Below, in pieces: positions 1 through 64,000 of a stretch of 64,000 bases of DNA; position 1 is the first letter of the stretch; each line of letters opens with the position of its first letter. The position numbers were made by a program, and so were the translations under genes. Source of the DNA: Halorubrum sp. 48-1-W (lineage in GTDB: Archaea > Halobacteriota > Halobacteria > Halobacteriales > Haloferacaceae); NCBI RefSeq assembly GCF_003287355.1, contig NZ_QMIM01000010.1:62001-126000 (forward strand). The letters are read 5' to 3'. A model generated the notes under the pieces. It was not told where the DNA came from, did no database searches, and worked only from the letters and a program-made list of their open reading frames with translations.

Positions 1-610
1 GGTTCGCGGGAACGACATCGATACCGACCAGATCATCCCGGCGCGGTTCATGAAGGTCGTCACCTTCGACGGCCTCGGGCAGTTCGCCTTCTTCGACCAG
101 CGGTTCGACGACGAGGACAACGAGAAGGACCACCCGTTCAACGAGGAGAAGTACAAAGGGGCGAACGTCCTCGTGGCCAACGCCAACTTCGGCTGTGGGT
201 CCTCGCGCGAGCACGCCCCGCAGGCGCTGATGCGCTGGGGGATCGACGCGGTCGTCGGCGAGTCGTTCGCGGAGATCTTCGCGGGCAACTGCCTCGCGTT
301 GGGGATCCCGACGGTCACCGCCGACACCGAGTCCATCGAGGCGTTACAGGACTTCGTCGAGGAGAACCCAGACGCCGAGATCGACATCGACGTCGAGGCC
401 GAAACGGTGACGTACGGCGACGAGACGGTCGACGCCGACGTCAGCGAAGCCCAGCGAAAGGCGCTCGTCGAGGGGGTCTGGGACACGACGGCGCTGATGG
501 GCGCGAACGGTGACGCCGTGAAGGCGACGGCACGCTCGTTGCCGTACGTTCCCGACGACCACGTGCCGGCCGACGACGCCGCGAGCGAGGGAGCCGTGGG
601 GGACGACTGA
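1..610 (+). CDS. leuD: 3-isopropylmalate dehydratase small subunit (5' truncated)
   Basis: Small subunit of isopropylmalate isomerase, which interconverts 2- and 3-isopropylmalate in leucine biosynthesis with the iron-sulfur large subunit LeuC. The reading frame is open from base 2 and begins inside the family motif GNDIDTDQIIPARF, so only a short N-terminal piece lies outside the window. The second signature, FGCGSSREHAP, is encoded near bases 190-222 and forms the swivelling substrate loop. The stop codon TGA (608-610) directly abuts the ATG of leuB, so the two genes are surely co-transcribed; leuC is expected just upstream, outside the window. Identification is secure. Confidence 0.95.
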   Translation, partial: VRGNDIDTDQIIPARFMKVVTFDGLGQFAFFDQRFDDEDNEKDHPFNEEKYKGANVLVANANFGCGSSREHAPQALMRWGIDAVVGESFAEIFAGNCLALGIPTVTADTESIEALQDFVEENPDAEIDIDVEAETVTYGDETVDADVSEAQRKALVEGVWDTTALMGANGDAVKATARSLPYVPDDHVPADDAASEGAVGDD

Positions 611-1603
611 ATGGCCGAGGAGATCGTCGTCATCGAGGGCGACGGTATCGGCCAGGAAGTCGTTCCGTCAGCCGTGGAGGTGCTCGGATCGTTCGACCTC
701 GGCTTCGAGTTCGCCGAGGCGGACGCCGGCGACGCCGTGAAGGAGGCCACCGGCGAGGCGCTCCCGGCGGAGACGTACGAACTGGTCGCGGGCGCGGACG
801 CGACGCTGTTCGGTGCGGCGGGCGAGACCGCCGCGGACGTGATCTTGCCCCTGCGGGACGCGGTCGACTCCTTCGTGAACGTCCGCCCCGCGAGGGCGTA
901 CCCCGGCGTCGACGCGTTGCGTCCGGAGACGGACGTAGTCTTCCTCCGAGAGAACACCGAGGGCGTCTACGCCGGCCACGAGGACCGGCTCTCCGAGGAC
1001 CTCTCCACGCTGACGCGCGTCGTCACCTCCTCGGCATCGCGCGAGCTCGCCGAGTTCGCCTGCGAGTTCGTCGCGGACGGCCGCGGACCGGACCACCGCG
1101 ACGGGTTCACGGTGGCGCACAAGTCGAACGTGATGCGCGAGACGGACGGACGCTTTCGACGGGAAGTACTCGACGTCGCCGAGGAACGCGGCGTCGACGC
1201 CGATGAGGAGCTGATGGACGCGTTCGCGACGAAGCTCCCGCTCGACCCGAGCGGGTACGGCGTGGTCGTTTGTCCGAACCTCGCGGGCGACGTGCTCTCC
1301 GATCTGGCCGCCGGGCTCGTCGGCGGGCTCGGCCTGCTTCCCTCCGCGAACGTCGGCCACGACAACGCCCTGTTCGAGCCGGTCCACGGCACCGCGCCCG
1401 ACATCGCCGGCGAGGGGATCGCGAACCCGACGGCTGCGGTCCTGTCCGCGGCCATGCTCCTCGAGTACCTCGGCTACGCCGAGGAGGGCGGCCGGGTCCG
1501 GACCGCGGTCGAGTCGGTGCTGTCCGACGGCCCCCGCACCGGCGACCTCGGCGGGGACGCGACGACGGAGGCGGTCACCGCGGCGATCGTCGACCAACTG
1601 TAG
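611..1603 (+). CDS. leuB: 3-isopropylmalate dehydrogenase
   Basis: Cytosolic NAD-dependent oxidative decarboxylase that converts 3-isopropylmalate to 2-oxoisocaproate, the step after LeuCD. The 330-residue protein shows the beta-decarboxylating dehydrogenase features: GDGIGQEV (residues 10-17), [10 protein letters not shown] (113-122), Lys171 and Asn173 in AHKSN, the metal-binding region [11 protein letters not shown] (221-231) and the nucleotide loop [12 protein letters not shown] (256-267). The ATG follows the leuD stop without a gap. Related enzymes (isocitrate, homoisocitrate, tartrate dehydrogenases) share these motifs; the leuD neighbour decides for LeuB. Confidence 0.93.
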
Positions 1604-1731
1604 CTCAACGACGACGACGCGGCCGGCGACCGACGCGGTTCGCGATCGGCCTCCGACGCACCTTCGCCCGCCCGGGCGGACGAGCACGGACGAACCACAA
1701 GAGACGAAACCCTCCAGCCCCTGAAACGCGT

Positions 1732-2112
1732 ATGAGCAATTACGCGGTCGCGATGGAAGCTGCCTGGTTGGTTCGTGACGTCGAGGAGACCGACGACGCC
1801 ATCGGCGTCGCGGTCAGCGAGGCCGGAAAGCGACTCAACGAGACGGACAAACAGTACGTCGAGGTCGAACCCGGCGTCACCGGCTGTCCCGCCTGCGGGG
1901 AGCCGTTCGACGCGGCCTTCCTGGCCGCGAACACGGCGCTCGTCGGGCTCCTCTTGGAGATCGACGTCTTCAACGCCGACAGCGAGGAGCACGCGGAACG
2001 GATCGCGAAAAGCGAGGTCGGCAGCGCGCTTCGGGACGTCCCGCTCGAAGTCATCGAGGTGATCGAGACCGAGGCCGACGAGGACGAGGAGGCGGACGGC
2101 GACGCCCGCTGA
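1732..2112 (+). CDS. DUF555 (UPF0212) family protein
   Basis: A 126-residue protein that I recognise as the archaeal DUF555 family, whose function is unknown. It carries a CPAC motif (Cys52, Cys55) that could hold half of a metal site, followed by an alpha-helical stretch and a very acidic tail (residues 112-126). The start is the ATG at 1732; a longer in-frame extension upstream reads arginine-rich nonsense on top of leuB and is rejected. It lies 128 bp after leuB and may have its own promoter. The family name is from memory of the sequence pattern. Confidence 0.85.
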   Translation: MSNYAVAMEAAWLVRDVEETDDAIGVAVSEAGKRLNETDKQYVEVEPGVTGCPACGEPFDAAFLAANTALVGLLLEIDVFNADSEEHAERIAKSEVGSALRDVPLEVIEVIETEADEDEEADGDAR

Positions 2113-2130
2113 CCGACCCGCCCGGCGAAA

Positions 2131-2156
2131 GCTTTTCTAATAACCAGAGGTTATTA
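2131..2156 (+). promoter_or_regulatory. Promoter with perfect palindromic operator
   Basis: An 8-bp perfect inverted repeat, TAATAACC-AGA-GGTTATTA, covers 2138-2156 and ends 6 bp before the ATG at 2162. The T-rich run at 2133-2140 just before and inside the left arm is the only plausible TATA element, so a protein bound to the palindrome would block transcription. The simplest reading is autorepression by the XRE-CBS regulator encoded immediately downstream. Confidence 0.7.
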
Positions 2157-2161
2157 GCCGT

Positions 2162-2701
2162 ATGGAGCTTCCGACGCCACAGGACCTGCGCGAACGACGG
2201 ACGTCGCTCGAGTTGACGCAGAGCACCCTCGCGGACGCCGCAGGCGTCTCACAGCCGCTCATCGCCCGTATCGAGGGGGGCGACGTCGACCCGCGACTCT
2301 CGACGCTACGGCGGATCGTGAACGCCCTCCAGGAGGCCGAAGGGGAGGTCGTGCGTGCGACCGACCTGATGAACGAGACCGTGATCAGCGTCGCCCCGGA
2401 CGACGCCGTGAGCGACGCGGTCGAGCTGATGGAGCGGGAGGCGTACTCCCAGCTCCCGGTCCTCCAGAACGGCGTCCCCGTCGGCTCGATCAGCCAGGGA
2501 GACGTGGTCCACGCGGGCGAGAACGTCGGGGACCACCCGGTCAGCGAGGTAATGAGCGAGTCGTTCCCCACGGTCGCGCCGACCGCGACCGTCGACGAGA
2601 TCCGCAACCTGCTTGACCACTACAAGGCAGTGATGGTCACCGACGGCGGGGAGACGGTCGGGATCATCACCGAGGCCGACATCGCCGCCCACCTGTCGTA
2701 G
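2162..2701 (+). CDS. XRE-type transcription regulator with two CBS domains
   Basis: A 179-residue regulator. Residues 7-58 form a helix-turn-helix of the XRE/Cro type (LTQSTLADAAGVSQPLIARIEGG). Two CBS domains follow (about 69-120 and 128-178), each with the usual pattern ending GSISQGDV and GIITEADI. CBS pairs normally bind adenosyl ligands such as AMP, ATP or SAM, so the protein probably senses a nucleotide or cofactor and adjusts DNA binding. This architecture is common in archaea, but the target genes are not known to me. The palindrome that touches its promoter suggests that one target is its own gene. Confidence 0.9.
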   Translation: MELPTPQDLRERRTSLELTQSTLADAAGVSQPLIARIEGGDVDPRLSTLRRIVNALQEAEGEVVRATDLMNETVISVAPDDAVSDAVELMEREAYSQLPVLQNGVPVGSISQGDVVHAGENVGDHPVSEVMSESFPTVAPTATVDEIRNLLDHYKAVMVTDGGETVGIITEADIAAHLS

Positions 2702-2748
2702 ACGGCGTTTCGGGCGTCATCGGGCCTCCCGTTTCGGTCGCCGTGGCG

Positions 2749-2958
2749 TCACTCCTCGCGGTTCTCCGAGAGGTGTTCCCAGATCTCCGTACAGCCGGCG
2801 CCGTCCTTCAGGTCAGCGAGGTGGTCGCTCTCCTCCGTCGCGGCCTCACTCGGCGTGGTGTCCGTCCCTTCGTCCTCGTTGGCGGTTCCCTCGGCCGTCG
2901 ACCCGTTCTCCCGTTCGTTCTCGGCGATCACCGACCGTGACTCGCCCGTCCCAGTCAT
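2749..2958 (-). CDS. Small acidic haloarchaeal protein
   Basis: A 69-residue acidic protein that I cannot assign to a function. The N-terminal 45 residues are rich in Glu, Thr and Ser and are probably disordered. The C-terminus, DLKDGAGCTEIWEHLSENR, looks like a conserved amphipathic helix with one Cys and is the part most likely to be functional. The ATG (2956-2958 on the complement) overlaps the stop of the upstream small gene in an ATGA arrangement, which supports translation of both. It is divergent to the siroheme reductase cluster downstream. Confidence 0.65.
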   Translation of the reverse strand: MTGTGESRSVIAENERENGSTAEGTANEDEGTDTTPSEAATEESDHLADLKDGAGCTEIWEHLSENREE

Positions 2959-3119
2959 GGGTGACTCCGGGTTCGTTCGTGGCTCCGAGCCGATCCGTCG
3001 TTCCGATCCGACTCGAACAGTTCGGGCGCGACGTCGGCGGACGCGTGCTGGCGATGCGGTCGATCCTCGTCGCCGCCGCTGTGACGGTCGATCGCGGCTT
3101 CGGGTGTCGTCTCGGTCAT
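2955..3119 (-). CDS. Tiny hypothetical protein, translationally coupled
   Basis: A 54-residue reading frame on the complement with ATG at 3117-3119 and TGA at 2955-2957. It is polar, rich in His, Arg, Asp and Ser, and probably disordered; no family is recognised. Two points favour a real gene. Its stop overlaps the start of the next small gene (ATGA). A TATA-like CTTATG lies about 27 bp upstream of its ATG, typical of leaderless haloarchaeal genes. The codon pattern alone is not decisive. Confidence 0.5.
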   Translation of the reverse strand: MTETTPEAAIDRHSGGDEDRPHRQHASADVAPELFESDRNDGSARSHERTRSHP

Positions 3120-3142
3120 CGACCCGTCCTACCGTCGCGCCG

Positions 3143-3151
3143 ATCATAAGG
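3143..3151 (-). promoter_or_regulatory. Putative TATA box of the small-gene pair
   Basis: The complement reads CCCTTATGATCG here, 25-32 bp upstream of the ATG at 3119. That spacing fits a leaderless transcript covering the two overlapping small genes. Assigned by position and base composition only. Confidence 0.4.
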
Positions 3152-3334
3152 GACGCCACACGAGTAAATCGAACCACTACTCCCGGGTACCGGAACCGAC
3201 GTCCGGTATCCGTGACGTACGCTCGCCGACCGATCGGGTCACGTCGGGCGATCGTTCCGGTACGGGGCGTCCCCGACGTCGACCCGGCTTGCGAGCACCG
3301 ACATCCACTGGGTCGCGCCGGTCCAACGACGGGT

Positions 3335-3643
3335 GTGACGACCCGCCTGCGCGTGCTCGATGACGGCGCATGGATATCGGTCGACGACCACCGCGAGGTC
3401 CGCGTGAGCGAGCTCTGGCGGCTCGACGCGCCCGGTTTCTGCGGCTGTGACCTGGCCGACCTCGTCGTCGAGACCTTCCAGGCGGTCGGCGTCGACGGGT
3501 CGCGAGTGGAGGTCAGGGTGTACGGGCGGTGTATCGAATGCGGGGAGACCGGGATCACGGGGTGGATCCCGGTCGGCCGGGTTCGGGCCGGCGAGTTCGT
3601 CGAATTCGACCGGTCCCACATTCGTCGGGAACGCCGTGAATAA
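3335..3643 (+). CDS. Cys-rich haloarchaeal protein upstream of siroheme reductase
   Basis: A 102-residue protein read from GTG at 3335 (sequence begins MTTRLRVLDDGAWISV). It contains CGC (Cys36, Cys38) and a CIEC knuckle (Cys66, Cys69), which together could bind zinc or an iron-sulfur cluster. No enzyme family is recognised. Upstream in-frame sequence is arginine-rich and unlike a haloarchaeal protein, so the GTG is preferred over the distant ATG. The siroheme reductase starts 90 bp downstream on the same strand, so a role in its expression, electron supply or cofactor handling is possible but unproven. Confidence 0.6.
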   Translation: MTTRLRVLDDGAWISVDDHREVRVSELWRLDAPGFCGCDLADLVVETFQAVGVDGSRVEVRVYGRCIECGETGITGWIPVGRVRAGEFVEFDRSHIRRERRE

Positions 3644-3733
3644 CTCGGCAGAATTCACCGCTTCGAGGGGGCACCGGGCAACGTTGACTCCACGGGGTCC
3701 CCTATGTGGCCGGGGGGCCTCCGTCGGGATACG

Positions 3734-5497
3734 ATGCCAACGGACGTCGAAAACTGGAAGTCCGAGGTCTACGGGAACGAGATCCGGGACCACCTCTTCG
3801 AGTTCGCCGAGGCGGGGTTCGACTCGATCCCCGACGACGAGCGGGACGCGTGGTTCGAGCGCTTCAAGTGGTGGGGGTTGTACCACCAGCGGAACGGGCA
3901 GGAGGGGTACTTCATGATGCGGATCGGTACCCCGAACGGCGTGCTCGAGCCGGGTCAGCTCCGGGTGGTCGGCGAGATCGCCGACGAGTACGCCCGCGGG
4001 CCGGGGACGAACCCGATCTTCGGCGACGCCTACGCCGACTTCACCACCCGCCAGTCGATTCAGCTCCACTGGATCGAGCTGTCGGACGTGCCGGCCATCT
4101 TCGAGAAGCTCGAGGAGAACGGGCTCTCGACCCAGCAGGCCTGCGGGGACTCCTGGCGGAACATCGTCGGGAACCCCGTCGCGGGCAAGGACGGGCAAGA
4201 AGTGATCGACGCCTGGCCCGTCATCCGCGAGCTCAACGAGACGTTCACGGGGAACGACGACCACGCGAACCTCCCGCGCAAGTGGAAGGTGTCGGTGACC
4301 GGCTCCGCGGACGGCTCCGGACAGGGCGACATCAACGACCTCGCGTTCGAGCCCGCCTACAAGGAGATCGACGATGACGGCGACGAGGCGGGGGATTCCG
4401 TCGGCTTCAACGTCCGCGTCGGCGGCGGGCTCGCCCGCAACGAGCCGCGGTTCGCCCGCGACATTGACGTCTGGGTCCCACCCGAACGGGTGCCCGACGT
4501 CGCCGGAGGGCTCTCCGCGCTCTTCCGCGACAACGGCGACCGCGAGGACCGCTACAACGCCCGGATCAAGTTCCTCGTCGACGAGTGGGGTCCCGAGCGG
4601 GTCCGCGAGACGCTCCAGGCGGAGTACGTCGACTTCGAACTCGAGACCGCCGGCCGCGACGTCCGCGAGGAGTACACCTACAACGCGGGGGAGGGCGAGC
4701 GCAACGACCTCGTCGGCGTCCACGACCAGAAGGACGGGGCCAACTTCGTCGGCCTGAACGTGCTCGTCGGCCGAATGGGCGCTGCCGACGTCCTCGACCT
4801 CGCCGATCTCGCCGAGGCGTACGGCTCCGGGGAGGTGCGGCTCTCCCAGCGGCAGAACGTCATCGTCACCGACGTTCCCGACGACGCCCTCGGTGAGTTC
4901 CTCGACGAGCCGATGCTCGAGCACTACTCGCCGTCGCCCTCGCCGTTCATGCGCGGCTCGGTCGCGTGTACCGGCACCGAGTTCTGCTCGCTCTCCATCG
5001 TCGAGACGAAGAACCGGCAGGTCCGGTTCGCCCGCTGGCTCAAGGCGAACGCCGAACTCCCCGAGGACGTCGAGGAGTTCCACGTCCACCTCTCGGGGTG
5101 TACCGCCTCCTGTGCGCAGCCGCAGATCGCGGACGTGAGCCTGCGCGGGATGAAGACCCGGAAGGACGGCGAGCCGGTGGAGGCGCTCGACGTGGGGCTC
5201 GGCGGCGGGCTCGGTGAGGATCCCGGGTTCGCCCGCTGGGTCACCCAGCGCGTGCCCGTCGACGAGGTCCCCGGTGCGATCGCCAACCTGCTCGAGAACT
5301 TCGCCGACGAGCGCGAGGCGGGTGAGTCGTTCCGCGCGTTCGTCGCGCGCCACGACGACGAGGAACTCGACGCGCTCGTCGAGCCCGAAGAGACCGACTA
5401 CGAGGACCCGATGATGCACAACACGAAACGAACCTGGTACCCCTACGCCGAGGACGACGCGCTCGAGGACGCCCCGCCCACGCCGGCGGACGACTGA
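3734..5497 (+). CDS. Ferredoxin-type nitrite/sulfite reductase (siroheme, 4Fe-4S)
   Basis: A 587-residue assimilatory reductase for the six-electron reduction of nitrite to ammonia or sulfite to sulfide. It has the duplicated ferredoxin-like half-domains of the family. It also has the siroheme-cluster signature: C-x5-C at Cys412 and Cys418 (ACTGTEFC) and C-x3-C at Cys456 and Cys460 (GCTASC). TTRQSIQLHW (104-113) matches the substrate/siroheme arginine region. The ATG at 3734 is preferred over one at 3704, which would add a short Trp/Gly/Arg-rich leader. Motifs alone do not separate nitrite from sulfite reductase; no nitrate reductase or transporter lies nearby, so sulfite is at least as likely. 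Confidence 0.88.
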   Translation: MPTDVENWKSEVYGNEIRDHLFEFAEAGFDSIPDDERDAWFERFKWWGLYHQRNGQEGYFMMRIGTPNGVLEPGQLRVVGEIADEYARGPGTNPIFGDAYADFTTRQSIQLHWIELSDVPAIFEKLEENGLSTQQACGDSWRNIVGNPVAGKDGQEVIDAWPVIRELNETFTGNDDHANLPRKWKVSVTGSADGSGQGDINDLAFEPAYKEIDDDGDEAGDSVGFNVRVGGGLARNEPRFARDIDVWVPPERVPDVAGGLSALFRDNGDREDRYNARIKFLVDEWGPERVRETLQAEYVDFELETAGRDVREEYTYNAGEGERNDLVGVHDQKDGANFVGLNVLVGRMGAADVLDLADLAEAYGSGEVRLSQRQNVIVTDVPDDALGEFLDEPMLEHYSPSPSPFMRGSVACTGTEFCSLSIVETKNRQVRFARWLKANAELPEDVEEFHVHLSGCTASCAQPQIADVSLRGMKTRKDGEPVEALDVGLGGGLGEDPGFARWVTQRVPVDEVPGAIANLLENFADEREAGESFRAFVARHDDEELDALVEPEETDYEDPMMHNTKRTWYPYAEDDALEDAPPTPADD

Positions 5498-5527
5498 CAT
5501 GCGGGACCCGACCACGAGGGGGACGAC

Positions 5528-5839
5528 ATGAGCAGGCGACTGCTCCGCGTGAACGCGTACACGACCCTCGACTTCGTCGACGCGCGCTCGAGGGGACACG
5601 ACTTCGCGGCGGACGCTCCCGGCGTCGTGAACGTCACCGCACTGCGGGAGGACCCCGAGCACGTGGACCTCCAAGTCGAACTCGACGACACGGCGATCGA
5701 CGACCTCCCGGCACACGCCGACGAGATCGAACTCTCCCCGGCGCAGGCGCGAACGCTCGCGGAGGCGCTGGAGTCGGCGGCAGCCCGCGTCGAGACTGCG
5801 CGGGGTGGAGGCGACGAGGACGACAGCGACGCCGACTGA
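5528..5839 (+). CDS. DUF6360-like haloarchaeal protein
   Basis: A 103-residue protein beginning MSRRLLRVNAYTTLDFVDA. It resembles a small haloarchaeal family that I believe is called DUF6360; its function is unknown. The core is an alternating beta/alpha domain ending in an ELSPAQARTLAEALE helix, followed by an acidic tail. It starts 30 bp after the siroheme reductase on the same strand, so the two are probably co-transcribed and the protein may serve the reductase. Confidence 0.75.
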   Translation: MSRRLLRVNAYTTLDFVDARSRGHDFAADAPGVVNVTALREDPEHVDLQVELDDTAIDDLPAHADEIELSPAQARTLAEALESAAARVETARGGGDEDDSDAD

Positions 5840-5895
5840 CAGGCGATCACGACCGCCGGCGTAACTGTACAGACCCGCTGAGGGGCCGAACGCCC

Positions 5896-6921
5896 TTACA
5901 GCTCCAGCCCGCGGATCGAGACGGACCCGTCCTCGCCGTCGCCCTCCGCCACCCGCCCGACCACGCGCCCGTCGGTCGCCACAGCCAGCGACTCTGCGGC
6001 GTCGGATTCGAGCACGGCGACGAACCCGGTCCCCATGTTGAACGTTCGGTACATCTCCTCGTCGGGGACGTTCCCCTCGGATCGGACGAACTCGAAGACT
6101 GGCTGGACGTCGAAGGGGTCCTCGACGACGTAGCGGTGTGCGCCCAGGCGGGTCAGGTTCGTCCAGCCGCCGCCGGTGACGTGGGCTGCGCCCCGGACCC
6201 CGTGGTCGCGCATCGGGTCGAGGAGGTCGGTGTAGATCCGGGTGGGCTCCAAGAGCGCCTCGCCGAGTACCTCGTACCCCTCGAAGGGACAGGGGTCGTC
6301 GTACGCGTGCTCGCGGGTGACCGCCTCGCGCGCGAGCGTCAGCCCGTTGGAGTGGATCCCCGAGGACGCCCAGCCGACGAGCGCGTCGCCCGGCTCGGCC
6401 CGCCCGTCGAAGACCGCGTCCTTCACCGCGAGCCCGGCACAGGTCCCCGCGAGGTCGAGCCCACGGACCACCTCGGGCATCACCGCGGTCTCGCCGCCGA
6501 CGAGTTCGATGTCGGCCCGCTCCGCGCCCACGGCGAGCCCCTCGCCGACCTGCTCCGCGAACGTCTCGTTCGGCTCGTCGACCGCGAGGTAGTCGACGAA
6601 CGCAACCGGACGGACGCCGGCGGCGACGAGGTCGTTCACGTTCATCGCGATGCAGTCGATCCCGACCGTCGAGTAGTCGGAGAGCGCCTCCGCGACGAGT
6701 AGCTTCGTCCCGACGCCGTCGGTCGCCAGCGCGAGGTAGCGGTCGCCGATGTCGAGCAAGCCGGCGTAGTCGCCCTCCCCCTCGCCGACCATCCCGATCA
6801 GCGCGGCGGTCGCCGCCTCGCTCGCCTCGATGTCGACGCCCGCGTCGGCGTACGTGAGTTCGTCGCCGTCGTGGCCTTCGTCGCCGTCGTGGCCTTCGTC
6901 GGCGTCACCGTCCTCGTTCAT
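5896..6921 (-). CDS. purM: Phosphoribosylformylglycinamidine cyclo-ligase
   Basis: AIR synthetase, the fifth step of purine biosynthesis: it closes the imidazole ring of FGAM using ATP in the cytosol. The 341-residue protein shows YADAGVDI (24-31), the ATP/Mg motif TDGVGTKL (67-74), MNVNDLVAAGV (93-103) and HVTGGGWTNL in the C-terminal half. The start at 6921 adds about 20 residues in front of the conserved core. They consist of GHDGDE repeats encoded by an 18-bp tandem repeat, probably a disordered, salt-adapted leader. The gene is followed on the same strand only by intergenic DNA. Confidence 0.95.
   Translation of the reverse strand: MNEDGDADEGHDGDEGHDGDELTYADAGVDIEASEAATAALIGMVGEGEGDYAGLLDIGDRYLALATDGVGTKLLVAEALSDYSTVGIDCIAMNVNDLVAAGVRPVAFVDYLAVDEPNETFAEQVGEGLAVGAERADIELVGGETAVMPEVVRGLDLAGTCAGLAVKDAVFDGRAEPGDALVGWASSGIHSNGLTLAREAVTREHAYDDPCPFEGYEVLGEALLEPTRIYTDLLDPMRDHGVRGAAHVTGGGWTNLTRLGAHRYVVEDPFDVQPVFEFVRSEGNVPDEEMYRTFNMGTGFVAVLESDAAESLAVATDGRVVGRVAEGDGEDGSVSIRGLEL
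6859..6906 (-). repeat. 18-bp tandem repeat inside purM 5' end
   Basis: Two exact copies of an 18-bp unit (6859-6876 and 6877-6894) and a partial third encode the GHDGDE repeat at the PurM N-terminus. The unit is a multiple of three, so copy-number change would not break the frame. Confidence 0.75.
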
Positions 6922-6992
6922 ACCCGTGACGTGGCGCGCCGGAGCAAAAGGACACCGTTTGCCTCCGCGAAGCGGGGGAACCCCCGTCCCCC

Positions 6993-7661
6993 TCAGAACG
7001 GCCCGCCGAAGCCGAGGCCGAGCACGAACACGAGAAGCACCGCGAGGAGGACCGACGGGACGAACGAGGCCGCCCAGACGCCCCGGCTCCAGTTCATCAC
7101 CGTCTTCCCGTCGAGCGGCCCGTACGGGACCAGGTTGAACGCTGCGAGGAAGACGTTGATCGCGACCCCTCGCTCGCCGATCAGCGCAAGGACCTCGCTG
7201 CCGAAGAGGATACCGGCGTACAACACTGGCACGAAGGCGACCATGAGAAGCAGGTTGACGACGGGGCCCGCGAGCGCGATCCGGCCGTGTTCGCTCGGGG
7301 TGAGCCGTCCGCGGTGGTGGACCGCCCCCGGCGCGGCGAAGATGAACCCGAGTAGGGCGCTCGCCACCGCGAGAAACAACATCCCGTTGTCCGCGCGGAA
7401 CTCCGCCACCTGGTCGTAGCGGACGGCGACGACCTTGTGGGCGATCTCGTGGAGGAGGAACGCGACGCCCGCCGTCAGGAGGCCGACGAGGAGCGGCAAC
7501 ACCACGCCGGCAGCGACGATCCGATCGATGCCGGCGGACCCGCCGGCGAAGAACAGCGTGAACGCCACGCCGAGCGCGAGCCACGCGACGAGGAGGTCTC
7601 TGAGTTCGGTGCCGCTGAAGTAGAGGCCGCCGATCCGGCGACCGGTGAAGTTCGTTGCCAT
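6993..7661 (-). CDS. Site-2 protease family intramembrane metalloprotease (M50)
   Basis: A 222-residue polytopic membrane protein. The zinc motif HEIAH (71-75) sits in a transmembrane helix, and the third ligand is in NLVPYGPLDG (176-185, Asp184), as in site-2 proteases. About six hydrophobic segments are visible. Such enzymes cleave membrane-bound substrates, often regulators, within the bilayer. Its substrate is not apparent here. The neighbouring TraB-family membrane protein is on the same strand 15 bp upstream, so the two could be co-expressed. Confidence 0.9.
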   Translation of the reverse strand: MATNFTGRRIGGLYFSGTELRDLLVAWLALGVAFTLFFAGGSAGIDRIVAAGVVLPLLVGLLTAGVAFLLHEIAHKVVAVRYDQVAEFRADNGMLFLAVASALLGFIFAAPGAVHHRGRLTPSEHGRIALAGPVVNLLLMVAFVPVLYAGILFGSEVLALIGERGVAINVFLAAFNLVPYGPLDGKTVMNWSRGVWAASFVPSVLLAVLLVFVLGLGFGGPF

Positions 7662-7676
7662 GTGTATGTGTACGCG

Positions 7677-9425
7677 TCAGGGAGCCACTAGCCCGCGGAG
7701 TAGCTCGGCGCTGTTTCGCGCGCCCCGGATCATCAGCCGTGAGACCTCCTCGACGCCGCCGATGTCGCCGAACATCGCGGGCAGGACGTAGACGGCGAAG
7801 AGGAAGCTCGCGACGATGCTACCGACGTTCGTCATCGCGACCACCACGATGAGCTTGAACAGCGGAACGTCGAGCATCGCCCTGACGAGCTCTCCGGGCG
7901 GGCGCGTCTCGTCGGCCAACAGCTCGTTGAGCGTGCCGATGTCGCCGACGTTCACCGTCAGGTGGCGCAACTCGACGTAACCGGTGAACCAGCCGGGCGC
8001 GAGCAGTGGGTTGATCGACGTCATCCACGCGACCGCGCCGCCGACGCCGGCGGAGGACCATCGCGCGCCGGCGAGCTTCGCGAACCCGAACGCGAAGGCG
8101 GCGTTGATAAGGAACCACGCGCCGAACAGCCGGAGCAAAAAGCCGTTGCGGACGCCGGCCATCGCGAGCAGGAGGAAGAAGCCGACGAACCCGACCGTGA
8201 TCGCGTAGCCGACCGCCTTCTTCCAGGGGAGCCCCCGTCCGGACTCCTCGCCGACGAGGTCCGCCATCGGCGGCAGCGTTTCGGGCGCCGCGAGGTAGCC
8301 TTCTATCCCCTCCCTGTGGCCCGCGCCGACGACGGCCACCACGTCGCGACCGGCCTCCCGGAGGGCGACGAGCCGGTGGGCGATGAAGGCGTCGCGCTCG
8401 TCGATGAGCGCCTCGGCGCCGCCCGGCGAGAACTGTCGGAACTCCTCCATCATCATCGTCACCACGTCAGTGTCCGTGAGCTCCTCGACGTCGATGTCGT
8501 CGATCCCGCCGTACTCGGCGTCGTCTCCCGTCCCTAACCGTCCGAACAGGCCGAGGAGGGTCGCGCCGAAGACGCCGACCGACAGTCCGAGCGCGAGCCC
8601 GAGCCCGAGGCTGCCGATCGCGCGGACCGTGAGCCCGCCGAGATAGGTCGTCACGAGTCCGTCGGCGACGCCCGAGACCGCCACCGCGACCCCCGCGAGC
8701 GGCCCGACCGTGATTGCGGCGTACAGCCGGGCGTCCGGCGAGAGGGCGGCCTTCCCGAGCTGGTCGACGAGGAGCGCGACCAGGACCGCCGACAGCATCC
8801 CCGCAGTCACGCCCGTCAGGACCGGCTCGGTGACGCCGAAGGATCCGCCGAAGAGGCCGATCGCGGGCCCGGCGATCACCCCGATCAGGATCCCGGCGAC
8901 GACCCCGACGACACGGGAGTCCGTGACCCCGAACGCGAGCCCGCCGACCATCCGGAGCTTCTCGACGAGGGTCATCCGCGCCCAGAACCGCTGGATCGTG
9001 GTCTGGATGTCGCGGTCGACCAGGGCGACGTCGATACCGAGGCGCTCGGCCACGTCGACGGCGGCTTTCATGTCCGCGCCCGGCTCGATGTCGAACCGCT
9101 CGCCGAGCTGTGTCTGGACGTACGAGAGCATCCAGTAGGCGAGGAACTGGAAGACCGTGTTCCCCGTAAGCAGGTCGCTCGCGTCGAGGTCGTCGGGGGT
9201 CTCCCCCTGCAGCTGTCGGTAGCGCCCCTCGTCGAGTTCGACCGCGACGACGTCGGGCCGCTCGCGTGCGATCGCCTCCTCGACCTCCTCGACGGAGCGC
9301 TCCGAGACGTGTGCGGTGCCGACGACCGTCACCGACCCGGACTCGCGGTCGCCGGGGGTACCGGTGGCGCTCTCGGAGGGGGCCGACGCGGCGTCGGCGG
9401 GTCCCTCGGGCGTCTCTGTCATCAC
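7677..9425 (-). CDS. TraB/PrgY (TIKI-like) family membrane protein
   Basis: A 582-residue protein with an N-terminal soluble TraB domain: GTAHVS (36-41) and VAVELDEGRY (60-69), plus a conserved VVGAGHREGIEGYL segment. This is followed by or interleaved with many hydrophobic helices in the second half. TraB/PrgY homologues are thought to be membrane metalloproteases or pheromone-inhibition proteins; the archaeal role is unknown. The start is MMTETPEG at 9425, with a second ATG at 9422. The first 30 residues are low-complexity. It lies immediately upstream of the site-2 protease gene on the same strand. Confidence 0.88.
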   Translation of the reverse strand: MMTETPEGPADAASAPSESATGTPGDRESGSVTVVGTAHVSERSVEEVEEAIARERPDVVAVELDEGRYRQLQGETPDDLDASDLLTGNTVFQFLAYWMLSYVQTQLGERFDIEPGADMKAAVDVAERLGIDVALVDRDIQTTIQRFWARMTLVEKLRMVGGLAFGVTDSRVVGVVAGILIGVIAGPAIGLFGGSFGVTEPVLTGVTAGMLSAVLVALLVDQLGKAALSPDARLYAAITVGPLAGVAVAVSGVADGLVTTYLGGLTVRAIGSLGLGLALGLSVGVFGATLLGLFGRLGTGDDAEYGGIDDIDVEELTDTDVVTMMMEEFRQFSPGGAEALIDERDAFIAHRLVALREAGRDVVAVVGAGHREGIEGYLAAPETLPPMADLVGEESGRGLPWKKAVGYAITVGFVGFFLLLAMAGVRNGFLLRLFGAWFLINAAFAFGFAKLAGARWSSAGVGGAVAWMTSINPLLAPGWFTGYVELRHLTVNVGDIGTLNELLADETRPPGELVRAMLDVPLFKLIVVVAMTNVGSIVASFLFAVYVLPAMFGDIGGVEEVSRLMIRGARNSAELLRGLVAP

Positions 9426-9554
9426 CCCGACGTACTGCGTCCCGGCGTTTAGGGCATGTGAGTCGGTATCGAGCGGTCACGACCCCCCTTCGACGCGTCG
9501 GATCGGCCGACCGGTCCCAACAGATTTGTATTCACACCCCGCGCATACCCGCGT

Positions 9555-10298
9555 ATGTCGCGGCTGTTGCCCTCCCTGCCGGACCCAGTGCCCGACGACC
9601 GGGAACCGCGCGTCGTCGGCGTCGACGACGAGGAAGCCGACGAGCTACTCTCGGCGCTCGGCTCCGAGACCGCCCGAAACGTCCTCTCGGAGCTTCACGA
9701 GAGGCCGGCGACGACCTCCGAACTCGCCGACGAACTCGACACGTCCCTCCAGAACGTCCAGTACCACCTCTCGAACCTCTCCGACGCGGACGTCGTCGAC
9801 GTCATCGACACGACCTACTCGGAGAAGGGTCGCGAGATGAACGTGTACGCGCCCGCCGACGAGCCGCTCGTGTTGTTCGCGGGCGACGAGGAACAGTCGT
9901 CAGGGATCAAATCGGCCCTGACGCGGCTGCTCGGCGGCTACGCGCTCCTCGCGGTCGCCGCGGTCGCCGTCCACCGCCTCGCAGCGACGGCGACTCCGAA
10001 CGCCACTGCGACCGGTGGAGCCGCGGGCGGCGACGACGCCGGGAGCAACGGTGGCGGCGGTGACGGCAGCGACGTCGGCATCGCCACCGAGGACCAGGAC
10101 GAGTCCACGACGGAACCGGAGGTGGACGCGGAGGCGGACGAAGGGTTCGTCGACGCGGTGGAGGCCGTCGGCGAGGAGCTCCTCGCCGACCTCGCGGCGG
10201 CGCTCTCTGAGCCCGGCGTCGTCTTCTTCCTCGGCGCCGCGCTCGTGTTCTCGATCGGCTGGCTCTACTGGTACCGGCGGAGCGGATACGCTGCCTGA
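9555..10298 (+). CDS. Membrane-anchored ArsR-like winged-helix protein
   Basis: A 247-residue protein. Residues about 25-100 form an ArsR-type winged helix (TTSELADELDTSLQNVQYHL). Two hydrophobic helices follow: LLGGYALLAVAAVAVHRLAA near 119-138, and a second near 218-240 that ends in WYRR. A long acidic, Gly-rich linker lies between them. The layout suggests a one-component regulator tethered to the membrane, with the linker possibly outside the cell. A TATA-like ATTTGTATTC lies about 25 bp upstream of the ATG. The ligand and the target genes are unknown. Confidence 0.85.
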   Translation: MSRLLPSLPDPVPDDREPRVVGVDDEEADELLSALGSETARNVLSELHERPATTSELADELDTSLQNVQYHLSNLSDADVVDVIDTTYSEKGREMNVYAPADEPLVLFAGDEEQSSGIKSALTRLLGGYALLAVAAVAVHRLAATATPNATATGGAAGGDDAGSNGGGGDGSDVGIATEDQDESTTEPEVDAEADEGFVDAVEAVGEELLADLAAALSEPGVVFFLGAALVFSIGWLYWYRRSGYAA

Positions 10299-10349
10299 GA
10301 ACTGCCGGCTCGGGGACAGCTATTCATGCGGGTACGTCCATCTATCGGT

Positions 10350-10802
10350 ATGGAACACGAAGCCGAGGTGGTCGGAGTCGGAGCCGGCTCGGCACCCGGC
10401 GGCGACGTCCCGGCGGTGATACTGAGCGTCCGCGAGGAGTACGTCCCCATCTTCGTCAGCGGCGACCAGGCGCGGTCTATCGGGACCGTCCTCGAGGGGG
10501 AGCCCTTCGACCGGCCGCTGACCCACGACCTCCTCGTCGAGATCCTCACCGAGTTCGGCGGCGCGATAGACCGGGTACGCATCGACGACCTCACCGACGG
10601 GACGTTCTACGCGAAGGTGGACGCCGAGCGGTACGAGTCCGGCGAGCCGGAGCGGTTCGTCTTCGACGCTCGGCCCTCGGACGCGCTGGCGCTCGCCGTC
10701 CGCGTGGAGTGTCCGATCGTCGTCTCCGGCGAGGTCATAGACGAGGCGGGACGGCCCCCGGACTCGATCCGGTTCGGCGACGGGGAGCGCGAGGGTCCGT
10801 GA
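10350..10802 (+). CDS. Bifunctional nuclease (BFN/DUF151) family protein
   Basis: A 150-residue protein matching the BFN (DUF151) fold. Family hallmarks visible are a beta-rich core, LPI/VFVS-type strands (EYVPIFVSGDQARSI), the helix LTHDLLVEILTEFGG and the sequence RPSDALALAVRVECPI. Plant and Thermotoga members have DNase/RNase activity or bind nucleic acid; the archaeal role is not established. The start at 10350 (MEHEAEVVGVG) is chosen over an ATG eight codons upstream because family members begin close to this beta strand. Confidence 0.88.
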   Translation: MEHEAEVVGVGAGSAPGGDVPAVILSVREEYVPIFVSGDQARSIGTVLEGEPFDRPLTHDLLVEILTEFGGAIDRVRIDDLTDGTFYAKVDAERYESGEPERFVFDARPSDALALAVRVECPIVVSGEVIDEAGRPPDSIRFGDGEREGP

Positions 10803-10904
10803 TCGCGAGTCGGGTACACCGATCCGCGTGACCCCGCGCGGACCCTCGACTGTGTCGACGGGCCGACCGCCGGACGTTTCACACAGCACCGCGATGGCGA
10901 GTAC

Positions 10905-11345
10905 ATGCCCGACCTGATGGACACGTACCTCGAGAACCGCTGGATGGTCCAGCCCAACCACGCGAACAACCTCGAAACGGCCCACGGCGGGAACGTCCTC
11001 AAGTGGATGGACGAAGTCGGCGCGATGTGCGCGATGCGGTTCTCCGGCGAGACCGCCGTCACCGCCCACATGGACGAGGTGAACTTCCGTCGCCCGATCC
11101 CGGTCGGCGACACCGCACTCGTCAAAGGCTACGTGTACGGTGCCGGCCGAACGAGCATCGACGTCCGGACGCGCGTGTTCCGTGAGGACCCCCGTCGGGG
11201 TACGCAAGAGCTCACGACGGAGTCGTACATGGTCTTCGTCGCGATCGACGACGACCGCGAGCCCACCCACGTCCCCGACCTCACCGTCTCCTCCGAGCGC
11301 GGGGCGGAACTCCGCGAGGAGGCGCTCACCGACGGCCCAAGCTAG
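10905..11345 (+). CDS. Acyl-CoA thioesterase, hotdog fold
   Basis: A 146-residue single-hotdog protein of the YciA/BACH type that hydrolyses acyl-CoA thioesters. The active-site region reads NHANNLETAHGGNVLKWMDE (residues 18-37), with the family Asn and Asp positions and the HGG turn present. The segment TAHMDEVNFRRPIPVGD is the usual second conserved block. It is transcribed alone, about 100 bp after the BFN gene. The preferred acyl chain cannot be told from sequence. Confidence 0.9.
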   Translation: MPDLMDTYLENRWMVQPNHANNLETAHGGNVLKWMDEVGAMCAMRFSGETAVTAHMDEVNFRRPIPVGDTALVKGYVYGAGRTSIDVRTRVFREDPRRGTQELTTESYMVFVAIDDDREPTHVPDLTVSSERGAELREEALTDGPS

Positions 11346-11390
11346 GGGAGGGGACTGGACCGTCCCGACGGCGACCGACTTACGGAGAAT

Positions 11391-11432
<42 letters not shown>

Positions 11433-11439
11433 CGGTGTC

Positions 11440-11922
11440 TCAGCCCTCGGGATCGACGGTAACGGCCGTCGCCTCGGCGTCGTACGCGCGGACCACGCGT
11501 TCGATCAACCCGTCGAGAGTTCCGGCCGTCGAGAGGTGGCTCGAACAGCCGCAGTCTGACGCGCCGAACCCGTCGACCGGTCCCGCCGGGAGCCGCCGGG
11601 CCACTGCACACTCCGCGTCGACGCCGGGCGCGTGGACGACGCGGTCGATCCGGGCAGTCGTCTCGCCGAGCAGGTAGTCGACGTGCCAGTGGCGCACGTC
11701 GTGGTCGCTGTGCGCAGTCCGCCGGTGACGACGGACCCGCGAGAACCCGCCGGGACCGAGTGCGCTCCCCGTGTAGGCGTACGCGCCGGCGGGGAACAGA
11801 TGCTCTCCGAGCGCGCCGACGGACAGCGTGGTCGCCGTCGGGAGTTCGACGAGGAGCGTGTAGGTGCCACCCCCCACGCCAGCCCCCGGATCACCTGCCG
11901 TCGACCCGTCGGTCCCCGACAC
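11440..11922 (-). CDS. DUF123 (GIY-YIG-like) protein
   Basis: A 160-residue protein of the DUF123 group, related to GIY-YIG nucleases. It has the opening TYTLLVELP followed by a GAYAYTGSALGPGG segment, the histidine-rich VRRHRRTAHSDHDVRHWHVDYLL, and a C-terminal CGCSSHL cysteine/histidine motif. In DUF123 the canonical GIY-YIG is degenerate (GAYAYTGS). Archaeal members may be structure-specific or uracil/deaminated-base endonucleases, but this is not shown by the sequence. It ends close to the hairpin relic. Confidence 0.87.
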   Translation of the reverse strand: MSGTDGSTAGDPGAGVGGGTYTLLVELPTATTLSVGALGEHLFPAGAYAYTGSALGPGGFSRVRRHRRTAHSDHDVRHWHVDYLLGETTARIDRVVHAPGVDAECAVARRLPAGPVDGFGASDCGCSSHLSTAGTLDGLIERVVRAYDAEATAVTVDPEG

Positions 11923-11925
11923 GGC

Positions 11926-12360
11926 TCACGCCGTCGGCTCCGGCGGTTCGCTCGCCGCCGGTCGTAACGTCCCGACCAGTTCGACAGCCTCCTCGGTGAG
12001 GTCGTAGGCGTCGTGGAAGTCGGCGGGGTCGCGGTCGCGGCCGGACAGGACACCGACGGCGCCGGCGATCCGGTCGTAGTTGTCGCGGACGAGCCCCCCG
12101 ACGATCCCGGGCGTTCCAGCTCGCTCGGCGAGCTCCTCGGCATCGGACCGTCCCGCGTACACGCGCCGTTCGCCGGGGTCGACGAGCACCATCGCGAACG
12201 GCCGTGCGCCGAACTGCGCGTCGAGGAACGGACCGACGGGGTCCGCCTCCCACGGCACCGCCTCGACGTCGTCGAGTCGACGGAGCGCGACCGCCGCGAT
12301 CGAGCAGTACGGGCAGTCACCGTCGAAGATCAACACCGGTGAACCCGTCGTGTCACTCAT
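11926..12360 (-). CDS. DCC-family thiol-disulfide oxidoreductase (DUF393)
   Basis: A 144-residue thioredoxin-like protein. The family motif DGDCPYC (13-19) lies right after the first beta strand, giving a CxxC redox pair at Cys16 and Cys19. Predicted function is cytosolic thiol-disulfide exchange with an unknown partner. It is 3 bp upstream of the DUF123 gene and shares its strand, so the two are likely one transcript. A TATA-like CTTAAACC lies about 25 bp before its ATG. Confidence 0.88.
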   Translation of the reverse strand: MSDTTGSPVLIFDGDCPYCSIAAVALRRLDDVEAVPWEADPVGPFLDAQFGARPFAMVLVDPGERRVYAGRSDAEELAERAGTPGIVGGLVRDNYDRIAGAVGVLSGRDRDPADFHDAYDLTEEAVELVGTLRPAASEPPEPTA

Positions 12361-12457
12361 GGTCGATACTACGTCTCGAGTCGGTTTAAGCGGTTTGCCC
12401 CGGCGTCGAACGACCGTGTCTCGCGTCCGAACGGCTCCGCGCGAGCGCCCGAGCCGA

Positions 12458-12742
12458 CTAGTGCGAGTGCCCGAGCGCGTCCTGGAGCGACTGGCCGAAC
12501 CGCTCCTCGAAGAGCTCCTCCGCGGTCTCGTTCATCTCGGCGATGTCGTCGGGGACGCCGCCCTCGCTGTGGTGGGCGATGACGTGTGCCTGCTGGGCCA
12601 TCGCCTGAACGATCACGTCCGTGACGACCCGCGTCGACGGCTCGCCCTGTTCGCTCAGCACGTCGACGAGGCCGGCGGGCAGTTCGAACGACTCCTCCTC
12701 GCCGTCGGGGCCGGTGACGGTGTAGGTTTCGGTGTCTCCCAT
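12458..12742 (-). CDS. Conserved haloarchaeal small protein
   Basis: A 94-residue acidic protein. It opens with a beta strand (MGDTETYTVTGPDG) and continues as helices containing AQQAHVIAHHSEGG and a His-ending C-terminus (GHSH). No family function is known to me. The start at 12742 is preferred to one eight codons upstream because a CCTTATG TATA-like element lies about 25 bp before it. It lies downstream of znuB on the same strand, separated by 156 bp, and its several His residues invite but do not prove a metal link. Confidence 0.65.
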   Translation of the reverse strand: MGDTETYTVTGPDGEEESFELPAGLVDVLSEQGEPSTRVVTDVIVQAMAQQAHVIAHHSEGGVPDDIAEMNETAEELFEERFGQSLQDALGHSH

Positions 12743-12898
12743 ACCGACCACTCGCGGTCGGGACATAAGGGTCTGTGGAAACCGTGCTCGTCGCGCGCAC
12801 GAACGAGGAGAGAATCGCCCTTCGTCCGTGGACGTCGTTCCCTCGGGCGTCGAGCCCTCGAACGTCGTTTCCGCGAGGGTCGCGCCCGCGGGCGTCGT

Positions 12899-13960
12899 TC
12901 ACCCGTGAGTGGTGATCGCCCGAACGGAGAAGCCGGAGACGGCGACAGCGAGGAGGTAGATCGCGATCGCGACGACCACGATCGACCCGCCGGAGGGCAG
13001 TTCCCCGCCGATCGCGACCGCGAACCCGCCGATCACCGACAGCTGGCCGAATATCACCGACAGGTACGTCGTCTCCCGGAAGCTCCGGGCGACCTGCGAG
13101 GCTGCGGCGACGGGAACGACGAGCATCGCCGCCACGAGGATGACGCCGAGCACCTGCATCGCGCCGACGACGACCACGGCGGTCAACACCACGAGCAGCG
13201 TGTTGTATCCCGTCACGTTCAACCGGGCGACCCGCGCGGCCTGCTCGTCGAAGGTGATGAAGAGGAGCTGTTTGTACGTGACCGCGACCGCAGAGACGAC
13301 GACGACGGAGAGCCCGGCCATCAGCCGCGCGCCCTCGACGGTCACCACGCCGAGGCTACCGAAGAGGTAGCCTTCGATGGCGATTCCGGTGAGCCCGCGT
13401 CCGTAACTGACGATCAGCGTCCCGATCGCGAAACTCCCGGAGAGCATGATCGCGATGGGTACGTCGCCGTAGGCGTCGGTCCGCTCCGTGAGCCACTGGA
13501 CGCCGAGCGCGCCGACGATCCCGACGACCAACGCGACGAGGAGCAGCGGGCCGTCCCACCCGGTGACCGCGTTCACGAGGAAGCCGAGCGCGACCCCCGC
13601 GAACGCCGTGTGTGCGAGCGTCTCGCCGATCAGCGCCATCTCGCGGTGGACTAAGAAGGTCCCGACGAGCGGGGCGACGACGCCGATCAGCACGCCGGTC
13701 GCCATCGACTGCCACATGAACGGGTGTCTGAACACGTTGGTCCCGAACGCGGCGTCCATCCCGCGCCCGACCGAACGGAACCCGGCGTAGAGGTCGCTCG
13801 CGACCGGCAGGTCCTGTGCCCAGTAGACGACCACGAACCCGATCATCACGGCGGCGAGGAGGGCCGTGACGGCCACACCCGCGAGCTCGACGGTCCGACG
13901 GCGGCCGCCCGTCGTCCCCGTCGCGTCCCCGGTCGCCGTGGTCGGTTCCTCCCCGCTCAT
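12899..13960 (-). CDS. znuB: Zinc ABC transporter permease
   Basis: A 353-residue membrane subunit of an ABC-3 family metal importer. After a 30-residue polar leader there are about eight hydrophobic helices. Typical family segments include EMALIGETLAHTAFAGVALGF and GVILVAAMLVVPVAAA. The ATG overlaps the end of the ATP-binding subunit gene by 4 bp. Zinc is preferred over manganese because of the His-rich loop in the binding protein of the same operon. Confidence 0.9.
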   Translation of the reverse strand: MSGEEPTTATGDATGTTGGRRRTVELAGVAVTALLAAVMIGFVVVYWAQDLPVASDLYAGFRSVGRGMDAAFGTNVFRHPFMWQSMATGVLIGVVAPLVGTFLVHREMALIGETLAHTAFAGVALGFLVNAVTGWDGPLLLVALVVGIVGALGVQWLTERTDAYGDVPIAIMLSGSFAIGTLIVSYGRGLTGIAIEGYLFGSLGVVTVEGARLMAGLSVVVVSAVAVTYKQLLFITFDEQAARVARLNVTGYNTLLVVLTAVVVVGAMQVLGVILVAAMLVVPVAAASQVARSFRETTYLSVIFGQLSVIGGFAVAIGGELPSGGSIVVVAIAIYLLAVAVSGFSVRAITTHG

Positions 13961-14775
13961 GGGTGGTGGTGGTGGACGACCTGTCCGGTCGCGCCGTAGG
14001 CGTCCGCCAGGGCGTCGCTCTCGACGAACGACTCGGTGTCCCCGTGGTGGTACAGCTCGGTGTTGATACACGCGACGTGGTCGGCGCGGTCGGTGACGAC
14101 GCCGATGTCGTGTTCGATCAACACGATCGTGATCCCGTCGTCGTTGAGCCGGTCCAAGAGCGCGTAGAAGGCGTCCCGGGACTCGGCGTCGACGCCGACG
14201 GTCGGCTCGTCGAGCGCGAGCAGGTCCGCCTCGCTCGCGAGCGCCCGGGCGATGTACGCGCGCTGGCGCTGGCCGCCCGAGAGCTCGTTCATCAGCCGGT
14301 CCGCGAGGTCCACGATGCCGACCGTCTCCATCGCGTTCTCGACCGCCGTCCGGTCGGCCTCCCCGAGCCGGCCGTGTCCGACGTGGGCGAACCGCCCCAT
14401 CGTGACGCACTCGCGGACGGTGACCGGCATCGCCCCGCCGCGGTTCGTCGCCTGCTGGGAGACGTATCCGATCCGGCTCCCGTCGTCGACCGCCGCTATC
14501 GGCCGGTCGAACAGCCTCACGGTCCCCTCGTCGGGGGTGTGAAGCCCCAACATGAGGTGGAGGAGGGTGGTCTTCCCGGAGCCGTTCGGGCCGACGAGTC
14601 CGAGGAAGTCGCCCGCCTCGACGGTGATCGAGACGTCTCTCACGGCGACGGTGTCACCGTACGCGAACGTCACGTCCTCGAGTTCGATGACTGGATCCAC
14701 GTCCTGTGGCGACGATCGGTCCCCCGAAGGTTTAGCTCTTCCATTCGCTCCGGCGAACTGCTCGATGGACGTCAC
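13957..14775 (-). CDS. znuC: Zinc ABC transporter ATP-binding protein
   Basis: A 272-residue ATPase on the cytosolic face of the importer. The motifs are complete: Walker A GPNGSGKTT (62-70), a Q-loop near YVSQQ (104-108), signature LSGGQ (165-169), Walker B LLALDE (185-190) and the switch His in VLIEHD. The C-terminus ends with a VVHHHHP tail that could bind zinc and sense its level. The gene overlaps znuA at its start and znuB at its end by 4 bp each, which implies translational coupling of all three. Confidence 0.93.
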   Translation of the reverse strand: MTSIEQFAGANGRAKPSGDRSSPQDVDPVIELEDVTFAYGDTVAVRDVSITVEAGDFLGLVGPNGSGKTTLLHLMLGLHTPDEGTVRLFDRPIAAVDDGSRIGYVSQQATNRGGAMPVTVRECVTMGRFAHVGHGRLGEADRTAVENAMETVGIVDLADRLMNELSGGQRQRAYIARALASEADLLALDEPTVGVDAESRDAFYALLDRLNDDGITIVLIEHDIGVVTDRADHVACINTELYHHGDTESFVESDALADAYGATGQVVHHHHP

Positions 14776-15836
14776 TCGACGCCGAGCGCGCGTCCGAAGG
14801 CGGGGACGTTGACCTCGAGCATCTGTTCACGGTAGCCGTAGCCCGCCTCGTTCCACTCCCGGGTCGACCCCCCGACGGGCGTCACCGCCATCGTCTCGCT
14901 CGCGTCGCTGTTCTCGACGATCGTCTCCGCGAGGTTCGACGACTCGAAGCGGTCGTACAACACCACGTCGATCCCGTTCCCGTCGACGACCTCGATCGTG
15001 TCGGAGATGTCGCTCCCGCTCGGCTCGTTCTGCGGCGATACGCCGACGGGCGAGTGGATCTCGATGCCGTAGCGCTCCGAGAGGTACTGGAAGGAGTCGT
15101 GACCGGCGAGCACGACGACGTCCCGATCGGCGTCGTCGACCAGCGTGGAGAACGCCTCGTCGACCTCGTCGAGCTCCGACTTGTACGCCTCGGCGTTTTC
15201 CGCGTAGTCGTCGGCGTTGTCCGGGTCGACGTCGCCTAGCCCGCTCGCGATCGTGTCGACTACCTCCCTCGCGAGGACCGGATCGAGCCAGACGTGCGGG
15301 TCGATCTCGTCCCCGTGGTCGTGTTCTTCCTCGTCGTCGTGTTCTTCCTCGTCGTGGTCGTCTCCGTCGTCGTGTCCTTCCTCCTCGTGCGACTCCTGGC
15401 CGTGGTCCCACGCGAGCAACGCCTCGTCGAGCCCGCCCAGTCCGTCGATGACGGCCACGTCATCGTAGTCCGACTCCAGCGTCGACGCGAGGTCCTGCGC
15501 CCAGGTGAACTCCGGGCTGTCGAAGTACACGAACGCGTCGCTGGAGGCGACCTCCGCAGTGAGGTTCCCGCTCGGCTCCCACCCGTGTCCCAGTTGTCCC
15601 ACGTCCACCGGGTTCGTGAACGTCGCGTGGTCGCCGGCGATCCGGCTCGCCCAGTCGTAGAGGGGGAAGAACATCGCGTAGCCGGAGTCGAGCCCCTCGG
15701 CCCCTCCACTCCCACCCGCTCCGTCGTCGGTGCCCGCTCCGCCGTCCACACCGGCACAGCCGGCGAGGGATCCGACGGTGCCGACGCCGAGGAGGCCGGC
15801 GCTTCGCCGTAACACGGACCTGCGTGTGTCGTCCAT
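14772..15836 (-). CDS. znuA: Zinc ABC transporter substrate-binding lipoprotein
   Basis: The extracellular metal-binding subunit (354 residues from the ATG at 15836; a GTG two codons earlier, at 15842, is possible). The N-terminus has a twin-arginine stretch (DDTRRSVLRRSAG) and a lipobox ending LAGC, so it is probably Tat-exported and lipid-anchored. A long loop encoded near 15300-15420 is made of His, Asp and Glu repeats, typical of zinc-specific ZnuA. Conserved His sites for metal appear in DPHVWLDP and VVLAGHDSFQYL. It is the first gene of the operon and follows an AT-rich promoter. Confidence 0.92.
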   Translation of the reverse strand: MDDTRRSVLRRSAGLLGVGTVGSLAGCAGVDGGAGTDDGAGGSGGAEGLDSGYAMFFPLYDWASRIAGDHATFTNPVDVGQLGHGWEPSGNLTAEVASSDAFVYFDSPEFTWAQDLASTLESDYDDVAVIDGLGGLDEALLAWDHGQESHEEEGHDDGDDHDEEEHDDEEEHDHGDEIDPHVWLDPVLAREVVDTIASGLGDVDPDNADDYAENAEAYKSELDEVDEAFSTLVDDADRDVVVLAGHDSFQYLSERYGIEIHSPVGVSPQNEPSGSDISDTIEVVDGNGIDVVLYDRFESSNLAETIVENSDASETMAVTPVGGSTREWNEAGYGYREQMLEVNVPAFGRALGVE

Positions 15837-15852
15837 ACTCACCGATCGGAGC

Positions 15853-15900
15853 GGTTAATACAAATATCTTATTATTTCACAAGCCGTGTTTAATAATTTG
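15853..15900 (-). promoter_or_regulatory. AT-rich promoter/operator of the zinc operon
   Basis: On the complement this stretch contains a TATA-like TTTGTATTAA about 20-30 bp upstream of the znuA ATG. It also has an imperfect inverted repeat whose outer arms are CAAAT (15896-15900) and ATTTG (15861-15865), with AT-rich inner halves. Such symmetry fits a metal-responsive repressor site, but no regulator gene is adjacent. Assigned from sequence only. Confidence 0.5.
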
Positions 15901-15947
15901 GTTCGGATACGGGCCGTCGAGTTAACAACGGCCGACGGGAACGCTCG

Positions 15948-16940
15948 TCACTCCGCGTCGAACGCTCGATCGAGGGCGTTCGCGCGCGCCTCCCACGTCT
16001 CTCTGGAGAGTCGGGCCTCGGGGGCGAACGTCTCGTAGGCGTGGTATGCGCCGGGCCAGAGGTGGAACTCCGTTTCGACGCCGTTGCCGAGCAGTCGCTC
16101 GGCGTACGCGCGCGTCTCGTCCCGGAAGACGTCGTGGGTCCCGATGTCGAGGTACGTCGGCGGCAGTCCCGAGAGGTCGTCGACCCGCCCGGGCGCGGCG
16201 TACGGCGGGAGGTCGTCCGCGCCGCTCAACTCGCCGAGATACGCCTCCCAGGCGCGGAGGTTCATCCCGCGGTCCCAGATCCCGACGTCGGTGACCTGTC
16301 GGCTCGACTCGGTGTCGTTCCGGTCGTCCAACATCGGGTAGATCAGGTGCTGGTGACACAGCTCGGGTCCGTCCCCGTCTCGCGCGCGGAGCGCCACAGC
16401 CGCCGACAGCCCCCCGCCGGCGCTCTGCCCGCCGATCGCGACCCGGGAGGGGTCCACCCCGAGGTCCGCGGCGTTCGCCGTGACCCACTCCAGCCCGGCG
16501 AAGCAGTCGTCGACCGGGGCTGGATAGGGGTGTTCGGGTGCGAGTCGGTAGTCGACCGAGACCACGACGCAACCGACCTCGTCGGCGAGCCGTTCACACG
16601 TGGGGTCGTCCTGGTCGAGGTCTCCCAGTACCATGCCGCCGCCGTGGATCCAGTAGAGACACGGAAGGGGGTCGTCGGTATCGGTCCCGGCGTCGACCGG
16701 ACGATAGATCCGGAGCGGGAGGTCCCGCTCCGCGGTCGGCCCGGGAACCGTTAGGTCCTCGGACTCCACGTCGGGACGATCGGGCATCTCGGCGAGCATC
16801 GTCTCCAGCAACTCCGTCATTCGCTCGCGCGTGGCGGGCAGGTCGTCGAAGTCGACGACGTTCGCGAGGAGGAACTCGTCGGGGATCTCCTCGAGGGTGG
16901 CCGACAGCTCCGGATCCATCGGTGGCAGGTCTCGTGCCAT
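15948..16940 (-). CDS. Alpha/beta hydrolase, hormone-sensitive lipase type
   Basis: A 330-residue esterase of the HSL (family IV) group. The oxyanion motif HGGG is at 99-102 and the nucleophile motif GQSAG at 171-175 (Ser173). The acid (DVFRDE) and the His (GAYHAYE) follow at the expected C-terminal spacing. The cap-forming N-terminus is present. The ATG at 16940 is chosen over 16949 because a TATA-like GTTTATCG then sits 25-32 bp upstream. Substrates are probably short acyl esters; nothing nearby points to a pathway. Confidence 0.9.
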   Translation of the reverse strand: MARDLPPMDPELSATLEEIPDEFLLANVVDFDDLPATRERMTELLETMLAEMPDRPDVESEDLTVPGPTAERDLPLRIYRPVDAGTDTDDPLPCLYWIHGGGMVLGDLDQDDPTCERLADEVGCVVVSVDYRLAPEHPYPAPVDDCFAGLEWVTANAADLGVDPSRVAIGGQSAGGGLSAAVALRARDGDGPELCHQHLIYPMLDDRNDTESSRQVTDVGIWDRGMNLRAWEAYLGELSGADDLPPYAAPGRVDDLSGLPPTYLDIGTHDVFRDETRAYAERLLGNGVETEFHLWPGAYHAYETFAPEARLSRETWEARANALDRAFDAE

Positions 16941-16995
16941 GCTACCCATCGACGTGCTACTGCGATAAACGACAGGATCGATGGGGACGCTCCCG

Positions 16996-17529
16996 TCAGG
17001 GTTCGGTCAGGTCAACGACCGTCGCGTCCGCCAGGTCGGCCAGGCGGTCGGGCGCGATCGGGAACACCGCGCTCGGCGTTCCCGCGGCGCCGTACACCGT
17101 CTCGAACGCCTCGAGCGCCGGGTCCATCACCGTCGGAACCGTCTCGTCGTGACAGATCGGCGGGACGCCGCCGATGCTCCAGCCGATCACCTCGCGGATC
17201 CGTTCGGGATCGCCCATGACGGCCGACGACGCGCCGAAGTGCTCGGCGACGGCGTCCAAATCGAGCCGGTTCGCCCCGCTCGTGATCGCGGCGACGAGGT
17301 CGTCCGGCGAAGCCCGATTGCCGGAGACGCGTCGCGCCCCGGCGTCGCTATCACGGTCGCTGTCGGACAGCTCGACGACGATGGTCGAGGCGATCGCCGC
17401 CGTCTCACAGCCGACCGCCTCCGCGGCGGCGGCCGCGGTCTTCGTGCTCGCGTCGAACTCCAAGACCTCGACGTCGACGCCGTACCGATCGTGTGCGCGC
17501 TCCGCGAACTCCGAGGCTCGCTGATGCAT
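16996..17529 (-). CDS. YbaK/EbsC-type aminoacyl-tRNA deacylase
   Basis: A 177-residue protein of the YbaK/ProX family that clears mischarged aminoacyl-tRNA (for example Cys-tRNA-Pro) in the cytosol. Visible landmarks are the opening helix plus EVLEFDASTKTAAAAAEAVGC, the substrate-pocket region ending in GWSIGGVPPICH, and a closing segment GTPSAVFPIAPDRLADL. An acidic insertion (SDRDSDAGARR) sits between strands. The start at 17529 is preferred to an ATG 10 codons upstream. The family assignment is good; the exact editing substrate is not determined. Confidence 0.85.
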   Translation of the reverse strand: MHQRASEFAERAHDRYGVDVEVLEFDASTKTAAAAAEAVGCETAAIASTIVVELSDSDRDSDAGARRVSGNRASPDDLVAAITSGANRLDLDAVAEHFGASSAVMGDPERIREVIGWSIGGVPPICHDETVPTVMDPALEAFETVYGAAGTPSAVFPIAPDRLADLADATVVDLTEP

Positions 17530-17646
17530 GACCGATCCGGCGCGGTGGCGGCCCATCAACCTCCCGGATGCGGTAGAGATCGGCGAGGCCGGAAGCAGTC
17601 GTCGACCGCCCGAACAACGTATTTGCTCTCGAAACCTGTGTGTCGT

Positions 17647-18294
17647 ATGTCACCTACGAGACGAGGCTATCTGTGGGGCGTCTGTGGGCCCGCGTCCCTC
17701 GCCGGTCTCGCCGGCTGTGCCGTCCCCGCACCCACCGCGTCCAACCGCGACGACGGCGACGGCGACGGGCCCCCGGACGGGAACGGAACCGACTCCGGCG
17801 GCACCCGCCCGCCGGGGACCGGTGGTCCCGGGGTCACCGTCGTCTCCGTCGACGGGGACCTCGAGCTCCCGATCGACCCGACGGTCGACGTCGTCCGCGA
17901 GGCCGCCACGTCCGAGTCCCCGCCACGGCTCCGGACGACGCTGACCAACACGGGCGACGATCGGGTCCGGATCGGCGAGGGGCGAGCGGTCCACTTCGAG
18001 TACGTCACGGACGACTCCGGACTACTGCTCCTCCTCCCGCCCGCGGACTGGTACCCCGCCGAGCCCGACTGCTGGCGGCTCACGGAGGGTATCGCCGTCA
18101 CCGAGGAGTACCGGACGTTCGAGGTCGACGCCGGCGCGTCGAGTAGCCGCGTCGTCGACCTCTACGCGACCCCCGAGGCGGACGGCTGTCTCCCGGTCGG
18201 GGAGTTCCGGTTCGAGACGACCGTCGCGGTCGTGTCCTCCGACGCCGAATCGCTCTCGTCGGGTCGGTGGGGGTTCACGGTTCTGCTGGAGTAG
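17647..18294 (+). CDS. Exported haloarchaeal lipoprotein
   Basis: A 215-residue protein with a short N-terminus MSPTRRGYLW, a hydrophobic stretch and a lipobox LAGC with Cys24. It is probably a Tat-exported lipoprotein. A disordered Gly/Asp/Pro-rich linker (about 30-62) tethers a beta-rich domain of about 150 residues. This domain resembles the extracellular immunoglobulin-like modules seen in many haloarchaeal lipoproteins. Cys residues in PDCWRL and DGCLPVG may form a disulfide. I do not recognise a specific family. Confidence 0.72.
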   Translation: MSPTRRGYLWGVCGPASLAGLAGCAVPAPTASNRDDGDGDGPPDGNGTDSGGTRPPGTGGPGVTVVSVDGDLELPIDPTVDVVREAATSESPPRLRTTLTNTGDDRVRIGEGRAVHFEYVTDDSGLLLLLPPADWYPAEPDCWRLTEGIAVTEEYRTFEVDAGASSSRVVDLYATPEADGCLPVGEFRFETTVAVVSSDAESLSSGRWGFTVLLE

Positions 18295-18330
18295 ACGCCC
18301 CACGGCGAGGGGCCGCCGCCACCGACTCCC

Positions 18331-19056
18331 TCACCGGGTCCGCAGTTCGTCCTTGTCCTTGATCACGCGGGCGTCGCCCTCCCCGGAGGTCACTTCGTTG
18401 ACGAGCTCGTAGAGGTCGTTCTGTAACCCGGCGGGGAAGGTGAGCACGCCGACCCACGAGCCGTCGTTCTGCCACTCCTCGCGCTCGAGGTCGCCGAACT
18501 CCCTGACCTGTGCCTGGCCCGAGCCCGCGTACTCCGGGGGGAGTTGAACCGCCATCGTCACCTCCTCGAACCGGATCGGGATGACCGGACGTAGCGCCTC
18601 GAGCGCGTCGTCGACCTGGTTTTCGACGGGTTCCATCGGGTCGATCTGGAAACCCGCCTCCTCCAACGCGCGCTCGATCCGCTCGGGCGGGTGCGGCGAG
18701 TCGTCCATCTGTGGGTTGACGGCGTTGCGCGTGATGGTGGTGACGAGCCCTCTGTGCTTCCGTTCTTGCATCTCCTCGCGCTGCTCGGCAGTGATCTGGA
18801 TCTCTCCTCTGTCGACCACCTGCGGGATGATCTCCAGGGGATCCGTCGTCCCGAAGACGGTCTCTAAGTCCTCCTCGGCGGGCCGGTCGCCACGTGAGGC
18901 GTTCTCGAAGACGTCCTCGGCGGCGATCACGTCCTCCAACTCGCCCTCGAACTCCCCACGTTTCATCGCCAGCGCGGCGTCCGGGTCGATGAGCACCTCG
19001 AATCGCTCCCCGTGTGACTCCAACCGAGCGGTCACGGCCTCGTCGAGTGATATCAT
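18331..19056 (-). CDS. Ribosome assembly factor SBDS
   Basis: Archaeal homologue of the Shwachman-Bodian-Diamond protein, which works in 60S/50S subunit maturation and eIF6/aIF6 release. The 241-residue length and three-domain layout fit. The N-terminal domain contains RFEVLIDPDAALAMKRGE and EDVFENASRGD. The helical middle includes the typical DPLEIIPQVVDRGEIQIT and RNAVNPQ. The C-terminal ferredoxin-like domain ends GDARVIKDKDELRTR. The ATG at 19056 (MISLDEAVTARL) is chosen over one seven codons upstream. Confidence 0.93.
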   Translation of the reverse strand: MISLDEAVTARLESHGERFEVLIDPDAALAMKRGEFEGELEDVIAAEDVFENASRGDRPAEEDLETVFGTTDPLEIIPQVVDRGEIQITAEQREEMQERKHRGLVTTITRNAVNPQMDDSPHPPERIERALEEAGFQIDPMEPVENQVDDALEALRPVIPIRFEEVTMAVQLPPEYAGSGQAQVREFGDLEREEWQNDGSWVGVLTFPAGLQNDLYELVNEVTSGEGDARVIKDKDELRTR

Positions 19057-19116
19057 ACGTGAGCGTACCCACCCCATCAGTAAAAAGCCTCCCGCGCACC
19101 CGCTGTTCGCTCCCGG

Positions 19117-19293
19117 CTATCGATTCCCTCCCTCGCGACACGCCTCCCCACAGAAGTGGCGTCGTTCGACCGTCCCGTTCTCCACCCGCGTCACCGTCCG
19201 TCGGCCGACGCCGAACGCCGGTTCCCCGCAGTTCTCACACCGCGGCGCGGACGCATCGTCGTCCTCGCCGAGGTCCGATGTCGGGTCCACCAT
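19117..19293 (-). CDS. 58-residue zinc-finger protein
   Basis: A short gene on the complement, ATG at 19291-19293 and TAG at 19117-19119. The protein has CENCG (Cys19, Cys22) and HFCGEAC (Cys48, Cys52), a four-cysteine zinc site joined by a beta hairpin (VGRRTVTRVENG). Such CPxCG-like micro-proteins are common in haloarchaea and I believe this one belongs to a DUF7576-like group, though the name is uncertain. Function unknown; interaction with nucleic acid or protein is possible. Cys spacing, acidic leader and codon use support a real gene. Confidence 0.7.
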   Translation of the reverse strand: MVDPTSDLGEDDDASAPRCENCGEPAFGVGRRTVTRVENGTVERRHFCGEACREGGNR

Positions 19294-19393
19294 ACGACCT
19301 CCCTCGGGCTGTACACACTTGAACCCGGCAAGCCCGGCAGTTCTGGCCGGTCGGGATCGCGGGCGTGTCGTGAGGCGGGACGACGGAGCCGCC

Positions 19394-20842
19394 TCACTCG
19401 TCGGCTCCGGTCGGGTGGGCCACGTCGATCTCGACGTTCGGTTCCGGGTCGCGGATCGTCCGCTCGCGGCCGTCGGGCCAGCGCACGACGACGCGCTCCG
19501 GGTCGGCCCCGCCCAGCCCGAAGTGTGCGACCGGCTCGGTCTGACAGAGGTAGCCGCCGCCGGCGTCGATCACCCGCCGTTGGATCCCGCCGTCGACGTG
19601 GAGCCTCACGGTCGCACCCCGGGCCGGCGCGCCCTGCGGCGTCGTCGGACGGACGCGGATCCACCCGTTCTCGGCCGCGCCAGGGACGGCGAACACCGAG
19701 ATCGGCTGGGCGGCCACCTCGCCGTGAACGACGACGAGCTCGAGGACGCCGTCCCCGTCGAGGTCGGCCGCGACCGCCCCCGTCCCGAACCCCGTCGGTT
19801 CGGCGGCAGTCCCGACGTCGCCGGGGGCCCAGCGCGGCCCGGGCTCGTCGGCGTTCCCGCCGGTCGGATCGACCCGCTCGAACAGCCGGCTCGCCTCGCC
19901 GAACCCGTTACAGAACAGCTCCTGTCGCCCGTCGTTGTCGAAGTCGGCGGCGACGACCGATCGGACGCTCTCGGCAGCACACAGTTCCGGCGGGGCGGCG
20001 TCGCGGTACTCCCCCGACGCGTCGGGCCTGAGCAGCCGGCTCCGACCCTCCCAGTTGCCGACCGCGAGCGCGAACGTCCCGTCCTCGTCGACCAGCGCGA
20101 CCCCCCGGGCGTCGCCCTCGGGGTCCGCGAGTGCCGGGCCGCCGTCGACCGGCTCGAAGTGACCCCGCCGGTTGCGGAACAGCCGGTTCGCCCCCCGTTC
20201 GACGCCGACGAACAGGTCGGTTCCGGGCGATCGGAGCGGGCCGGGAAGCAGCGAGCGACAGCCGTCCTCGACGTCGAGCCCGACCGCGTCTGCCATGTCG
20301 GATGCCTCGCCGTCGTCGCCCAGTTCGTAGAAGGCCAGCGGTGCGCCGTAGCTGGCGACGGCGACGCCGTACCGGCCGGTGCCGAACCGGTCGAGCGCGG
20401 CGACCGACCGGCCCGCGCGGAAGTTGAGCCGGTCGGCGTTGACGGGGAGCGCGAACGTGTCCGTCCAGCGGTACCGGTCCGCCTCCAGCCGGTCCAAGAG
20501 GAGGTCCGAGTCGCCGGCGACGCCGACGCTGTTGGCGCAGTTGTGGACGTAGATCTCCTCACAGCCGTCGGCGTCGACGTCGGCCGCACACACGCCCATC
20601 GCGTGTCTGTCGCCGTCGGCGACGATCCCACAGGCTGTGTCGGCGAAGCGATACTCCCTTCCGCCGTCCCCGTCGTCCCGATCGCTCCGGCCGTTCTCCC
20701 CGTGGTCACGGGCGTACAGCCGGTTCGGCTCCCCGTACCCGGCCACGAACACGAGCGGCCCGTCCCGTCCCGGGGTCACGGCGATACCGTACCCACGAAC
20801 CGGGTCGGCGTCGGCGAGCAGGTCGGAACGGTCCGCGAACAT
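19394..20842 (-). CDS. CRTAC1-type protein with FG-GAP repeats and ASPIC/UnbV domain
   Basis: A 482-residue protein. FG-GAP/VCBS-type beta-propeller repeats run along most of it; calcium-loop patterns such as DVDADGCEEI, DFDNDGRQEL and DLDGDGVLEL are clear. The C-terminus has an ASPIC/UnbV domain (GATVRLHVDG, AGGGYLCQTEPVAHFGLGG, VVRWPDGR). Homologues are usually extracellular, but no signal peptide is visible here: the protein starts MFADRSDLL. Either the start is misplaced or it acts inside the cell. Its partner is unknown. Confidence 0.87.
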   Translation of the reverse strand: MFADRSDLLADADPVRGYGIAVTPGRDGPLVFVAGYGEPNRLYARDHGENGRSDRDDGDGGREYRFADTACGIVADGDRHAMGVCAADVDADGCEEIYVHNCANSVGVAGDSDLLLDRLEADRYRWTDTFALPVNADRLNFRAGRSVAALDRFGTGRYGVAVASYGAPLAFYELGDDGEASDMADAVGLDVEDGCRSLLPGPLRSPGTDLFVGVERGANRLFRNRRGHFEPVDGGPALADPEGDARGVALVDEDGTFALAVGNWEGRSRLLRPDASGEYRDAAPPELCAAESVRSVVAADFDNDGRQELFCNGFGEASRLFERVDPTGGNADEPGPRWAPGDVGTAAEPTGFGTGAVAADLDGDGVLELVVVHGEVAAQPISVFAVPGAAENGWIRVRPTTPQGAPARGATVRLHVDGGIQRRVIDAGGGYLCQTEPVAHFGLGGADPERVVVRWPDGRERTIRDPEPNVEIDVAHPTGADE

Positions 20843-20929
20843 GGCCGCCCGTCACCGCCCGGGGGTAATGAACTCACGGGTTGGACACTCCCCTCGAACC
20901 GTTCGTTCGAGAGGGACCGGGTCCGTCTG

Positions 20930-21835
20930 TCAACCGCCCGTCGTCGACAGGTTCCGCCTGATGTACCGACGGATGGCCCGCAGTCGGTCCGGATCGAACG
21001 TCCAGACGCCGCGCCAGAGCCGCGGCTCCGTCTCCACCGCGAGCAGGCCGATGCCGCCGTTCGCGCCGCGTTCCAGATCGGACCCCGCGTCGACGACCTT
21101 CGGACCGTCGGTCGGTTCGAAGACGACGAACCAGCTGTCGGTGAAGTCCGTGGTTCGTCCCGCGTGGATCGTCGCCTCGAGGTCCCCCGGCGGGTCGTCG
21201 GGGACGCCGTAGAGGTGCGCGTCCACCCCGCCGTCGGCGACGCGCTCGTAGACGCGACGCGTCCCGAGTTCGTCCTCGAGCCGGGAGAGCCGCTGGAACG
21301 ACGAGTAGAGGGTCCCGTCGCCGGCCGTCAGCGCGGCACGCTCGATGAACCGCGAGATGGTGACCAAGAGCAGTTTCTGTCGGTTCGACTCGGGATACCC
21401 CCGCAGGGTGAAGACCGTGTCGTCGAGCCCGGTTATCACCGGCGGCAACCGGAGGTCGTCGAGCCCGCGCGCCCCCGTGGTGTACAGGTCCGTGTTCACG
21501 AACAGCAGGGTCTCGCCGAGCTCCTCGAGCGTCGAGCCGGCGACGACCTCCTCGCCGTCGAGGAGCAACACGAGGTTCTCGGCGTCGTCGGCGCGGTCGC
21601 CGTCGAACGAAACCGCGTCGTTCTCACGAAGCACGGTCGGATCGACGAACACGTCGTCGACCGGCGCGTTCGCGGCTTCGCCACCGTCGTTTCGGAGGAA
21701 CCGCTCGGACACGTGGACGGCGTCGTCGAACGTATCGACGAGCATGTTCCGAACCGGCTCGGGATCGGTCCGGTTGACGACGACGATCGATCGATCCGTG
21801 CCCCCGAAACGGTCGAGGAGCTGTCCCAACGTCAC
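20930..21835 (-). CDS. DICT sensory domain protein
   Basis: A 301-residue soluble protein that resembles the DICT sensory domain, found in archaeal and cyanobacterial signalling proteins and thought to sense light, redox or a ligand. Supporting segments are SIVVVNRTDPEPVRNML at the N-terminus, ENLVLLLDGEEVVAGSTLEEL and the helix KLLLVTISRFIERAAL. The C-terminal part ends in WTFDPDRLRAIRRYIRRNL. No output domain is attached, so it may work through a partner. A TATA-like element in the AT-rich stretch at 21855-21870 precedes it. Confidence 0.75.
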   Translation of the reverse strand: MTLGQLLDRFGGTDRSIVVVNRTDPEPVRNMLVDTFDDAVHVSERFLRNDGGEAANAPVDDVFVDPTVLRENDAVSFDGDRADDAENLVLLLDGEEVVAGSTLEELGETLLFVNTDLYTTGARGLDDLRLPPVITGLDDTVFTLRGYPESNRQKLLLVTISRFIERAALTAGDGTLYSSFQRLSRLEDELGTRRVYERVADGGVDAHLYGVPDDPPGDLEATIHAGRTTDFTDSWFVVFEPTDGPKVVDAGSDLERGANGGIGLLAVETEPRLWRGVWTFDPDRLRAIRRYIRRNLSTTGG

Positions 21836-21952
21836 CGTATCCGCGCTACTACGCTTCGAGTCATAAACGTTGGTCGCCCGGTATCAATACCGAAAATCGG
21901 TGGACGACAGGGCCGACGGGGGACCTTCGACGACCGGTTCGGACGACGTCCG

Positions 21953-23557
21953 TCAGGCGACGACGGTCTCTTCGAGCAACTGGAGCGGGTGCTCGATCTC
22001 GTAGCCGGTGCCGTGTTCCATCTGCATCGCACAGGTGGGACACTCCGTCATCCCCACGTCGCCCTCAGCGTGCTCCATGTGCTCGAACATCTCCTCGCCG
22101 ATCTGCATCGACTTGTCGTACTTCTCGCTCTTCCAGCCGTACGTGCCCGATATCCCCGAACACGAGTCGCCGACGTCCTCCAGCTTCACCCCGTCGACGT
22201 CGCGGAACGTCTCGACGGCCTGGCGGGCGAGCCCCTGGTTGCGGGCGTGACACGGCGCGTGGTACGCGAACTCGCGTTCGTCGTCGGGACCGCCGCTCTC
22301 GGCGAGCGCGCCGTCCAGGTCCTCGTGGATCCGCAGGTACTCCAGTGCCTCGAAGGTGTGCTCGGAGAGGTCCTCGATCCCGTGGATGTCGAACAGTTCG
22401 GGGTACTCCTGGCGGAGCGACATCGAACAGGAGGTACACGACGCGATCACGTCCGCGCCGTCGCCGATCGCGGCGACGAGGTTCTCGACGTTGGTCTCGG
22501 CGTGGCGGCGCGCGTCCTTCAACATCCCGTTCGCGAACATCGGCGTCCCCGAGCACTTCTGCGGGGGAACCATCACCTCGTAGCCGAAGTGCTCGTAGAC
22601 CCGCACCATCGCCTTCCCGACCTCCGGCGTGTTGTAGTTGGAGTAACAGCCGTGGAAGTACGCCACGCGCTTGTCCGGGTTCTCCACCTGTGCCCCGCCG
22701 CGGTCGCGCCACCACTCGCGGAACGTCTGCGTCGCGAACTCGGGGAACTCCCGTTCTCTGGGGATCCCGAGCACCTTGTCCATCGCCCAGCGGGCGGGCC
22801 CGAAGTTCATCGCGAACGAAGAGAGCCGCGGAACCATGCTCGCCAGCTGTGCCGAGGTCCGGTAGTTCGCGAGGATCCGGTTGCGGACGTACTCCACCGA
22901 GAGCTTCTCCATCTGCGCTTCCACGAACTGGCCGCGCGCCTCGTTGTGCATCTGCGAGAGCGGTACCGAGGAGGGACACGCGTCGTCACACCGCATGCAG
23001 TTCGAACACGAGGTGATCGACTCGTCGATGTCGTGGTCGTCCTTTCGCTTGAGCCGCCACTGCTCGGGCCCCTGGAACTTCGGTCCCGGGAACTCGTCGT
23101 CGACCTCCGCGACCGGACACGACGTATCACAAGACGTACACTTGTAACAGGAGTCGGCCCCGTCGCGTAAGTCGAGGTCACCCTCGGGGAACACGTCGAT
23201 GGGGTCGTAGGCGTCGGGGTCGAGGTCGGTCGAGTCGCTACCGCCGGTCGCGCTCTCGACGCCCCCGTCGGTCGCGGTCCGCGGGTCGCTCGCCCCCCCG
23301 TCCCCGCTTCCGGTAGCCTCGGCCTCGGGTTCGTCGTCGTCCGGCACGAATATCGCCGGCCGTTCGTCGCGGCCGAGGTCGGGAACGCCCGGCCGTGAGC
23401 GGGTTCCGTCCGCCGTATCACTGTGTCGTTCGTCCGCCGTATCACTGTGTCGTTCGTCCGCCGTATCACCGTGTCGTTCGTCCCTTGCGTCACCGTGTCG
23501 TTCGGTACCGTCGCTTCCACTCGCCTCGTCGCCGTCGTCTCCTGTGTGTCGTGTCAT
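21953..23557 (-). CDS. glpC: Glycerol-3-phosphate dehydrogenase, iron-sulfur subunit C
   Basis: The 534-residue membrane-associating electron-transfer subunit of the anaerobic-type GlpABC complex. Two 4Fe-4S motifs are present (CYKCTSCDTSC and CSNCMRCDDAC). Two CCG-type heterodisulfide-reductase-like domains follow (HGCYSNY, CTSCS, HAPCHARNQG, DSCSGISG). It is expected to pass electrons from GlpA to the quinone pool. The first ~120 residues are a disordered acidic extension containing RH(G/S)DTADE repeats that bacterial GlpC lacks. The start overlaps the glpB stop by 4 bp. Confidence 0.93.
   Translation of the reverse strand: MTRHTGDDGDEASGSDGTERHGDARDERHGDTADERHSDTADERHSDTADGTRSRPGVPDLGRDERPAIFVPDDDEPEAEATGSGDGGASDPRTATDGGVESATGGSDSTDLDPDAYDPIDVFPEGDLDLRDGADSCYKCTSCDTSCPVAEVDDEFPGPKFQGPEQWRLKRKDDHDIDESITSCSNCMRCDDACPSSVPLSQMHNEARGQFVEAQMEKLSVEYVRNRILANYRTSAQLASMVPRLSSFAMNFGPARWAMDKVLGIPREREFPEFATQTFREWWRDRGGAQVENPDKRVAYFHGCYSNYNTPEVGKAMVRVYEHFGYEVMVPPQKCSGTPMFANGMLKDARRHAETNVENLVAAIGDGADVIASCTSCSMSLRQEYPELFDIHGIEDLSEHTFEALEYLRIHEDLDGALAESGGPDDEREFAYHAPCHARNQGLARQAVETFRDVDGVKLEDVGDSCSGISGTYGWKSEKYDKSMQIGEEMFEHMEHAEGDVGMTECPTCAMQMEHGTGYEIEHPLQLLEETVVA
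23403..23498 (-). repeat. 24-bp tandem repeats in glpC 5' region
   Basis: Four units of 24 bp (consensus CGTTCGTCCGCCGTATCA then CTGTGT on the plus strand). The middle two differ by one base; the outer ones are more diverged. The unit equals eight codons and encodes the repeat in the disordered GlpC N-terminus, so expansion keeps the frame. Confidence 0.85.
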
Positions 23558-24933
23558 TGCTGAACCTCCCGTGCAGCCTCCCGACCGGCCACGAGGCCGG
23601 TCGCGAGCGAGACGCCGCTCGCCGATTTCTCCCGTGCCACGTCCGCGCCGCCGACGACGCCGCCGGCGACACGGACGTTGTCGTACGCTATCTCCCCCAC
23701 AGCGTCGAGCGGGCGGAGCCGGTCGTCCGGCCGTACCCCGAACCGCGCGTACGGCTGTTCGCCGAACGCGTCGTCGACGAACCACTCGTAGCGGTCCGAC
23801 GGCTGGGGTACGTGGAGGTCGAGGACCGGTTCACGGACGCCCCCGCGGTCCGAGTCGAGCCCCTTCCCGACCAGCCCGCCGGTCGCGAGCACCACGGCCT
23901 CCGCGCCGTACGGCACTTTCGACCCCTTCCGGTCCATCACGAGGTGATCGATCCGGCCGTCGCCGTCGGTTTCGTACCCGACCGCCGGCGTCCCCGTCTC
24001 GAAGCGGACCCCGGCGTCGTCGAGCGCGTCGTACAGCAGGTCCTCGAGCCGCAGTCCCGGCAGGCTCGGCGGGCCCATCGGGACCTCGAAGACGTCCGCG
24101 CCGAGCCGGTCCGCGAGGTCGGATCTGACCTCCGCCGAGCGGTCGTCGCCGAGGAACGCGGGGAAGCCGACCCGCTCGACGCGGTCGACGCCGCCCTCGT
24201 CGTCGACGACGTCGTGGAGGTGCGGGCCGACCGCCTTCGCGAGCGCCTCGCGGGCCGGCGTCCCGTCGATCGCCTCGTCGCGGTCGAGCGCCTTCGCGAA
24301 CCGGGTCGTCTTGGCGTCCGCCCGGAACGCTTCGGCGAACTCCACCTCCACGCCCGCGACGTCGAACGGGACGCCCGCTGCCCGCAACCGGTCCGCGAAC
24401 GCCCGCGCGTCGTACTCGGTGAGCGAGCGGAACCCCACGATCAGCGCCGGTCGGTCGTCGCTCGCGACCGCGGCCGCAGCCGCTTCGGGATACCGTGCCG
24501 TCGGCTTCACGCTCCCGCCGAACGTCGGAACCAGCGCGTTCCGGTCCGTGTGCCCGCCCAGGTACGCGTCGCCGACGAGGTCGTCGAACAGGTCCAGGCC
24601 CTCCCGGAGCGCGTCCGCGCCGACGAGCCGGTACGGGTGGTCCTCCGGGAGCCGATCGATCGCCTCGAAGGGGTCGGAGAGCGGCCCCTCGGGGTCGGGC
24701 CACTCGTCGGGGTCGAGGTTCCGACCCGCGGTCGGCGGCCCCTCCCGTAGCGGCTTCGCCGGCTGGGTCGCGGGGAGGTACCCGAGCGCGTCGATCAGTC
24801 CGGAGGCCTGCCGAAGCGTGCTCGCCTTGTGCGAGACGAGTCGGACGTCCGCCCCCTCGCGTGCAGCCGCGATCGCGGCCGTTATCCCCGCGAGCCCGCC
24901 GCCGACGACGAGGACCTCGCTATCGATCGCCAT
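23554..24933 (-). CDS. glpB: Glycerol-3-phosphate dehydrogenase subunit B
   Basis: A 459-residue flavin-type subunit of the GlpABC complex. The N-terminal nucleotide-binding motif is [17 protein letters not shown] followed by an acidic strand end. Later blocks match GlpB, including [23 protein letters not shown] and the C-terminal [25 protein letters not shown]. The start at 24933 ([12 protein letters not shown]) is set by the position of this motif and overlaps the end of glpA by 14 bp. The gene lies between glpA and glpC in one operon. Confidence 0.93.
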
Positions 24934-26737
24934 CGGTCCCTCCGTCGGTCGCGTCGGGACCCGCGGTCGCACCCGGATCCCCGGTCGCGTCGAGCCCGCC
25001 GTCCGTCGCCGTGGCACCGGCCGGCGAGTCGTCCGATCCGGATCCGCTGGCGGGTTCGGTCGCCGGATCGGGGCCCGCATCGAACGCGCCGAAGTCGACG
25101 TCGGCGTCGGTCGTCGCCGGGTCGCCGTCGCGGTTCATCGTGGTGGCGTGGAGCAGGTGGTTCAACATCGCCTGCGAGAGCTGCCGGCCCCACAGCGCGT
25201 GTCGCTGGCCCTTCCAGCGCTCCTGATAGAGTTCGTCCTCCGCGTCGCGGACCACCGGCCCGGGATACTCCCGTGCCAACTCCGACGCGATCCGGTGGGT
25301 ACAGAAGCCGCCCTGGCAGTTGCCCATCGAGGCACGGGTTCGGATCCGGACCGCGTTCAGGTCCGAGCCCGCCTCGTCGATCGCGTTCCGGACCTCCGCG
25401 CGGGTGACGCCCTCGCACTCGCAGACGACGGGGTTCGGGTCGGTCCCGGAGAGCACGTCGTCGGTCCGGGAGCCGAGCCGCTGGGCGGACCGGCGGCCGA
25501 TCGGGGACCGGATCCCGAACTCCTCCATGTAGTCGCGCAGGACGCTGAAGTCCTCGGAGCCGGGAAGCGGCACGTCGGCGGTGTCGCAGTCGGCGTCGTG
25601 GTCGAGCTTCTCACAGACGTGGTCGGTGATCGACTCGGCCATCATCCGGTAGGTCGTGAGCTTCCCGCCGACGATGCTCGTCATGCCGGGGAGGTCGTCG
25701 CGCACGGCGTGGTCGAGCAGGAAGTAGTCGCGGGTGATGTCCGTGGGGTCGTCGGTGCCGGTTCCGGGCGGCTCGTACAACGGACGCACGCCCCAGAACG
25801 AGCGGAGCGTCCGGGCGTCCTTCAATGCGGGAACCAGCTCCGAGAGCGTCTCGATCATCAGATCGACCTCCCACTCCTCCTCGGGGTAGTCCTCGGGGTC
25901 GTCGACCTCCTCGTCGGTCGTCCCGAGGATACAGGCGGTCTCGTGGGGGACGACGATGTCGGCGTCGCCCTTGGGTCGACACCGGTTGATAACAGTGTCG
26001 ACCTGCCGGGTGTTCATCACGGTCATCACGCCCTTCGAGGGGCGGACCTCCACGTCGACACCGGCCATCTCGCCGATCTGGCCGGCCCACGCCCCGGTCG
26101 CGTTGACGACGTAGCGCGCGTAGATCTCTTCGGTCGTCCCCGGCTCGCGGTGGACGCGTTTGCCCGGGCCGCTGTCGTGTTCGATCTCGACGCCGACCAC
26201 CTCGCCGTCTTCGACGAGCACGTCCGTCACCGCCGCGTGGGTCTCGACGCGAGCGCCGTGTTCCCGGGCGTCGACGGCGTTGGCGACACAGAGCCGGAAG
26301 GGGTCGACCGCCCCGTCGGGGACGACGATGGCCTTCTCGACGTCGCGCGCGAGGTACGGCTCTCGCTGACGGGCCTCCTCGCCGTCGATCACCTCCGCCG
26401 GGATGTCGCACGCGCGACACCCCTCGAGTTTCTCCTGGAAGTACTCCTCGGAGTCCTCGGGACGCTTGACGAACATCCCGCCCGTCTCCTCGACGCAGTG
26501 GCCGGCGATGTCGCGTAGCACCCGGTTCTCCTCGATACACTCGCGCGCGCTCTTCTGGTCGGAGACGGCGTATCGCCCGCCGCTGTGGAGGAGCCCGTGC
26601 ATCCGCCCGGTCGTCCCGTGCGTGAGGTTCCCCTTCTCGACGAGGACCGCGTCGAGCCCCCGGCGCGCGAGGTCCCGTATGACGCCGCAGCCGGTCGACC
26701 CCCCACCGACGACGACGACGTCCACTTGATCGTCCAT
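24920..26737 (-). CDS. glpA: Glycerol-3-phosphate dehydrogenase, catalytic subunit A
   Basis: The catalytic FAD subunit (605 residues) that oxidises sn-glycerol-3-phosphate to dihydroxyacetone phosphate. The dinucleotide motif is [16 protein letters not shown] (7-22). Substrate and FAD-binding blocks such as [16 protein letters not shown] and [15 protein letters not shown] follow. A BFD-like [2Fe-2S] domain ([11 protein letters not shown] through NCQGGFC) lies after them. The last 80 residues are an acidic, low-complexity tail. The ATG at 26737 is preferred over one 25 codons upstream: a TATA-like GATAAAGTAAAG then sits 25-36 bp before it. First gene of glpABC. Confidence 0.95.
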
Positions 26738-27123
26738 GTCATAGCGCTTGGACCGGGTACACTTTACTTTATCTCCTGGGAGGGACAGATCATAACTATC
26801 AGGGATATTCATATACGGTTCCCGCCGGATCCTGCGATAGTTTTATATACTACCCTTTTTCATGCGAACTGATTCCCGGATTTTAACAGGAAGATTATTA
26901 TGGTAGTACATTATGTTCACGAACGGCGCGGTAGCTTCCGTGAAGATATGCCGTGGCGGCGACGACAGCGATCCCACGTTCCCGGTTTGCGGGCCGGTCC
27001 GCGGCCCGGACGCGACGCGGACGGGGCGGGGATGATGACGAGTTCGCGCCCGGGTCGGACCGGGTTTACGGACGGTGGCGTCGTCGTTTCGGCCGGACCA
27101 GCGCCGCAGGAGGGATCCAAAAC
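26738..27123. promoter_or_regulatory. Divergent control region of glpABC and glpK
   Basis: This 386-bp gap is markedly AT-richer than its surroundings at 26755-26930. Elements seen: a TATA-like GATAAAGTAAAGT on the complement at 26761-26773 (glpA side); a second complement element, AGTATATAAAA, at 26841-26852; an inverted repeat AACTATC (26794-26800) / GATAGTT (26836-26842), candidate operator arms; and ATTATTATGGTAGTA at 26894-26908, possibly serving the glpK side. A GGAGGG at 27109-27114 is a clear Shine-Dalgarno for glpK, unusual among mostly leaderless genes, and implies a real 5' leader. No protein gene is convincing here. Confidence 0.6.
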
Positions 27124-28665
27124 ATGACACAGTACGTCGGTGCGATAGACCAGGGGACGACCGGTACCCGCTTCATGGTGTTCGACCACGGCGGGCAGGT
27201 CGTCGCGAACGCCTACGAACAGCACGAACAGATCTACCCCAACCCGGGGTGGGTCGAACACGACCCGATCGAGATCTGGGAGAACACTCAGCAGGTCGTC
27301 GAGGACGGGCTCGCGAGCGCCGGCCTGGAGCCGAGCCAGCTCGAGGCGATCGGGATCACGAACCAGCGCGAGACCACGATCGTGTGGGACAAAGACTCCG
27401 GCAGGCCGGTCCACAACGCGCTCGTCTGGCAGGACCGCCGGACGACGGACCGCGTCGAGGAGATCCAAGAAGCGGGTAAAGTCGAAGATATCCGCGAGAA
27501 GACTGGACTGGAGTGTGACGCGTACTTCTCCGCGACCAAGACCGAGTGGATCCTCGACAACGCCGAGCCCCTCAAGATGCAGAGCTCACGTGGTGGGGAC
27601 CTCCGCGACCGTGCCCGCGACGGCGAGCTCGTGATGGGCACGATCGACACGTGGCTCATCTACAACCTCACGGGCAACCACATCACGGACGTGACGAACG
27701 CGTCCCGGACGATGCTGTACAACATCCGGGACCTGGAGTGGGACGACGAGCTCTTAGAGGAGTTCGGCGTGCCGAAGGAGATGGTCCCGGAGGTCCGTCC
27801 CTCCTCGGACGAGGACTACTACGGACACACGGACGCCGACGGCTTCCTCGGCGAGGAGATCCCGGTCGCCGGCGCGCTCGGCGACCAGCAGGCCGCGCTG
27901 TTCGGCCAGACCTGCTTCGACGAGGGCGACGCGAAGAACACCTACGGAACCGGGTCGTTCTACCTGATGAACACGGGAACCGACGCCGTCGAGTCCGACC
28001 ACGGGCTCTTGACGACGATCGGTTTCCAGATGTCCGGCGAGCCCGTCCAGTACGCGCTGGAGGGGGCGATCTTCATCACCGGTGCCGCGATCGAGTGGCT
28101 CGAGGACGTCGACCTGATCAACAACGCCGCCCAGACCGCGGAGCTCGCACGGTCCGTCGACTCGACGGACGGCGTCTACATGGTCCCGGCGTTCACGGGG
28201 CTCGGTGCGCCCCACTGGGACGGTCGCGCCCGCGGCACCATCGTCGGCATGACTCGCGGTACGAGCAAGGAGCACATCGTCCGGGCGACGCTCGAGTCTA
28301 TCGCCTACCAGACCCGTGACGTGGCGGAGGCGATGGAGGCTGACTCCGGCGTGGAGACGACGAGCCTCCGCGTCGACGGCGGCGCGGTCAAGAACAACTT
28401 CCTCTGTCAGCTCCAGTCCGACATCCTCCAGACGGAGATCGCTCGCCCCGAGGTCGACGAGACGACCGCGCTCGGCTCCGCGTACGCCGCCGGCCTCGCC
28501 GTCGGCTACTGGGACACCGTCGACGAGCTCCGCGACAACTGGCAGATCGACCGCGAGTTCACACCCGAGAAAGACCAGGCCGCGGTCGACAAGCTGTACG
28601 ACCGCTGGGGCGACGCCGTCGAGAAGTCCCTCGACTGGGCGAAGGACGACGAGGGGGACGAGTAG
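27124..28665 (+). CDS. glpK: Glycerol kinase
   Basis: A 513-residue FGGY-family kinase that phosphorylates glycerol with ATP in the cytosol, feeding the divergent GlpABC dehydrogenase. Motifs: DQGTTGTRFMVF (9-20), INQ/TNQRETTIVWDK, and the family signature regions GALGDQQAALFGQ and AIEWLED, with the ATP site in KNTYGTGSFYLMNTG and the C-terminal DGGAVKNNFLCQLQSD. The N-terminus is fixed by the motif position and by the GGAGGG ribosome-binding site 9 nt upstream. Glycerol is abundant in hypersaline lakes because Dunaliella makes it. Confidence 0.97.
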   Translation: MTQYVGAIDQGTTGTRFMVFDHGGQVVANAYEQHEQIYPNPGWVEHDPIEIWENTQQVVEDGLASAGLEPSQLEAIGITNQRETTIVWDKDSGRPVHNALVWQDRRTTDRVEEIQEAGKVEDIREKTGLECDAYFSATKTEWILDNAEPLKMQSSRGGDLRDRARDGELVMGTIDTWLIYNLTGNHITDVTNASRTMLYNIRDLEWDDELLEEFGVPKEMVPEVRPSSDEDYYGHTDADGFLGEEIPVAGALGDQQAALFGQTCFDEGDAKNTYGTGSFYLMNTGTDAVESDHGLLTTIGFQMSGEPVQYALEGAIFITGAAIEWLEDVDLINNAAQTAELARSVDSTDGVYMVPAFTGLGAPHWDGRARGTIVGMTRGTSKEHIVRATLESIAYQTRDVAEAMEADSGVETTSLRVDGGAVKNNFLCQLQSDILQTEIARPEVDETTALGSAYAAGLAVGYWDTVDELRDNWQIDREFTPEKDQAAVDKLYDRWGDAVEKSLDWAKDDEGDE

Positions 28666-29751
28666 ATGAACGCCGCAGTCGTGATGGGGGTCGTCGCGCA
28701 GGCCAGCGGCTGGAACGCGGGCTCGATCGACGCGGTCCTCGACGTCCTGCTCGACCCGACCATCTGGCTCGGCGCGGCGGCGGGCGGTGCGTTCGGTGCG
28801 GCCCTCGGCGCGCTCCCCGCGTTCATCTTCACCGGCTTCCTCGTCATCGCCGGCGTCTGGGGCGGCGACGCAGCCAGCGGCGTCGGCGTCGGCGTCGGCT
28901 TCGGTCCCGTCTTCGGTCCGCACATCTCCTTCGCTGGGGGTGCGGCCGCGTCGGCGTACGCCGCCAAGAACGGTCTGATGGAGTCCGGGTTCGACTACCA
29001 CAACGCGAAGGACATCGGCTTCGCGCTCGGGAGCAAGCCGGACATCCTCGCCGTCGGGGCGGCCTTCGGCGTGTTCGGGATCTTGCTCGAACAGCTCCTT
29101 CGGAACCTCGCGATCCCGACGGACCCGATCGCGTTCACCGTCGTCGCCAGCGCCCTGCTCCACCGGGCGGTGTTCGGCTACTCCGTGATCGGCACCGTCA
29201 GCGACAAGGCGGCCGGGTTCATGGACATGGGCCCGTTCGAGCGCGGCGAGACGCGGGAGGCCGGCGAGGTGCCGGGTGACGGCGGAAAGGAGAGCGAGGA
29301 CCGGCTCGCGGTCGAGCCGTGGCTGCCGAACATGTACAAGTGGTCACACGTCGTGGCGATCGGGTTGACCGCGGGACTGGCCGCCGCGTACGCCGCGATC
29401 CAGACCGGTAGCCCGTTCCTCGGGTTCGGGATCAGCGCGGCGACGTTGCTGTTCTTGAACCTCGGCGTCGAGCGGATCCCGGTCACCCACCACATGACGC
29501 TACCGGCCGCGACCGCGTACCTCGCTACGGCCGGGACGGGATACAGCCCGATCGTGGCGCTGATCATCGCCGGGATCTTCGGCGTGCTCGGTGCGGTCGT
29601 CGGCGAGGCGTTCCAGCGCGTCTTCTACGCGCACGGTGACACGCACGTCGACCCGCCGGCCGCCTCGATCGCGATCACGCACACGTTCATCGCGATACTC
29701 TCGATCGCCGGCATCCTGGGGTCCGCGGTGTGGGTCCCCGGAGCCGTCTGA
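28666..29751 (+). CDS. Polytopic membrane protein, candidate glycerol facilitator
   Basis: A 361-residue protein with about eight to ten hydrophobic segments rich in Gly and Ala. A hydrophilic cytosolic loop (about 190-220, GPFERGETREAGEVPGDGG) splits it into two halves. It begins at the base after the glpK stop, so it is translated from the same message. In Haloferax the gene after glpK has been described as a putative glycerol transporter; by position this would be its counterpart. It does not show the NPA motifs of aquaglyceroporins, so it would be a different kind of carrier. Transport of glycerol is inference. Confidence 0.72.
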   Translation: MNAAVVMGVVAQASGWNAGSIDAVLDVLLDPTIWLGAAAGGAFGAALGALPAFIFTGFLVIAGVWGGDAASGVGVGVGFGPVFGPHISFAGGAAASAYAAKNGLMESGFDYHNAKDIGFALGSKPDILAVGAAFGVFGILLEQLLRNLAIPTDPIAFTVVASALLHRAVFGYSVIGTVSDKAAGFMDMGPFERGETREAGEVPGDGGKESEDRLAVEPWLPNMYKWSHVVAIGLTAGLAAAYAAIQTGSPFLGFGISAATLLFLNLGVERIPVTHHMTLPAATAYLATAGTGYSPIVALIIAGIFGVLGAVVGEAFQRVFYAHGDTHVDPPAASIAITHTFIAILSIAGILGSAVWVPGAV

Positions 29752-29770
29752 ACGCAGCGTTCACGGCCGG

Positions 29771-29775
29771 TTTTT
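29771..29775 (+). terminator. Possible T-rich terminator after the glpK operon
   Basis: A run of five T residues follows a GC-rich stretch about 20 bp after the stop of the membrane protein gene. Archaeal termination often needs only a T-tract. Weak evidence by itself. Confidence 0.3.
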
Positions 29776-29800
29776 CACGTGGTCTCGAAGCCCCGCCGAA

Positions 29801-30202
29801 TCACGCGGTCGGAAGCGCCGACGAAAGTACGATGTACGCGACACCTCCGGACATGACACCGACACCAACCGCGGTGATGAATCCGTGACCGAGACCGAAC
29901 ACGCCGGTCACCGCCAGCGAGGCGGCGACCAGCGCGAGCCCGGCCGCACCGTGGTGATAGCTTCCGGCGGTCGGATGCTCGGCCAACGGCGTCCGCTCCG
30001 GCTCCGGAACTCGAACGCTGGCGTGATACGGAACGTACAGCCGAACCCCGATCCCGGCAGTCGCCGCGACGATCGAGGCGACTTGGACGTCGACGACGAC
30101 CTCCCGAACCGCCAGGAAGGCGATGATCGCGACGACCAGCGCGAGCGCCTTGCTCCACTTGTCGGCCGCGATCACCGAGTCGTGGAACGACCCTTCGGAC
30201 AT
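29801..30202 (-). CDS. Four-helix membrane protein
   Basis: A 133-residue protein with four hydrophobic segments (near 19-38, 41-55, 86-105 and 107-128). A short hydrophilic loop EPERTPLAEHPTAGSYHHG lies between the second and third. No known domain is recognised. The start MSEGSFHDSVIAADKWSKA has the form of a cytosolic N-terminal tail. It converges with the glpK operon, leaving about 50 bp between the two stops. Confidence 0.65.
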   Translation of the reverse strand: MSEGSFHDSVIAADKWSKALALVVAIIAFLAVREVVVDVQVASIVAATAGIGVRLYVPYHASVRVPEPERTPLAEHPTAGSYHHGAAGLALVAASLAVTGVFGLGHGFITAVGVGVMSGGVAYIVLSSALPTA

Positions 30203-30296
30203 GCTCGCGGGGAGGCGGGCAGCCGAGTTAAGTGTGTGGTCGGCCCGGTGCGTGTGGTCGGGGTGGATTTAACCCGAAGCGGGGCCAGCGGTCGGC

Positions 30297-30497
30297 ATGA
30301 ACACGCTGGGACTCGAGAGACGCGACGGGCGAAACATGCTCGTGGTCGCGGCCGTCGTGGCGCTCCTCATCGCCTGGACGGCCGAGGGGGCACTCGGCGT
30401 CCGTATCGTCGCCGGCGCGATAGCCGGCCTCGTGAGCGCGAGCGTCTTCGTCGTCTCCACGGTTCTCATCAACCGATACAAGCCGGACCACTGGTAG
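30297..30497 (+). CDS. Small two-helix membrane protein
   Basis: A 66-residue protein with two hydrophobic segments (NMLVVAAVVALLIAWTA and VAGAIAGLVSASVFVVSTVLI) and charged ends. TTTAACCC at about 30 bp upstream could be the TATA box. It lies between divergent and repeat DNA, and I recognise no family. Hydrophobicity and good codon use favour a real gene. Confidence 0.6.
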   Translation: MNTLGLERRDGRNMLVVAAVVALLIAWTAEGALGVRIVAGAIAGLVSASVFVVSTVLINRYKPDHW

Positions 30498-30515
30498 GGG
30501 AGACAGGGGAGACGC

Positions 30516-30620
30516 CCCGTCCCGACGACGGTACGGCCCGTCCCGGCGACGGTACGGCCAGTCCCGGCGACGGTTCGGCCCGTCCCGGCGACGGTACGGC
30601 CAGTCCCGGCGACGGTTCGT
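30516..30620 (+). repeat. Five 21-bp tandem repeats upstream of Orc1/Cdc6-like gene
   Basis: Five contiguous 21-bp units, 30516-30536, 30537-30557, 30558-30578, 30579-30599 and 30600-30620. Units alternate between a CCCGT...GGTACGG form and a CCAGT...GGTTCGG form, so the last four are two 42-bp dimers. Every unit contains CCCGGCGACGG; in the CCCGT form CCGTC and GACGG can pair around CCGGC (CGACG in the first unit). They end 35 bp before the GTG start of the ATPase gene and 23 bp before its Shine-Dalgarno. Confidence 0.9.
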
Positions 30621-30654
30621 GCCGGTTTTATTCGCGTATCCAGGAGGAGATAGC

Positions 30655-31824
30655 GTGAACATCGACGACCGGATCGAGCGGCGGCTTGGGTACGACACCG
30701 GGGCGGGCGTCTTCGTCGACTTCGACGCCGTTTCCCCGGTGTTCCACCTCGAGACGCCGATCGGGCGCGGGCCAGCGCTCGAACGCCTGCTCGACGTGTT
30801 CAGTCCGGCCTTCTCCGGTGTGCTCCCGCCGAGCACCTACGTTCACGGGCCGAAGGGTAGCGGCAAGTCCGCCGTCGTCTCCGCGTTGTTCGCCCGTCTC
30901 GCGACCCACAGCGGCCCGCCGCGGGCGATACAGACGTCGACCCGGGCGGTCGAGCCGACGCTCCCCGGGTTCGTCTACGTCGACGCCAGACGGGCCTCGA
31001 CCCGGTTCCGACTGTATCACGACGTGCTCGCGACCGTCAGCGACGAGGCGGTTCCCGACCACGGCATCGGGACCGACGACCTCGCGGAGTCGCTCCGGGA
31101 CGCGGTCCGTCGCGGGCCGGACGTCGTGGTCGCGGTCGACCACACCAACGAGCCGGAGACGCCGAGCGCGACGACCGTCGTCGAGTGGCTCACCGACGTG
31201 AGCGGACACCTCGTTCCGGTGTGTCTCGGCCGCGAGCCCCCGGAGGAGATCGAGTGGAACCCCGACGAGTCGGTGGCGTTCTCGCGGTACCGTCGGCACG
31301 TGCTCGTCGAACTGCTGACGAGCCGGTGTTCGACAGGGCTCGGCCGCGAGGCGCTCACTCACGACCAGGTCCGGGAGATCGGCGAGTGGGCTGGCGGCGA
31401 CGCCCACGACGCGCTCGCCGCGATCGCGGGTTCGGCGATACACGCCGAGCAGGCGGGCGTCTCGACGATCCGACCCGAGGACGTCGACGCGGGGATAGAC
31501 GAGGTTCCAAAGCCGTGCGTCGCGTTGGGGCGCGTCCTCTCGCTCTCGGAGAGCCGGCGACGGCTCCTCTACGAACTCGTCACGTTGCCCGAGTCGGAGC
31601 GATCTTCGGTGAGCGCCGCGACGGAGACGATCGCCTCCCGACGGCGCGTCGACCTGTCGTCGTCGACGGTACGTCGCGTGCTCTACGAGCTCGCGGACGC
31701 CGGCCTGCTCGACCGGGTGACCGTGCGACGGAGCGACGGCAAGGGACGACCGCCGAGCCGGCTCGTCCCGCGGTTCCCGACGCTCGTCTACCGCGAACTG
31801 TTCGATCGGTCGACTCACGGCTGA
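30655..31824 (+). CDS. Orc1/Cdc6-like AAA+ ATPase
   Basis: A 389-residue protein with the layout of archaeal Orc1/Cdc6: N-terminal segment, AAA+ module with Walker A GPKGSGKS (65-72), lid, and a C-terminal winged helix (about 315-375, SSSTVRRVLYELADAGLLDR). The Walker B strand reads VVVAVDHTNE (157-166) and lacks the usual acidic Asp-Glu pair, so ATP hydrolysis may be weak. The start is GTG at 30655, supported by GGAGGAG 5 nt upstream. It is probably a divergent paralogue rather than the main initiator. Five tandem repeats lie just upstream. Confidence 0.75.
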   Translation: MNIDDRIERRLGYDTGAGVFVDFDAVSPVFHLETPIGRGPALERLLDVFSPAFSGVLPPSTYVHGPKGSGKSAVVSALFARLATHSGPPRAIQTSTRAVEPTLPGFVYVDARRASTRFRLYHDVLATVSDEAVPDHGIGTDDLAESLRDAVRRGPDVVVAVDHTNEPETPSATTVVEWLTDVSGHLVPVCLGREPPEEIEWNPDESVAFSRYRRHVLVELLTSRCSTGLGREALTHDQVREIGEWAGGDAHDALAAIAGSAIHAEQAGVSTIRPEDVDAGIDEVPKPCVALGRVLSLSESRRRLLYELVTLPESERSSVSAATETIASRRRVDLSSSTVRRVLYELADAGLLDRVTVRRSDGKGRPPSRLVPRFPTLVYRELFDRSTHG

Positions 31825-31862
31825 ACAAAAGACAGTTGCCGCCGGCGCCCGGACCCGGACAC

Positions 31863-32561
31863 ATGGTTCCGCCCCTCGCGTTGGACATCGACGGGACGCT
31901 GACGACGCCCGACGGTCGGCTCGATCCCCGCGTCTTCGAGCTGTTGCCCGATTGGGAGGCCCCCGTAGTGCTCGCGACCGGAAAGGCGTTCCCGTACCCG
32001 GTGGCGCTCGCGGGCTTTCTGGGCCACCCCGCACGCGTCGTCGCCGAGAACGGCGGGGTCGTCCACGTCGACGACGAGACGACCGTCCTCGGGGATCCGA
32101 CGGCCCCACGCGCCGTGATCGAGGCGTTCCTCGAGCGCGGTGGCGACCTGGGGTGGGGAGGGGACGGGACGGTGAACCGGTGGCGCGAGACTGAGGTGGC
32201 GGTCGCGCCCGACGCCGACGAGGCGCTGTTGCGCGAGGTCGCCGCGGCTGACGGCGACGTGGAGGTCGTCGACACCGGCTACGCGTTCCACGTCAAGTCG
32301 CCGGACGTGAACAAGGGTGAGGGGCTCGCGCGGATCGCGGACTCGCTCGGGATCGACCCCACGGCGTTCGTCACGGTCGGCGACAGCGAGAACGACGTGT
32401 CGACGTTCGAGACCGCCGGAACGGCCTACGCCGTCGCCAACGCCGACCGGACTGCGACCGCGGCGGCCGACGTCGTCCTCGAGGCGACGTACATGGACGG
32501 CACGGTGGCGGTCCTCGAGGCGCTCACGGCCGGCGAGAGACCCGCCGGTCGACGTCGCTGA
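31863..32561 (+). CDS. pgp: Phosphoglycolate phosphatase (archaeal HAD type)
   Basis: A 232-residue HAD-superfamily phosphatase of the archaeal TA0175 group, which removes phosphate from 2-phosphoglycolate. Catalytic motif I is DIDGTLT (8-14, Asp8 and Asp10). The Lys motif is in FHVKSPDVNKGEGL, and motif IV is VGDSENDVSTF. The C2-type cap lies between motifs I and the Lys region. The gene begins 38 bp after the Orc1-like gene and may be read through from it. Related HAD-IIB enzymes act on sugar phosphates, so the substrate is by family. Confidence 0.9.
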   Translation: MVPPLALDIDGTLTTPDGRLDPRVFELLPDWEAPVVLATGKAFPYPVALAGFLGHPARVVAENGGVVHVDDETTVLGDPTAPRAVIEAFLERGGDLGWGGDGTVNRWRETEVAVAPDADEALLREVAAADGDVEVVDTGYAFHVKSPDVNKGEGLARIADSLGIDPTAFVTVGDSENDVSTFETAGTAYAVANADRTATAAADVVLEATYMDGTVAVLEALTAGERPAGRRR

Positions 32562-32615
32562 TCCCGTTCGCGATCGACGTCGCCGATCCCGCGGGGTCGT
32601 CGGAGCCGCCCGTCT

Positions 32616-32897
32616 TCACTCGGCGTAAGGGTATCGTCCGGTCCCGCCGCACTCGCGACAGCGGACGACCACGCGGCCGGGGCCGAGCCGGACCCGACTC
32701 GTCTTCCCTGGCCGGAGGTACACGTCGCAGTCGTCACAGGTCTTCCGCTCGAACTCGCGGGGGACGCCACAGCGGTTCCGTTCGGCGATCCGTCGCGCCA
32801 GCCGCACGTACTCCCGTGCGCGGTCGTACTCGTCGTCGACGACCGCCTCCCGGGCGAGCCCGAACAGCCGCTCGATCCGTTCCTCGGGGATCCCCAT
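32616..32897 (-). CDS. rnp4: Ribonuclease P protein component 4
   Basis: The archaeal Rpp21/Rpr2 homologue, a zinc-ribbon subunit of the RNase P holoenzyme that trims tRNA 5' ends. The 93-residue protein has an N-terminal helical pair (IPEERIERLFGLAREAVV and AREYVRLARRIAERN) and a four-cysteine zinc site at Cys54, Cys57, Cys80 and Cys83. The start at 32897 removes a non-conserved leader that would otherwise add 34 residues. It converges with pgp. A confident assignment from helix and Cys spacing. Confidence 0.92.
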   Translation of the reverse strand: MGIPEERIERLFGLAREAVVDDEYDRAREYVRLARRIAERNRCGVPREFERKTCDDCDVYLRPGKTSRVRLGPGRVVVRCRECGGTGRYPYAE

Positions 32898-33013
32898 ACG
32901 CGTTCCGGGCGACCGCAACACAAAGGCGTTGTCGTCGACGGCGGGACCGGTCCCCGGGTCCGAAACCCGGCCGACCCGCATCCTTTTTGAACGGTCCACG
33001 CCAACCGGTCGGC

Positions 33014-33211
33014 ATGAAAGAATCCCTGATGGACGTGATCTGTTGTCCGCTCGACAAGGCCGACCTCGAACTCGACGTCGACGAGGAAGGCGACGGGGAG
33101 GTCCTCGAGGGAACGCTCACGTGCACCGAGTGCGGCGAGGTCTACCCGATCGAGGACGGGATCCCGAACCTCCTCCCGCCGGACATGCGCGAGGAGGAGG
33201 CTGTCGCGTAA
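33014..33211 (+). CDS. Trm112-type methyltransferase activator (UPF0434)
   Basis: A 65-residue zinc-ribbon protein beginning MKESLMDVICCPLDKADLEL. It has a first CCP pair (Cys10, Cys11), a second CTEC pair (Cys37, Cys40) and the family ending YPIEDGIPNLLPPDM. Archaeal Trm112 binds and stabilises several class I methyltransferases that act on tRNA, rRNA or release factors. A TATA-like CTTTTTG at 32981-32987 fits a leaderless or short-leader start. Confidence 0.9.
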   Translation: MKESLMDVICCPLDKADLELDVDEEGDGEVLEGTLTCTECGEVYPIEDGIPNLLPPDMREEEAVA

Positions 33212-33227
33212 CCGGCCCTCCGAACCG

Positions 33228-33232
33228 TTTTT
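33228..33232 (+). terminator. Possible T-tract terminator
   Basis: Five T residues occur 17 bp after the Trm112-like stop codon, before the convergent stress-protein gene. Archaeal T-tract terminators look like this; support is limited to position. Confidence 0.3.
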
Positions 33233-33287
33233 CGAGCCGTCCCAGTCGGTCGCCGGCGACGTCGACGTCATCGCCCGTTCTCCCGTG

Positions 33288-34160
33288 CTACCTTCGATCC
33301 CGGATCGTGAACACCGGCACCGGCGTGGTCCTGACGGTCCGTTCCGCGACGCTCCCGAGCAGCACCCGGTCGTCACCGTGTCCACCGGTCGCACCCATCA
33401 CGACCGCGTCCGCGCCGTCCGCGGAGACTCGCTCCCGGATCGCCTCGACGGGGTCGCCGTGGTCGACGTGACGCTCGACGCGTTCGATCCCGTACTCCTC
33501 CGCCGCGGCGACGAGGTCGTCGAGGGCGGCGTTCGCGGCGGCCGTCGCCGCGTCCTCGCCCGTGGCGGTGCCGAAGACCCCGCCCAGCGGGTCGGCGTCG
33601 TCGACGACGGCCAGCGCGTGGACCGTCGCGTCGAGAGTCACAGCGAGCGAGAGGCCGTGTTCGACCCCGGCGTCCCCGCCGACGCTCCCGTCGGTCGGGA
33701 CCACGATCCCTTCGTACGGGAACGCGAGACGCTCGTCGGGCCGGGTTCGTGCCGTGAGAACCGGGACGGACGAGTGCCGAACGACTTTCTCCGAGACGCT
33801 CCCGAGGAGGTGTCGGGAGAGTCCCCGTCGACCGCGCGTCGGCATCACGATCAGGTCGTGTCCCCCCCGTTCGGCGTGGTCGACTATCGTCGGCGCGGGG
33901 TTCCCCTGTCGGACCGTGGCGTCGTGATCGACGCCCCTCGCTTCGAGCGCCGCCGTCGCCTCCGAGACGACGCGTTCGCCCCGTCGTTCGAGCACGTCGA
34001 CGGTCTCTCCCTCGATGACGGTGACGCTGTCGCGGGTGGTGTCCGCGACGAACAGGACGTGGACCGTCGCGTCCACGAAGCGGGCGAGGTCGGCGGCGTG
34101 CCCGAGAACGTCGACGGCTCCGTCGCTCCCGTCGAACGGCAACAGGACATCGTCGTACAT
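33288..34160 (-). CDS. Tandem universal stress protein
   Basis: A 290-residue protein made of two UspA domains. Each has the Rossmann-like start (YDDVLLPFDGSDGA; YEGIVVPTDGSVGG) and the ATP-binding ending (MPTRGRRGLSRHLLGSVSEKVVRHS at about 128-152; MGATGGHGDDRVLLGSVAERTVRTT in the second half). The first domain has a complete G-x2-G-x9-G pattern. Such double Usp proteins bind ATP and accumulate under stress; the client is unknown. A TATA-like CATTAACTCC lies 25-33 bp upstream of the start. Confidence 0.93.
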   Translation of the reverse strand: MYDDVLLPFDGSDGAVDVLGHAADLARFVDATVHVLFVADTTRDSVTVIEGETVDVLERRGERVVSEATAALEARGVDHDATVRQGNPAPTIVDHAERGGHDLIVMPTRGRRGLSRHLLGSVSEKVVRHSSVPVLTARTRPDERLAFPYEGIVVPTDGSVGGDAGVEHGLSLAVTLDATVHALAVVDDADPLGGVFGTATGEDAATAAANAALDDLVAAAEEYGIERVERHVDHGDPVEAIRERVSADGADAVVMGATGGHGDDRVLLGSVAERTVRTTPVPVFTIRDRR

Positions 34161-34264
34161 GGTCGCCGAGGGCTACGAACGCGAGGAGTTAATGCGTTCG
34201 CATCGGGCCGATCCGGTCCGAATCATGCTGTATCTTTTTTTGACCGCGGCGTGAGGCACCACAC

Positions 34265-34846
34265 GTGCCGACTCTCGCCGTCGAACTGAACGGGGACGAA
34301 GTCCACTCGATCAGCGCCCCGGACCGGTTCACCACGACCGCCTCCTTTTCGATAGAGCTCGCGAACCGCGGCCGATCGACGCACGTCCACCTCCACCTCG
34401 ACGACGACCTCGACCGGGTGGCGTCGATCGCCGACGGGAACCACTACGTCGAGGACGAGGCGGTCAAACACGTCCACGTCTCGGCTGTCCGGGTCGACGA
34501 ACCCGTCCGCGGGAAGCTGAAGGTCGTCACGGGGTACGGTTCGAACACGGCGTACGTCGACGTGCGTATCGATCCGCCGCCCGAGGTGGCTCCCGACGAG
34601 GTAGTCGTCGACGAGCGCCTCTCGAAACCGCCCGAACAAACTCCGCCACAGCCGTGGCCGACCCGGCTCGTTACGGCGATCGAACGGGCGGTGGAACGGG
34701 GCGGCGTGCCGGCGCTTCTCGTCTCGTTTCTCGCGATCGCACTCGGCGTCGCGGCCGCCTTCGTGATCGACAGCGTGCTCGTCTTCCTCGCCGTCGGCCT
34801 CGTCCTCGCGGTGACGCTCGCGGCCACGCTGTACCTGTTGTCGTGA
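34265..34846 (+). CDS. Tail-anchored haloarchaeal protein with beta domain
   Basis: A 193-residue protein from GTG at 34265. The N-terminal 105 residues form a beta-sandwich-like domain (LAVELNGDEVHSISAPDRF, STHVHLHLDDDLDRVASI, GKLKVVTGYGSNTAYVDV). After a Pro-rich linker (PPPEVAPDEVV, SKPPEQTPPQPW) there are two hydrophobic helices at the C-terminus (about 148-190). The topology suggests anchoring in the membrane with the domain on one face. I recall a haloarchaeal DUF (7524-like) with this pattern but am unsure of the name. A GTATCTTTTTTTG promoter element precedes it. Confidence 0.7.
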   Translation: MPTLAVELNGDEVHSISAPDRFTTTASFSIELANRGRSTHVHLHLDDDLDRVASIADGNHYVEDEAVKHVHVSAVRVDEPVRGKLKVVTGYGSNTAYVDVRIDPPPEVAPDEVVVDERLSKPPEQTPPQPWPTRLVTAIERAVERGGVPALLVSFLAIALGVAAAFVIDSVLVFLAVGLVLAVTLAATLYLLS

Positions 34847-34916
34847 GAGTCGTGCTCGGAACCGCACTCCGTGACGGATCCGCGCGCTTTTAAGCGTCCC
34901 GGCGGAACCGGGAGCC

Positions 34917-35105
34917 ATGAGCTTCGAGAAGGAAGACGAGGTCGTCCTCCACGACAAACACAGCGAGTACGACGGCGAGACCGGGAAGATCACGCAGGTG
35001 ATGGAGACGATGTTCGGCGACGCGACCTACACCGTGAGCTTCGAGGACGGTCAGGAGACGGGCGTCCCCGAGGACTCGCTCGAAGCCGTCGAGAGCGAGG
35101 AGTAA
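34917..35105 (+). CDS. DUF1918-like small beta-barrel protein
   Basis: A 62-residue protein beginning MSFEKEDEVVLHDKHSEYDG. The pattern VVLHDKHSEYDGETGKITQV and TYTVSFEDGQETGVPEDSLE is that of an SH3-like barrel, commonly labelled DUF1918 in haloarchaea. It has no known function, though KOW/SH3-like barrels often bind nucleic acid or ribosomal partners. The upstream CTTTTAAGCG is a probable TATA box about 25 bp before the ATG. Confidence 0.82.
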   Translation: MSFEKEDEVVLHDKHSEYDGETGKITQVMETMFGDATYTVSFEDGQETGVPEDSLEAVESEE

Positions 35106-35109
35106 CCCG

Positions 35110-35114
35110 TTTTT
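35110..35114 (+). terminator. Possible T-tract terminator or promoter element
   Basis: Five T residues 4 bp after the DUF1918-like stop and 6 bp before the next GTG start. They could terminate the first message, or be part of a short spacer in a bicistronic one. Confidence 0.25.
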
Positions 35115-35119
35115 CGCCC

Positions 35120-35557
35120 GTGCCCGCAGTCCCGTTCCACTACGTCGACCTCCGCGCGTTCTCGTACGCGACCGAGGACGAGAAGCGCGTCGAACAGGCG
35201 CTCCGCTCGCTTTTGCCCGATGACGCCGAGCTCGACCGCGTCGAGAACGTGGGCCACCACGGCGACAGGATCGTCGTCCTCTCCGCGCGGATCGAGCGCG
35301 CCGACGGGATGCGCCACGTGCTCGACCGGATCGCCGAGCTCGCCGAGCTCGACCGCGTGCTCGCCGAGCTCGACCAACGCGTCGACGACAACTGTGCGCT
35401 CTTCATGCGGCTGGACAAACAGGCGGCGTTCCGCGGCGAGGTTCGGCTCGGTCCCGGGATCACCGTCCGGGCGAAAGTCGAGGCGTACCCGGCGAAGAAA
35501 GAGACGGCCGTCGAGAACGCTCGCGAGACGCTCTCTCGGCTCGCGGACGCGTCGTAG
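35120..35557 (+). CDS. DUF54-type RNA-binding protein (exosome-associated)
   Basis: A 145-residue protein of the archaeal COG1325/DUF54 group, predicted to bind RNA and long discussed as an exosome-linked factor. The pattern begins VPFHYVDLRAFSYATEDE and includes GHHGDRIVVLSARIERADGMRHVLDRIAEL and a LFMRLDKQAAFRGEVRLG block near the C-terminus. The GTG at 35120 is chosen because translation from it gives exactly the conserved start; sequence upstream in this frame is the tail of the previous gene in another frame. Confidence 0.85.
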   Translation: MPAVPFHYVDLRAFSYATEDEKRVEQALRSLLPDDAELDRVENVGHHGDRIVVLSARIERADGMRHVLDRIAELAELDRVLAELDQRVDDNCALFMRLDKQAAFRGEVRLGPGITVRAKVEAYPAKKETAVENARETLSRLADAS

Positions 35558-35636
35558 CGGCGCGTTCCCTCGCACGCGTCGTAGCGACGCGTTCTCCCGC
35601 GCCCCGTAGTTCATCACGCGTTCCGCCGCGCCCCGT

Positions 35637-35930
35637 TCACTTCAGCCGGTCCGTGTCGATGCTCGTTCCGGGCGGCGAGACGATCAGGAACCCCCTGAAG
35701 TGCATCAGATCGCCACCCATGTCCTTGATCTCGCGGGCGAAGCCGGCTGCGAGCTGGTTGAGGTCGCCCTCGACGGACAACACGAGCGTGTTGCCGTAAT
35801 CGACGCTGCGGATCCACGTCTCCGGGTCGGTCGTCCCGTCGAGGACGCCGAGGACGACGTCGCCGGCGTCGGCGAACGCCTCGTCCATCTGCTCTTCGGC
35901 GTCGCGTAAGTCGAGGTCCCAGTCGCTCAT
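35637..35930 (-). CDS. DUF5779 family haloarchaeal protein
   Basis: A 97-residue protein beginning MSDWDLDLRDAEEQMDEAF. It fits a haloarchaeal family that I believe is DUF5779, of unknown function. The core (VVLGVLDGTTDPETWIRSVDYGN and LVLSVEGDLNQLAAGFAREIKDMGG) is an alternating beta/alpha fold ending in FRGFLIVSPPGTSIDTDRL. The ATG at 35930 sets the family N-terminus. It converges with the DUF54 gene. Confidence 0.8.
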   Translation of the reverse strand: MSDWDLDLRDAEEQMDEAFADAGDVVLGVLDGTTDPETWIRSVDYGNTLVLSVEGDLNQLAAGFAREIKDMGGDLMHFRGFLIVSPPGTSIDTDRLK

Positions 35931-36144
35931 ACCCGAGCGTCGACTCACGCCGGCAAAAGCGTTCGGGGCCGAGCCTCGGTGCGGAACGGAGGCTCGACGG
36001 GCGGTCTCGGGTCGGTCGTGGAAATCGAGGGTGAACCAGCCGATCACTGGACGTGAGCAGGTTGCCCTCCGAACGGACTCACTGGTGAGGGGAACCGATC
36101 GGCGACGGAGAACCGAGATACCCGGCAGTCGAGGTCGGGTATTC

Positions 36145-36318
36145 CTACTGGAGGACCCAATTTTCGATCGGAACGATCTCCGTCCTGCCACACGCGCCGC
36201 AGGATTCCGGTGGTTCGAACGCATGCTCGCCGGACGAACTCTGAACCGGCGTCCCCGCATGGATCACTTGGCAGTCCTCGCAAACGAACTCTTCGACGTG
36301 TTCCGGGCTATGCGCCAT
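36145..36318 (-). CDS. 57-residue zinc-ribbon protein
   Basis: A short gene on the complement, ATG at 36316-36318 and TAG at 36145-36147. The protein has two CxxC knuckles: CEDC (Cys13, Cys16) and CGAC (Cys40, Cys43), 24 residues apart, so it can bind one zinc. Codon use is less GC-biased than in its neighbours and the surrounding DNA is AT-richer, which may indicate recent acquisition. Function unknown. Length and Cys layout match the CPxCG-like micro-proteins of haloarchaea. Confidence 0.65.
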   Translation of the reverse strand: MAHSPEHVEEFVCEDCQVIHAGTPVQSSSGEHAFEPPESCGACGRTEIVPIENWVLQ

Positions 36319-36455
36319 GATTCGGTCTCAACCCCTACACGTATAGTTAAGATGTACATACACGTTTTCGTTCGAATACCCATAACGGAGGAAGGTATCC
36401 TCATTCGCTACGGTGAACGATACTATCTCACCGCTCGGGGATCCTCGCTGCCGGA
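36319..36455. other. AT-rich intergenic spacer
   Basis: A 137-bp low-GC spacer between the zinc-ribbon gene and the methyltransferase. It contains ATCTTAACTATACG on the complement (26-40 bp upstream of the zinc-ribbon ATG, likely its TATA region). It also has a GAGGA-AGGTA-TCCTC hairpin near 36388-36402. No gene is supported. Confidence 0.5.
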
Positions 36456-37517
36456 CTACGTATAGCGGCCACCCGATCCGGTCGAGTCGCCCGACCCGAC
36501 GCGCGCGAGCACGTCCAGGTTGTGCGCGCCGAAGGTCAGCCGTCCGTCCGTGACCGCGCGGTGTCGAACGTCGGCCCACTCCGAGACCGTCTCCGGCGAG
36601 AGCCAGGGGGCGGACTCCTCGACGGTAACTCCCGACGAGCCGTCCACGCCTCCACCATCCACGAGGACCTCGCGGACCGCCCCTTCGATCCCGTCGACGA
36701 GGTGATGGAGGAAGTACGTCTCGTCGTCCGGATACGGCGGCGTCACGAGCCAGTCCGAGCCGCCGCCGGCGACGACCCCGCCCCCGGCGGCGGGCAACGC
36801 CTCGAACAGTTCGCTACCCGTCCTGCTCCCGCCCGGACGGTCCGGCGCGTCCATCGTCGCGTGGTAGACGTCGAGGACGGCCCGTTCGGTCGCATCGTCG
36901 ACGGTTCCGTTCCCGTCGAGCGACGGGGCGAGGAACGTCTCGCCGTCGAAGGTGATCGGGAAGTACGCGAGGCCGCCCGGGACGAACCCGAGGAGCGGGT
37001 CGAGCGCCCGGTCGAGGTCGACGACGTCGAGGAACGCACAGCCGACGAGCAGGTCGTACTCGGCCTCGGTCCGACGGGCGACCTCGACTGCGTCCGCTAC
37101 AGCGAACGTCGCGGTCACGGACGTCCCGTCGGGAGCGTGGAGGCGAACCGTCCGCGTCGCGTCGAGGTCGTCGCGAACCCTTCCTTGGTCACGGACCTCC
37201 TCGACGGCGTATCCCGCCTCGTCGGCGTACCCCGTCCCGTCGGTCCACGCTCCCAGTTCCTCGACCGCCCGGCCTATCGCCCCCTCCCGGAGGTCGTACC
37301 CGCGGTAGACGACCTCGTCGGGAAGGACTCCCCACGCGAGGAGTCGCCGGAGCATCGACCCGGTCCCGCAACCGACCTCGACGACGCGGAGGGGCTCGTC
37401 GCGGTCCGCGAGCGCCTCCCGCAACCGGTCGAGCGTCGGACGGTGGAGCGCGCGGTCGTCGACGGTTCGTTTGGCCTCCAGGTATCGGGAGTGCTCGTAC
37501 GTCGACGGTCGTGTCAC
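36456..37517 (-). CDS. SAM-dependent class I methyltransferase
   Basis: A 353-residue protein from GTG at 37517. The SAM-binding motif I is VVEVGCGTG (45-53), followed by an acidic motif II in VVYRGYDLREG, and motif IV-like YDLLVGCAFLDVVD. The C-terminal half (FPITFDGETFLAPSLDGNG and beyond) resembles small-molecule methyltransferases rather than rRNA enzymes. The substrate is not known. A CACTTAACC TATA-like element lies about 25 bp upstream of the GTG, which supports this start. It is divergent to the DsbA-like gene. Confidence 0.82.
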   Translation of the reverse strand: MTRPSTYEHSRYLEAKRTVDDRALHRPTLDRLREALADRDEPLRVVEVGCGTGSMLRRLLAWGVLPDEVVYRGYDLREGAIGRAVEELGAWTDGTGYADEAGYAVEEVRDQGRVRDDLDATRTVRLHAPDGTSVTATFAVADAVEVARRTEAEYDLLVGCAFLDVVDLDRALDPLLGFVPGGLAYFPITFDGETFLAPSLDGNGTVDDATERAVLDVYHATMDAPDRPGGSRTGSELFEALPAAGGGVVAGGGSDWLVTPPYPDDETYFLHHLVDGIEGAVREVLVDGGGVDGSSGVTVEESAPWLSPETVSEWADVRHRAVTDGRLTFGAHNLDVLARVGSGDSTGSGGRYT

Positions 37518-37571
37518 GTCCGGTTCGAGGCTCTCGGAGCGGTTAAGTGCGTTCCACCCCGAGCCGCCGGC

Positions 37572-38240
37572 ATGGAACACACGCGGCGGGCGATGCTCTC
37601 CGGCATCACGGCGGGCGGCGTCGTCGGCGTGACGGGGTGTCTCGGCGGGGGCGGTGGGAGCGACGGCGAGGCAACGCTCGACACGGGCGAGTACGACTGT
37701 GACCTCTCGGAGCCGACCGACCCGGACCTCGAGTACCGGCCGACCCTCGGCGACCCGGACGCGGACGTGGTCGTCCGAGCCTTCGAGGACTTCACCTGTC
37801 CGCACTGTGCGACCTACAAGCTCGAGCACTTCCCGGCCGTCCGCGAGGAGTTCATCGAGCCGGGCGAGATCCGCTACGAACACTGGGACTTCCCGATCCC
37901 CGTGAACGAGGACTGGGCGGTCCCCGTCGCCAGCGCGGCCCGCGGCGTCGGCGATCGGGACGGCGACGAGGCGTACTTCGCGTTCTCCTCGGCCGTCTAC
38001 GAGTCGCAGGGCGAGTACAGCGGCGAGGCAGTCGGCTCAGCCGCGGAGACGGCGGGCGCGGACCCGTGTACGGTCCTCGCCGACGCCCAGTTCACGGCGT
38101 ACGAGGAGGCTTCACAGAACGACCGCGACGAGGGCGAATCGATGGGCGTGGGCGGAACGCCGACGATCTTCGTGGACGGCGAGGCGGTCGACGGCTACGA
38201 GTCGGGGTCGATAATCGACGCCATCGAGTCGGCGTTGTGA
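37572..38240 (+). CDS. DsbA-like thioredoxin-fold lipoprotein
   Basis: A 222-residue exported protein with a twin-arginine N-terminus (MEHTRRAMLSGITAGG) and lipobox VTGC (Cys23), so probably Tat-secreted and lipid-anchored. The thioredoxin-like domain has the redox motif CPHC (Cys76, Cys79) in VRAFEDFTCPHC and a cis-Pro loop GVGGTPTIFVDG near the C-terminus. It should form or isomerise disulfides in surface proteins. An acidic, glycine-rich linker follows the lipobox. It is monocistronic. Confidence 0.9.
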   Translation: MEHTRRAMLSGITAGGVVGVTGCLGGGGGSDGEATLDTGEYDCDLSEPTDPDLEYRPTLGDPDADVVVRAFEDFTCPHCATYKLEHFPAVREEFIEPGEIRYEHWDFPIPVNEDWAVPVASAARGVGDRDGDEAYFAFSSAVYESQGEYSGEAVGSAAETAGADPCTVLADAQFTAYEEASQNDRDEGESMGVGGTPTIFVDGEAVDGYESGSIIDAIESAL

Positions 38241-38316
38241 ACGGCCGGTACCGGGACGGTCGATAGGGCGGTCCCGAACGTCGGTCTTTTGGCCGTTCGA
38301 CGCGTTTTATCCCCTA

Positions 38317-39534
38317 ATGACGAGCGACGACCGCGGGGACCGTCGCCGGCTCGGCGCGGTCGTGCTCGCGGTGTTGATCTCGCAGGTCCTCCTCTACCCC
38401 GGCGTCCCCGCCCTCGTGGTCGAACTCGGCGCGCCCGCCGGCATCGACGCGGGGATGTGGTTCCTCGTCGCCGAGTTCACGGCGTTCGTGACGTTCGCCG
38501 TCGTCTGGGGAGTCGCGAGCGACGCGCTCGGTCGACGCGTGCCGCTGATAGTGGCCGGGGCGCTCGGCGGGGCCGCCTCCTACGTCGCGCTCGCCGTGGT
38601 CCCGGGGCTCGGCCTCGGCTTTTCGACGGTCCTCCTCGTCCGTGTCGTCGGCGGGTCGCTCACCATCGGCGCGTTCTCGCTCGCGATCACGACCCTGATG
38701 GATCTCGGCGGCGGAAACGGCCGGAACATGGGCGCCGCCGGCCTCGCGATCGGGCTCGGCGCGGCGGTCGGCTCCGTCGTCGGCGGCGCCCTCGCCGACG
38801 TCGGGCCCTTCTACCCCGTCTACGCCGGCGCGGTCGTGCTCGCGGGCGCGGGACTGCTCGCGACGACCGTCGACGACCGCGGGCCGGACGGCTCGGGGGA
38901 ACCCGCTCCCACGATGGCGGGCGTGATCGCACGCGTCCGCGGGACCCCGGGCCTCCTCGTTCCCTTCGCGTTCGGCTTCGTGGATCGCTTGACCGCCGGC
39001 TTCTTCGCGCTGGTCGGCGTGTACTACTTCCAGGATCCGGCCACCTTCGGGCTCTCGGCGACCGGGGCGGGAGCGACGCTCGCGCTGTTTTTCGTCCCGT
39101 TCGCGCTCTTACAGTCCCCCTTCGGGTCGCTCTCGGACCGGATCGGTCGGTTCGTTCCGGTCGTGTTCGGATCGATCGCCTACGGCGTCGTCACGATCGG
39201 CGTCGGCCTCGCGCCGATATACGCGGTCGCGGCGGGATCGATGGTGCTCGTCGGCGTCTGCGGCGCGCTCATGGCCCCGGCGACGATGGCGCTCGTCACC
39301 GACCTCGTCGACCCGACTGCCCGCGGGGCGGCGATGGGGGCGTTCAACGTGTTCGGGTCGCTCGGGTTCCTGACGGGCTTTCTCGTCGGCGGCGGTGTGA
39401 CGGGGACGTTCGGCTACCGGGCCGCCTTCCTCGCCGTCGGCGGGCTCGAACTCGCCATCGCGCTGGCGCTTCTCCCGGCCGTCCGCGTGGTCGCGCCGCG
39501 GGTCGGAACCTCCCCGTCCGTCGGCGGCGACTGA
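38317..39534 (+). CDS. MFS transporter
   Basis: A 405-residue polytopic protein with about twelve transmembrane helices. The major-facilitator loop pattern appears after helix 2 (GVASDALGRRVPL) and is echoed after helix 8 (GSLSDRIGRFVPV), showing the two-fold repeat. Some members of this group export drugs or small metabolites. Substrate unknown. It is 76 bp downstream of the DsbA-like gene on the same strand, with its own T-rich upstream stretch, so it may be separately transcribed. Confidence 0.9.
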   Translation: MTSDDRGDRRRLGAVVLAVLISQVLLYPGVPALVVELGAPAGIDAGMWFLVAEFTAFVTFAVVWGVASDALGRRVPLIVAGALGGAASYVALAVVPGLGLGFSTVLLVRVVGGSLTIGAFSLAITTLMDLGGGNGRNMGAAGLAIGLGAAVGSVVGGALADVGPFYPVYAGAVVLAGAGLLATTVDDRGPDGSGEPAPTMAGVIARVRGTPGLLVPFAFGFVDRLTAGFFALVGVYYFQDPATFGLSATGAGATLALFFVPFALLQSPFGSLSDRIGRFVPVVFGSIAYGVVTIGVGLAPIYAVAAGSMVLVGVCGALMAPATMALVTDLVDPTARGAAMGAFNVFGSLGFLTGFLVGGGVTGTFGYRAAFLAVGGLELAIALALLPAVRVVAPRVGTSPSVGGD

Positions 39535-39622
39535 CCGATCGCGACGCTCGCCGACGCCCACCGGACCGGACGCCTCGAGTCGAGCCTTTTTACCCCTCGC
39601 GGCACCATCCATCGGACGACGG

Positions 39623-40396
39623 ATGGACCTACTGGTCGTCGGCGCGGGAGAGATCGGCCGCTGGGTGGCGGACACCCTCACAGCCGAGCGCTCGCCCGTC
39701 GACGCGAGCGTGACCTTCACCGACCGCGACGCCGACGTGGCGGCCGACGCCGTGGACTCCCGGGACGCGACGTCGGTCCCGGTCGACGCGGAGACGACAC
39801 ACGACGTCGTCTGTCTCGCGGTCCCGATGTCGGCGGTTCCCGACGCGGTCGCGGCGTACGCATCGCGGGCCGATGAGGGTATCTTCGACGTCTCCGGCGA
39901 GATGACGGCGGCGATCGCGGCGATGCGCGAGCACGCGCCCGAGCTCGAGCGCGCGAGCTACCACCCGCTCTTCGCGCCGCCGCGGGTCCCCGGCAACGTC
40001 GCCGTCGTCGTCGACGAGCCGGGGCCGACGATCGAGGCGGTTTCCGCAGCGATCGAGACCGGCGGCAACGAGGTATTCGAGACGACCACTGCCGAACACG
40101 ACCGCGCCATGGAGACGGTCCAGTCGGGCGCACACGCCGCGGTGCTCGCGTGGCGACTCGCCGGCGAGGAGGTTCGCGAGGAGTTCCACACGCCGGTCTC
40201 CGCGGCGCTCGCCGACGTGGCCGACACGGTCACCGAGGGCGCACCCGGGGTGTACGCCGAGATCCAGCGCGCCTTCGACGGCGCGGACGACGTCGCCCGG
40301 GCTGCCCGCGAGATCGCCGACGCCGACGCCGAACGGTTCGCGGAACTCTACGAGTGCGCCCGGGGCGAGCGCGATCCGCGCGAGCGACACGACTGA
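39623..40396 (+). CDS. tyrA: Prephenate dehydrogenase
   Basis: A 257-residue NAD(P)-dependent enzyme that oxidatively decarboxylates prephenate to 4-hydroxyphenylpyruvate in tyrosine synthesis. The nucleotide motif GAGEIG (7-12) opens the protein. The conserved catalytic neighbourhood is YHPLFAPPRVPGN, and the C-terminal helical domain contains TVQSGAHAAVLAW. It is shorter than bacterial bifunctional TyrA proteins and has no ACT or chorismate mutase domain. A CTTTTTACCCC TATA-like box lies about 30 bp upstream. The next gene follows 32 bp later. Confidence 0.9.
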   Translation: MDLLVVGAGEIGRWVADTLTAERSPVDASVTFTDRDADVAADAVDSRDATSVPVDAETTHDVVCLAVPMSAVPDAVAAYASRADEGIFDVSGEMTAAIAAMREHAPELERASYHPLFAPPRVPGNVAVVVDEPGPTIEAVSAAIETGGNEVFETTTAEHDRAMETVQSGAHAAVLAWRLAGEEVREEFHTPVSAALADVADTVTEGAPGVYAEIQRAFDGADDVARAAREIADADAERFAELYECARGERDPRERHD

Positions 40397-40428
40397 CGCG
40401 CCGTCCCGGAACCGACCGACACCCACCC

Positions 40429-41916
40429 ATGATCGACAGAACCGCGGTCCGCGACACCGCCAACTACCTGCGTCAGGTCCGCCCCATCGACCCCGAGGAG
40501 ATCACCGAGTACATCGAGGGAACGCCACATCCCGCGGTCGTTCGCGAGACGCTCCGCGAGGAGGCGTTCGACCTCCGACTTCGCGAGCGCGAGGACGGTA
40601 GCTTCGTCCCCGTCGACGACGACCCGATCCGCCCGCCGGGGTGGGCCCCGGACGCGCTCCCCGAGGCATACGCGTTTGCCTTGGAGGACCTCCTCGTCTC
40701 CGAGTTCGGCGCGAACTGGCACGTCGGCGACTCCGGTGACGAGCTCCGCGAGACGATCCGCCGGCTGAAGGCGGACTACCTCTACGGCAACGACGTCCGG
40801 TACGACCGGATCGTCGCGCTCGGCTACGCGGTGTACCACCTCCCCGACTACTACGCAGTGATCGGCTACGTCCTCGACGACCTCGCGGAGAACGGCCTGC
40901 TGGATCGGACGCTTCGCGTCCTCGACGTCGGCGCGGGCGTCGGCGGGCCGGCGCTCGGCCTCCACGACTACCTCCCGGATGACGCGGTCGTGGAGTACCA
41001 CGCGGTGGAACCCAGCGCCAATGCGGACGTGCTCGACCGACTGCTCGAGGAGACCGGACCGAACTTCCGGTCGACGGTCCACCGGACGACCGCCGAGTCG
41101 CTGTTCGGGCTCGAGGACGAGGAGGGCGAGAACTCCGAGAGCGAGGACGCCGAGGACGACTCCCCGGATCGCGACGCCATTCTCGAGGAGCCGTTCGACC
41201 TGGTGCTCTTCGGCAACGTCCTCTCGGAGCTTTCCGACCCGGTCACCGTCCTCGAGTCCGGGATCGACGTCCTCGCCGGGGACGGGAGCGTCGTCGCGCT
41301 CGCGCCCGCGGACCGCGAGACCGCGATCGGGCTCCGTGAACTCGAGCGGGCGGTTACGACGCCCGGGAGCGGCGTCGACGTCTACTCGCCGACCCTCCGG
41401 CTCTGGGCAGACGCGGTCCCGAGCGATCTGGGTTGGTCCTTCGACGTTCGCGGGGACCTCGCGGTCCCGCCGTTCCAGCGTCGGCTCGACGAGGCGGCGG
41501 ACCGTGGGCCGACCGACGAACCGGGCGAGTTCCACAACGTCGACGTCCAGTTCGCCTACTCGATCCTCCGGACTGACGGGACCCGCCGAGTCGACGTCCG
41601 CGCGAGCGACGACCGCTGTGCGCGGATGGCCGACTCCGAGGAACACGTCACCGACCGCGTGAACCTCCTCGCGGTGAAGCTCAGCCACGACCTCAGCGAC
41701 GGGGCCAACGCGGTGTATCGCGTCGGCGACGGCTCCCAGTCGGTGGACCACTACCTCGTCTGTACGCGCGAGACGGTCCTCAACGACGGGCTTCGCGAGG
41801 CCGACTACGGCGCGGTCCTCTTCGTCGAGAACGGGCTCGTGCTCTGGAACGACGACGAGGTCGCGTACAACGTCGTCGTGGACGACGAGACCGTCGTCGA
41901 CGTCGTCGCACCCTGA
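40429..41916 (+). CDS. Rsm22-type ribosomal small-subunit methyltransferase
   Basis: A 495-residue class I methyltransferase resembling mitochondrial/archaeal Rsm22. An N-terminal helical region (residues 1-160, LRQVRPIDPEEITEYI, YDRIVALGYAVYHLP) is followed by motif I LRVLDVGAGVGGP and motif IV in FDLVLFGNVLSELSD. An acidic insertion EDEEGENSESEDAEDD splits the catalytic domain. The family is linked to ribosome or mitoribosome assembly, but its target base is not settled. C-terminal residues form a separate beta-rich domain. The start is the ATG at 40429. Confidence 0.83.
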   Translation: MIDRTAVRDTANYLRQVRPIDPEEITEYIEGTPHPAVVRETLREEAFDLRLREREDGSFVPVDDDPIRPPGWAPDALPEAYAFALEDLLVSEFGANWHVGDSGDELRETIRRLKADYLYGNDVRYDRIVALGYAVYHLPDYYAVIGYVLDDLAENGLLDRTLRVLDVGAGVGGPALGLHDYLPDDAVVEYHAVEPSANADVLDRLLEETGPNFRSTVHRTTAESLFGLEDEEGENSESEDAEDDSPDRDAILEEPFDLVLFGNVLSELSDPVTVLESGIDVLAGDGSVVALAPADRETAIGLRELERAVTTPGSGVDVYSPTLRLWADAVPSDLGWSFDVRGDLAVPPFQRRLDEAADRGPTDEPGEFHNVDVQFAYSILRTDGTRRVDVRASDDRCARMADSEEHVTDRVNLLAVKLSHDLSDGANAVYRVGDGSQSVDHYLVCTRETVLNDGLREADYGAVLFVENGLVLWNDDEVAYNVVVDDETVVDVVAP

Positions 41917-41993
41917 CCGATCGACGGGTGGCCGGCCCGATCGGGACCCGTTCCGACCGACACCCCCATCCGTCCGCCCGACATCCGTCGGGC

Positions 41994-42851
41994 ATGGGCT
42001 CTCCGATCGCAGTCGACCGGACGCTCCCCGCCGGTACGCGCGTCGGACGGGTCGCGCTCCGTGTCGGCGACCTCGAATCGGTGACCGCCTTCTACCGGGA
42101 CGTGATCGGGCTCTCGGTGCTTGCCCGGACCGAGACGACCGCGACGCTCGGCGCGGGCGGGACGCCGCTGCTCGAACTGACCGCCGATCCCGACGCCCCC
42201 GAGCGGGGGCGGGCGGACGCCGGACTGTTCCACGTCGCGTTCCGGGTCCCGTCCCGCACTGCGCTCGGCGACGCCCTGGAACGGATCCGGGAGCGGTGGG
42301 AACTGGACGGCGCGTCCGATCACCACGTGAGCGAGGCGCTGTACCTCGCCGATCCGGAGGGAAACGGCGTGGAAGTGTACCGTGACCGTCCCCGCGAGAC
42401 GTGGACGGAGGCCGACGACGGCCGGGTCCACATCGTGACCGAACCGCTGGACCTCGAGGGCGTCGCTGAGGTCTCGACGGGAGCGGACCGGGCGCCGGCC
42501 GACACCGACGTCGGTCACGTCCACCTCGAGGTCGCCTCGCTCGAGGCGTTCGAGCGGTTCTATATAGCGATGTTCGGTTTCAACCTGCGGGCGAGCTACC
42601 CCGACGCGCGGTTCGTCGCTGTGGACGGCTACCACCACCACGTCGGCGCGAACACCTGGAACCGCCGGACGGGACCCGCTGGGGACGGACCCGGACTCGA
42701 CTGGTTCGAGGTCGTCGTGCCGGACGACGAGGGCCGTCGTGAGCTCCGGGAGCGGCTCCCCGAGGGGGACGTCTCGGAGTCGACCGCCGCGGGTGGATTC
42801 GCCGTCACCGATCCTGACGGGATCGAGGTCCACGTGTCCCCGGGACCATAG
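41994..42851 (+). CDS. Two-module VOC (glyoxalase/dioxygenase-fold) protein
   Basis: A 285-residue protein with two vicinal-oxygen-chelate modules. The first (15-130) starts GRVALRVGDLESVTAFYRDVIGLSV and has FHVAFRV and EGNGVEVY. The second (about 168-285) has VGHVHLEVASLEAFERFYIAMFGF and the motif DGIEVHV. Together they carry the His/Glu ligand set typical of catechol 2,3-dioxygenase-like enzymes (His in FHVAF and HVHLE, Glu in GVEVY and IEVHV). Substrate unknown. Single gene between convergent neighbours. Confidence 0.88.
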   Translation: MGSPIAVDRTLPAGTRVGRVALRVGDLESVTAFYRDVIGLSVLARTETTATLGAGGTPLLELTADPDAPERGRADAGLFHVAFRVPSRTALGDALERIRERWELDGASDHHVSEALYLADPEGNGVEVYRDRPRETWTEADDGRVHIVTEPLDLEGVAEVSTGADRAPADTDVGHVHLEVASLEAFERFYIAMFGFNLRASYPDARFVAVDGYHHHVGANTWNRRTGPAGDGPGLDWFEVVVPDDEGRRELRERLPEGDVSESTAAGGFAVTDPDGIEVHVSPGP

Positions 42852-42856
42852 GCGGA

Positions 42857-43795
42857 TCAGTCCTCCGGCTCCGACGTCGCCATCGACCGCCTGACCCGGC
42901 GGCGGATCGCGAACCCGACGCCGAGAAGCGGAACGCCGGCTGTGAGGAGATACGGCAAAGCGTAAGCGGTACCGACGACGACGGCCCGAAGGAGCGTTCC
43001 GAGCCCTCGGACGGATTCGAGGAACGCGGTCGCCACGCCGGTGTCGTACCACGCCGTCGACACGGCCGACGGTTCGGGCGGCTCCTCGCGGAGTTCGACC
43101 CGGATCGTCGACAGGGCGACCCGCTCCTCCAGGGCGGCCCGTTCGGCCTCCATCCGTTCGATCTCCTCCTGTACGTCGGCGAGTTCCCGCTGGACCGCCA
43201 GCACGTCCTCCGTCGTGTCGGCGCCCTCGTAGAGTTCCCTGAGTCGGTCGCGTTCGGCTCGCTTGTTCTCCAAGCGTGCCTCGAGGTCGGCGATCCGGTC
43301 CGTGACGTCCCGGCTCTCCGTCGTCGACCGCTCGACGTCCCCGAGCGCCTCGAGGTCGGCCATCACGGCGTCGAACTCCTCGCTCGGCACGCGAAGCGTG
43401 AGTGTGCCCCCGGTAAACTCTTCGTCGCCCCGCTCGTGGGTCTCGCGGGTCGATTCGCTCACGAACCCGCCGTACTCCTCGGCGACCGTTCGCGCCTCGG
43501 CGTCCGCTTCCGCGAAGGAATCGACGGTGACCCGGAGGTCGCCGGTGCGGATCAGTCGGCGCTCCGCCACCGCGGTGACCGTCTCGCCGTCCTCGGTTGC
43601 GATGTCGGAGCTCTCGGTCGCGCCGTCGTCCCCGTTCGACGCGCCGGCTCCGTCGCCCTCGGGGGACGCCGTTTCGGGCGCGTCGTCGCCGGCGTCCGCA
43701 CCCCCTCCGGCACCTCCCGTCCCGGCACCGGAACAGCCCGCGAGCGCCACGAGCCCCGCGACCGTCACGACGAGCAGCAGTCGTCTCGTGTCCAT
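42857..43795 (-). CDS. DUF4349 lipoprotein with coiled coil
   Basis: A 312-residue surface protein. After MDTRRLLLVVTVAGLVALAGC (lipobox Cys21) comes an acidic disordered linker. Then follows the DUF4349 core: IRTGDLRVTVDSFAEA, GGFVSESTRETHERGDE, LRVPSEEFDAVMADLEALG. A coiled coil (LEARLENKRAERDRLRELYEG and LADVQEEIERMEAERAALEERV) and a C-terminal transmembrane helix end it. DUF4349 proteins are envelope proteins of unknown function. The ATG at 43795 fits the signal peptide; a longer version would hide it. Confidence 0.88.
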   Translation of the reverse strand: MDTRRLLLVVTVAGLVALAGCSGAGTGGAGGGADAGDDAPETASPEGDGAGASNGDDGATESSDIATEDGETVTAVAERRLIRTGDLRVTVDSFAEADAEARTVAEEYGGFVSESTRETHERGDEEFTGGTLTLRVPSEEFDAVMADLEALGDVERSTTESRDVTDRIADLEARLENKRAERDRLRELYEGADTTEDVLAVQRELADVQEEIERMEAERAALEERVALSTIRVELREEPPEPSAVSTAWYDTGVATAFLESVRGLGTLLRAVVVGTAYALPYLLTAGVPLLGVGFAIRRRVRRSMATSEPED

Positions 43796-43930
43796 GTGGG
43801 TGAGACGCGCCGCGACCGCGGTAAAGGCTCGCAAGGAACAAACGCCCGTTTGTCCCTCGGATCCGACGCACCCGGCCTCGCCGACAGCCATCTCGCCGGC
43901 GGTCGTCTTCACCCCGATCGCGGCCCGTAT

Positions 43931-43972
43931 CCCCGCTGACCGCCGTCGGTCTCCCCGCTGACCGCCGTCGGT
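43931..43972. repeat. Two copies of a 20-bp repeat
   Basis: CCCCGCTGACCGCCGTCGGT occurs at 43931-43950 and again at 43953-43972, with a 2-bp spacer. It lies between the DUF4349 and HMCES/SRAP genes in a 204-bp gap with no gene seen. Possibly a duplicated regulatory site or simple duplication. Confidence 0.6.
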
Positions 43973-43999
43973 GGCGCCGACGTCACACCGCCCACGTCC

Positions 44000-44731
44000 T
44001 CACTCGACGCCGATCGGCTCGATCAGGTCCGCACCGTCGGTTCCGGCGGCGTTCACGCGCGTCGAGACCGGATACGCCTCCATACCCGCGGCCGGGTACG
44101 GGTCCATCATCGCCGCCGCCTCCTCCGGATCGCCGTGGAGCCAACGCTCCTCCTCGTCCGGCGCGAGGATCACCGCCATCCGATGGTGGAGGTCGGCGAC
44201 CAGGTCGTTCGGCTCGGTCGTCACGACGGCGAACGTCTCGCGGGTCCGATCGCCGTCCCCGTTCTCTCGCTCGTTCGCGTCCGTCCCGCGGCCGAACGCG
44301 CCGAGATCGGTTTGGGTCGTCTCGGGCTTCGGAGGGGTCCACCGTTCGTACAGGCCGGCCATCGCGAACGGACGGTCGTCCTCGAAGGCGACACGGTAGG
44401 GTCGCTTCCCGGACCCGTCACCGGCGTCGACCCACTCGTAGAACCCGTCGGCGGGAACGAGACACCGTCGGGACTCGTAGGCGTCCGCGAAGCTCCGCTT
44501 GCCTCGGATCGTCTCCGCACGTGCGTTGATCAACTCGAACGGTTCCTCGGCCCACGACGGGGTCAGTCCCCACGTCATCTGGGTCGCCCGATCCGGGTCC
44601 TCCGCCGTCACGACCGGGAGGTCCTCGCCGGGTGCGCAGTTGTAGCTGGGCTCGAAACCCTCCCCGAACGTCACGCCGAAGCGCGACTCGAGTTCCTCGA
44701 CGGGCGTGAACAGCGTGTACCGGCCACACAT
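44000..44731 (-). CDS. HMCES/YedK-type SRAP abasic-site sensor
   Basis: A 243-residue SOS-response-associated peptidase (SRAP). Cys2 after Met1 is the catalytic and cross-linking residue (MCGRYTLFTP), exposed after removal of Met. Asn69 (INARAET), Glu99 (DGFYEWV) and the His in VADLHHRMAVIL complete the active site. Members shield abasic sites in single-stranded DNA by forming a thiazolidine crosslink. An insertion (about 135-165, GRGTDANERENGDGDRTRE) is disordered. A TATTTAATACTG promoter element lies 26-35 bp upstream of the start. Confidence 0.93.
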   Translation of the reverse strand: MCGRYTLFTPVEELESRFGVTFGEGFEPSYNCAPGEDLPVVTAEDPDRATQMTWGLTPSWAEEPFELINARAETIRGKRSFADAYESRRCLVPADGFYEWVDAGDGSGKRPYRVAFEDDRPFAMAGLYERWTPPKPETTQTDLGAFGRGTDANERENGDGDRTRETFAVVTTEPNDLVADLHHRMAVILAPDEEERWLHGDPEEAAAMMDPYPAAGMEAYPVSTRVNAAGTDGADLIEPIGVE

Positions 44732-44755
44732 CACCAATCGACGTTTCGGTCGAAC

Positions 44756-44767
44756 AGTATTAAATAG
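44756..44767 (-). promoter_or_regulatory. TATA box of the HMCES/SRAP gene
   Basis: The complement reads CTATTTAATACTG across this stretch, 26-36 bp upstream of the ATG at 44731. It is one of the clearest haloarchaeal TATA boxes in the window and supports a leaderless transcript. Confidence 0.55.
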
Positions 44768-44830
44768 GGACCCGATCGTCGGCCGGAGGGTCGGGTGAGA
44801 ACTATACGGGTCCGTCCGGAAGGTGTCGGT

Positions 44831-45253
44831 ATGGAACTCCTCGTCGCGATGGACGACTCGCCGTTGGGCCGCAAATCGCTCGAGTACGCGCTCGAACTCT
44901 TCGCGGACGCCCGGGTGACGGTCGTCCACGTCGCGTACCCCGAACTGGACATGCTCCCGTCCGACGCGGAGGAGGTGTACGGCGCGGATCCGACGGAGCT
45001 GGACGGGATCGGTGACGAGACTGCCCGGCGAGTGTTCGATACGATCCGCGACGTCGCGGACGACCGCCCGGTCGCCGTGACGTATCTCTTGGGTGAGGCG
45101 GACCGACGGCTGGTCGAGTACGTCCGGGAGGAGGGGTTCGATCACGTCGTGATGGGGACCCACGGTCGCGAGGGTCTCTCACGGCTCCTGCTCGGGAGCG
45201 TTGCCGAGGCCGTCGTCCGTCAAACCGACGTTCCGACGACGCTCGTCAAATAG
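44831..45253 (+). CDS. Single-domain universal stress protein
   Basis: A 140-residue UspA-like ATP-binding protein. The start strand is MELLVAMDDSPLGRKSLEYAL and the ATP loop is VMGTHGREGLSRLLLGSVAEAVVRQT at the C-terminus, with the G-x2-G-x9-G(S) pattern. It was chosen to begin at 44831 because upstream in-frame residues are not part of the fold. It is followed by an AT-richer stretch containing a 5-bp hairpin, CGGAC-GAA-GTCCG, at 45407-45419. Confidence 0.92.
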   Translation: MELLVAMDDSPLGRKSLEYALELFADARVTVVHVAYPELDMLPSDAEEVYGADPTELDGIGDETARRVFDTIRDVADDRPVAVTYLLGEADRRLVEYVREEGFDHVVMGTHGREGLSRLLLGSVAEAVVRQTDVPTTLVK

Positions 45254-45458
45254 CGATCGGAGCGGGAACGACCCGACGGAAACGACGACAGACGGTACTC
45301 GCCTCCGGAATCCGGGGGGGTCGTTACATTCGATGAGGAAACGAGACGGCGCCACTATTGATATAGCGACATACAATTTATATGCTCGGTACGAGACGAA
45401 TTTTGACGGACGAAGTCCGACGAAATCGAGCGGATACGTCCAAGTGGACCGTTTCCGG

Positions 45459-46490
45459 CTACCGTAACAGCCGGTACACGTTCGCCTCGTAGGTCTCCCG
45501 CACCTGGTCCCCCCAGTTGTGGGTGTAGGTGTCGATGACGTCGTCGGCGACGTCCCCTCGGAGGTACTTGACGACGCCGCGGTCGCCCGTCCTGTCACGG
45601 AGGTGTGTCGTGAAGAAGTGTCTGAAGTAGTGCGGGGTGACGTTCTCGCCCGCGCCGCCACCGGTTCGATACCAGCCCGCGTCGCGGGCGTACCGCTCGA
45701 CGATGTGGCGGACGGCCTGCGGATCGAGTCGCTCTCCCCACCCGTCCGTCGTGTTCACGAAGAGCGCGGGCGACGTCGTGTCCGGCCGTATCGCGAGCCA
45801 CCGCTTCAGCGTCGTTCGGAGCTCCCCGTCGACGGGGATGACGGTCTCCCGCTTCCGCTTGTTGGAAGCGGTTCGCGCCTCGCCGTTCAACTCCTCGCCC
45901 ACGGTCGCGTCCGGCGTCACGTACAGCGAGTTCGGCCGCTCGGCGAGCGCCGGGCGCGTCCCCAGTTCGTACGCCGATTCGAGTTCCGGGTCCGTCACCG
46001 ACAGATCGCGGAGGTCGAGGTTACAGAGCTCCCCGACCCGAATTCCCGTCTTCAACAACGTACAGACGACCGCGCGGTGGAGCGGGTGGGTGATCCCCGC
46101 CACGAACGAACGCATTCGGGGGATCGGGACGTCCCTCCGGGCGGGGTCCTTGTCGACGGTCTCGTCCATCTCCTCCATCACGAGCGTCATGGGATTCCCC
46201 TCGAACGCGCCGACCTCGGTCATGTAGCCGTAAAACCGGTGGAGGTACGCCGCGTAGGTCGCGACCGTGCTGTCGGCGACGTCACCCCGCAACGAGTGGA
46301 CGAACGCCATACAGTCACGATGAGTCGCGGTTGCTGGGGTCGTCCCCTCGTCGAGGACCCCCTCGAATCGCCTGAGGACCCGTTCGTACGATTCCCTCGT
46401 CCGATCCGACTTCCCGTGATAGGTCAGGTCCTCGATGAAGTATTCGATCGGGTCGTCGGGATCCTCGACCGTGTGCGGGCCGCTACTCAT
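45459..46490 (-). CDS. Tyrosine recombinase (XerC/D-like integrase)
   Basis: A 343-residue site-specific recombinase. It has an N-terminal SAM-like DNA-binding domain (about 12-110) and a C-terminal catalytic domain. Catalytic Arg151 is in LLKTGIRVGEL, the HxxR box is His287-Arg290 in HYFRHFFTTHL, and the nucleophile is Tyr322 in TYTHNW. The His of the usual LGH motif is replaced (LRGDVADD, about 310-317), an unusual substitution. The gene overlaps its DUF5805 partner by 8 bp. It may mark an integrated element or be a resident haloarchaeal recombinase. Confidence 0.88.
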   Translation of the reverse strand: MSSGPHTVEDPDDPIEYFIEDLTYHGKSDRTRESYERVLRRFEGVLDEGTTPATATHRDCMAFVHSLRGDVADSTVATYAAYLHRFYGYMTEVGAFEGNPMTLVMEEMDETVDKDPARRDVPIPRMRSFVAGITHPLHRAVVCTLLKTGIRVGELCNLDLRDLSVTDPELESAYELGTRPALAERPNSLYVTPDATVGEELNGEARTASNKRKRETVIPVDGELRTTLKRWLAIRPDTTSPALFVNTTDGWGERLDPQAVRHIVERYARDAGWYRTGGGAGENVTPHYFRHFFTTHLRDRTGDRGVVKYLRGDVADDVIDTYTHNWGDQVRETYEANVYRLLR

Positions 46491-46863
46491 CGACGAGCGT
46501 GTACCCTCCCTCGCGTCCGCTGTACCGGACGCGGTCGCGTTCCTGGAGCGAGTCGAGCGCTTCCTCGAGGCTCTCCTCGAACCCGTCGAACACCGCCTCG
46601 ACGAGGTCGTCCCACGAGCGGTGGCCGTCCGCGATCGCTGATTCGATCCGCCTTTCGAGGTCGTTACCCCCGGGGTTCGACCCCTCAGGATCGGGTTGCT
46701 CGCGGTTACTCTCGGTCGAGAGCGAGAACCCGCGCCTCCCGGCCTGTACCATCGTTCTGACGAACTCGCTCTGTGACATCCCGAGTTCGTCGGCGTGTCG
46801 TTGCCACGTCGACTTCTGTTCGGCGGGGACGTACGTCTTCACCGAACGGCGGTCTTGACTCAT
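46483..46863 (-). CDS. DUF5805 protein, recombinase partner
   Basis: A 126-residue protein. The N-terminus (RRSVKTYVPAEQKSTWQRHADELGMSQSEFVRTMV) looks like a ribbon-helix-helix DNA-binding segment. The C-terminus is a winged-helix-like region with DLVEAVFDGFEESLEEAL. It corresponds to the DUF5805 group, which I recall as a companion of haloarchaeal integrases. Its stop overlaps the recombinase start by 8 bp, so the pair is co-translated; it likely controls or assists the recombinase. The promoter region lies in the AT-rich gap upstream. Confidence 0.82.
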   Translation of the reverse strand: MSQDRRSVKTYVPAEQKSTWQRHADELGMSQSEFVRTMVQAGRRGFSLSTESNREQPDPEGSNPGGNDLERRIESAIADGHRSWDDLVEAVFDGFEESLEEALDSLQERDRVRYSGREGGYTLVDE

Positions 46864-47413
46864 CCCTACCGGCCACCTCTCACCCGTCCGACTTCAAAGT
46901 ACCCCATATTTCGGGATAAGGTCACTTATACCAGAACTTGTACCTACTCTTACGGAGTTTACTGGGACTATATATCGGTATATTACTACAATAGGTCCAT
47001 TTGTGTCGATCTTCGAGCACCTGACGTAGGCCCAAAGGTTTGGATTAGTATATGCCGCAAGGATCGGCCCGATCGGGACCGATTCGATCCTCAACTCCAC
47101 GTGTGTGTCGCCCCGTGGATCTCTCGTAATACTGGAACGACGGGAACGACGCGATATCACGACCGGTCCGATATCGAGGCGTGACCGACACGGCTTCGGC
47201 GTCGCTCCCGGAACGAACGGCTTCCACCAGCCTCGGAGGGATGTCGGGTTGACACGCGCTCACAACGGCCGTCAGTCCGTTCTCTCGGTCGGGAAGACGA
47301 ACACATTCGCCGTCCAATACGCGCCCGTGAGTGACCTCTCATCCGTGTCCCACCCTCGCGGTCGGGGGCTTCGGGACGCCGGTAGCGACGGGATACCGCT
47401 CCACGTGTTCCCC

Positions 47414-47435
47414 GGGTCGGACGGCTGTCCGACCC
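47414..47435. other. Perfect 9-bp hairpin
   Basis: GGGTCGGAC-GGCT-GTCCGACCC forms an uninterrupted stem with a 4-nt loop, with no T-tract after it on either strand. It is 197 bp before the phosphomutase start and could be part of a 5' leader structure, a small RNA or a protein-binding palindrome. Confidence 0.6.
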
Positions 47436-47598
47436 GCTCTCTGGAGTATCGGAGGGGGTGGTGCCGTCCGACACCGATCTCGTATACCGTATGTTGCGAT
47501 ATTTTTTGCTGGTTCGAGTTTCGGGGGAGTCGCGGATCGGTCGATAGCGACTTCGGTGGACGATGTCGAGGATGGGGGTCGTGGGGTTCCTCCTCCGG

Positions 47599-47605
47599 GA
47601 TATAT
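47599..47605 (+). promoter_or_regulatory. TATA box of the phosphohexomutase gene
   Basis: ATATATA at 47599-47605 lies 26-33 bp upstream of the ATG at 47632, the spacing expected for a leaderless haloarchaeal transcript. Confidence 0.5.
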
Positions 47606-47631
47606 ACGGGTCGCTCCCGGATGAGAGGACG

Positions 47632-48966
47632 ATGACGGAGCGAGAGTACTTCGGGACGAGCGGCATCAGGGGACGTGTCGGCGCGGACGTCGACGCCGAC
47701 CTCGCGCTCACGGTCGGGCGTGCGCTGGCGAGCGAGGCCGACCGGGTCGTCGTCGGACGGGACGCGCGAACCAGCGGCTCGACCCTCGTCGACGCGCTGT
47801 CGGCGGGATTGACCGAGTGTGGGACCGACGTGGTCGACGTCGGGGTCGAAGCGACGCCGACGGTCGCCCGCGGGATCGCCGAACGGGACGCCGACGCCGG
47901 GGTCGTGGTGACCGCTTCGCACAACCCGCCACGGGACAACGGCCTCAAGCTGTGGCAGCCCTCCGGGCAAGCGTACGACCGATCCGGTCAGGACCGTCTC
48001 GTGGGGCGGATCCGGACGGGCGATTTCGATAGACAGTCGTGGGACGCCCTCGGCGAGCGGTCGTCGTGGACGGACGCACGAACGAGCCACGTCGAGGCGA
48101 TCGCCGGGGCCGTCGAGGTGTCGGATCCCCCATCGGTCGTGGTCGACCTCGGCAACGGAGCGGGCGGCGTGAGCGTCGAGGCGCTCCAGGCGATCGGTTG
48201 CTCGATCGAGACGCTCAACGCCCAGCCGGACGGACGGTTCCCGGGACGACCCAGTGAGCCGACAGCCGAGAACTGTTCGACGCTCGCTGCGACGGTCGCG
48301 GCGACCGACGCCGACCTCGGGATCGCTCACGACGGCGACGCCGACCGTATGATGGCCGTCACCGGCGACGGGGAGTTCGTGCCCGGCGACGTCCTGTTGG
48401 CGCTTTTCGCCCGGGAGGCTATCGAGCAGGGCGACCGGGTCGCGGTCCCCGTCGACACCAGCCTCCTCGTGGCGGACGCGCTCGAGGACGTCGGTGCGGA
48501 GGTCGTCCTGACGCGCGTCGGCGACGTCTTCGTCGCCGAACGGGCCAGGGAAGGCGACGTCGTCTTCGGTGGCGAGCCGAGCGGGGCGTGGATCTTCCCC
48601 GAGGACACGCTCTGTCCGGACGGGCCGCTGGCGGCAGCGAAACTGGTCGAACTCGTCGCCGATGCGGGCCCGCTGGCAGCGCAGGTCGACAGCATCGATC
48701 GGTACCCCATCCGTCGGACGACCTTCGAGGTCTCCGAGAAGGCGGCGGTCATGGAGCGGGTCGCAACCGCCGTCCGGGCCGACTACGACGACGTGAACAC
48801 CCTCGACGGGGTCCGGGTCGAACTCGGGGACGCCTGGTTCCTCGTGCGTGCGAGCGGAACGGAGCCACGGATCCGGGTGACTGCCGAAGCTCGGAACCCC
48901 GAGCGAGCGGACGCCGTCTTCGAGACCGCCAGTGGGCTGGTCGAGGACCACCTCCGGACCGACTGA
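47632..48966 (+). CDS. Phosphohexomutase (phosphoglucosamine/phosphomannomutase)
   Basis: A 444-residue alpha-D-phosphohexomutase that moves phosphate between C1 and C6 of a hexose (or hexosamine) phosphate for glycan synthesis. The active-site serine is Ser96 in VVVTASHNPPRDNG. The metal loop is AHDGDADRMMA, the sugar-specificity loop is FGGEPSGAWIFPED, and the C-terminal phosphate loop is VRASGTEPRIRVT. The GEPSG signature occurs in both phosphoglucosamine and phosphomanno/glucomutases, so the exact substrate is open. The start at 47632 (MTEREYFGTSGIRG) is fixed by the motif. Confidence 0.9.
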   Translation: MTEREYFGTSGIRGRVGADVDADLALTVGRALASEADRVVVGRDARTSGSTLVDALSAGLTECGTDVVDVGVEATPTVARGIAERDADAGVVVTASHNPPRDNGLKLWQPSGQAYDRSGQDRLVGRIRTGDFDRQSWDALGERSSWTDARTSHVEAIAGAVEVSDPPSVVVDLGNGAGGVSVEALQAIGCSIETLNAQPDGRFPGRPSEPTAENCSTLAATVAATDADLGIAHDGDADRMMAVTGDGEFVPGDVLLALFAREAIEQGDRVAVPVDTSLLVADALEDVGAEVVLTRVGDVFVAERAREGDVVFGGEPSGAWIFPEDTLCPDGPLAAAKLVELVADAGPLAAQVDSIDRYPIRRTTFEVSEKAAVMERVATAVRADYDDVNTLDGVRVELGDAWFLVRASGTEPRIRVTAEARNPERADAVFETASGLVEDHLRTD

Positions 48967-49012
48967 CGTCGGCCTATTCGTTCCTCTCCCGTACCTCGTA
49001 TGCGTCCCGTCG

Positions 49013-49918
49013 TTAGACGGTGATCTCCGAGCCGGTCTCCAGGCCGTCGAAAACCGCGAGCGCCCGGTCGAGGCCGGGGTCCCGCTCCGCGGTGTTCCGC
49101 ATCACGACCGTCTCGCTCGGGAAGAGGTGCTCGCCGAGGACGAGTCCGTGGTCCCGCGCGGTCGATCCGGTAACGGTGAGATAGACGCCGAGACCCGTCT
49201 CGGCGATCGCCGCCTCCTCGGGGACCTCGGAGTCCGGATAGACGAATTCGACGCCACGGAGCGTATCCGTCCCCAACACCGCGGTGACGAGACGCTCGTA
49301 TCGCGGCGAGATGCAGAGCGGACCCTCGTAGCCCGCGAGGAACTCGCGATCCAACTCCTCGCCGGGCGCGAGCGCGTCCGGTCGCCCCATCAGCGTGTGG
49401 TACACCGTGTCGCCGAGCCCGCTCACCACGCGGACGTCCGTGTCCACCGGGTCGATCCGGTCGTTGACGTCGGCCAGTCCGGCGAGGCCGGTCTCCCGGA
49501 TCCCGACCACCTCCTCCAACACGAGGTCCGCCGAGTCGAACCCGAGCGCGAACTCGTGGGTCCGGAGCGCCCGGAACGGCTCCTCGCGGCCGACGAGCTT
49601 CAGGTCGACGTTGCCGACGGTGACAGTCGCCGCGTCGAAGACGATCCGGCGCGGCTTCCCCTCGCGATCGTCGCGGAGCAGGGTGAACTCCGGGTTCTCC
49701 GGTTTCGACGGGTCGGAGTACTCCGCGAGCCGGTTGTACGGTCCCTCCTCCGCCTCGACGGACCCCTTCGTCACCGCCTTCTCGTAGCGGAGCGTGTTGC
49801 TCACGCGGTCGGCGAGCTCGTCGAGTTCGTCGGTTCGCCCGGCGTCGGCGATCCGCTCGAGAACGGCCTCCAGCGGACGACCCTTTCGTGGAACGGCGAC
49901 CGGGAGCGGGTCGGTCAT
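49013..49918 (-). CDS. HisG-like (ATP phosphoribosyltransferase-fold) protein
   Basis: A 301-residue protein without a common name. Its N-terminus, PVAVPRKGRPLEAVLERI, resembles the HisG opening (IAVPNKGRL). A segment near residues 252-283 (TGLGVYLTVTGSTARDHGLVLGEHLF) parallels the HisG PRPP-binding motif D-x-V-x-TG-x-TL-x-x-NGL. In it the Asp and the Thr-Leu are replaced (LTVTGSTARDHGL). The likely fold is the periplasmic-binding type of HisG, without an added regulatory domain. With altered key residues it may be a non-catalytic or differently specific paralogue. It converges with the phosphomutase gene. My recognition is from motif comparison. Confidence 0.6.
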   Translation of the reverse strand: MTDPLPVAVPRKGRPLEAVLERIADAGRTDELDELADRVSNTLRYEKAVTKGSVEAEEGPYNRLAEYSDPSKPENPEFTLLRDDREGKPRRIVFDAATVTVGNVDLKLVGREEPFRALRTHEFALGFDSADLVLEEVVGIRETGLAGLADVNDRIDPVDTDVRVVSGLGDTVYHTLMGRPDALAPGEELDREFLAGYEGPLCISPRYERLVTAVLGTDTLRGVEFVYPDSEVPEEAAIAETGLGVYLTVTGSTARDHGLVLGEHLFPSETVVMRNTAERDPGLDRALAVFDGLETGSEITV

Positions 49919-49966
49919 TACCCGGAGTGGGTCGCCGCGGCTAAAACGGGTTGCGCTTTCGAACGG

Positions 49967-51535
49967 CTACGGGCCGAACGCCTCGTTGAGCCGCTTTCGG
50001 AACGCTTCGAGCTCCTCCAGGTGGTCGTCGATCGCTTCCAGCTCGGCTTCGACGTCCTCGAGGTCGTCCCCGAGCCGTCCCTCGACGTCGGTCAGCCGCG
50101 AGTCGACCTCCGCGAGGTCGTCCCACAGGTCGTCGAACTCCTCCTCGAAGCGGCCGAACCGTTCCTCCACGTCGTCGATCCGCTCGTCGGCCCGTTCGAC
50201 GCCGGCAGCGGCGTCGTCGACCTCCTCGTAGAGCGTTTCGACGTCGTCGCCGACGTCGTCGAGCGCGTCGTCGAGTCCGGCGAGGTCGGCCTCGAGCGAG
50301 GCCACGTCCCCGGCGACGTCCTGTACGGTCGCTTCGAGCCCGTGAGCGGTCGCTTCAACCGCCGAAACGGTCTCCTCGAGGCCCGCGACCGTCGTCTCCG
50401 CGGAGTCGACGTCCTCGCGTACCGTCGTGACGTCGTCCTCGATCGATTCGACGTCGTCCGCGAGCTCGCCGTGTGCCCGTTCGCCGGCCGTGAGTCGGGT
50501 ATCGAGGGAATCGACCGTGGCCTCCACCTCGTCCACGCGGGCGTCGAGCCCGTCGAGGACTTCGCGGGCGGTCCCCTCGTCGTCGATGAACTCGGCGAGC
50601 GCGTCGGCGTACGCCTCGATGTCCGACACGCTCGACTGGAGTCGACTGATCCGGACGTCGACGCTTCGCGGGACGCCGAGATCGAGTTCCGCACGGAGGA
50701 GTTCCATGTCGTCCTCGTCGACCTCCCCGGATCGGATCTCTTCGGCCAGCCCTGCCGCGATCCCGCCAGCTGTCGCGCTCGTGGTGACGCCTTCTCCTTC
50801 GGGTGCGGACGTCGTCTCCGCTCCATCGTCGTCTTCGGCCGCTTCCGCTTCGGTCTCTTCCGCTTCAGCCTCGTCGTCTTCGGTCTCTTCCGCTTCAGCC
50901 TCGTCGTCTTCGGTCTCTTCCGCTTCGGCCTCGTCGTCTTCGGCGTCGGTCCCCTCGTCTTCGGTCGTCTCGTGTGGGGTAACCGCCGCAGTCGTCCCGT
51001 CGGCGACCGTCCGGGGTTCGGGTACCACTGCGTCTGGTTCGGCCCCGTCTTCGGGCTCGACCGCCTGCTCGTCGAGGGGTTCCTCCTCCATGCCCGGGAG
51101 CGTCTCGCGGTCCCCGGAGAGGACTTCCCGAACCGCATCGGTCTCGCCGGTCCCGAGCACGTCCCCGATCTCCTCGCCGACGGGGACGTGTTCGATGATC
51201 GGCGTTGCGAGGAATCCATCTAGGTCGGGGTCGTCGTCGCGGATCCCGAAGACCGTCTCGACGGATTCGCCGGGCTCGAGGACCCGTTCGAACTCCACCC
51301 GGTGGTCCTTGTACGCCGTCCAGTTCTCGCTCTCGTAGTCGGGGTGGAATCCCACCCGATCCATCGGGAACACGTCCGGAATCCGGTCGACTATCCGAAC
51401 TCGAACCGCGTCGTCGCGGTGGGAAGAGAGATCGAAGGTTACCGCGGGTACCGGGAACGCGTCGTCGGTGAAGGACTTCTCGACCCGGATGCCGTCCTCC
51501 TCCACGGTCGTCGCTTCGGCCGTCCGTTCGTTCAT
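49967..51535 (-). CDS. Acidic coiled-coil protein
   Basis: A 522-residue haloarchaeal protein. Residues 1-115 form a beta-rich domain (GIRVEKSFTDDAFPVPAVTF through ESVETVFGIRDDDP). A Glu/Asp/Ala/Thr linker (about 140-255) contains three DDEAEAEETE repeats encoded by a 30-bp tandem repeat. Residues about 275-520 are a long heptad-repeat coiled coil (many VEATVDSLDTRL-like segments). No membrane helix or signal is visible, so it is probably cytosolic and oligomeric, perhaps structural or scaffolding. No family name is certain. A TTAAATTCC element lies just before the start. Confidence 0.75.
   Translation of the reverse strand: MNERTAEATTVEEDGIRVEKSFTDDAFPVPAVTFDLSSHRDDAVRVRIVDRIPDVFPMDRVGFHPDYESENWTAYKDHRVEFERVLEPGESVETVFGIRDDDPDLDGFLATPIIEHVPVGEEIGDVLGTGETDAVREVLSGDRETLPGMEEEPLDEQAVEPEDGAEPDAVVPEPRTVADGTTAAVTPHETTEDEGTDAEDDEAEAEETEDDEAEAEETEDDEAEAEETEAEAAEDDDGAETTSAPEGEGVTTSATAGGIAAGLAEEIRSGEVDEDDMELLRAELDLGVPRSVDVRISRLQSSVSDIEAYADALAEFIDDEGTAREVLDGLDARVDEVEATVDSLDTRLTAGERAHGELADDVESIEDDVTTVREDVDSAETTVAGLEETVSAVEATAHGLEATVQDVAGDVASLEADLAGLDDALDDVGDDVETLYEEVDDAAAGVERADERIDDVEERFGRFEEEFDDLWDDLAEVDSRLTDVEGRLGDDLEDVEAELEAIDDHLEELEAFRKRLNEAFGP
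50851..50940 (-). repeat. Three 30-bp tandem repeats within the coiled-coil gene
   Basis: Units 50851-50880, 50881-50910 and 50911-50940 are identical except for one base in the third. The unit is ten codons and encodes DDEAEAEETE. The high identity suggests recent slippage. Confidence 0.9.
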
Positions 51536-51629
51536 ACGCTACCCTCCGTAAGCAAAGGCTTAAATTCCATGGGCAACCTCTCAGGGGTGATAACTGACTT
51601 CCGCGCCGAATGTCCGGCGAGACGACGGG

Positions 51630-52463
51630 CTACAGCTCGATCCGGTCGCCGATCTCGACGATCTCCAGCCGTTCGGGATACTCGAAGCTTCGGGCGTGTT
51701 CGTGAAGCGCCGTCGGGTCCGCCGTCAGCCCCTTCCACATGTCCCAGTGGGTGGGGACGAGTCGATCGAGCTCCAGCGCGCTCGCGGCCTCGACGATCTC
51801 GTTCTCGTCGCTATACCACTTGGTTCGAACCGGCTCACCGCTCTCCTTGTCGGGGATCGTTCCCACCGAACCGAACGCCAGGATCCCGAGATCGACGTCG
51901 TACTCCCCGGCGAGTTCCGGGAACGACGGCGAGGGTTTGCTGTCACCGGCGTGGAGCACGGTCCCCGTCGGGTGCTCGATCACGTAGCCGACCGGATGGG
52001 TCGCGTCCGGGTCGTGCGTCTCGACGACGTGGACCGTGAACTCCCCGATCCGGAGTTCGTCGCCCTCGGTCACCTCGGTGAACTGCTCGCCGTCGACGGC
52101 CCACTCCTCGGTCCACCGCTCGTCCTCGCGGGCGACGGCCAGCGAGTCGTCGGGCGCGACGAACTCACACCCCGTGTTCGCGAGGATCGGGGCCTGTGAG
52201 GGCCCGTGGACGTGGTCGGTGTGTTCGTGGGTCGCGAGCACCGCGTCCCCGACGTCGACGTCGTCGGGGTCGAACGGGACCGGGATCATCCGCACCGTCC
52301 GCGGCGGGTCGCCGGTGCCCACGTACGGGTCGATCCAGAGGACGGTCCCGTCGCGACCCTTGATCGCGAACCCGTTACAGCCGAGATACCACAGCGACAC
52401 CGTCTCGGGGTCGGCCTCCGCCACCGCGTGCGGCAGCCAGTCGCCCCAGTCGGAACGCGTCAT
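51630..52463 (-). CDS. Metallo-beta-lactamase-fold hydrolase (UlaG-like)
   Basis: A 277-residue metal-dependent hydrolase. The zinc/manganese motif is THEHTDH (78-84), with further ligands in THDPDATHPVGYVI, VLHAGDSKPS and a final VPTHWDMWKGL. The layout, with the early LGCNGFAIKG and the motif near residue 80, matches the L-ascorbate-6-phosphate lactonase (UlaG) branch rather than beta-lactamases or RNases. The haloarchaeal substrate is unknown. The ATG at 52463 is chosen because sequence upstream in frame is not MBL-like. Confidence 0.9.
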   Translation of the reverse strand: MTRSDWGDWLPHAVAEADPETVSLWYLGCNGFAIKGRDGTVLWIDPYVGTGDPPRTVRMIPVPFDPDDVDVGDAVLATHEHTDHVHGPSQAPILANTGCEFVAPDDSLAVAREDERWTEEWAVDGEQFTEVTEGDELRIGEFTVHVVETHDPDATHPVGYVIEHPTGTVLHAGDSKPSPSFPELAGEYDVDLGILAFGSVGTIPDKESGEPVRTKWYSDENEIVEAASALELDRLVPTHWDMWKGLTADPTALHEHARSFEYPERLEIVEIGDRIEL

Positions 52464-53168
52464 GTCTCCCCCTGTCTCGGCTTGCCCCCTAACCGTTCCG
52501 GAGTCGGTTCGGTTCGTGTCAACAGATGTCATGATCTCTGTTCGATCTGCGCCACATAAACCATATATTGCGATACCAAATTGTGGGTCCGTCCGAAACA
52601 CCACAGCTCCGGAGGATGGGCCCGTTTCGAGGCGTATCGAGTCGATACAAGGGTGCTGCTTACCGATCGAGTACTCGAGTCGTCGTCCACGTGTGAGGAG
52701 GCCGCATCGTTCGACGGTCCGTGTGCTCTCGACCCGTCCCGTCTCGTAGCCGGCCCAGCCGAACGTCCCCTGGAAGGAGATCGCGCGGACCAGCGGGAGC
52801 ACTCCCGTCACGCTGGCACCTGCTCTCTTCGCCCGGCGGCCCGCCAATACACATCTACTTTTTACGGTTCGTTTGGTGTCATGCCCGGTCATCCGTTCCG
52901 ACGTATCGTTCGACATCCGCTCGAGTTCGTAGACGTGTCCGTGTAAACGAACTACGATAACGACGAGGTCCCCGGATCCACGCTGTAGTGATCCGGAGAA
53001 TGAGGTGGATAAACGCCCGAAAAGACGAGCCCTGGGAACGATCTCGCTGGATGTCGGACGCGCGTCTTCGTTCAGATCTGTCGCTCTCATCGATCCGCTC
53101 TCGTTCGAACGTGTTTCTCTACTCGAATTCGGAAAGACGATTGAGCGATCGACCAAACGAGTTAAGTC
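52464..53168. other. About 700 bp without a recognised gene
   Basis: Several reading frames of 60-120 codons exist, but none has haloarchaeal codon bias, acidic composition or a family match. AT-rich spots occur at 52553-52585 (promoter-like for the MBL gene, about 90 bp upstream of it) and at 52855-52875. A GTAAACGAACTACGATAACG stretch at 52944-52963 and the sequences at 53070-53170 are also less GC-rich than average. The region may be degraded mobile DNA or hold an RNA; nothing specific is supported. Confidence 0.5.
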
Positions 53169-53190
53169 ATATCGGGTTATATCGATATGT
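53169..53190 (+). promoter_or_regulatory. Promoter/operator of the metal efflux module
   Basis: The palindrome ATATCGATAT (53179-53188) ends 2 bp before the ATG at 53191. It is preceded by CATATCGGG (53169-53176), and a variant TGTCGATAC follows, giving repeated ATATCG/CGATA half-sites around the start. The TTAAGT at 53162-53167 is a TATA-like element 24-29 bp upstream. An ArsR repressor bound here would block initiation; this is inferred from layout. Confidence 0.55.
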
Positions 53191-53328
53191 ATGTCGATAC
53201 TCAACCGATTGCTCGGCGGCGAGTCGAACGACGAGGAGAGTTGCTGTGACATACAGATCGAGGAGGTAGACGCCGACGAACCCGCGGAGGATGCGCCGAA
53301 CGGGAGTGCCGATCGCACGGAGGACTGA
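53191..53328 (+). CDS. 45-residue di-cysteine protein
   Basis: A micro-protein beginning MSILNRLLGGESNDEESCCDIQIEEV. It has an amphipathic N-terminal helix, a vicinal Cys18-Cys19 pair and an acidic tail. Vicinal cysteines can bind soft metals or arsenite. It lies 6 bp upstream of an ArsR gene and belongs to the same likely transcript as the efflux permease, so a metal-carrier role is a reasonable guess. The ATG at 53191 is chosen because the leaderless promoter and palindrome sit directly before it; a longer upstream frame lacks such support. Confidence 0.7.
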   Translation: MSILNRLLGGESNDEESCCDIQIEEVDADEPAEDAPNGSADRTED

Positions 53329-53334
53329 CCGGCG

Positions 53335-53733
53335 ATGTCGAACGACCCGAACGCGGCAAGCCGTGCGGGCTCGGAATCCGCCAGCGGAACGCTCCGACGG
53401 ACGGAGGAGGGAACCTGCTGTGACGGTCCGTTCCCGGCGACGCGACGCGCCGAGGACGCGGCCATCGAGGCGGAGCTGTCGTCGTTCAAGGCGCTGGCCA
53501 ACCGAAAGCGGCTCGCGATCGTTCACGCGCTCCGGGAGGGCGAGCTCTGTGCCTGCGAACTGGAGGCCGTGCTGGACGCGCCGCAGTCGACGGTCGCGTC
53601 CCACCTCCGGAAGCTTCGCGACGCGGGTATCGTCAACACTCGTAAGGACGGGAAGTGGACGTACTATCGGATCGCGGACACGGCGAGCCTCCAACTGCTC
53701 GATCTGGCCGCTGCGCTGGGAGAGGATCGATGA
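53335..53733 (+). CDS. ArsR-family metal-responsive repressor
   Basis: A 132-residue winged-helix regulator. The N-terminal extension carries a vicinal pair Cys28-Cys29 (EGTCCDG). The alpha3-type motif ELCACEL (Cys72, Cys74) is the classic metal or arsenite site, and QSTVASHLRKLRDAG is the recognition helix. Binding of metal would release DNA and open the operon. Its stop overlaps the permease start (ATGA), so the regulator and the pump are coupled. The metal is not determined; arsenic, zinc and copper are candidates. Confidence 0.88.
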   Translation: MSNDPNAASRAGSESASGTLRRTEEGTCCDGPFPATRRAEDAAIEAELSSFKALANRKRLAIVHALREGELCACELEAVLDAPQSTVASHLRKLRDAGIVNTRKDGKWTYYRIADTASLQLLDLAAALGEDR

Positions 53734-54731
53734 TCCCAGCGGGAACCGAATCGGCATTGCTCGATTCGTGGGACTACTTCCTCCACCTCGCGATGGTCCT
53801 CACGCCGCTTTTCATCGGCGCGTCGTTCCTCGTCGGCCTCGCACAGGAGTACCTCCCGCCCGAGCGCGTCGAGGAGATGCTTCGATCGCGCGACCACGGG
53901 AGCGGGAACGTCCTCGCAGCGGGACTCGGCGCCGTGACGCCGTTCTGCTCGTGTTCCACCGTTCCCGTCCTGGCCGGTCTGCTGGGTGCCGGCGCGCCGA
54001 CGGGTATGGCGTTTTCGTTCCTGATCGCCTCGCCGATCGTCAACTGGATCGCCGTGTTCCTGCTCTTTGGACTGTTCGGGACCGCCGTCACCGTCGCGTA
54101 CGTGACGACCGCGCTACTCGCGGCGATCGTCGCGGGGCTGGTCATCGGGATGCTCGACCTCGACGGCTACGTCAAGGACGTGCGGATCACGGCCGGGGGC
54201 CGCGAGATCGAGACCGACGGCGGCGCGCCCGCGCCGGGTGCCTCGTCGACGACCGGCGCTGAGTCCGGCTGTTGTGAGTGCGCGACGGACGCGACGAACC
54301 GGACCCACAAGGAACGCGTGACCGCGGCCGGGAGGGGCGCCCTCTCCTTCTTCCGCGACACGCTTCCCTACATCGCGATCGGGATCGCGATCGGCGCGCT
54401 GATCCACGGGGCCGTGCCCGCGGAGTTCCTCCAGCGGATCGCGGGGCCGGAGAATCCGCTCGCGACGCCACTGGCCGCGCTCGCCGGCGCGCCGATCTAC
54501 GTGAGCATCAGCGGGATGTTGCCGATCGCCCACTCGCTCACCGAGGCGGGGATCCCGATCGGCACGGTGATCGCGTTCGTCGTCGGCGGTGCGGGGATCA
54601 GCATCCCGAACCTGATCCTCCTGAACAAGCTGTTCGAACGGCGATTGCTCGCGATCTACGCGACGACCGTCGTGACGATCGGGATCGCGATCGGCGTGTC
54701 GTTCAACACCGTCTTCGTCGGCCTGCTCTGA
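53730..54731 (+). CDS. ArsP/SO_0444-type metal(loid) efflux permease
   Basis: A 333-residue membrane protein of the DUF318/ArsP superfamily with about eight helices and two homologous halves. The conserved PFCSCSTVPVLAGLLGAGAP (Cys73, Cys75) in the first half is the family metal motif. A cytosolic loop contains ESGCCECATDATNRT (Cys181, Cys182, Cys184), as in SO_0444-type copper/zinc or organoarsenic exporters. ISGMLPIAHSLTEAGIPIGTV is the matching block in the second half. It is translationally coupled to the upstream ArsR. Substrate ion uncertain. Confidence 0.88.
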   Translation: MIPAGTESALLDSWDYFLHLAMVLTPLFIGASFLVGLAQEYLPPERVEEMLRSRDHGSGNVLAAGLGAVTPFCSCSTVPVLAGLLGAGAPTGMAFSFLIASPIVNWIAVFLLFGLFGTAVTVAYVTTALLAAIVAGLVIGMLDLDGYVKDVRITAGGREIETDGGAPAPGASSTTGAESGCCECATDATNRTHKERVTAAGRGALSFFRDTLPYIAIGIAIGALIHGAVPAEFLQRIAGPENPLATPLAALAGAPIYVSISGMLPIAHSLTEAGIPIGTVIAFVVGGAGISIPNLILLNKLFERRLLAIYATTVVTIGIAIGVSFNTVFVGLL

Positions 54732-54746
54732 CCCGGCGTTTCTCGT

Positions 54747-55139
54747 TCAGGGCGACCGCGAGCCGTCGAGCGCGGCGAGGACGGCGTTCGCCCGCGGCGT
54801 GGCGCGATACATCCGCCACTTCCCCGCTTTCCGGCGCGTGACGAGCCCGGCGTCGGTGAGCTTCGAGAGGGCGTGGCTGATCGCGCTTTCGCTCACGTCC
54901 AAAAGCGGCGAGAGCTCGCAGACGCACAGCTCGTCGTCGGCCGTGTGGAGCATCCGAACGATCTCGTACCGCGTCTCGTTCCCGAGCGCCGACAGGAGTT
55001 CGACGTCGCTCTCGAGGTCGGACCCGTCGATACCCTCGTTCAGCTCCTCCAGTTCCGCGAGCCGTTCGGAGAGCTCCTCGTCCGTACAGGAGCCGTACTC
55101 GGCGGCGACGTACCGCTGTAGACGATCGGTCGATGACAT
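54747..55139 (-). CDS. Second ArsR-family metal-responsive regulator
   Basis: A 130-residue winged-helix protein with ELCVCEL (Cys72, Cys74), the same metal motif at the same residue positions as the ArsR on the other strand. Its recognition helix is ESAISHALSKLTDAG. The N-terminus is different: Cys18 only, and a helical Glu-rich lead-in. Only 15 bp separate its stop from the permease stop, so the genes converge. Two ArsR proteins around one pump suggest either cross-regulation or separate targets. A hairpin relic lies 16 bp before its start. Confidence 0.88.
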   Translation of the reverse strand: MSSTDRLQRYVAAEYGSCTDEELSERLAELEELNEGIDGSDLESDVELLSALGNETRYEIVRMLHTADDELCVCELSPLLDVSESAISHALSKLTDAGLVTRRKAGKWRMYRATPRANAVLAALDGSRSP

Positions 55140-55155
55140 ACACGCGAGTCAACTA

Positions 55156-55192
55156 CCCCACCCTAAAGGCCTTCGGCGTTTTGAGGGTGGGG
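55156..55192. mobile_element. Imperfect palindrome, possible IS200/IS605-type end relic
   Basis: CCCCACCCT (55156-55164) pairs perfectly with AGGGTGGGG (55184-55192). The 19-nt loop has inner complementarity AAAGGCC...GGC-TTTT. On the complement the sequence reads ...TTTAGGGTGGGGTAGTTGAC, which I recall as a common end of haloarchaeal IS200/IS605-type elements. No transposase gene is present. It sits in the spacer between the second ArsR and nnr and may alter the promoter of either. Origin is a memory-based inference; the palindrome is directly visible. Confidence 0.5.
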
Positions 55193-55331
55193 CTTGTCCG
55201 TGAACTCGGCCTCGAACCCGTCCGGGTGGGCGTTGAACCGAGGCGAGATTAATCGTTATGGACCGTCAGGTCCCAAGTCACCGCACGCGGGGAGCCACCA
55301 CCGTTATGCCCGTCACCCACGGATCGCCGGT

Positions 55332-56810
55332 ATGCTCTCGAGCGATCGGATGGCAGCCGTCGACGCGAACGCGGCGGCCCTCGGCGTCCCGCGGAAACAG
55401 CTGATGGAGTCCTCGGGCAACGCTGTCGCCCGGGAAGTCCGGTCCGCGAGCGAGCCCGACGACGAGGTCGCGCTCGTGTGCGGCCGCGGGAACAACGGCG
55501 GGGACGCGTTCGTCGCAGTCCGCTTCCTCGCCGACCGCGACGTGACGGTCCACCTGCTCGGGCGACCGGAGTCGATCGGGACCGCGATCGCCCGCGAGAA
55601 CTGGGAGGCGCTCCGGACGGCCGAGATCCCGACCGAGACGGTCGGCGACTCCGCCGAGATCGACTTCGGGTCGCCGGACGTCGTCGTCGACGCGATGCTC
55701 GGCACCGGCGTCGCCGGCGCGTTACGCGAGCCGGTGCGGACCGCGGCCGAGTCGATAAACGCGCTCTCGTCGGCGGGAGGGGCGCGGGACGGGACCGACC
55801 CGACCGTGATCGCCGTCGACGTTCCGTCGGGGGTCGACGCCGACACGGGCGAGCCGACCGGCGGGGAGGGGGCGGTCGCCGTCGAGGCCGACCGGGTCGT
55901 GACCTTCCACGACACGAAGCCCGGGCTGGGCCGGCTCGACGTCGAGGTGACCGTCGCCGACATCGGGATCCCGGCCGCGGCGGAGCGGTACACCGGCCCC
56001 GGCGACCTCCGCGGATTGGGCCGGGACCCGGACTCGCACAAGGGCGAGAACGGGGAAGTCCTCGTCGTCGGCGGCGGTCCCTACACCGGCGCGCCGGCGC
56101 TCTCCGCGCGGGCCGCGCTCCGGGCCGGCGCAGACCTCGTCAGGGTCGCATGTCCGGTACCGATCGCCGACGAGGTACAGGGGTACTCGGCGGACCTCAT
56201 CGTCCGGGGGCTCCCGGGTGAGTTCCTCGCTCCGGATCACCTCGACCGGATCGTGGAACTCGCTGCCGACCAGGACGTCGTCGTGATCGGTCCCGGGCTC
56301 GGCGACGCGGCGGCGTCGATGGAGCTGGTTCGGCGGTTCCTCGCCGAATTCTCCGGGCGGGCGGTGGTCGACGCCGACGCGCTCCGGATCGTCCCCGAGG
56401 TCGACACCGACGCGGAGCTGATCTGTACGCCACACCAGGGTGAGCTCCGCGGTATGGGCGGCGAGACCGCGGCCGACCCGGACGAGCGCGCGGAACTGGT
56501 CCGGGAGTTCGCTGCGGAGGTCGGCCACACACTCCTCGTGAAGGGCCGGTACGACGTGATCGCGAGCGACGACGGCGGGACGGTTCGGCAGAACAGAACC
56601 GGCAACCCCGGGATGACCGTCGGCGGGACGGGCGACGTGCTCGCGGGGACGGTCGGCGCGCTCGCAGCCAGGACCGGCCCCTTCGAGGCCGCCGCCGTGG
56701 GCGCGTACGTCAACGGGCTCGCCGGCGACGCAGTCGCGGAGGAGAACGGACACGGGCTCGTGGCGACGGATTTAATCGACCGGCTCCCGCACGCGCTGTA
56801 CGATGAGTGA
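55332..56810 (+). CDS. nnr: Bifunctional NAD(P)HX epimerase/dehydratase
   Basis: A 492-residue repair enzyme that returns damaged hydrated NAD(P)H to use. The N-terminal YjeF-type epimerase domain (1-215) includes VCGRGNNGGDAFVAVR and VVVDAMLGTGVAG. The C-terminal ADP/ATP-dependent dehydratase domain (about 225-492) has the ribokinase-like NPGMTVGGTGDVLAGTVG motif and the IGPGLGD turn. The start is ATG 55332, following GTTATGCCC promoter-like sequence. It overlaps moaC by 8 bp at its end, so the pair is co-translated. Confidence 0.95.
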   Translation: MLSSDRMAAVDANAAALGVPRKQLMESSGNAVAREVRSASEPDDEVALVCGRGNNGGDAFVAVRFLADRDVTVHLLGRPESIGTAIARENWEALRTAEIPTETVGDSAEIDFGSPDVVVDAMLGTGVAGALREPVRTAAESINALSSAGGARDGTDPTVIAVDVPSGVDADTGEPTGGEGAVAVEADRVVTFHDTKPGLGRLDVEVTVADIGIPAAAERYTGPGDLRGLGRDPDSHKGENGEVLVVGGGPYTGAPALSARAALRAGADLVRVACPVPIADEVQGYSADLIVRGLPGEFLAPDHLDRIVELAADQDVVVIGPGLGDAAASMELVRRFLAEFSGRAVVDADALRIVPEVDTDAELICTPHQGELRGMGGETAADPDERAELVREFAAEVGHTLLVKGRYDVIASDDGGTVRQNRTGNPGMTVGGTGDVLAGTVGALAARTGPFEAAAVGAYVNGLAGDAVAEENGHGLVATDLIDRLPHALYDE

Positions 56811-57291
56811 TCCCGACGACGAACTGACCCACACGACCGCCGACGGCGACGTCCAGATGGTGGACGTGGGCGGAAAACCCGACACGGCCCGACGGGCGGT
56901 CGCCCGCGGGGAGATCCGGCTCACGCCGTCCACGGTCGAGGCGATCCGCGCCGACGGGATCGCGAAGGGTGACGTGCTCGCGACCGCGCGGATCGGCGCG
57001 ATCGGGGCGGTGAAACACACCTGGGAGACGATCCCGATGTGCCATCAGATCCCGATCACGAACGCCGACACCGAGTTCGTCGTCGACGACGACCGCGTCG
57101 AGCTGACCGTCGCCGTGGAGACGACGGGCAAGACCGGTTGCGAGATGGAGGCGCTCGAGGGCGTCACGACCGGACTCAACGTCGTCTGGGACATGGTGAA
57201 GGCTGTGGAGAAGGACGCCGATGGCGGCTATCCGGACACGCGCGTTTCGGACGTGGAAGTCGTCTCGAAGGAGAAACGAGAACTCGACTAG
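56803..57291 (+). CDS. moaC: Cyclic pyranopterin monophosphate synthase
   Basis: A 162-residue MoaC, which forms cyclic pyranopterin from the MoaA product in molybdenum-cofactor synthesis. Conserved segments are MVDVGGKPDTARRAVARGEI, KGDVLATARIGAIGAVKHTWETIPMCHQIPI, EVTT-like GKTGCEMEALEGVTTGLNVVWDMVKAVEKD and the C-terminal helix. It overlaps nnr by 8 bp. A formate dehydrogenase that needs the cofactor lies 2 kb downstream on the other strand, so the neighbourhood is consistent though not one operon. Confidence 0.95.
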   Translation: MSDPDDELTHTTADGDVQMVDVGGKPDTARRAVARGEIRLTPSTVEAIRADGIAKGDVLATARIGAIGAVKHTWETIPMCHQIPITNADTEFVVDDDRVELTVAVETTGKTGCEMEALEGVTTGLNVVWDMVKAVEKDADGGYPDTRVSDVEVVSKEKRELD

Positions 57292-57294
57292 CCG

Positions 57295-59001
57295 TCAGAA
57301 CAGTCCGGTGACGTCGCCGTCGGCGTCGACGTCGATCCGTTCGGCGGCCGGCTCCGCGGGCAGTCCCGGCATCGTCATCACGTCCGCCGTCTTGACCACG
57401 AGGAACCCGGCACCCGCCGAGGGAGTCACCTCCCGGACCGTGAGCGTCCACCCCTCGGGGACGCCCGTCAACGAGGCGTCGTCCGAGAAGGAGTAGGGCG
57501 TCTTCGAGAGACACACCGGGAGGTCGCCGTACCCCCACGCCTCGAGGCGGTCGACGTCGTCGCTCGCGCCGTCGACGTACTCCACGCCGTCCGCGCCGTA
57601 CACGTCACGGGCGACCGTCGAGATCTTCTCGCGGACCGGCTCGTCGACGTCGTACAGCGGCGCGAACTCCCCGGTCCCCGCGAGGTCCCGGACCCGCTCG
57701 GCCAACTCGATCGCCCCCTCACTGCCCTCGCCGTAGGCGGTCGAGCGGGCGACGTCGATCCCACGGTCGGCGAGCGCCTCCTCGAGGACGGCGAGCTCCG
57801 CCTCCGTGTCGTCGGGGAACACGTTGATCGCGACGACCGCCGGAACCCCGAACGACTCGACGATCTCGACGTGACGGCGGACGTTGTCCACCCCGGCACG
57901 GACCGCCTCGGCGTCCGGCTCGGCGAGCGCGTCGAAGTCGGCCGGCCACATCTCCAGCCCGTGGCGTTTCGTTCCGCGGACCGTCGCGACGACGACCGCG
58001 ACGTCGGGAACGATCCCCTCGCGGGCGACGATGTGGGCGAACTTCTCCGCGCCGAGGTCCGCGCCGAATCCCGCCTCCGTGACGAGGTACTCCGAGAGCG
58101 ACGCGCCGACGCGGTCGGCGACGAGGGTGTTCGTGCCGTGGGCGATGTTCGCGAACGGGCCGCCGTGGACGAGCGCCGGGACGCCCTCGACCGTCTGAAC
58201 GAGGTTGGGACGGAACGCGTCGCGAAGGAGCGCCGTGACCGCACCGGCGACGCCGAGGTCGGCCGGAGTCACGGGCTCGCCGTCGGCGTCCTCCGCGAGG
58301 ACGATCCGCCCGATCCGTGTCTTGAGGTCCGCCAGGTCCGTCGCGAGCCCGAGCACCGCCATCAACTCGGAGGCTGCGGTGATCACGAACTCGTCTTGAC
58401 GGGGGACGCCGCGCGTTGGGCCGCCGAGTCCCACGACCGTCTCGCGGAGCGCGCGGTCGTTGATATCGAGCGCCCGCGGCCAGTCGACCCGTCGCACGTC
58501 GACGTCGAGGTCGTTTCCCTGATGGAGGTGGTTGTCGAGCACGGCGGAGATCAGGTCGTGTGCGGCCGTCAACGCGTGGATGTCCCCGGTGAAGTGGAGG
58601 TTGATCGCCTCCATCGGCAACACCTGCGAGTAGCCGCCGCCGGCCGCGCCGCCCTTGATCCCGAAGACCGGCCCGAGCGAGGGCTCACGGAGCGCAACCG
58701 TCGTCGACTCGCCGGACGCCGCGAGCGCCTGCCCGAGTCCGACCGTCGTCACCGTCTTCCCCTCGCCCTTCGGCGTCGGCGTCATCCCCGTCACGAGGAC
58801 GGTCGTGCCGTCGGCCCCGTCCGCGGTCGCCGACCGGACCGCGTCCAGTGTGAGTTTCGCGACACCCGCACCCCGCAGGTCGATGTCGTCCGACGTCAAG
58901 CCGAGGTCGCCAGCGACCGCCTCGATGGGACGGGTGTCGGTCGCACGCGCGATGGCGAGGTCGGATTCGGGCGCTCCATCGTCGGGGTCTGTCGTCACCA
59001 T
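57295..59001 (-). CDS. fhs: Formate--tetrahydrofolate ligase
   Basis: A 568-residue enzyme that makes 10-formyl-THF from formate, ATP and THF. The phosphate-binding loop is TGMTPTPKGEGKTVTTVGLGQAL, followed by REPSLGPVFGIKGGAAGGGYSQVLPMEAINLHFTGD, with the C-terminal MPGLPAEPAAERIDVD block. It converges with moaC, leaving 3 bp. Three 35-bp repeats lie just upstream of its start. With the formate dehydrogenase next to it, formate is either used for folate or oxidised. Bacterial-type Fhs occurs in many haloarchaea and was probably acquired by transfer. Confidence 0.96.
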   Translation of the reverse strand: MVTTDPDDGAPESDLAIARATDTRPIEAVAGDLGLTSDDIDLRGAGVAKLTLDAVRSATADGADGTTVLVTGMTPTPKGEGKTVTTVGLGQALAASGESTTVALREPSLGPVFGIKGGAAGGGYSQVLPMEAINLHFTGDIHALTAAHDLISAVLDNHLHQGNDLDVDVRRVDWPRALDINDRALRETVVGLGGPTRGVPRQDEFVITAASELMAVLGLATDLADLKTRIGRIVLAEDADGEPVTPADLGVAGAVTALLRDAFRPNLVQTVEGVPALVHGGPFANIAHGTNTLVADRVGASLSEYLVTEAGFGADLGAEKFAHIVAREGIVPDVAVVVATVRGTKRHGLEMWPADFDALAEPDAEAVRAGVDNVRRHVEIVESFGVPAVVAINVFPDDTEAELAVLEEALADRGIDVARSTAYGEGSEGAIELAERVRDLAGTGEFAPLYDVDEPVREKISTVARDVYGADGVEYVDGASDDVDRLEAWGYGDLPVCLSKTPYSFSDDASLTGVPEGWTLTVREVTPSAGAGFLVVKTADVMTMPGLPAEPAAERIDVDADGDVTGLF

Positions 59002-59011
59002 ACCTGCCCTT

Positions 59012-59116
59012 CACGGGGACGGGTCAAGAGCGTTGGAGGTGTTTCTCACGGGGACGGGTCGAGAGCGTTGGAGGTGTTTCTCACGGGGACGGGTCGAGAG
59101 CGTTGGAGGTTTTTCG
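59012..59116. repeat. Three 35-bp tandem repeats between fhs and fdhA
   Basis: Units 59012-59046, 59047-59081 and 59082-59116 (last few bases diverged). Unit 1 differs from unit 2 by a single base (TCAAGAG for TCGAGAG). They begin 10 bp upstream of the fhs ATG and end 68 bp before the fdhA stop, so they form the fhs promoter or leader region. The length is not a multiple of three and they are not in a gene. Confidence 0.92.
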
Positions 59117-59184
59117 GCCGCGTGAAGGGGCGGACCGTCCGGCACAGCCGAAGAACGGACCCTCCCGAAACCGCGGGAAACGGG

Positions 59185-61335
59185 TCAGTCGTCGGCGGGT
59201 TCGGGGTCGTCGTCCGCCGGCTCGCCGCCGTCGGAGACGGCCACCGCGATGTCGGCGGCGGCGGCCTTGTACTCGGGGATCTTCGCGCGGTCGTCGAGCA
59301 CGTCGTTCGTGAGCCGGTTCGCGGAGGCGGCCGCGAAGTGTGGCGTCGTCCAGACGACGCCCTCCTTGATATCCTCGGTTACCTGCGCTCTCACCTCGAT
59401 CTCGCCGCGCCGTGACCGGAGCGTGACCGTGTCGCCGTCCTCGATCCCGTACCGCTCCGCGTCGTTCGGGTGGACGTCGACGAAGTTCTCGGGGTGTTGT
59501 TTCAAGAGCGTGGGCGAGCGCCGGCTCATCGTGCCCGTGTTGTAGTGTTCCTCCAGCCGCGCGGTGGTGAGGATGAGCGGGTACTCCTCGTCGGGCACCT
59601 CCGCGGGTGGCTGATGGCGGACGCCCTCGATCTGTCCGAGCCCGCTCTCGGTGTCGAAGGAGTCCTCGTAGAGGAACTGGTCGCCCTCGTCGCCCTCCTC
59701 GTAACAGGGCCAGTGGAGCCCCTCCTCGCCGAGCCCGTCGTAGGTCATCCCGTGGTAGATCGGACACACCTGACGGAGTTCCTCGAAGACCGCCTCGACG
59801 TCCTCGAAGCGGAACGCGTCCTCGCCGAAGAGGCGGCTCCCGACCTCCATCAGGATCTCGAGGTCGTGTTTCGTGTTCTCGTGGACCTTCTCGACGCCGC
59901 GCATCCGCTGGACGCGTCGGTCCGTGTTCGTCACCGTCCCCCCGCGTTCGGCCCACGTCGTCGCCGGGAGGACGACGTCGGCGAGCTCGGCGGTCTCGGT
60001 CATGAAGATGTCCTGTGCGACCATGAACTCGAGCGAGTTCAGCCGCTCTTCGACCCGGTTGCCGTCGGGCTCGCTCATCAGCGGGTTCTCGCCCATCACG
60101 TAGAGCCCGTGGACCGATTTGCCGGCCTCGTGGGAGATCTCCACGTTCGTGAGTCCGGGCTCGTCGGGCACCTCGAAGCCCCACACCTCCTCGACGGATT
60201 CGCGGGCCTCGTCGTCGTCGACGAGCTGGTAGCCGGGGAGCACGTTCGGCATCGCTCCCACGTCGCTCGTCCCCTGGACGTTGTTCTGGCCGCGCAGCGG
60301 GTTGACGCCGGTCCCGGGCCTACCGAGGTTACCCGTGATCAACGCGAGGTTGATCTCGTTCTGGACGTTGTCGACGCCGCAGGTGTGCTGGCTCATCCCC
60401 ATCCCGGTGAAGATGGCGGCGTTGTTCGCCATCGCGTACTTCTCGGCCGCGAGTTCGATGTCCTCGAGCGGGACGCCCGCCTCCGCCGCGGCTGCCTCCT
60501 TGTCGAAGTCCGCGAGCGTCTCCCGGAGGTGGTCGAACCCCTCGGTCCGCTCCTCGACGAACTCCTCGTCGATCCAGCCCGCGTCGGGCTCCGCCTCGTG
60601 GCGTTCGAGGACCGTCTTGAGGACGACGTTGAGGAGGGGGATGTCCGCGCCGGGGTTCACCTGGAGGTGCATGTGGCGGTCGGTCTCCTCGATGTCGAAC
60701 GACCGCGTGGTCTTGTTGGCGTGGGGGTCGACCTGGATGACCGTCGCGCCCTCCAGGACCGCCTGCCGGAAGTACTGGCTGTTGGCGATCGGGTGCTGCT
60801 CGCCGGGGTTCGCCCCCTGGATCCAGAAGACGTCCGCGGCCTCCTCTAAGTCCTCCATACTGTTCGTCATCGCGCCCGCTCCGAGGCTGGTCCGGAGCGC
60901 CCAGACGGTCGAGGCGTGGCACATCCGGGTACAGTTGTCGACGTTGTTGGTGCCGTACCGGCGCGCGATCTTCTGGAGGAGGTAGTTCTCCTCGTTCATC
61001 GTCTTCGAGGAGCCGTAAAAGCCCATCCCGTCGGGGCCGTGCTCCTCCCGGATCCGCTCCATCTCGGAGACGATCCGGTCGTACGCCTCCTCCCACGTCG
61101 CCTCGCGGAACTCGCCCTCTTCTTTGATCAGCGGCTCCGTCAGCCGGTCCTCGTGGTCGATCACCTGCGTCGCTGCGCCGCCTTTGATACAGATCCGTCC
61201 CTCGTTGACCGGGGCGTCGCCCCACGGCCGGAAGTTCACGTCACCCAGGTCCTCGCCCTGCTGGATCCCGATCCCACAGCCCACGCCGCAGTACGGGCAG
61301 ATCGTCTTGACCGTCTCGTCACCCTCACTGGACAT
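59185..61335 (-). CDS. fdhA: Molybdenum formate dehydrogenase catalytic subunit
   Basis: A 716-residue member of the DMSO reductase superfamily (numbering from MSSEG; a start 3 codons earlier at 61344 is possible). An N-terminal 4Fe-4S motif is C-x2-C-x3-C...C (Cys13, Cys16, Cys20, Cys49). NNVDNCTRMCHASTV places Cys139 where FdhF enzymes carry the Mo-ligating Sec/Cys before a conserved His. MGD-binding blocks are GANPGEQHP, GRPGTGVNPLRGQNNVQG and MSRRSPTLL. It is probably cytosolic; no Tat signal is seen. No small electron-transfer subunit gene lies beside it. It is the neighbour of fhs. Confidence 0.9.
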   Translation of the reverse strand: MSSEGDETVKTICPYCGVGCGIGIQQGEDLGDVNFRPWGDAPVNEGRICIKGGAATQVIDHEDRLTEPLIKEEGEFREATWEEAYDRIVSEMERIREEHGPDGMGFYGSSKTMNEENYLLQKIARRYGTNNVDNCTRMCHASTVWALRTSLGAGAMTNSMEDLEEAADVFWIQGANPGEQHPIANSQYFRQAVLEGATVIQVDPHANKTTRSFDIEETDRHMHLQVNPGADIPLLNVVLKTVLERHEAEPDAGWIDEEFVEERTEGFDHLRETLADFDKEAAAAEAGVPLEDIELAAEKYAMANNAAIFTGMGMSQHTCGVDNVQNEINLALITGNLGRPGTGVNPLRGQNNVQGTSDVGAMPNVLPGYQLVDDDEARESVEEVWGFEVPDEPGLTNVEISHEAGKSVHGLYVMGENPLMSEPDGNRVEERLNSLEFMVAQDIFMTETAELADVVLPATTWAERGGTVTNTDRRVQRMRGVEKVHENTKHDLEILMEVGSRLFGEDAFRFEDVEAVFEELRQVCPIYHGMTYDGLGEEGLHWPCYEEGDEGDQFLYEDSFDTESGLGQIEGVRHQPPAEVPDEEYPLILTTARLEEHYNTGTMSRRSPTLLKQHPENFVDVHPNDAERYGIEDGDTVTLRSRRGEIEVRAQVTEDIKEGVVWTTPHFAAASANRLTNDVLDDRAKIPEYKAAAADIAVAVSDGGEPADDDPEPADD

Positions 61336-61420
61336 GTCGATCACTCGCTCGAAGCGTGTTCATATGTCACGATCTATGTCGCTAGTTCCATGAGTGTATC
61401 GGTGGTCATCCCTTCCGAGA

Positions 61421-62290
61421 TCAGCTCTGCGGGTCGATCCCGTCCAGTTTCGCCACGTCGTCGTCGGTCAGTTCCAACCGCGAGGCTGTGACGTTCGATT
61501 CGAGGTGCTCGACGCTCGACGTCCCGGGGATCGGCAGGGTCACGTCCGAACGTTCGAGCAACCACGCGAGCGCGACCTGTCGGGGCGTCGTGTCGTCGTG
61601 TTCGTCGGCGACCGCCTCCAACACCTCCGCAACCCCGCCCTCTTCGACCGCGTACATCGGGCCCCACGGGATGAACCCGATGTCGTACCCCTCACACGCG
61701 CGGAGGACGTCCTCCTCCCCGCGGTTGCCCACGTCGTACCGGTTCTGGACCGTCGCGATCTCGACTACCTCCCGTGCGGTCTCCAGCTGGTCGACGGAGA
61801 CGTTCGAGAGGCCGACGCGGTCGATCTGGCCGGCGTCCTTCATCTCGGCGAAGGCGTGAACGGACTCTTCGAACGGCACCTCCGGGTCGGGGCGATGAAG
61901 CTGATACAGGTCGATCGAGTCGGTCGAGAGTCGGTCGAGGCTACACAGGACTTGGTTTCGGAGGAAGTCCGGGTCGCCGTGGGGGATCCAGTCGCCGTCG
62001 CGGTTCCGGAGCAGTCCGGCTTTCGAGGCGACGACGACGTCGTCGCCCGCGTCGAGTTCCTCGCCGATCAACCGCTCGTTGACCCCCGGCCCGTAGGAGT
62101 CGGCGGTGTCGACGAAGTCGACGCCGAGGTCGACCGCCCGTCGGAGGACCGACCTCGCCGCCCGCTCGTCCGCCGGGGTACCGATGACGTCCTCGCCGGT
62201 GAGCCGCATCGCACCGAACCCGAGTCGTGAGACCGCGAGTCCGTCACCGAGGTCGAACGTGTCGTCCGGGTCGAGGGGTTCCGTCGTCAT
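61421..62290 (-). CDS. Aldo/keto reductase
   Basis: A 289-residue NAD(P)H-dependent oxidoreductase of the AKR family. The catalytic set is visible: Asp in DFVDTADSYGPG with its Tyr, Lys in VVVASKAG and His in DLYQLHRPDP. The cofactor end is the IPGTSSVEHLESNV block, as in other AKRs. The likely role is reduction of small aldehydes or ketones. Its start is ATG 62290, just past the divergent spacer. No substrate link with neighbours is apparent. Confidence 0.92.
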   Translation of the reverse strand: MTTEPLDPDDTFDLGDGLAVSRLGFGAMRLTGEDVIGTPADERAARSVLRRAVDLGVDFVDTADSYGPGVNERLIGEELDAGDDVVVASKAGLLRNRDGDWIPHGDPDFLRNQVLCSLDRLSTDSIDLYQLHRPDPEVPFEESVHAFAEMKDAGQIDRVGLSNVSVDQLETAREVVEIATVQNRYDVGNRGEEDVLRACEGYDIGFIPWGPMYAVEEGGVAEVLEAVADEHDDTTPRQVALAWLLERSDVTLPIPGTSSVEHLESNVTASRLELTDDDVAKLDGIDPQS

Positions 62291-62389
62291 ACGGGCTCGT
62301 CGGCCGCCGAGGACAAAGTCGTGGGGGTCGGTATCGCCGCGACGGCCGGCCACTCGAAGCTTTATCATCCCTCCGGTCGCATTCGACCC

Positions 62390-63556
62390 ATGGCCGAATT
62401 CGAGCGCGTGGTGTTGTCAGGCACACCCAACGAACGCGGGATCGAACACGGCGAGCGGTTCGCCGAGGAAGTGGCCGCCAACGTCGAGACGTATCGCGAG
62501 CGGTTCGCCCACGAGGGCGTCGACGTCGACGCGATGCGCGACCACGCCGCCGAGTACGTCGACTACATCGAACGCGAGAGCCCGGCATACGCCGCCGAGA
62601 TGCGCGGCATAGCGGAGGGGAGCGGCGTTCCGCTCGCCGACGTGACGATGCTCAACGTCCGGTGGGAGGTGATCTATCCGGCGTGGAAGGCACGAACCGA
62701 GGCGGCCGACGAGTCCGAGGCCGGATCCGGACACGACGCGACTCCGGAAGTCGAGCGAAGCCCGACCGTCGACGGCTGTACGAGCTTCGGGGTGATGCCG
62801 TCGGCGACCGCCGACGGGACGACCTACATGGGCCAGAACTGGGACTGGCTCGCGCCGATCGTCGATACGCTCTTCCTGATGGAACTACGTCGGGAGGACG
62901 CACCCGACGTGTTGGCGATGACGGAGGCGGGCATCGTCGGCGGGAAGATCGGCGTGAACGAACACGGCATCGGGATCGCGGTCAACGGCCTCATTTCCGG
63001 GGGCGACGGCACCGAGGAATTCCGGAAACCCTACCACGTCCGGTTCCGCGAGGTGCTCGACGCCGAGCGGTACGACGACGCCCTCCGGCCGATACTGGAG
63101 ACCGACCGCGTCTGCTCCGCGAACGTCCTCGTGGGACACGCCGACGGCGAGCTGATCGACCTCGAGGCGGCTCCCGAACTCGTCAACCCGATCTATCCGG
63201 ACGGGGGCGTCCTCACGCACTCGAACCACTTCGAGACCGACGCGGTCGAGAGCGTCAACGAGCGGCGCGGTCCGAGCACGCTCTACCGCGCCGAGCGCCT
63301 CCGCCGGTTGCTCACGGCGGACGCGGCCGGGACCGGCGACTCGGACGGATCCGGAGTCGATACGGCGTCGATCCGCGGGGCACTCCGGGACCACTTCGGT
63401 CGCCCGTCGAGCATCTGTAGCCACGTCGACGAATCGCTCCCGACGGTGGAGCACGGACAGACCAACGCCAGCCTCGTCATCGACCTCCAGGAACGGCGGA
63501 TACTCGGCCAGCGCGGACCGCCCTGTGAGGGTGAATACCACGAGTACGCGTTGTGA
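62390..63556 (+). CDS. C45 family acyltransferase/peptidase-like protein
   Basis: A 388-residue Ntn-hydrolase-like protein resembling acyl-CoA:6-aminopenicillanate acyltransferase and C45 peptidases. The nucleophile is expected to be Cys130 in VDGCTSFGVMPS, exposed by self-cleavage of the N-terminal 129 residues. Other family segments are MGQNWDWLAP, TEAGIVGGKIGVNEHGIGIAVNGL and VLTHSNHF. Substrates in archaea are unknown; amide hydrolysis is possible. It is divergent to the aldo/keto reductase, with a TTTATCATCC TATA-like box about 30 bp upstream. Confidence 0.85.
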   Translation: MAEFERVVLSGTPNERGIEHGERFAEEVAANVETYRERFAHEGVDVDAMRDHAAEYVDYIERESPAYAAEMRGIAEGSGVPLADVTMLNVRWEVIYPAWKARTEAADESEAGSGHDATPEVERSPTVDGCTSFGVMPSATADGTTYMGQNWDWLAPIVDTLFLMELRREDAPDVLAMTEAGIVGGKIGVNEHGIGIAVNGLISGGDGTEEFRKPYHVRFREVLDAERYDDALRPILETDRVCSANVLVGHADGELIDLEAAPELVNPIYPDGGVLTHSNHFETDAVESVNERRGPSTLYRAERLRRLLTADAAGTGDSDGSGVDTASIRGALRDHFGRPSSICSHVDESLPTVEHGQTNASLVIDLQERRILGQRGPPCEGEYHEYAL

Positions 63557-63660
63557 TCGAGGCCCGGGACGTGCGTTAGTGTTCATCGGGGAAGCCGTCC
63601 CCGAAATCCACGAACACCGTCAAAAGGTACGACCCGATACGTCGTCGTGTGTGGGATACA

Positions 63661-63744
63661 GCCTGCCGAATCGGTGACTAGGCCTGCCGAACCGGTGACC
63701 GGGCCTGCCGAACCGGTGACCGGGCCTGCCGAACCGGTGACCGC
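63661..63744. repeat. Four 21-bp tandem repeats
   Basis: Units 63661-63681, 63682-63702, 63703-63723 and 63724-63744. Two middle units are identical (GCCTGCCGAACCGGTGACCGG); the first and last differ by one to a few bases. Each contains CCGGT-G-ACCGG, a perfect short palindrome, as a possible protein site. They lie between the convergent ends of the C45 gene and the PNPOx-like gene, with the first unit about 105 bp after the C45 stop. Confidence 0.92.
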
Positions 63745-63752
63745 AGGTCACG

Positions 63753-64000
63753 CTACGGTCGAGGGGAGAACTCTCGGCCAGTACACTCATCGACGGCAAG
63801 TCCGAACAACCGAAGTTCGACTTCGTCGAAGGGGACCCCCCACACGCCGAGGTCCGGCGCGAACTCGGCGTTCGCCGCCAAGCTGGCGAACGCCCGGTCT
63901 TCGTGTTCGTCTTCGACCTCGTACAGCTCCCCGAGCATAACGATACTTCGCCAGTGCTGTGGCCTGTCGGGGTCCTGCTCGTAGACGGCGAACGACGCGT
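63753..64000 (-). CDS. PNPOx-like flavin-binding protein (5' truncated by window edge)
   Basis: C-terminal part of a protein read on the complement; the frame is open to the edge of the window, so the start is outside. The visible residues (AVYEQDPDRPQHWRSIVMLG, YEVEDEHEDRAFASLAAN, VWGVPFDEVELRLFGLAV) match haloarchaeal pyridoxamine 5'-phosphate oxidase-like or flavin-nucleotide-binding proteins. In that family the W-R/S-V block contacts the flavin. Its stop is 9 bp from the last 21-bp repeat. Confidence 0.78.
   Translation of the reverse strand, partial: ASFAVYEQDPDRPQHWRSIVMLGELYEVEDEHEDRAFASLAANAEFAPDLGVWGVPFDEVELRLFGLAVDECTGREFSPRP

Follow-up and report, generated by a model that had tools for sequence, protein, structure and literature searches.

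The window, that is, the whole 64,000-nucleotide stretch of Halorubrum sp. 48-1-W DNA analysed here, carries a cassette in which a 45-residue protein with a vicinal cysteine pair (hereafter the microprotein) is encoded ahead of an ArsR-type regulator (ArsR1) and a permease, with a second ArsR gene (ArsR2) converging on them from the opposite strand. The features of the locus are listed below.

53152..55142, unstranded: four-gene cassette, with blastn homologues of all four genes (~85% DNA identity) within arsenic islands
53168..53189, unstranded: palindrome CATATCG-N8-CGATATG, perfect over 7+7 bp (22 bp), probably bound by ArsR1 as its operator where a leaderless transcript begins
53191..53328, + strand: microprotein, 45 aa, MSILNRLLGGESNDEESCCDIQIEEVDADEPAEDAPNGSADRTED, with C18-C19 and the core CC-x-[VIM]-x-I-E-E
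53335..53733, + strand: ArsR1, ArsR/SmtB metalloregulator with C28, C29, C72 and C74 (NF033788, 93.8 bits)
53730..54731, + strand: permease, ArsP_1 (PF03773, 196 bits), with TPFCSCST and a central-loop CCxC
54747..55139, - strand: ArsR2, second ArsR/SmtB regulator with C18, C72, C74 and ELCVCEL (NF033788, 82.8 bits)
55145..55232, unstranded: repeated element of 86-88 bp with the inverted repeat CCCCACCCT...AGGGTGGGG, adjoining the right edge of the cassette

A preliminary description of this DNA had named the palindrome, the 45-aa CC microprotein, ArsR1, an overlapping permease and a convergent ArsR2, and each of these was recovered in place; the first 4 bp of the permease gene are shared with the end of ArsR1. 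The same description had set the palindrome at the first start codon, and its last base indeed lies one base short of the microprotein ATG.

Arsenic islands surround the same module in Halorubrum ezzemoulense, in Halobacterium sp. BOL4-2, in several relatives and, within this genome, at its second copy. On one side these islands carry RidA, in some cases with ACR3 and a MIP channel, and on the other cupin, ArsD, ArsA, HcsL, HcsS and phosphatases of the low-molecular-weight, arsenate-reductase-like type; at one locus (L111) the genes are ordered ArsR2-ACR3-phosphatase-microprotein-ArsR1-permease. When the window was compared by blastn with loci L102, L097 and L103, homology extended from 53151-53152 to 55142 in all three, and these shared edges set the four genes apart as a discrete cassette that lacks arsDA. 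The 86-88 bp repeat, which has 98-99% identical copies at two other sites in the genome, starts 3 bp past the right homology edge. In the islands, ArsR2 is divergent from a cupin-arsD-arsA operon. Judged from these sequence comparisons, the cassette in the window was excised from an arsenic island, and its ArsR2 is a leftover of that source island whose partner operon has been lost. The proposal that two sensors set the range of the system was not upheld, since ArsR2 is limited to the arsenic-island form of Halorubrum and Halobacterium and most haloarchaeal loci are without it.

Both regulators exceed the NF033788 cut-off of 55 bits and carry an alpha-3-type CxC (ELCVCDL type) at C72/C74, in the helix that precedes the recognition helix, embedded in ELCACEL in ArsR1 (residues 70-76) and in ELCVCEL in ArsR2. 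In an alignment with Lmo1102, a protein of solved structure, the ArsR1 ELCACEL segment falls on ELCVCDI. CadC-type sensors have extra N-terminal cysteine ligands that complete a site of 3-4 thiolates; the C28C29 pair of ArsR1, a candidate for such ligands, is kept in one clade and absent from the clade with ECCGCEL. The palindrome is the sole match in the window even when up to three mismatches are allowed, is preceded just upstream by a TATA-like ttaagt, and corresponds to a conserved element of the form ~ATCG-N8-CGAT that lies over the microprotein start across haloarchaeal genera and becomes degenerate in distant ones. It is a candidate site, and probably the ArsR1 operator at a leaderless start.

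The permease matches PF03773 over residues 19-326, far above the gathering threshold of 32.3 bits. Within its TPFCSCST motif, C73, C75, S76 and T77 are invariant in an alignment of 20 members, and the CCxC of the central loop comprises C181, C182 and C184. The structural model of the permease has a mean pLDDT of 81, with values below 50 in the loop that holds the CCxC (residues 165-187), which is predicted to be disordered. The SO_0444 label applied to the permease in the preliminary description was withdrawn, as the protein scores 123.2 bits against a cut-off of 300 for that model (NF033936); with SaoE (NF040736) at 106.7 bits against a cut-off of 325, membership in either family was rejected, both scores falling under the curated cut-offs. 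A sequence search returned no solved homologue of the permease, and in the fold search of its model against the PDB the best E-value was not under 0.12. The PDB fold search also listed a weak NaS1/VcINDY-type similarity (probability 0.8, TM ~0.4).

The microprotein and its relatives, mostly of 25-70 aa, begin with a short hydrophobic segment, which in bacterial members is often rich in K. A variable linker leads to the core CC-x-V/I/M-x-I-E-E, and the tail that follows is either acidic or K/E-rich. In an alignment of 20 haloarchaeal copies C18 is invariant and C19, I23 and E24 are nearly so, and the CC pair is invariant in 30 bacterial and archaeal copies. A second copy is present in the same genome (C23), significant matches occur upstream of ArsR1 and the permease in the genomes of relatives wherever the contig is long enough, and the window microprotein has dN/dS values of 0.16-0.34 against its relatives, indicating purifying selection. 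This selection, the two copies in one genome and the recurrence at the same locus in many genomes together place the gene beyond chance. In one genome (G021, loci L009/L038) the microprotein is ended early by a stop right after CCDM, the other parts of the module being kept. Searches of Pfam and NCBIfam gave no family that consistently matched the microprotein or its relatives, the ArsD model (NF033727) matched neither, the HcsS and HcsL models did not match the microprotein, whose CC is internal (residues 18-19) rather than C-terminal, and literature searches retrieved no description of it. RefSeq annotates the gene of Halorubrum ezzemoulense and that of Halobacterium sp. BOL4-2 as 'hypothetical protein', and in the Halocatena marina plasmid record, whose gene table is incomplete, no gene is listed at the microprotein copy. 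AlphaFold predicts a single short helix (residues 3-9), itself of low confidence (pLDDT ~63), as is the remainder. The hydrophobic moment of the N-terminus did not exceed that of shuffled sequences for most members tried, which makes membrane anchoring of this segment only a guess.

In the haloarchaea, the microprotein core was found at 27 of the 29 permease loci examined from the clade: 25 have a clear CC, including the stop-shortened copy (G021/L038), and two have CGC or CEC variants (L058/L074, L059); at L060 and L061 no microprotein was seen. A wider sample of 80 loci, spanning methanogens and many bacterial groups, was obtained by scanning GTDB genomes with a permease alignment; these are the best 80 matches to a methanogen permease (L087) that itself has a microprotein, and hence not a random sample of ArsP_1. 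An HMM built from the 20 haloarchaeal copies alone and run on all 7,808 small ORFs of these loci gave, at E<=1, 43 matches in 43 loci, all 43 on the permease strand and 42 near the permease, against 2 matches in a shuffled-ORF control with the same HMM and threshold. With a wider HMM, trained partly on the same 80 loci, together with the long fusions L148 and L164 and with L136, the microprotein was counted at 54-55 of the 80; L178 and L179, affected by a transposon and a nearby contig end, were scored as uncertain. In bacteria the small ORF mostly follows the permease at a distance of 12-70 bp, whereas in methanogens it lies upstream.

Six bacterial genomes searched in full each contained exactly one microprotein, located at the permease. 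Among the 148 genomes of one bacterial order, the five with a microprotein were exactly the five whose permease is at least 46% identical to the query, and it was absent from two genomes with a 40% permease and from ~70 with ArsP_1 permeases of 25-36%; it adjoins the permease in four of the five and is unlinked in the other (G617). Plasmid searches returned mostly enterobacterial relatives, and for the three gammaproteobacterial regions inspected the gene tables, which are incomplete, show no small gene of this kind. The preliminary description had the microprotein pass metal to the permease and had named, as one observation that would count against this, permease genomes without it; at 27/29 haloarchaeal and 54-55/80 wider loci of this clade the gene is present, so that the microprotein stands as a true partner of the permease. 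The microprotein is probably a missing working part of an ArsP-type export system.

The domain itself varies in ways that point to a thiol metal site, as read from its fusions, tandem CC units and CxC variants. CxC replaces CC at L142, L159, L190 and L214-L216, tandem CC units occur at L157 and L165, and some members have a second CC at the C-terminus, while a 25-aa form (L193, MVGKKKEKKKKGCCDLVIEEIKDEE) has nearly lost its N-terminus. The domain is fused to an ArsE-type thioredoxin domain at L158, L163 and L164 (PF13192 tested for L163 and L164), to DUF2703 at L148 (PF10865, E 6.5e-39), and to an unnamed domain, which it precedes at L134, L136-L138, L140 and L141 and follows at L161. Occurrence of the motif within the permease loops themselves was considered and rejected, as only isolated look-alikes were found (L186 CCSVDFEA, L219 CCEVEAEE and L160 CCGATIEA), too few to support it.

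Across 79 scored loci, permeases with at least three loop cysteines made up 2 of 54 where the microprotein is present and 15 of 25 where it is absent (Fisher p 6e-8), the mean number of loop cysteines being 0.87 and 3.28, respectively. Phylogenetically independent pairs showed the same relation by 9 to 1, with 7 ties (p=0.02); L098 had been paired as lacking the microprotein yet has one, and the correction removes one tie. On the strength of these pairs, the relation between loop cysteines and microprotein is weak, suggestive but not proven. Haloarchaeal permeases usually combine two loop cysteines with a microprotein; in the two permeases that lack this partner the loop holds 3 and 6. A metal relay from microprotein to permease loop, as the preliminary description envisaged, would be consistent with the loop-cysteine data.

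Identification of the locus as a soft metal(loid) efflux module, also put forward in that description, is supported. Within ~3.5 kb of the 80 wider permeases, tblastn detected ACR3 at 19, an ArsE-type thioredoxin at 26 and DUF2703 at 9. Beyond Halorubrum and Halobacterium, a search of ~8 kb around the haloarchaeal loci for other ars genes came up empty in most cases, and hence the substrate could be another soft metal. In the genome of the window, the arsenite methyltransferase ArsM (NF008823), whose presence would support an ArsP-type methylarsenite exporter without defining one, gave no match over the cut-off. Arsenic is the best guess that gene content allows.

We assign a probability of roughly 55% to the reading that the locus encodes an ArsR-regulated efflux module in which the dithiol microprotein acts as a carrier, feeding a trivalent arsenical or soft metal(loid) to the permease. 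It draws on the order and conservation of the genes, their linkage in one operon and on one strand, the restriction of the microprotein to one permease clade, its fusions and the arsenic-island context. In the proposed mechanism, ArsR1 bound to the palindrome over the leaderless start would block transcription until its cysteines take up metal. The vicinal cysteines of the microprotein would then bind the toxicant, most likely a trivalent arsenical or else a soft metal(loid) akin to it, and deliver it to the invariant TPFCxCS site of the permease, perhaps via the CCxC loop, with the hydrophobic N-terminus possibly touching the membrane. The role of the microprotein would be ArsD-like, that of a metallochaperone, but the protein belongs to no named family tested. 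More tentatively, one large ArsP-type clade across archaea and bacteria may use a detachable dithiol arm of ~40 residues that is evolutionarily interchangeable with a Cys-rich loop or a fused thioredoxin-like domain.

Other roles were weighed against that of a carrier. The microprotein could be a pure buffer, which like a minimal metallothionein would keep the toxicant bound until its removal by the permease and make no hand-over; it is small, acidic and dithiol-bearing, and the several CC units at L157 and L165 would raise its capacity. However, most copies have a single CC pair, which is poor for buffering, the gene occurs once per genome at the permease of one clade only, and the loop-cysteine relation suggests a function tied to the permease, so that we consider a buffer unlikely. 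Ranked after it is a redox helper, in which the CC pair, with the thioredoxin-like ArsE or DUF2703 proteins, would reduce the arsenical or keep the permease cysteines reduced. The fusions to Thioredoxin_3 (ArsE-type) and DUF2703 and the ArsE-type genes near 26 of the 80 permeases speak for this role, yet most loci with the microprotein show no thioredoxin-like or DUF2703 partner in the searched flank, and metal binding accounts better for the tandem CC units and for variants such as CxC and CCCC. Adjacent CC pairs are, moreover, poorer disulfide catalysts than CxxC.

It is improbable that the microprotein is instead a regulatory or assembly subunit, bound to the permease via its hydrophobic N-terminus and using the CC as a local metal switch. 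Such a subunit would accord with the strict operon linkage and with the short hydrophobic N-terminus of nearly all members, but this segment can nearly vanish, as at L193, and the CC-IEE core is the most conserved part. A leader peptide or chance ORF, conserved through an underlying operator or RNA, is suggested by the position of the gene in haloarchaea as the first ORF past promoter and operator; it is effectively excluded by conservation at the amino-acid level (dN/dS ~0.2), by the location of bacterial copies downstream of the permease and by the fusions to folded domains.

Few exporters of arsenic and metals are as widespread as the ArsP_1 permeases. Should a dithiol partner be required in one clade, heterologous tests with the permease alone may give false negatives, annotation pipelines miss or leave nameless a required gene, as on the Halocatena marina plasmid, and a minimal carrier motif would become available to study. 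Under the more tentative reading of a detachable arm, a secondary-type metalloid permease would be served by a carrier that amounts to hardly more than a single CC-x-V-x-I-E-E motif and that escaped notice through its very small size.

Among known systems, ArsP of Campylobacter jejuni, a methylarsenite efflux permease, accepts MAs(III) and the trivalent form of roxarsone but does not export arsenite (PMC6205960). Like the permease of the islands described here, ArsP-type permeases occur in ars operons with ACR3; the papers found describe no small CC partner for the C. jejuni protein. SO_0444, a homologous permease by its below-cut-off NCBIfam model match, protects against Zn and Cu, its mutant being sensitive to both (PMC3219624), and a relative of it is induced by Cd and Cu (PMC10092412). 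It differs in its predicted ZntR-like regulation (PMC3219624), in place of the ArsR of this module, and a Shewanella relative (L194) is without the microprotein. The MTH895/ArsE-type thioredoxin-like proteins and DUF2703 are recurrent neighbours of the same permeases and are found fused to the microprotein domain; unlike the microprotein, they are folded thioredoxin-like domains, and they co-occur with it (L146) rather than replacing it. HcsL and HcsS (halo-CC-star; NF041416, NF041415) are likewise small haloarchaeal CC-pair proteins of the same arsenic islands, but their CC is C-terminal, their sequences do not match the microprotein, and none was seen beside the permease outside islands. A further parallel is ArsD, the arsenite metallochaperone for ArsA: it too is a dedicated small protein with a vicinal cysteine pair encoded with an efflux system, and in the islands its gene is next door to the module. 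ArsD is a larger folded protein of ~110 aa that serves an ATPase, whereas the microprotein is predicted to be largely unstructured, shows no sequence relationship to ArsD and has a permease as its partner.

The permease clade associated with the microprotein is not preceded by ArsR-type regulators only. A MarR-type regulator lies ahead of the permease at loci L160, L167-L171, L178, L183 and L195, and a PadR-type regulator at L130, L133, L139, L147, L148 and L150. These MarR- and PadR-like proteins either replace ArsR or accompany it. Among those whose sequences were read, several have two adjacent cysteines, which suggests that soft-metal sensors may have been recruited convergently to these permeases.

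Small companion proteins also occur at these loci. An unnamed domain of ~70 aa, ending C-terminally in ...IPxxAExxYxxALLREY, is associated with microprotein/permease loci, where it is either fused to the microprotein domain, in both orders (L134, L136-L138, L140, L141, L161), or encoded by a separate gene adjoining the permease (L124-L129, L131, L132); the members scanned gave no Pfam match. Methanosarcina-type and related archaeal loci have an additional small CxxC...CxxC protein adjoining the permease, whose C-terminus is CC or CC plus one residue:
L080, 1864-2031: CxxC...CxxC small protein
L092, 1881-2042: CxxC...CxxC small protein
L134, L136-L138: CxxC...CxxC small protein

Some microprotein copies are irregular. 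In genome G021 (L009, 1501-1650, and likewise L038), a TAA directly after CCDM interrupts the copy, although ArsR1 and the permease are intact. On the Halocatena marina plasmid NZ_CP109980.1 (L098), a microprotein was found at 3366-3593, where the plasmid gene table has no entry, with ArsR and permease immediately downstream. The bacterial genome G617 carries an unlinked copy away from its permease (L213, 1495-1755), and the central loop of that permease (L219) contains CCEVEAEE, similar to the microprotein core.

Three bp off the cassette edge in the window lies a further element:
55145-55232: repeated element of 86-88 bp with an inverted repeat

It recurs at two further genomic sites (C66 and C67) with 98-99% identity, and may represent one terminus of a mobile element. 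The same genome encodes a third PF03773 permease (L095; G000:C60:172486-173499), ~57 kb away from the window copy, which belongs to a different subfamily and whose central loop holds a YHS/TRASH-like stretch, DPTCGM...FCSEGCMETY.
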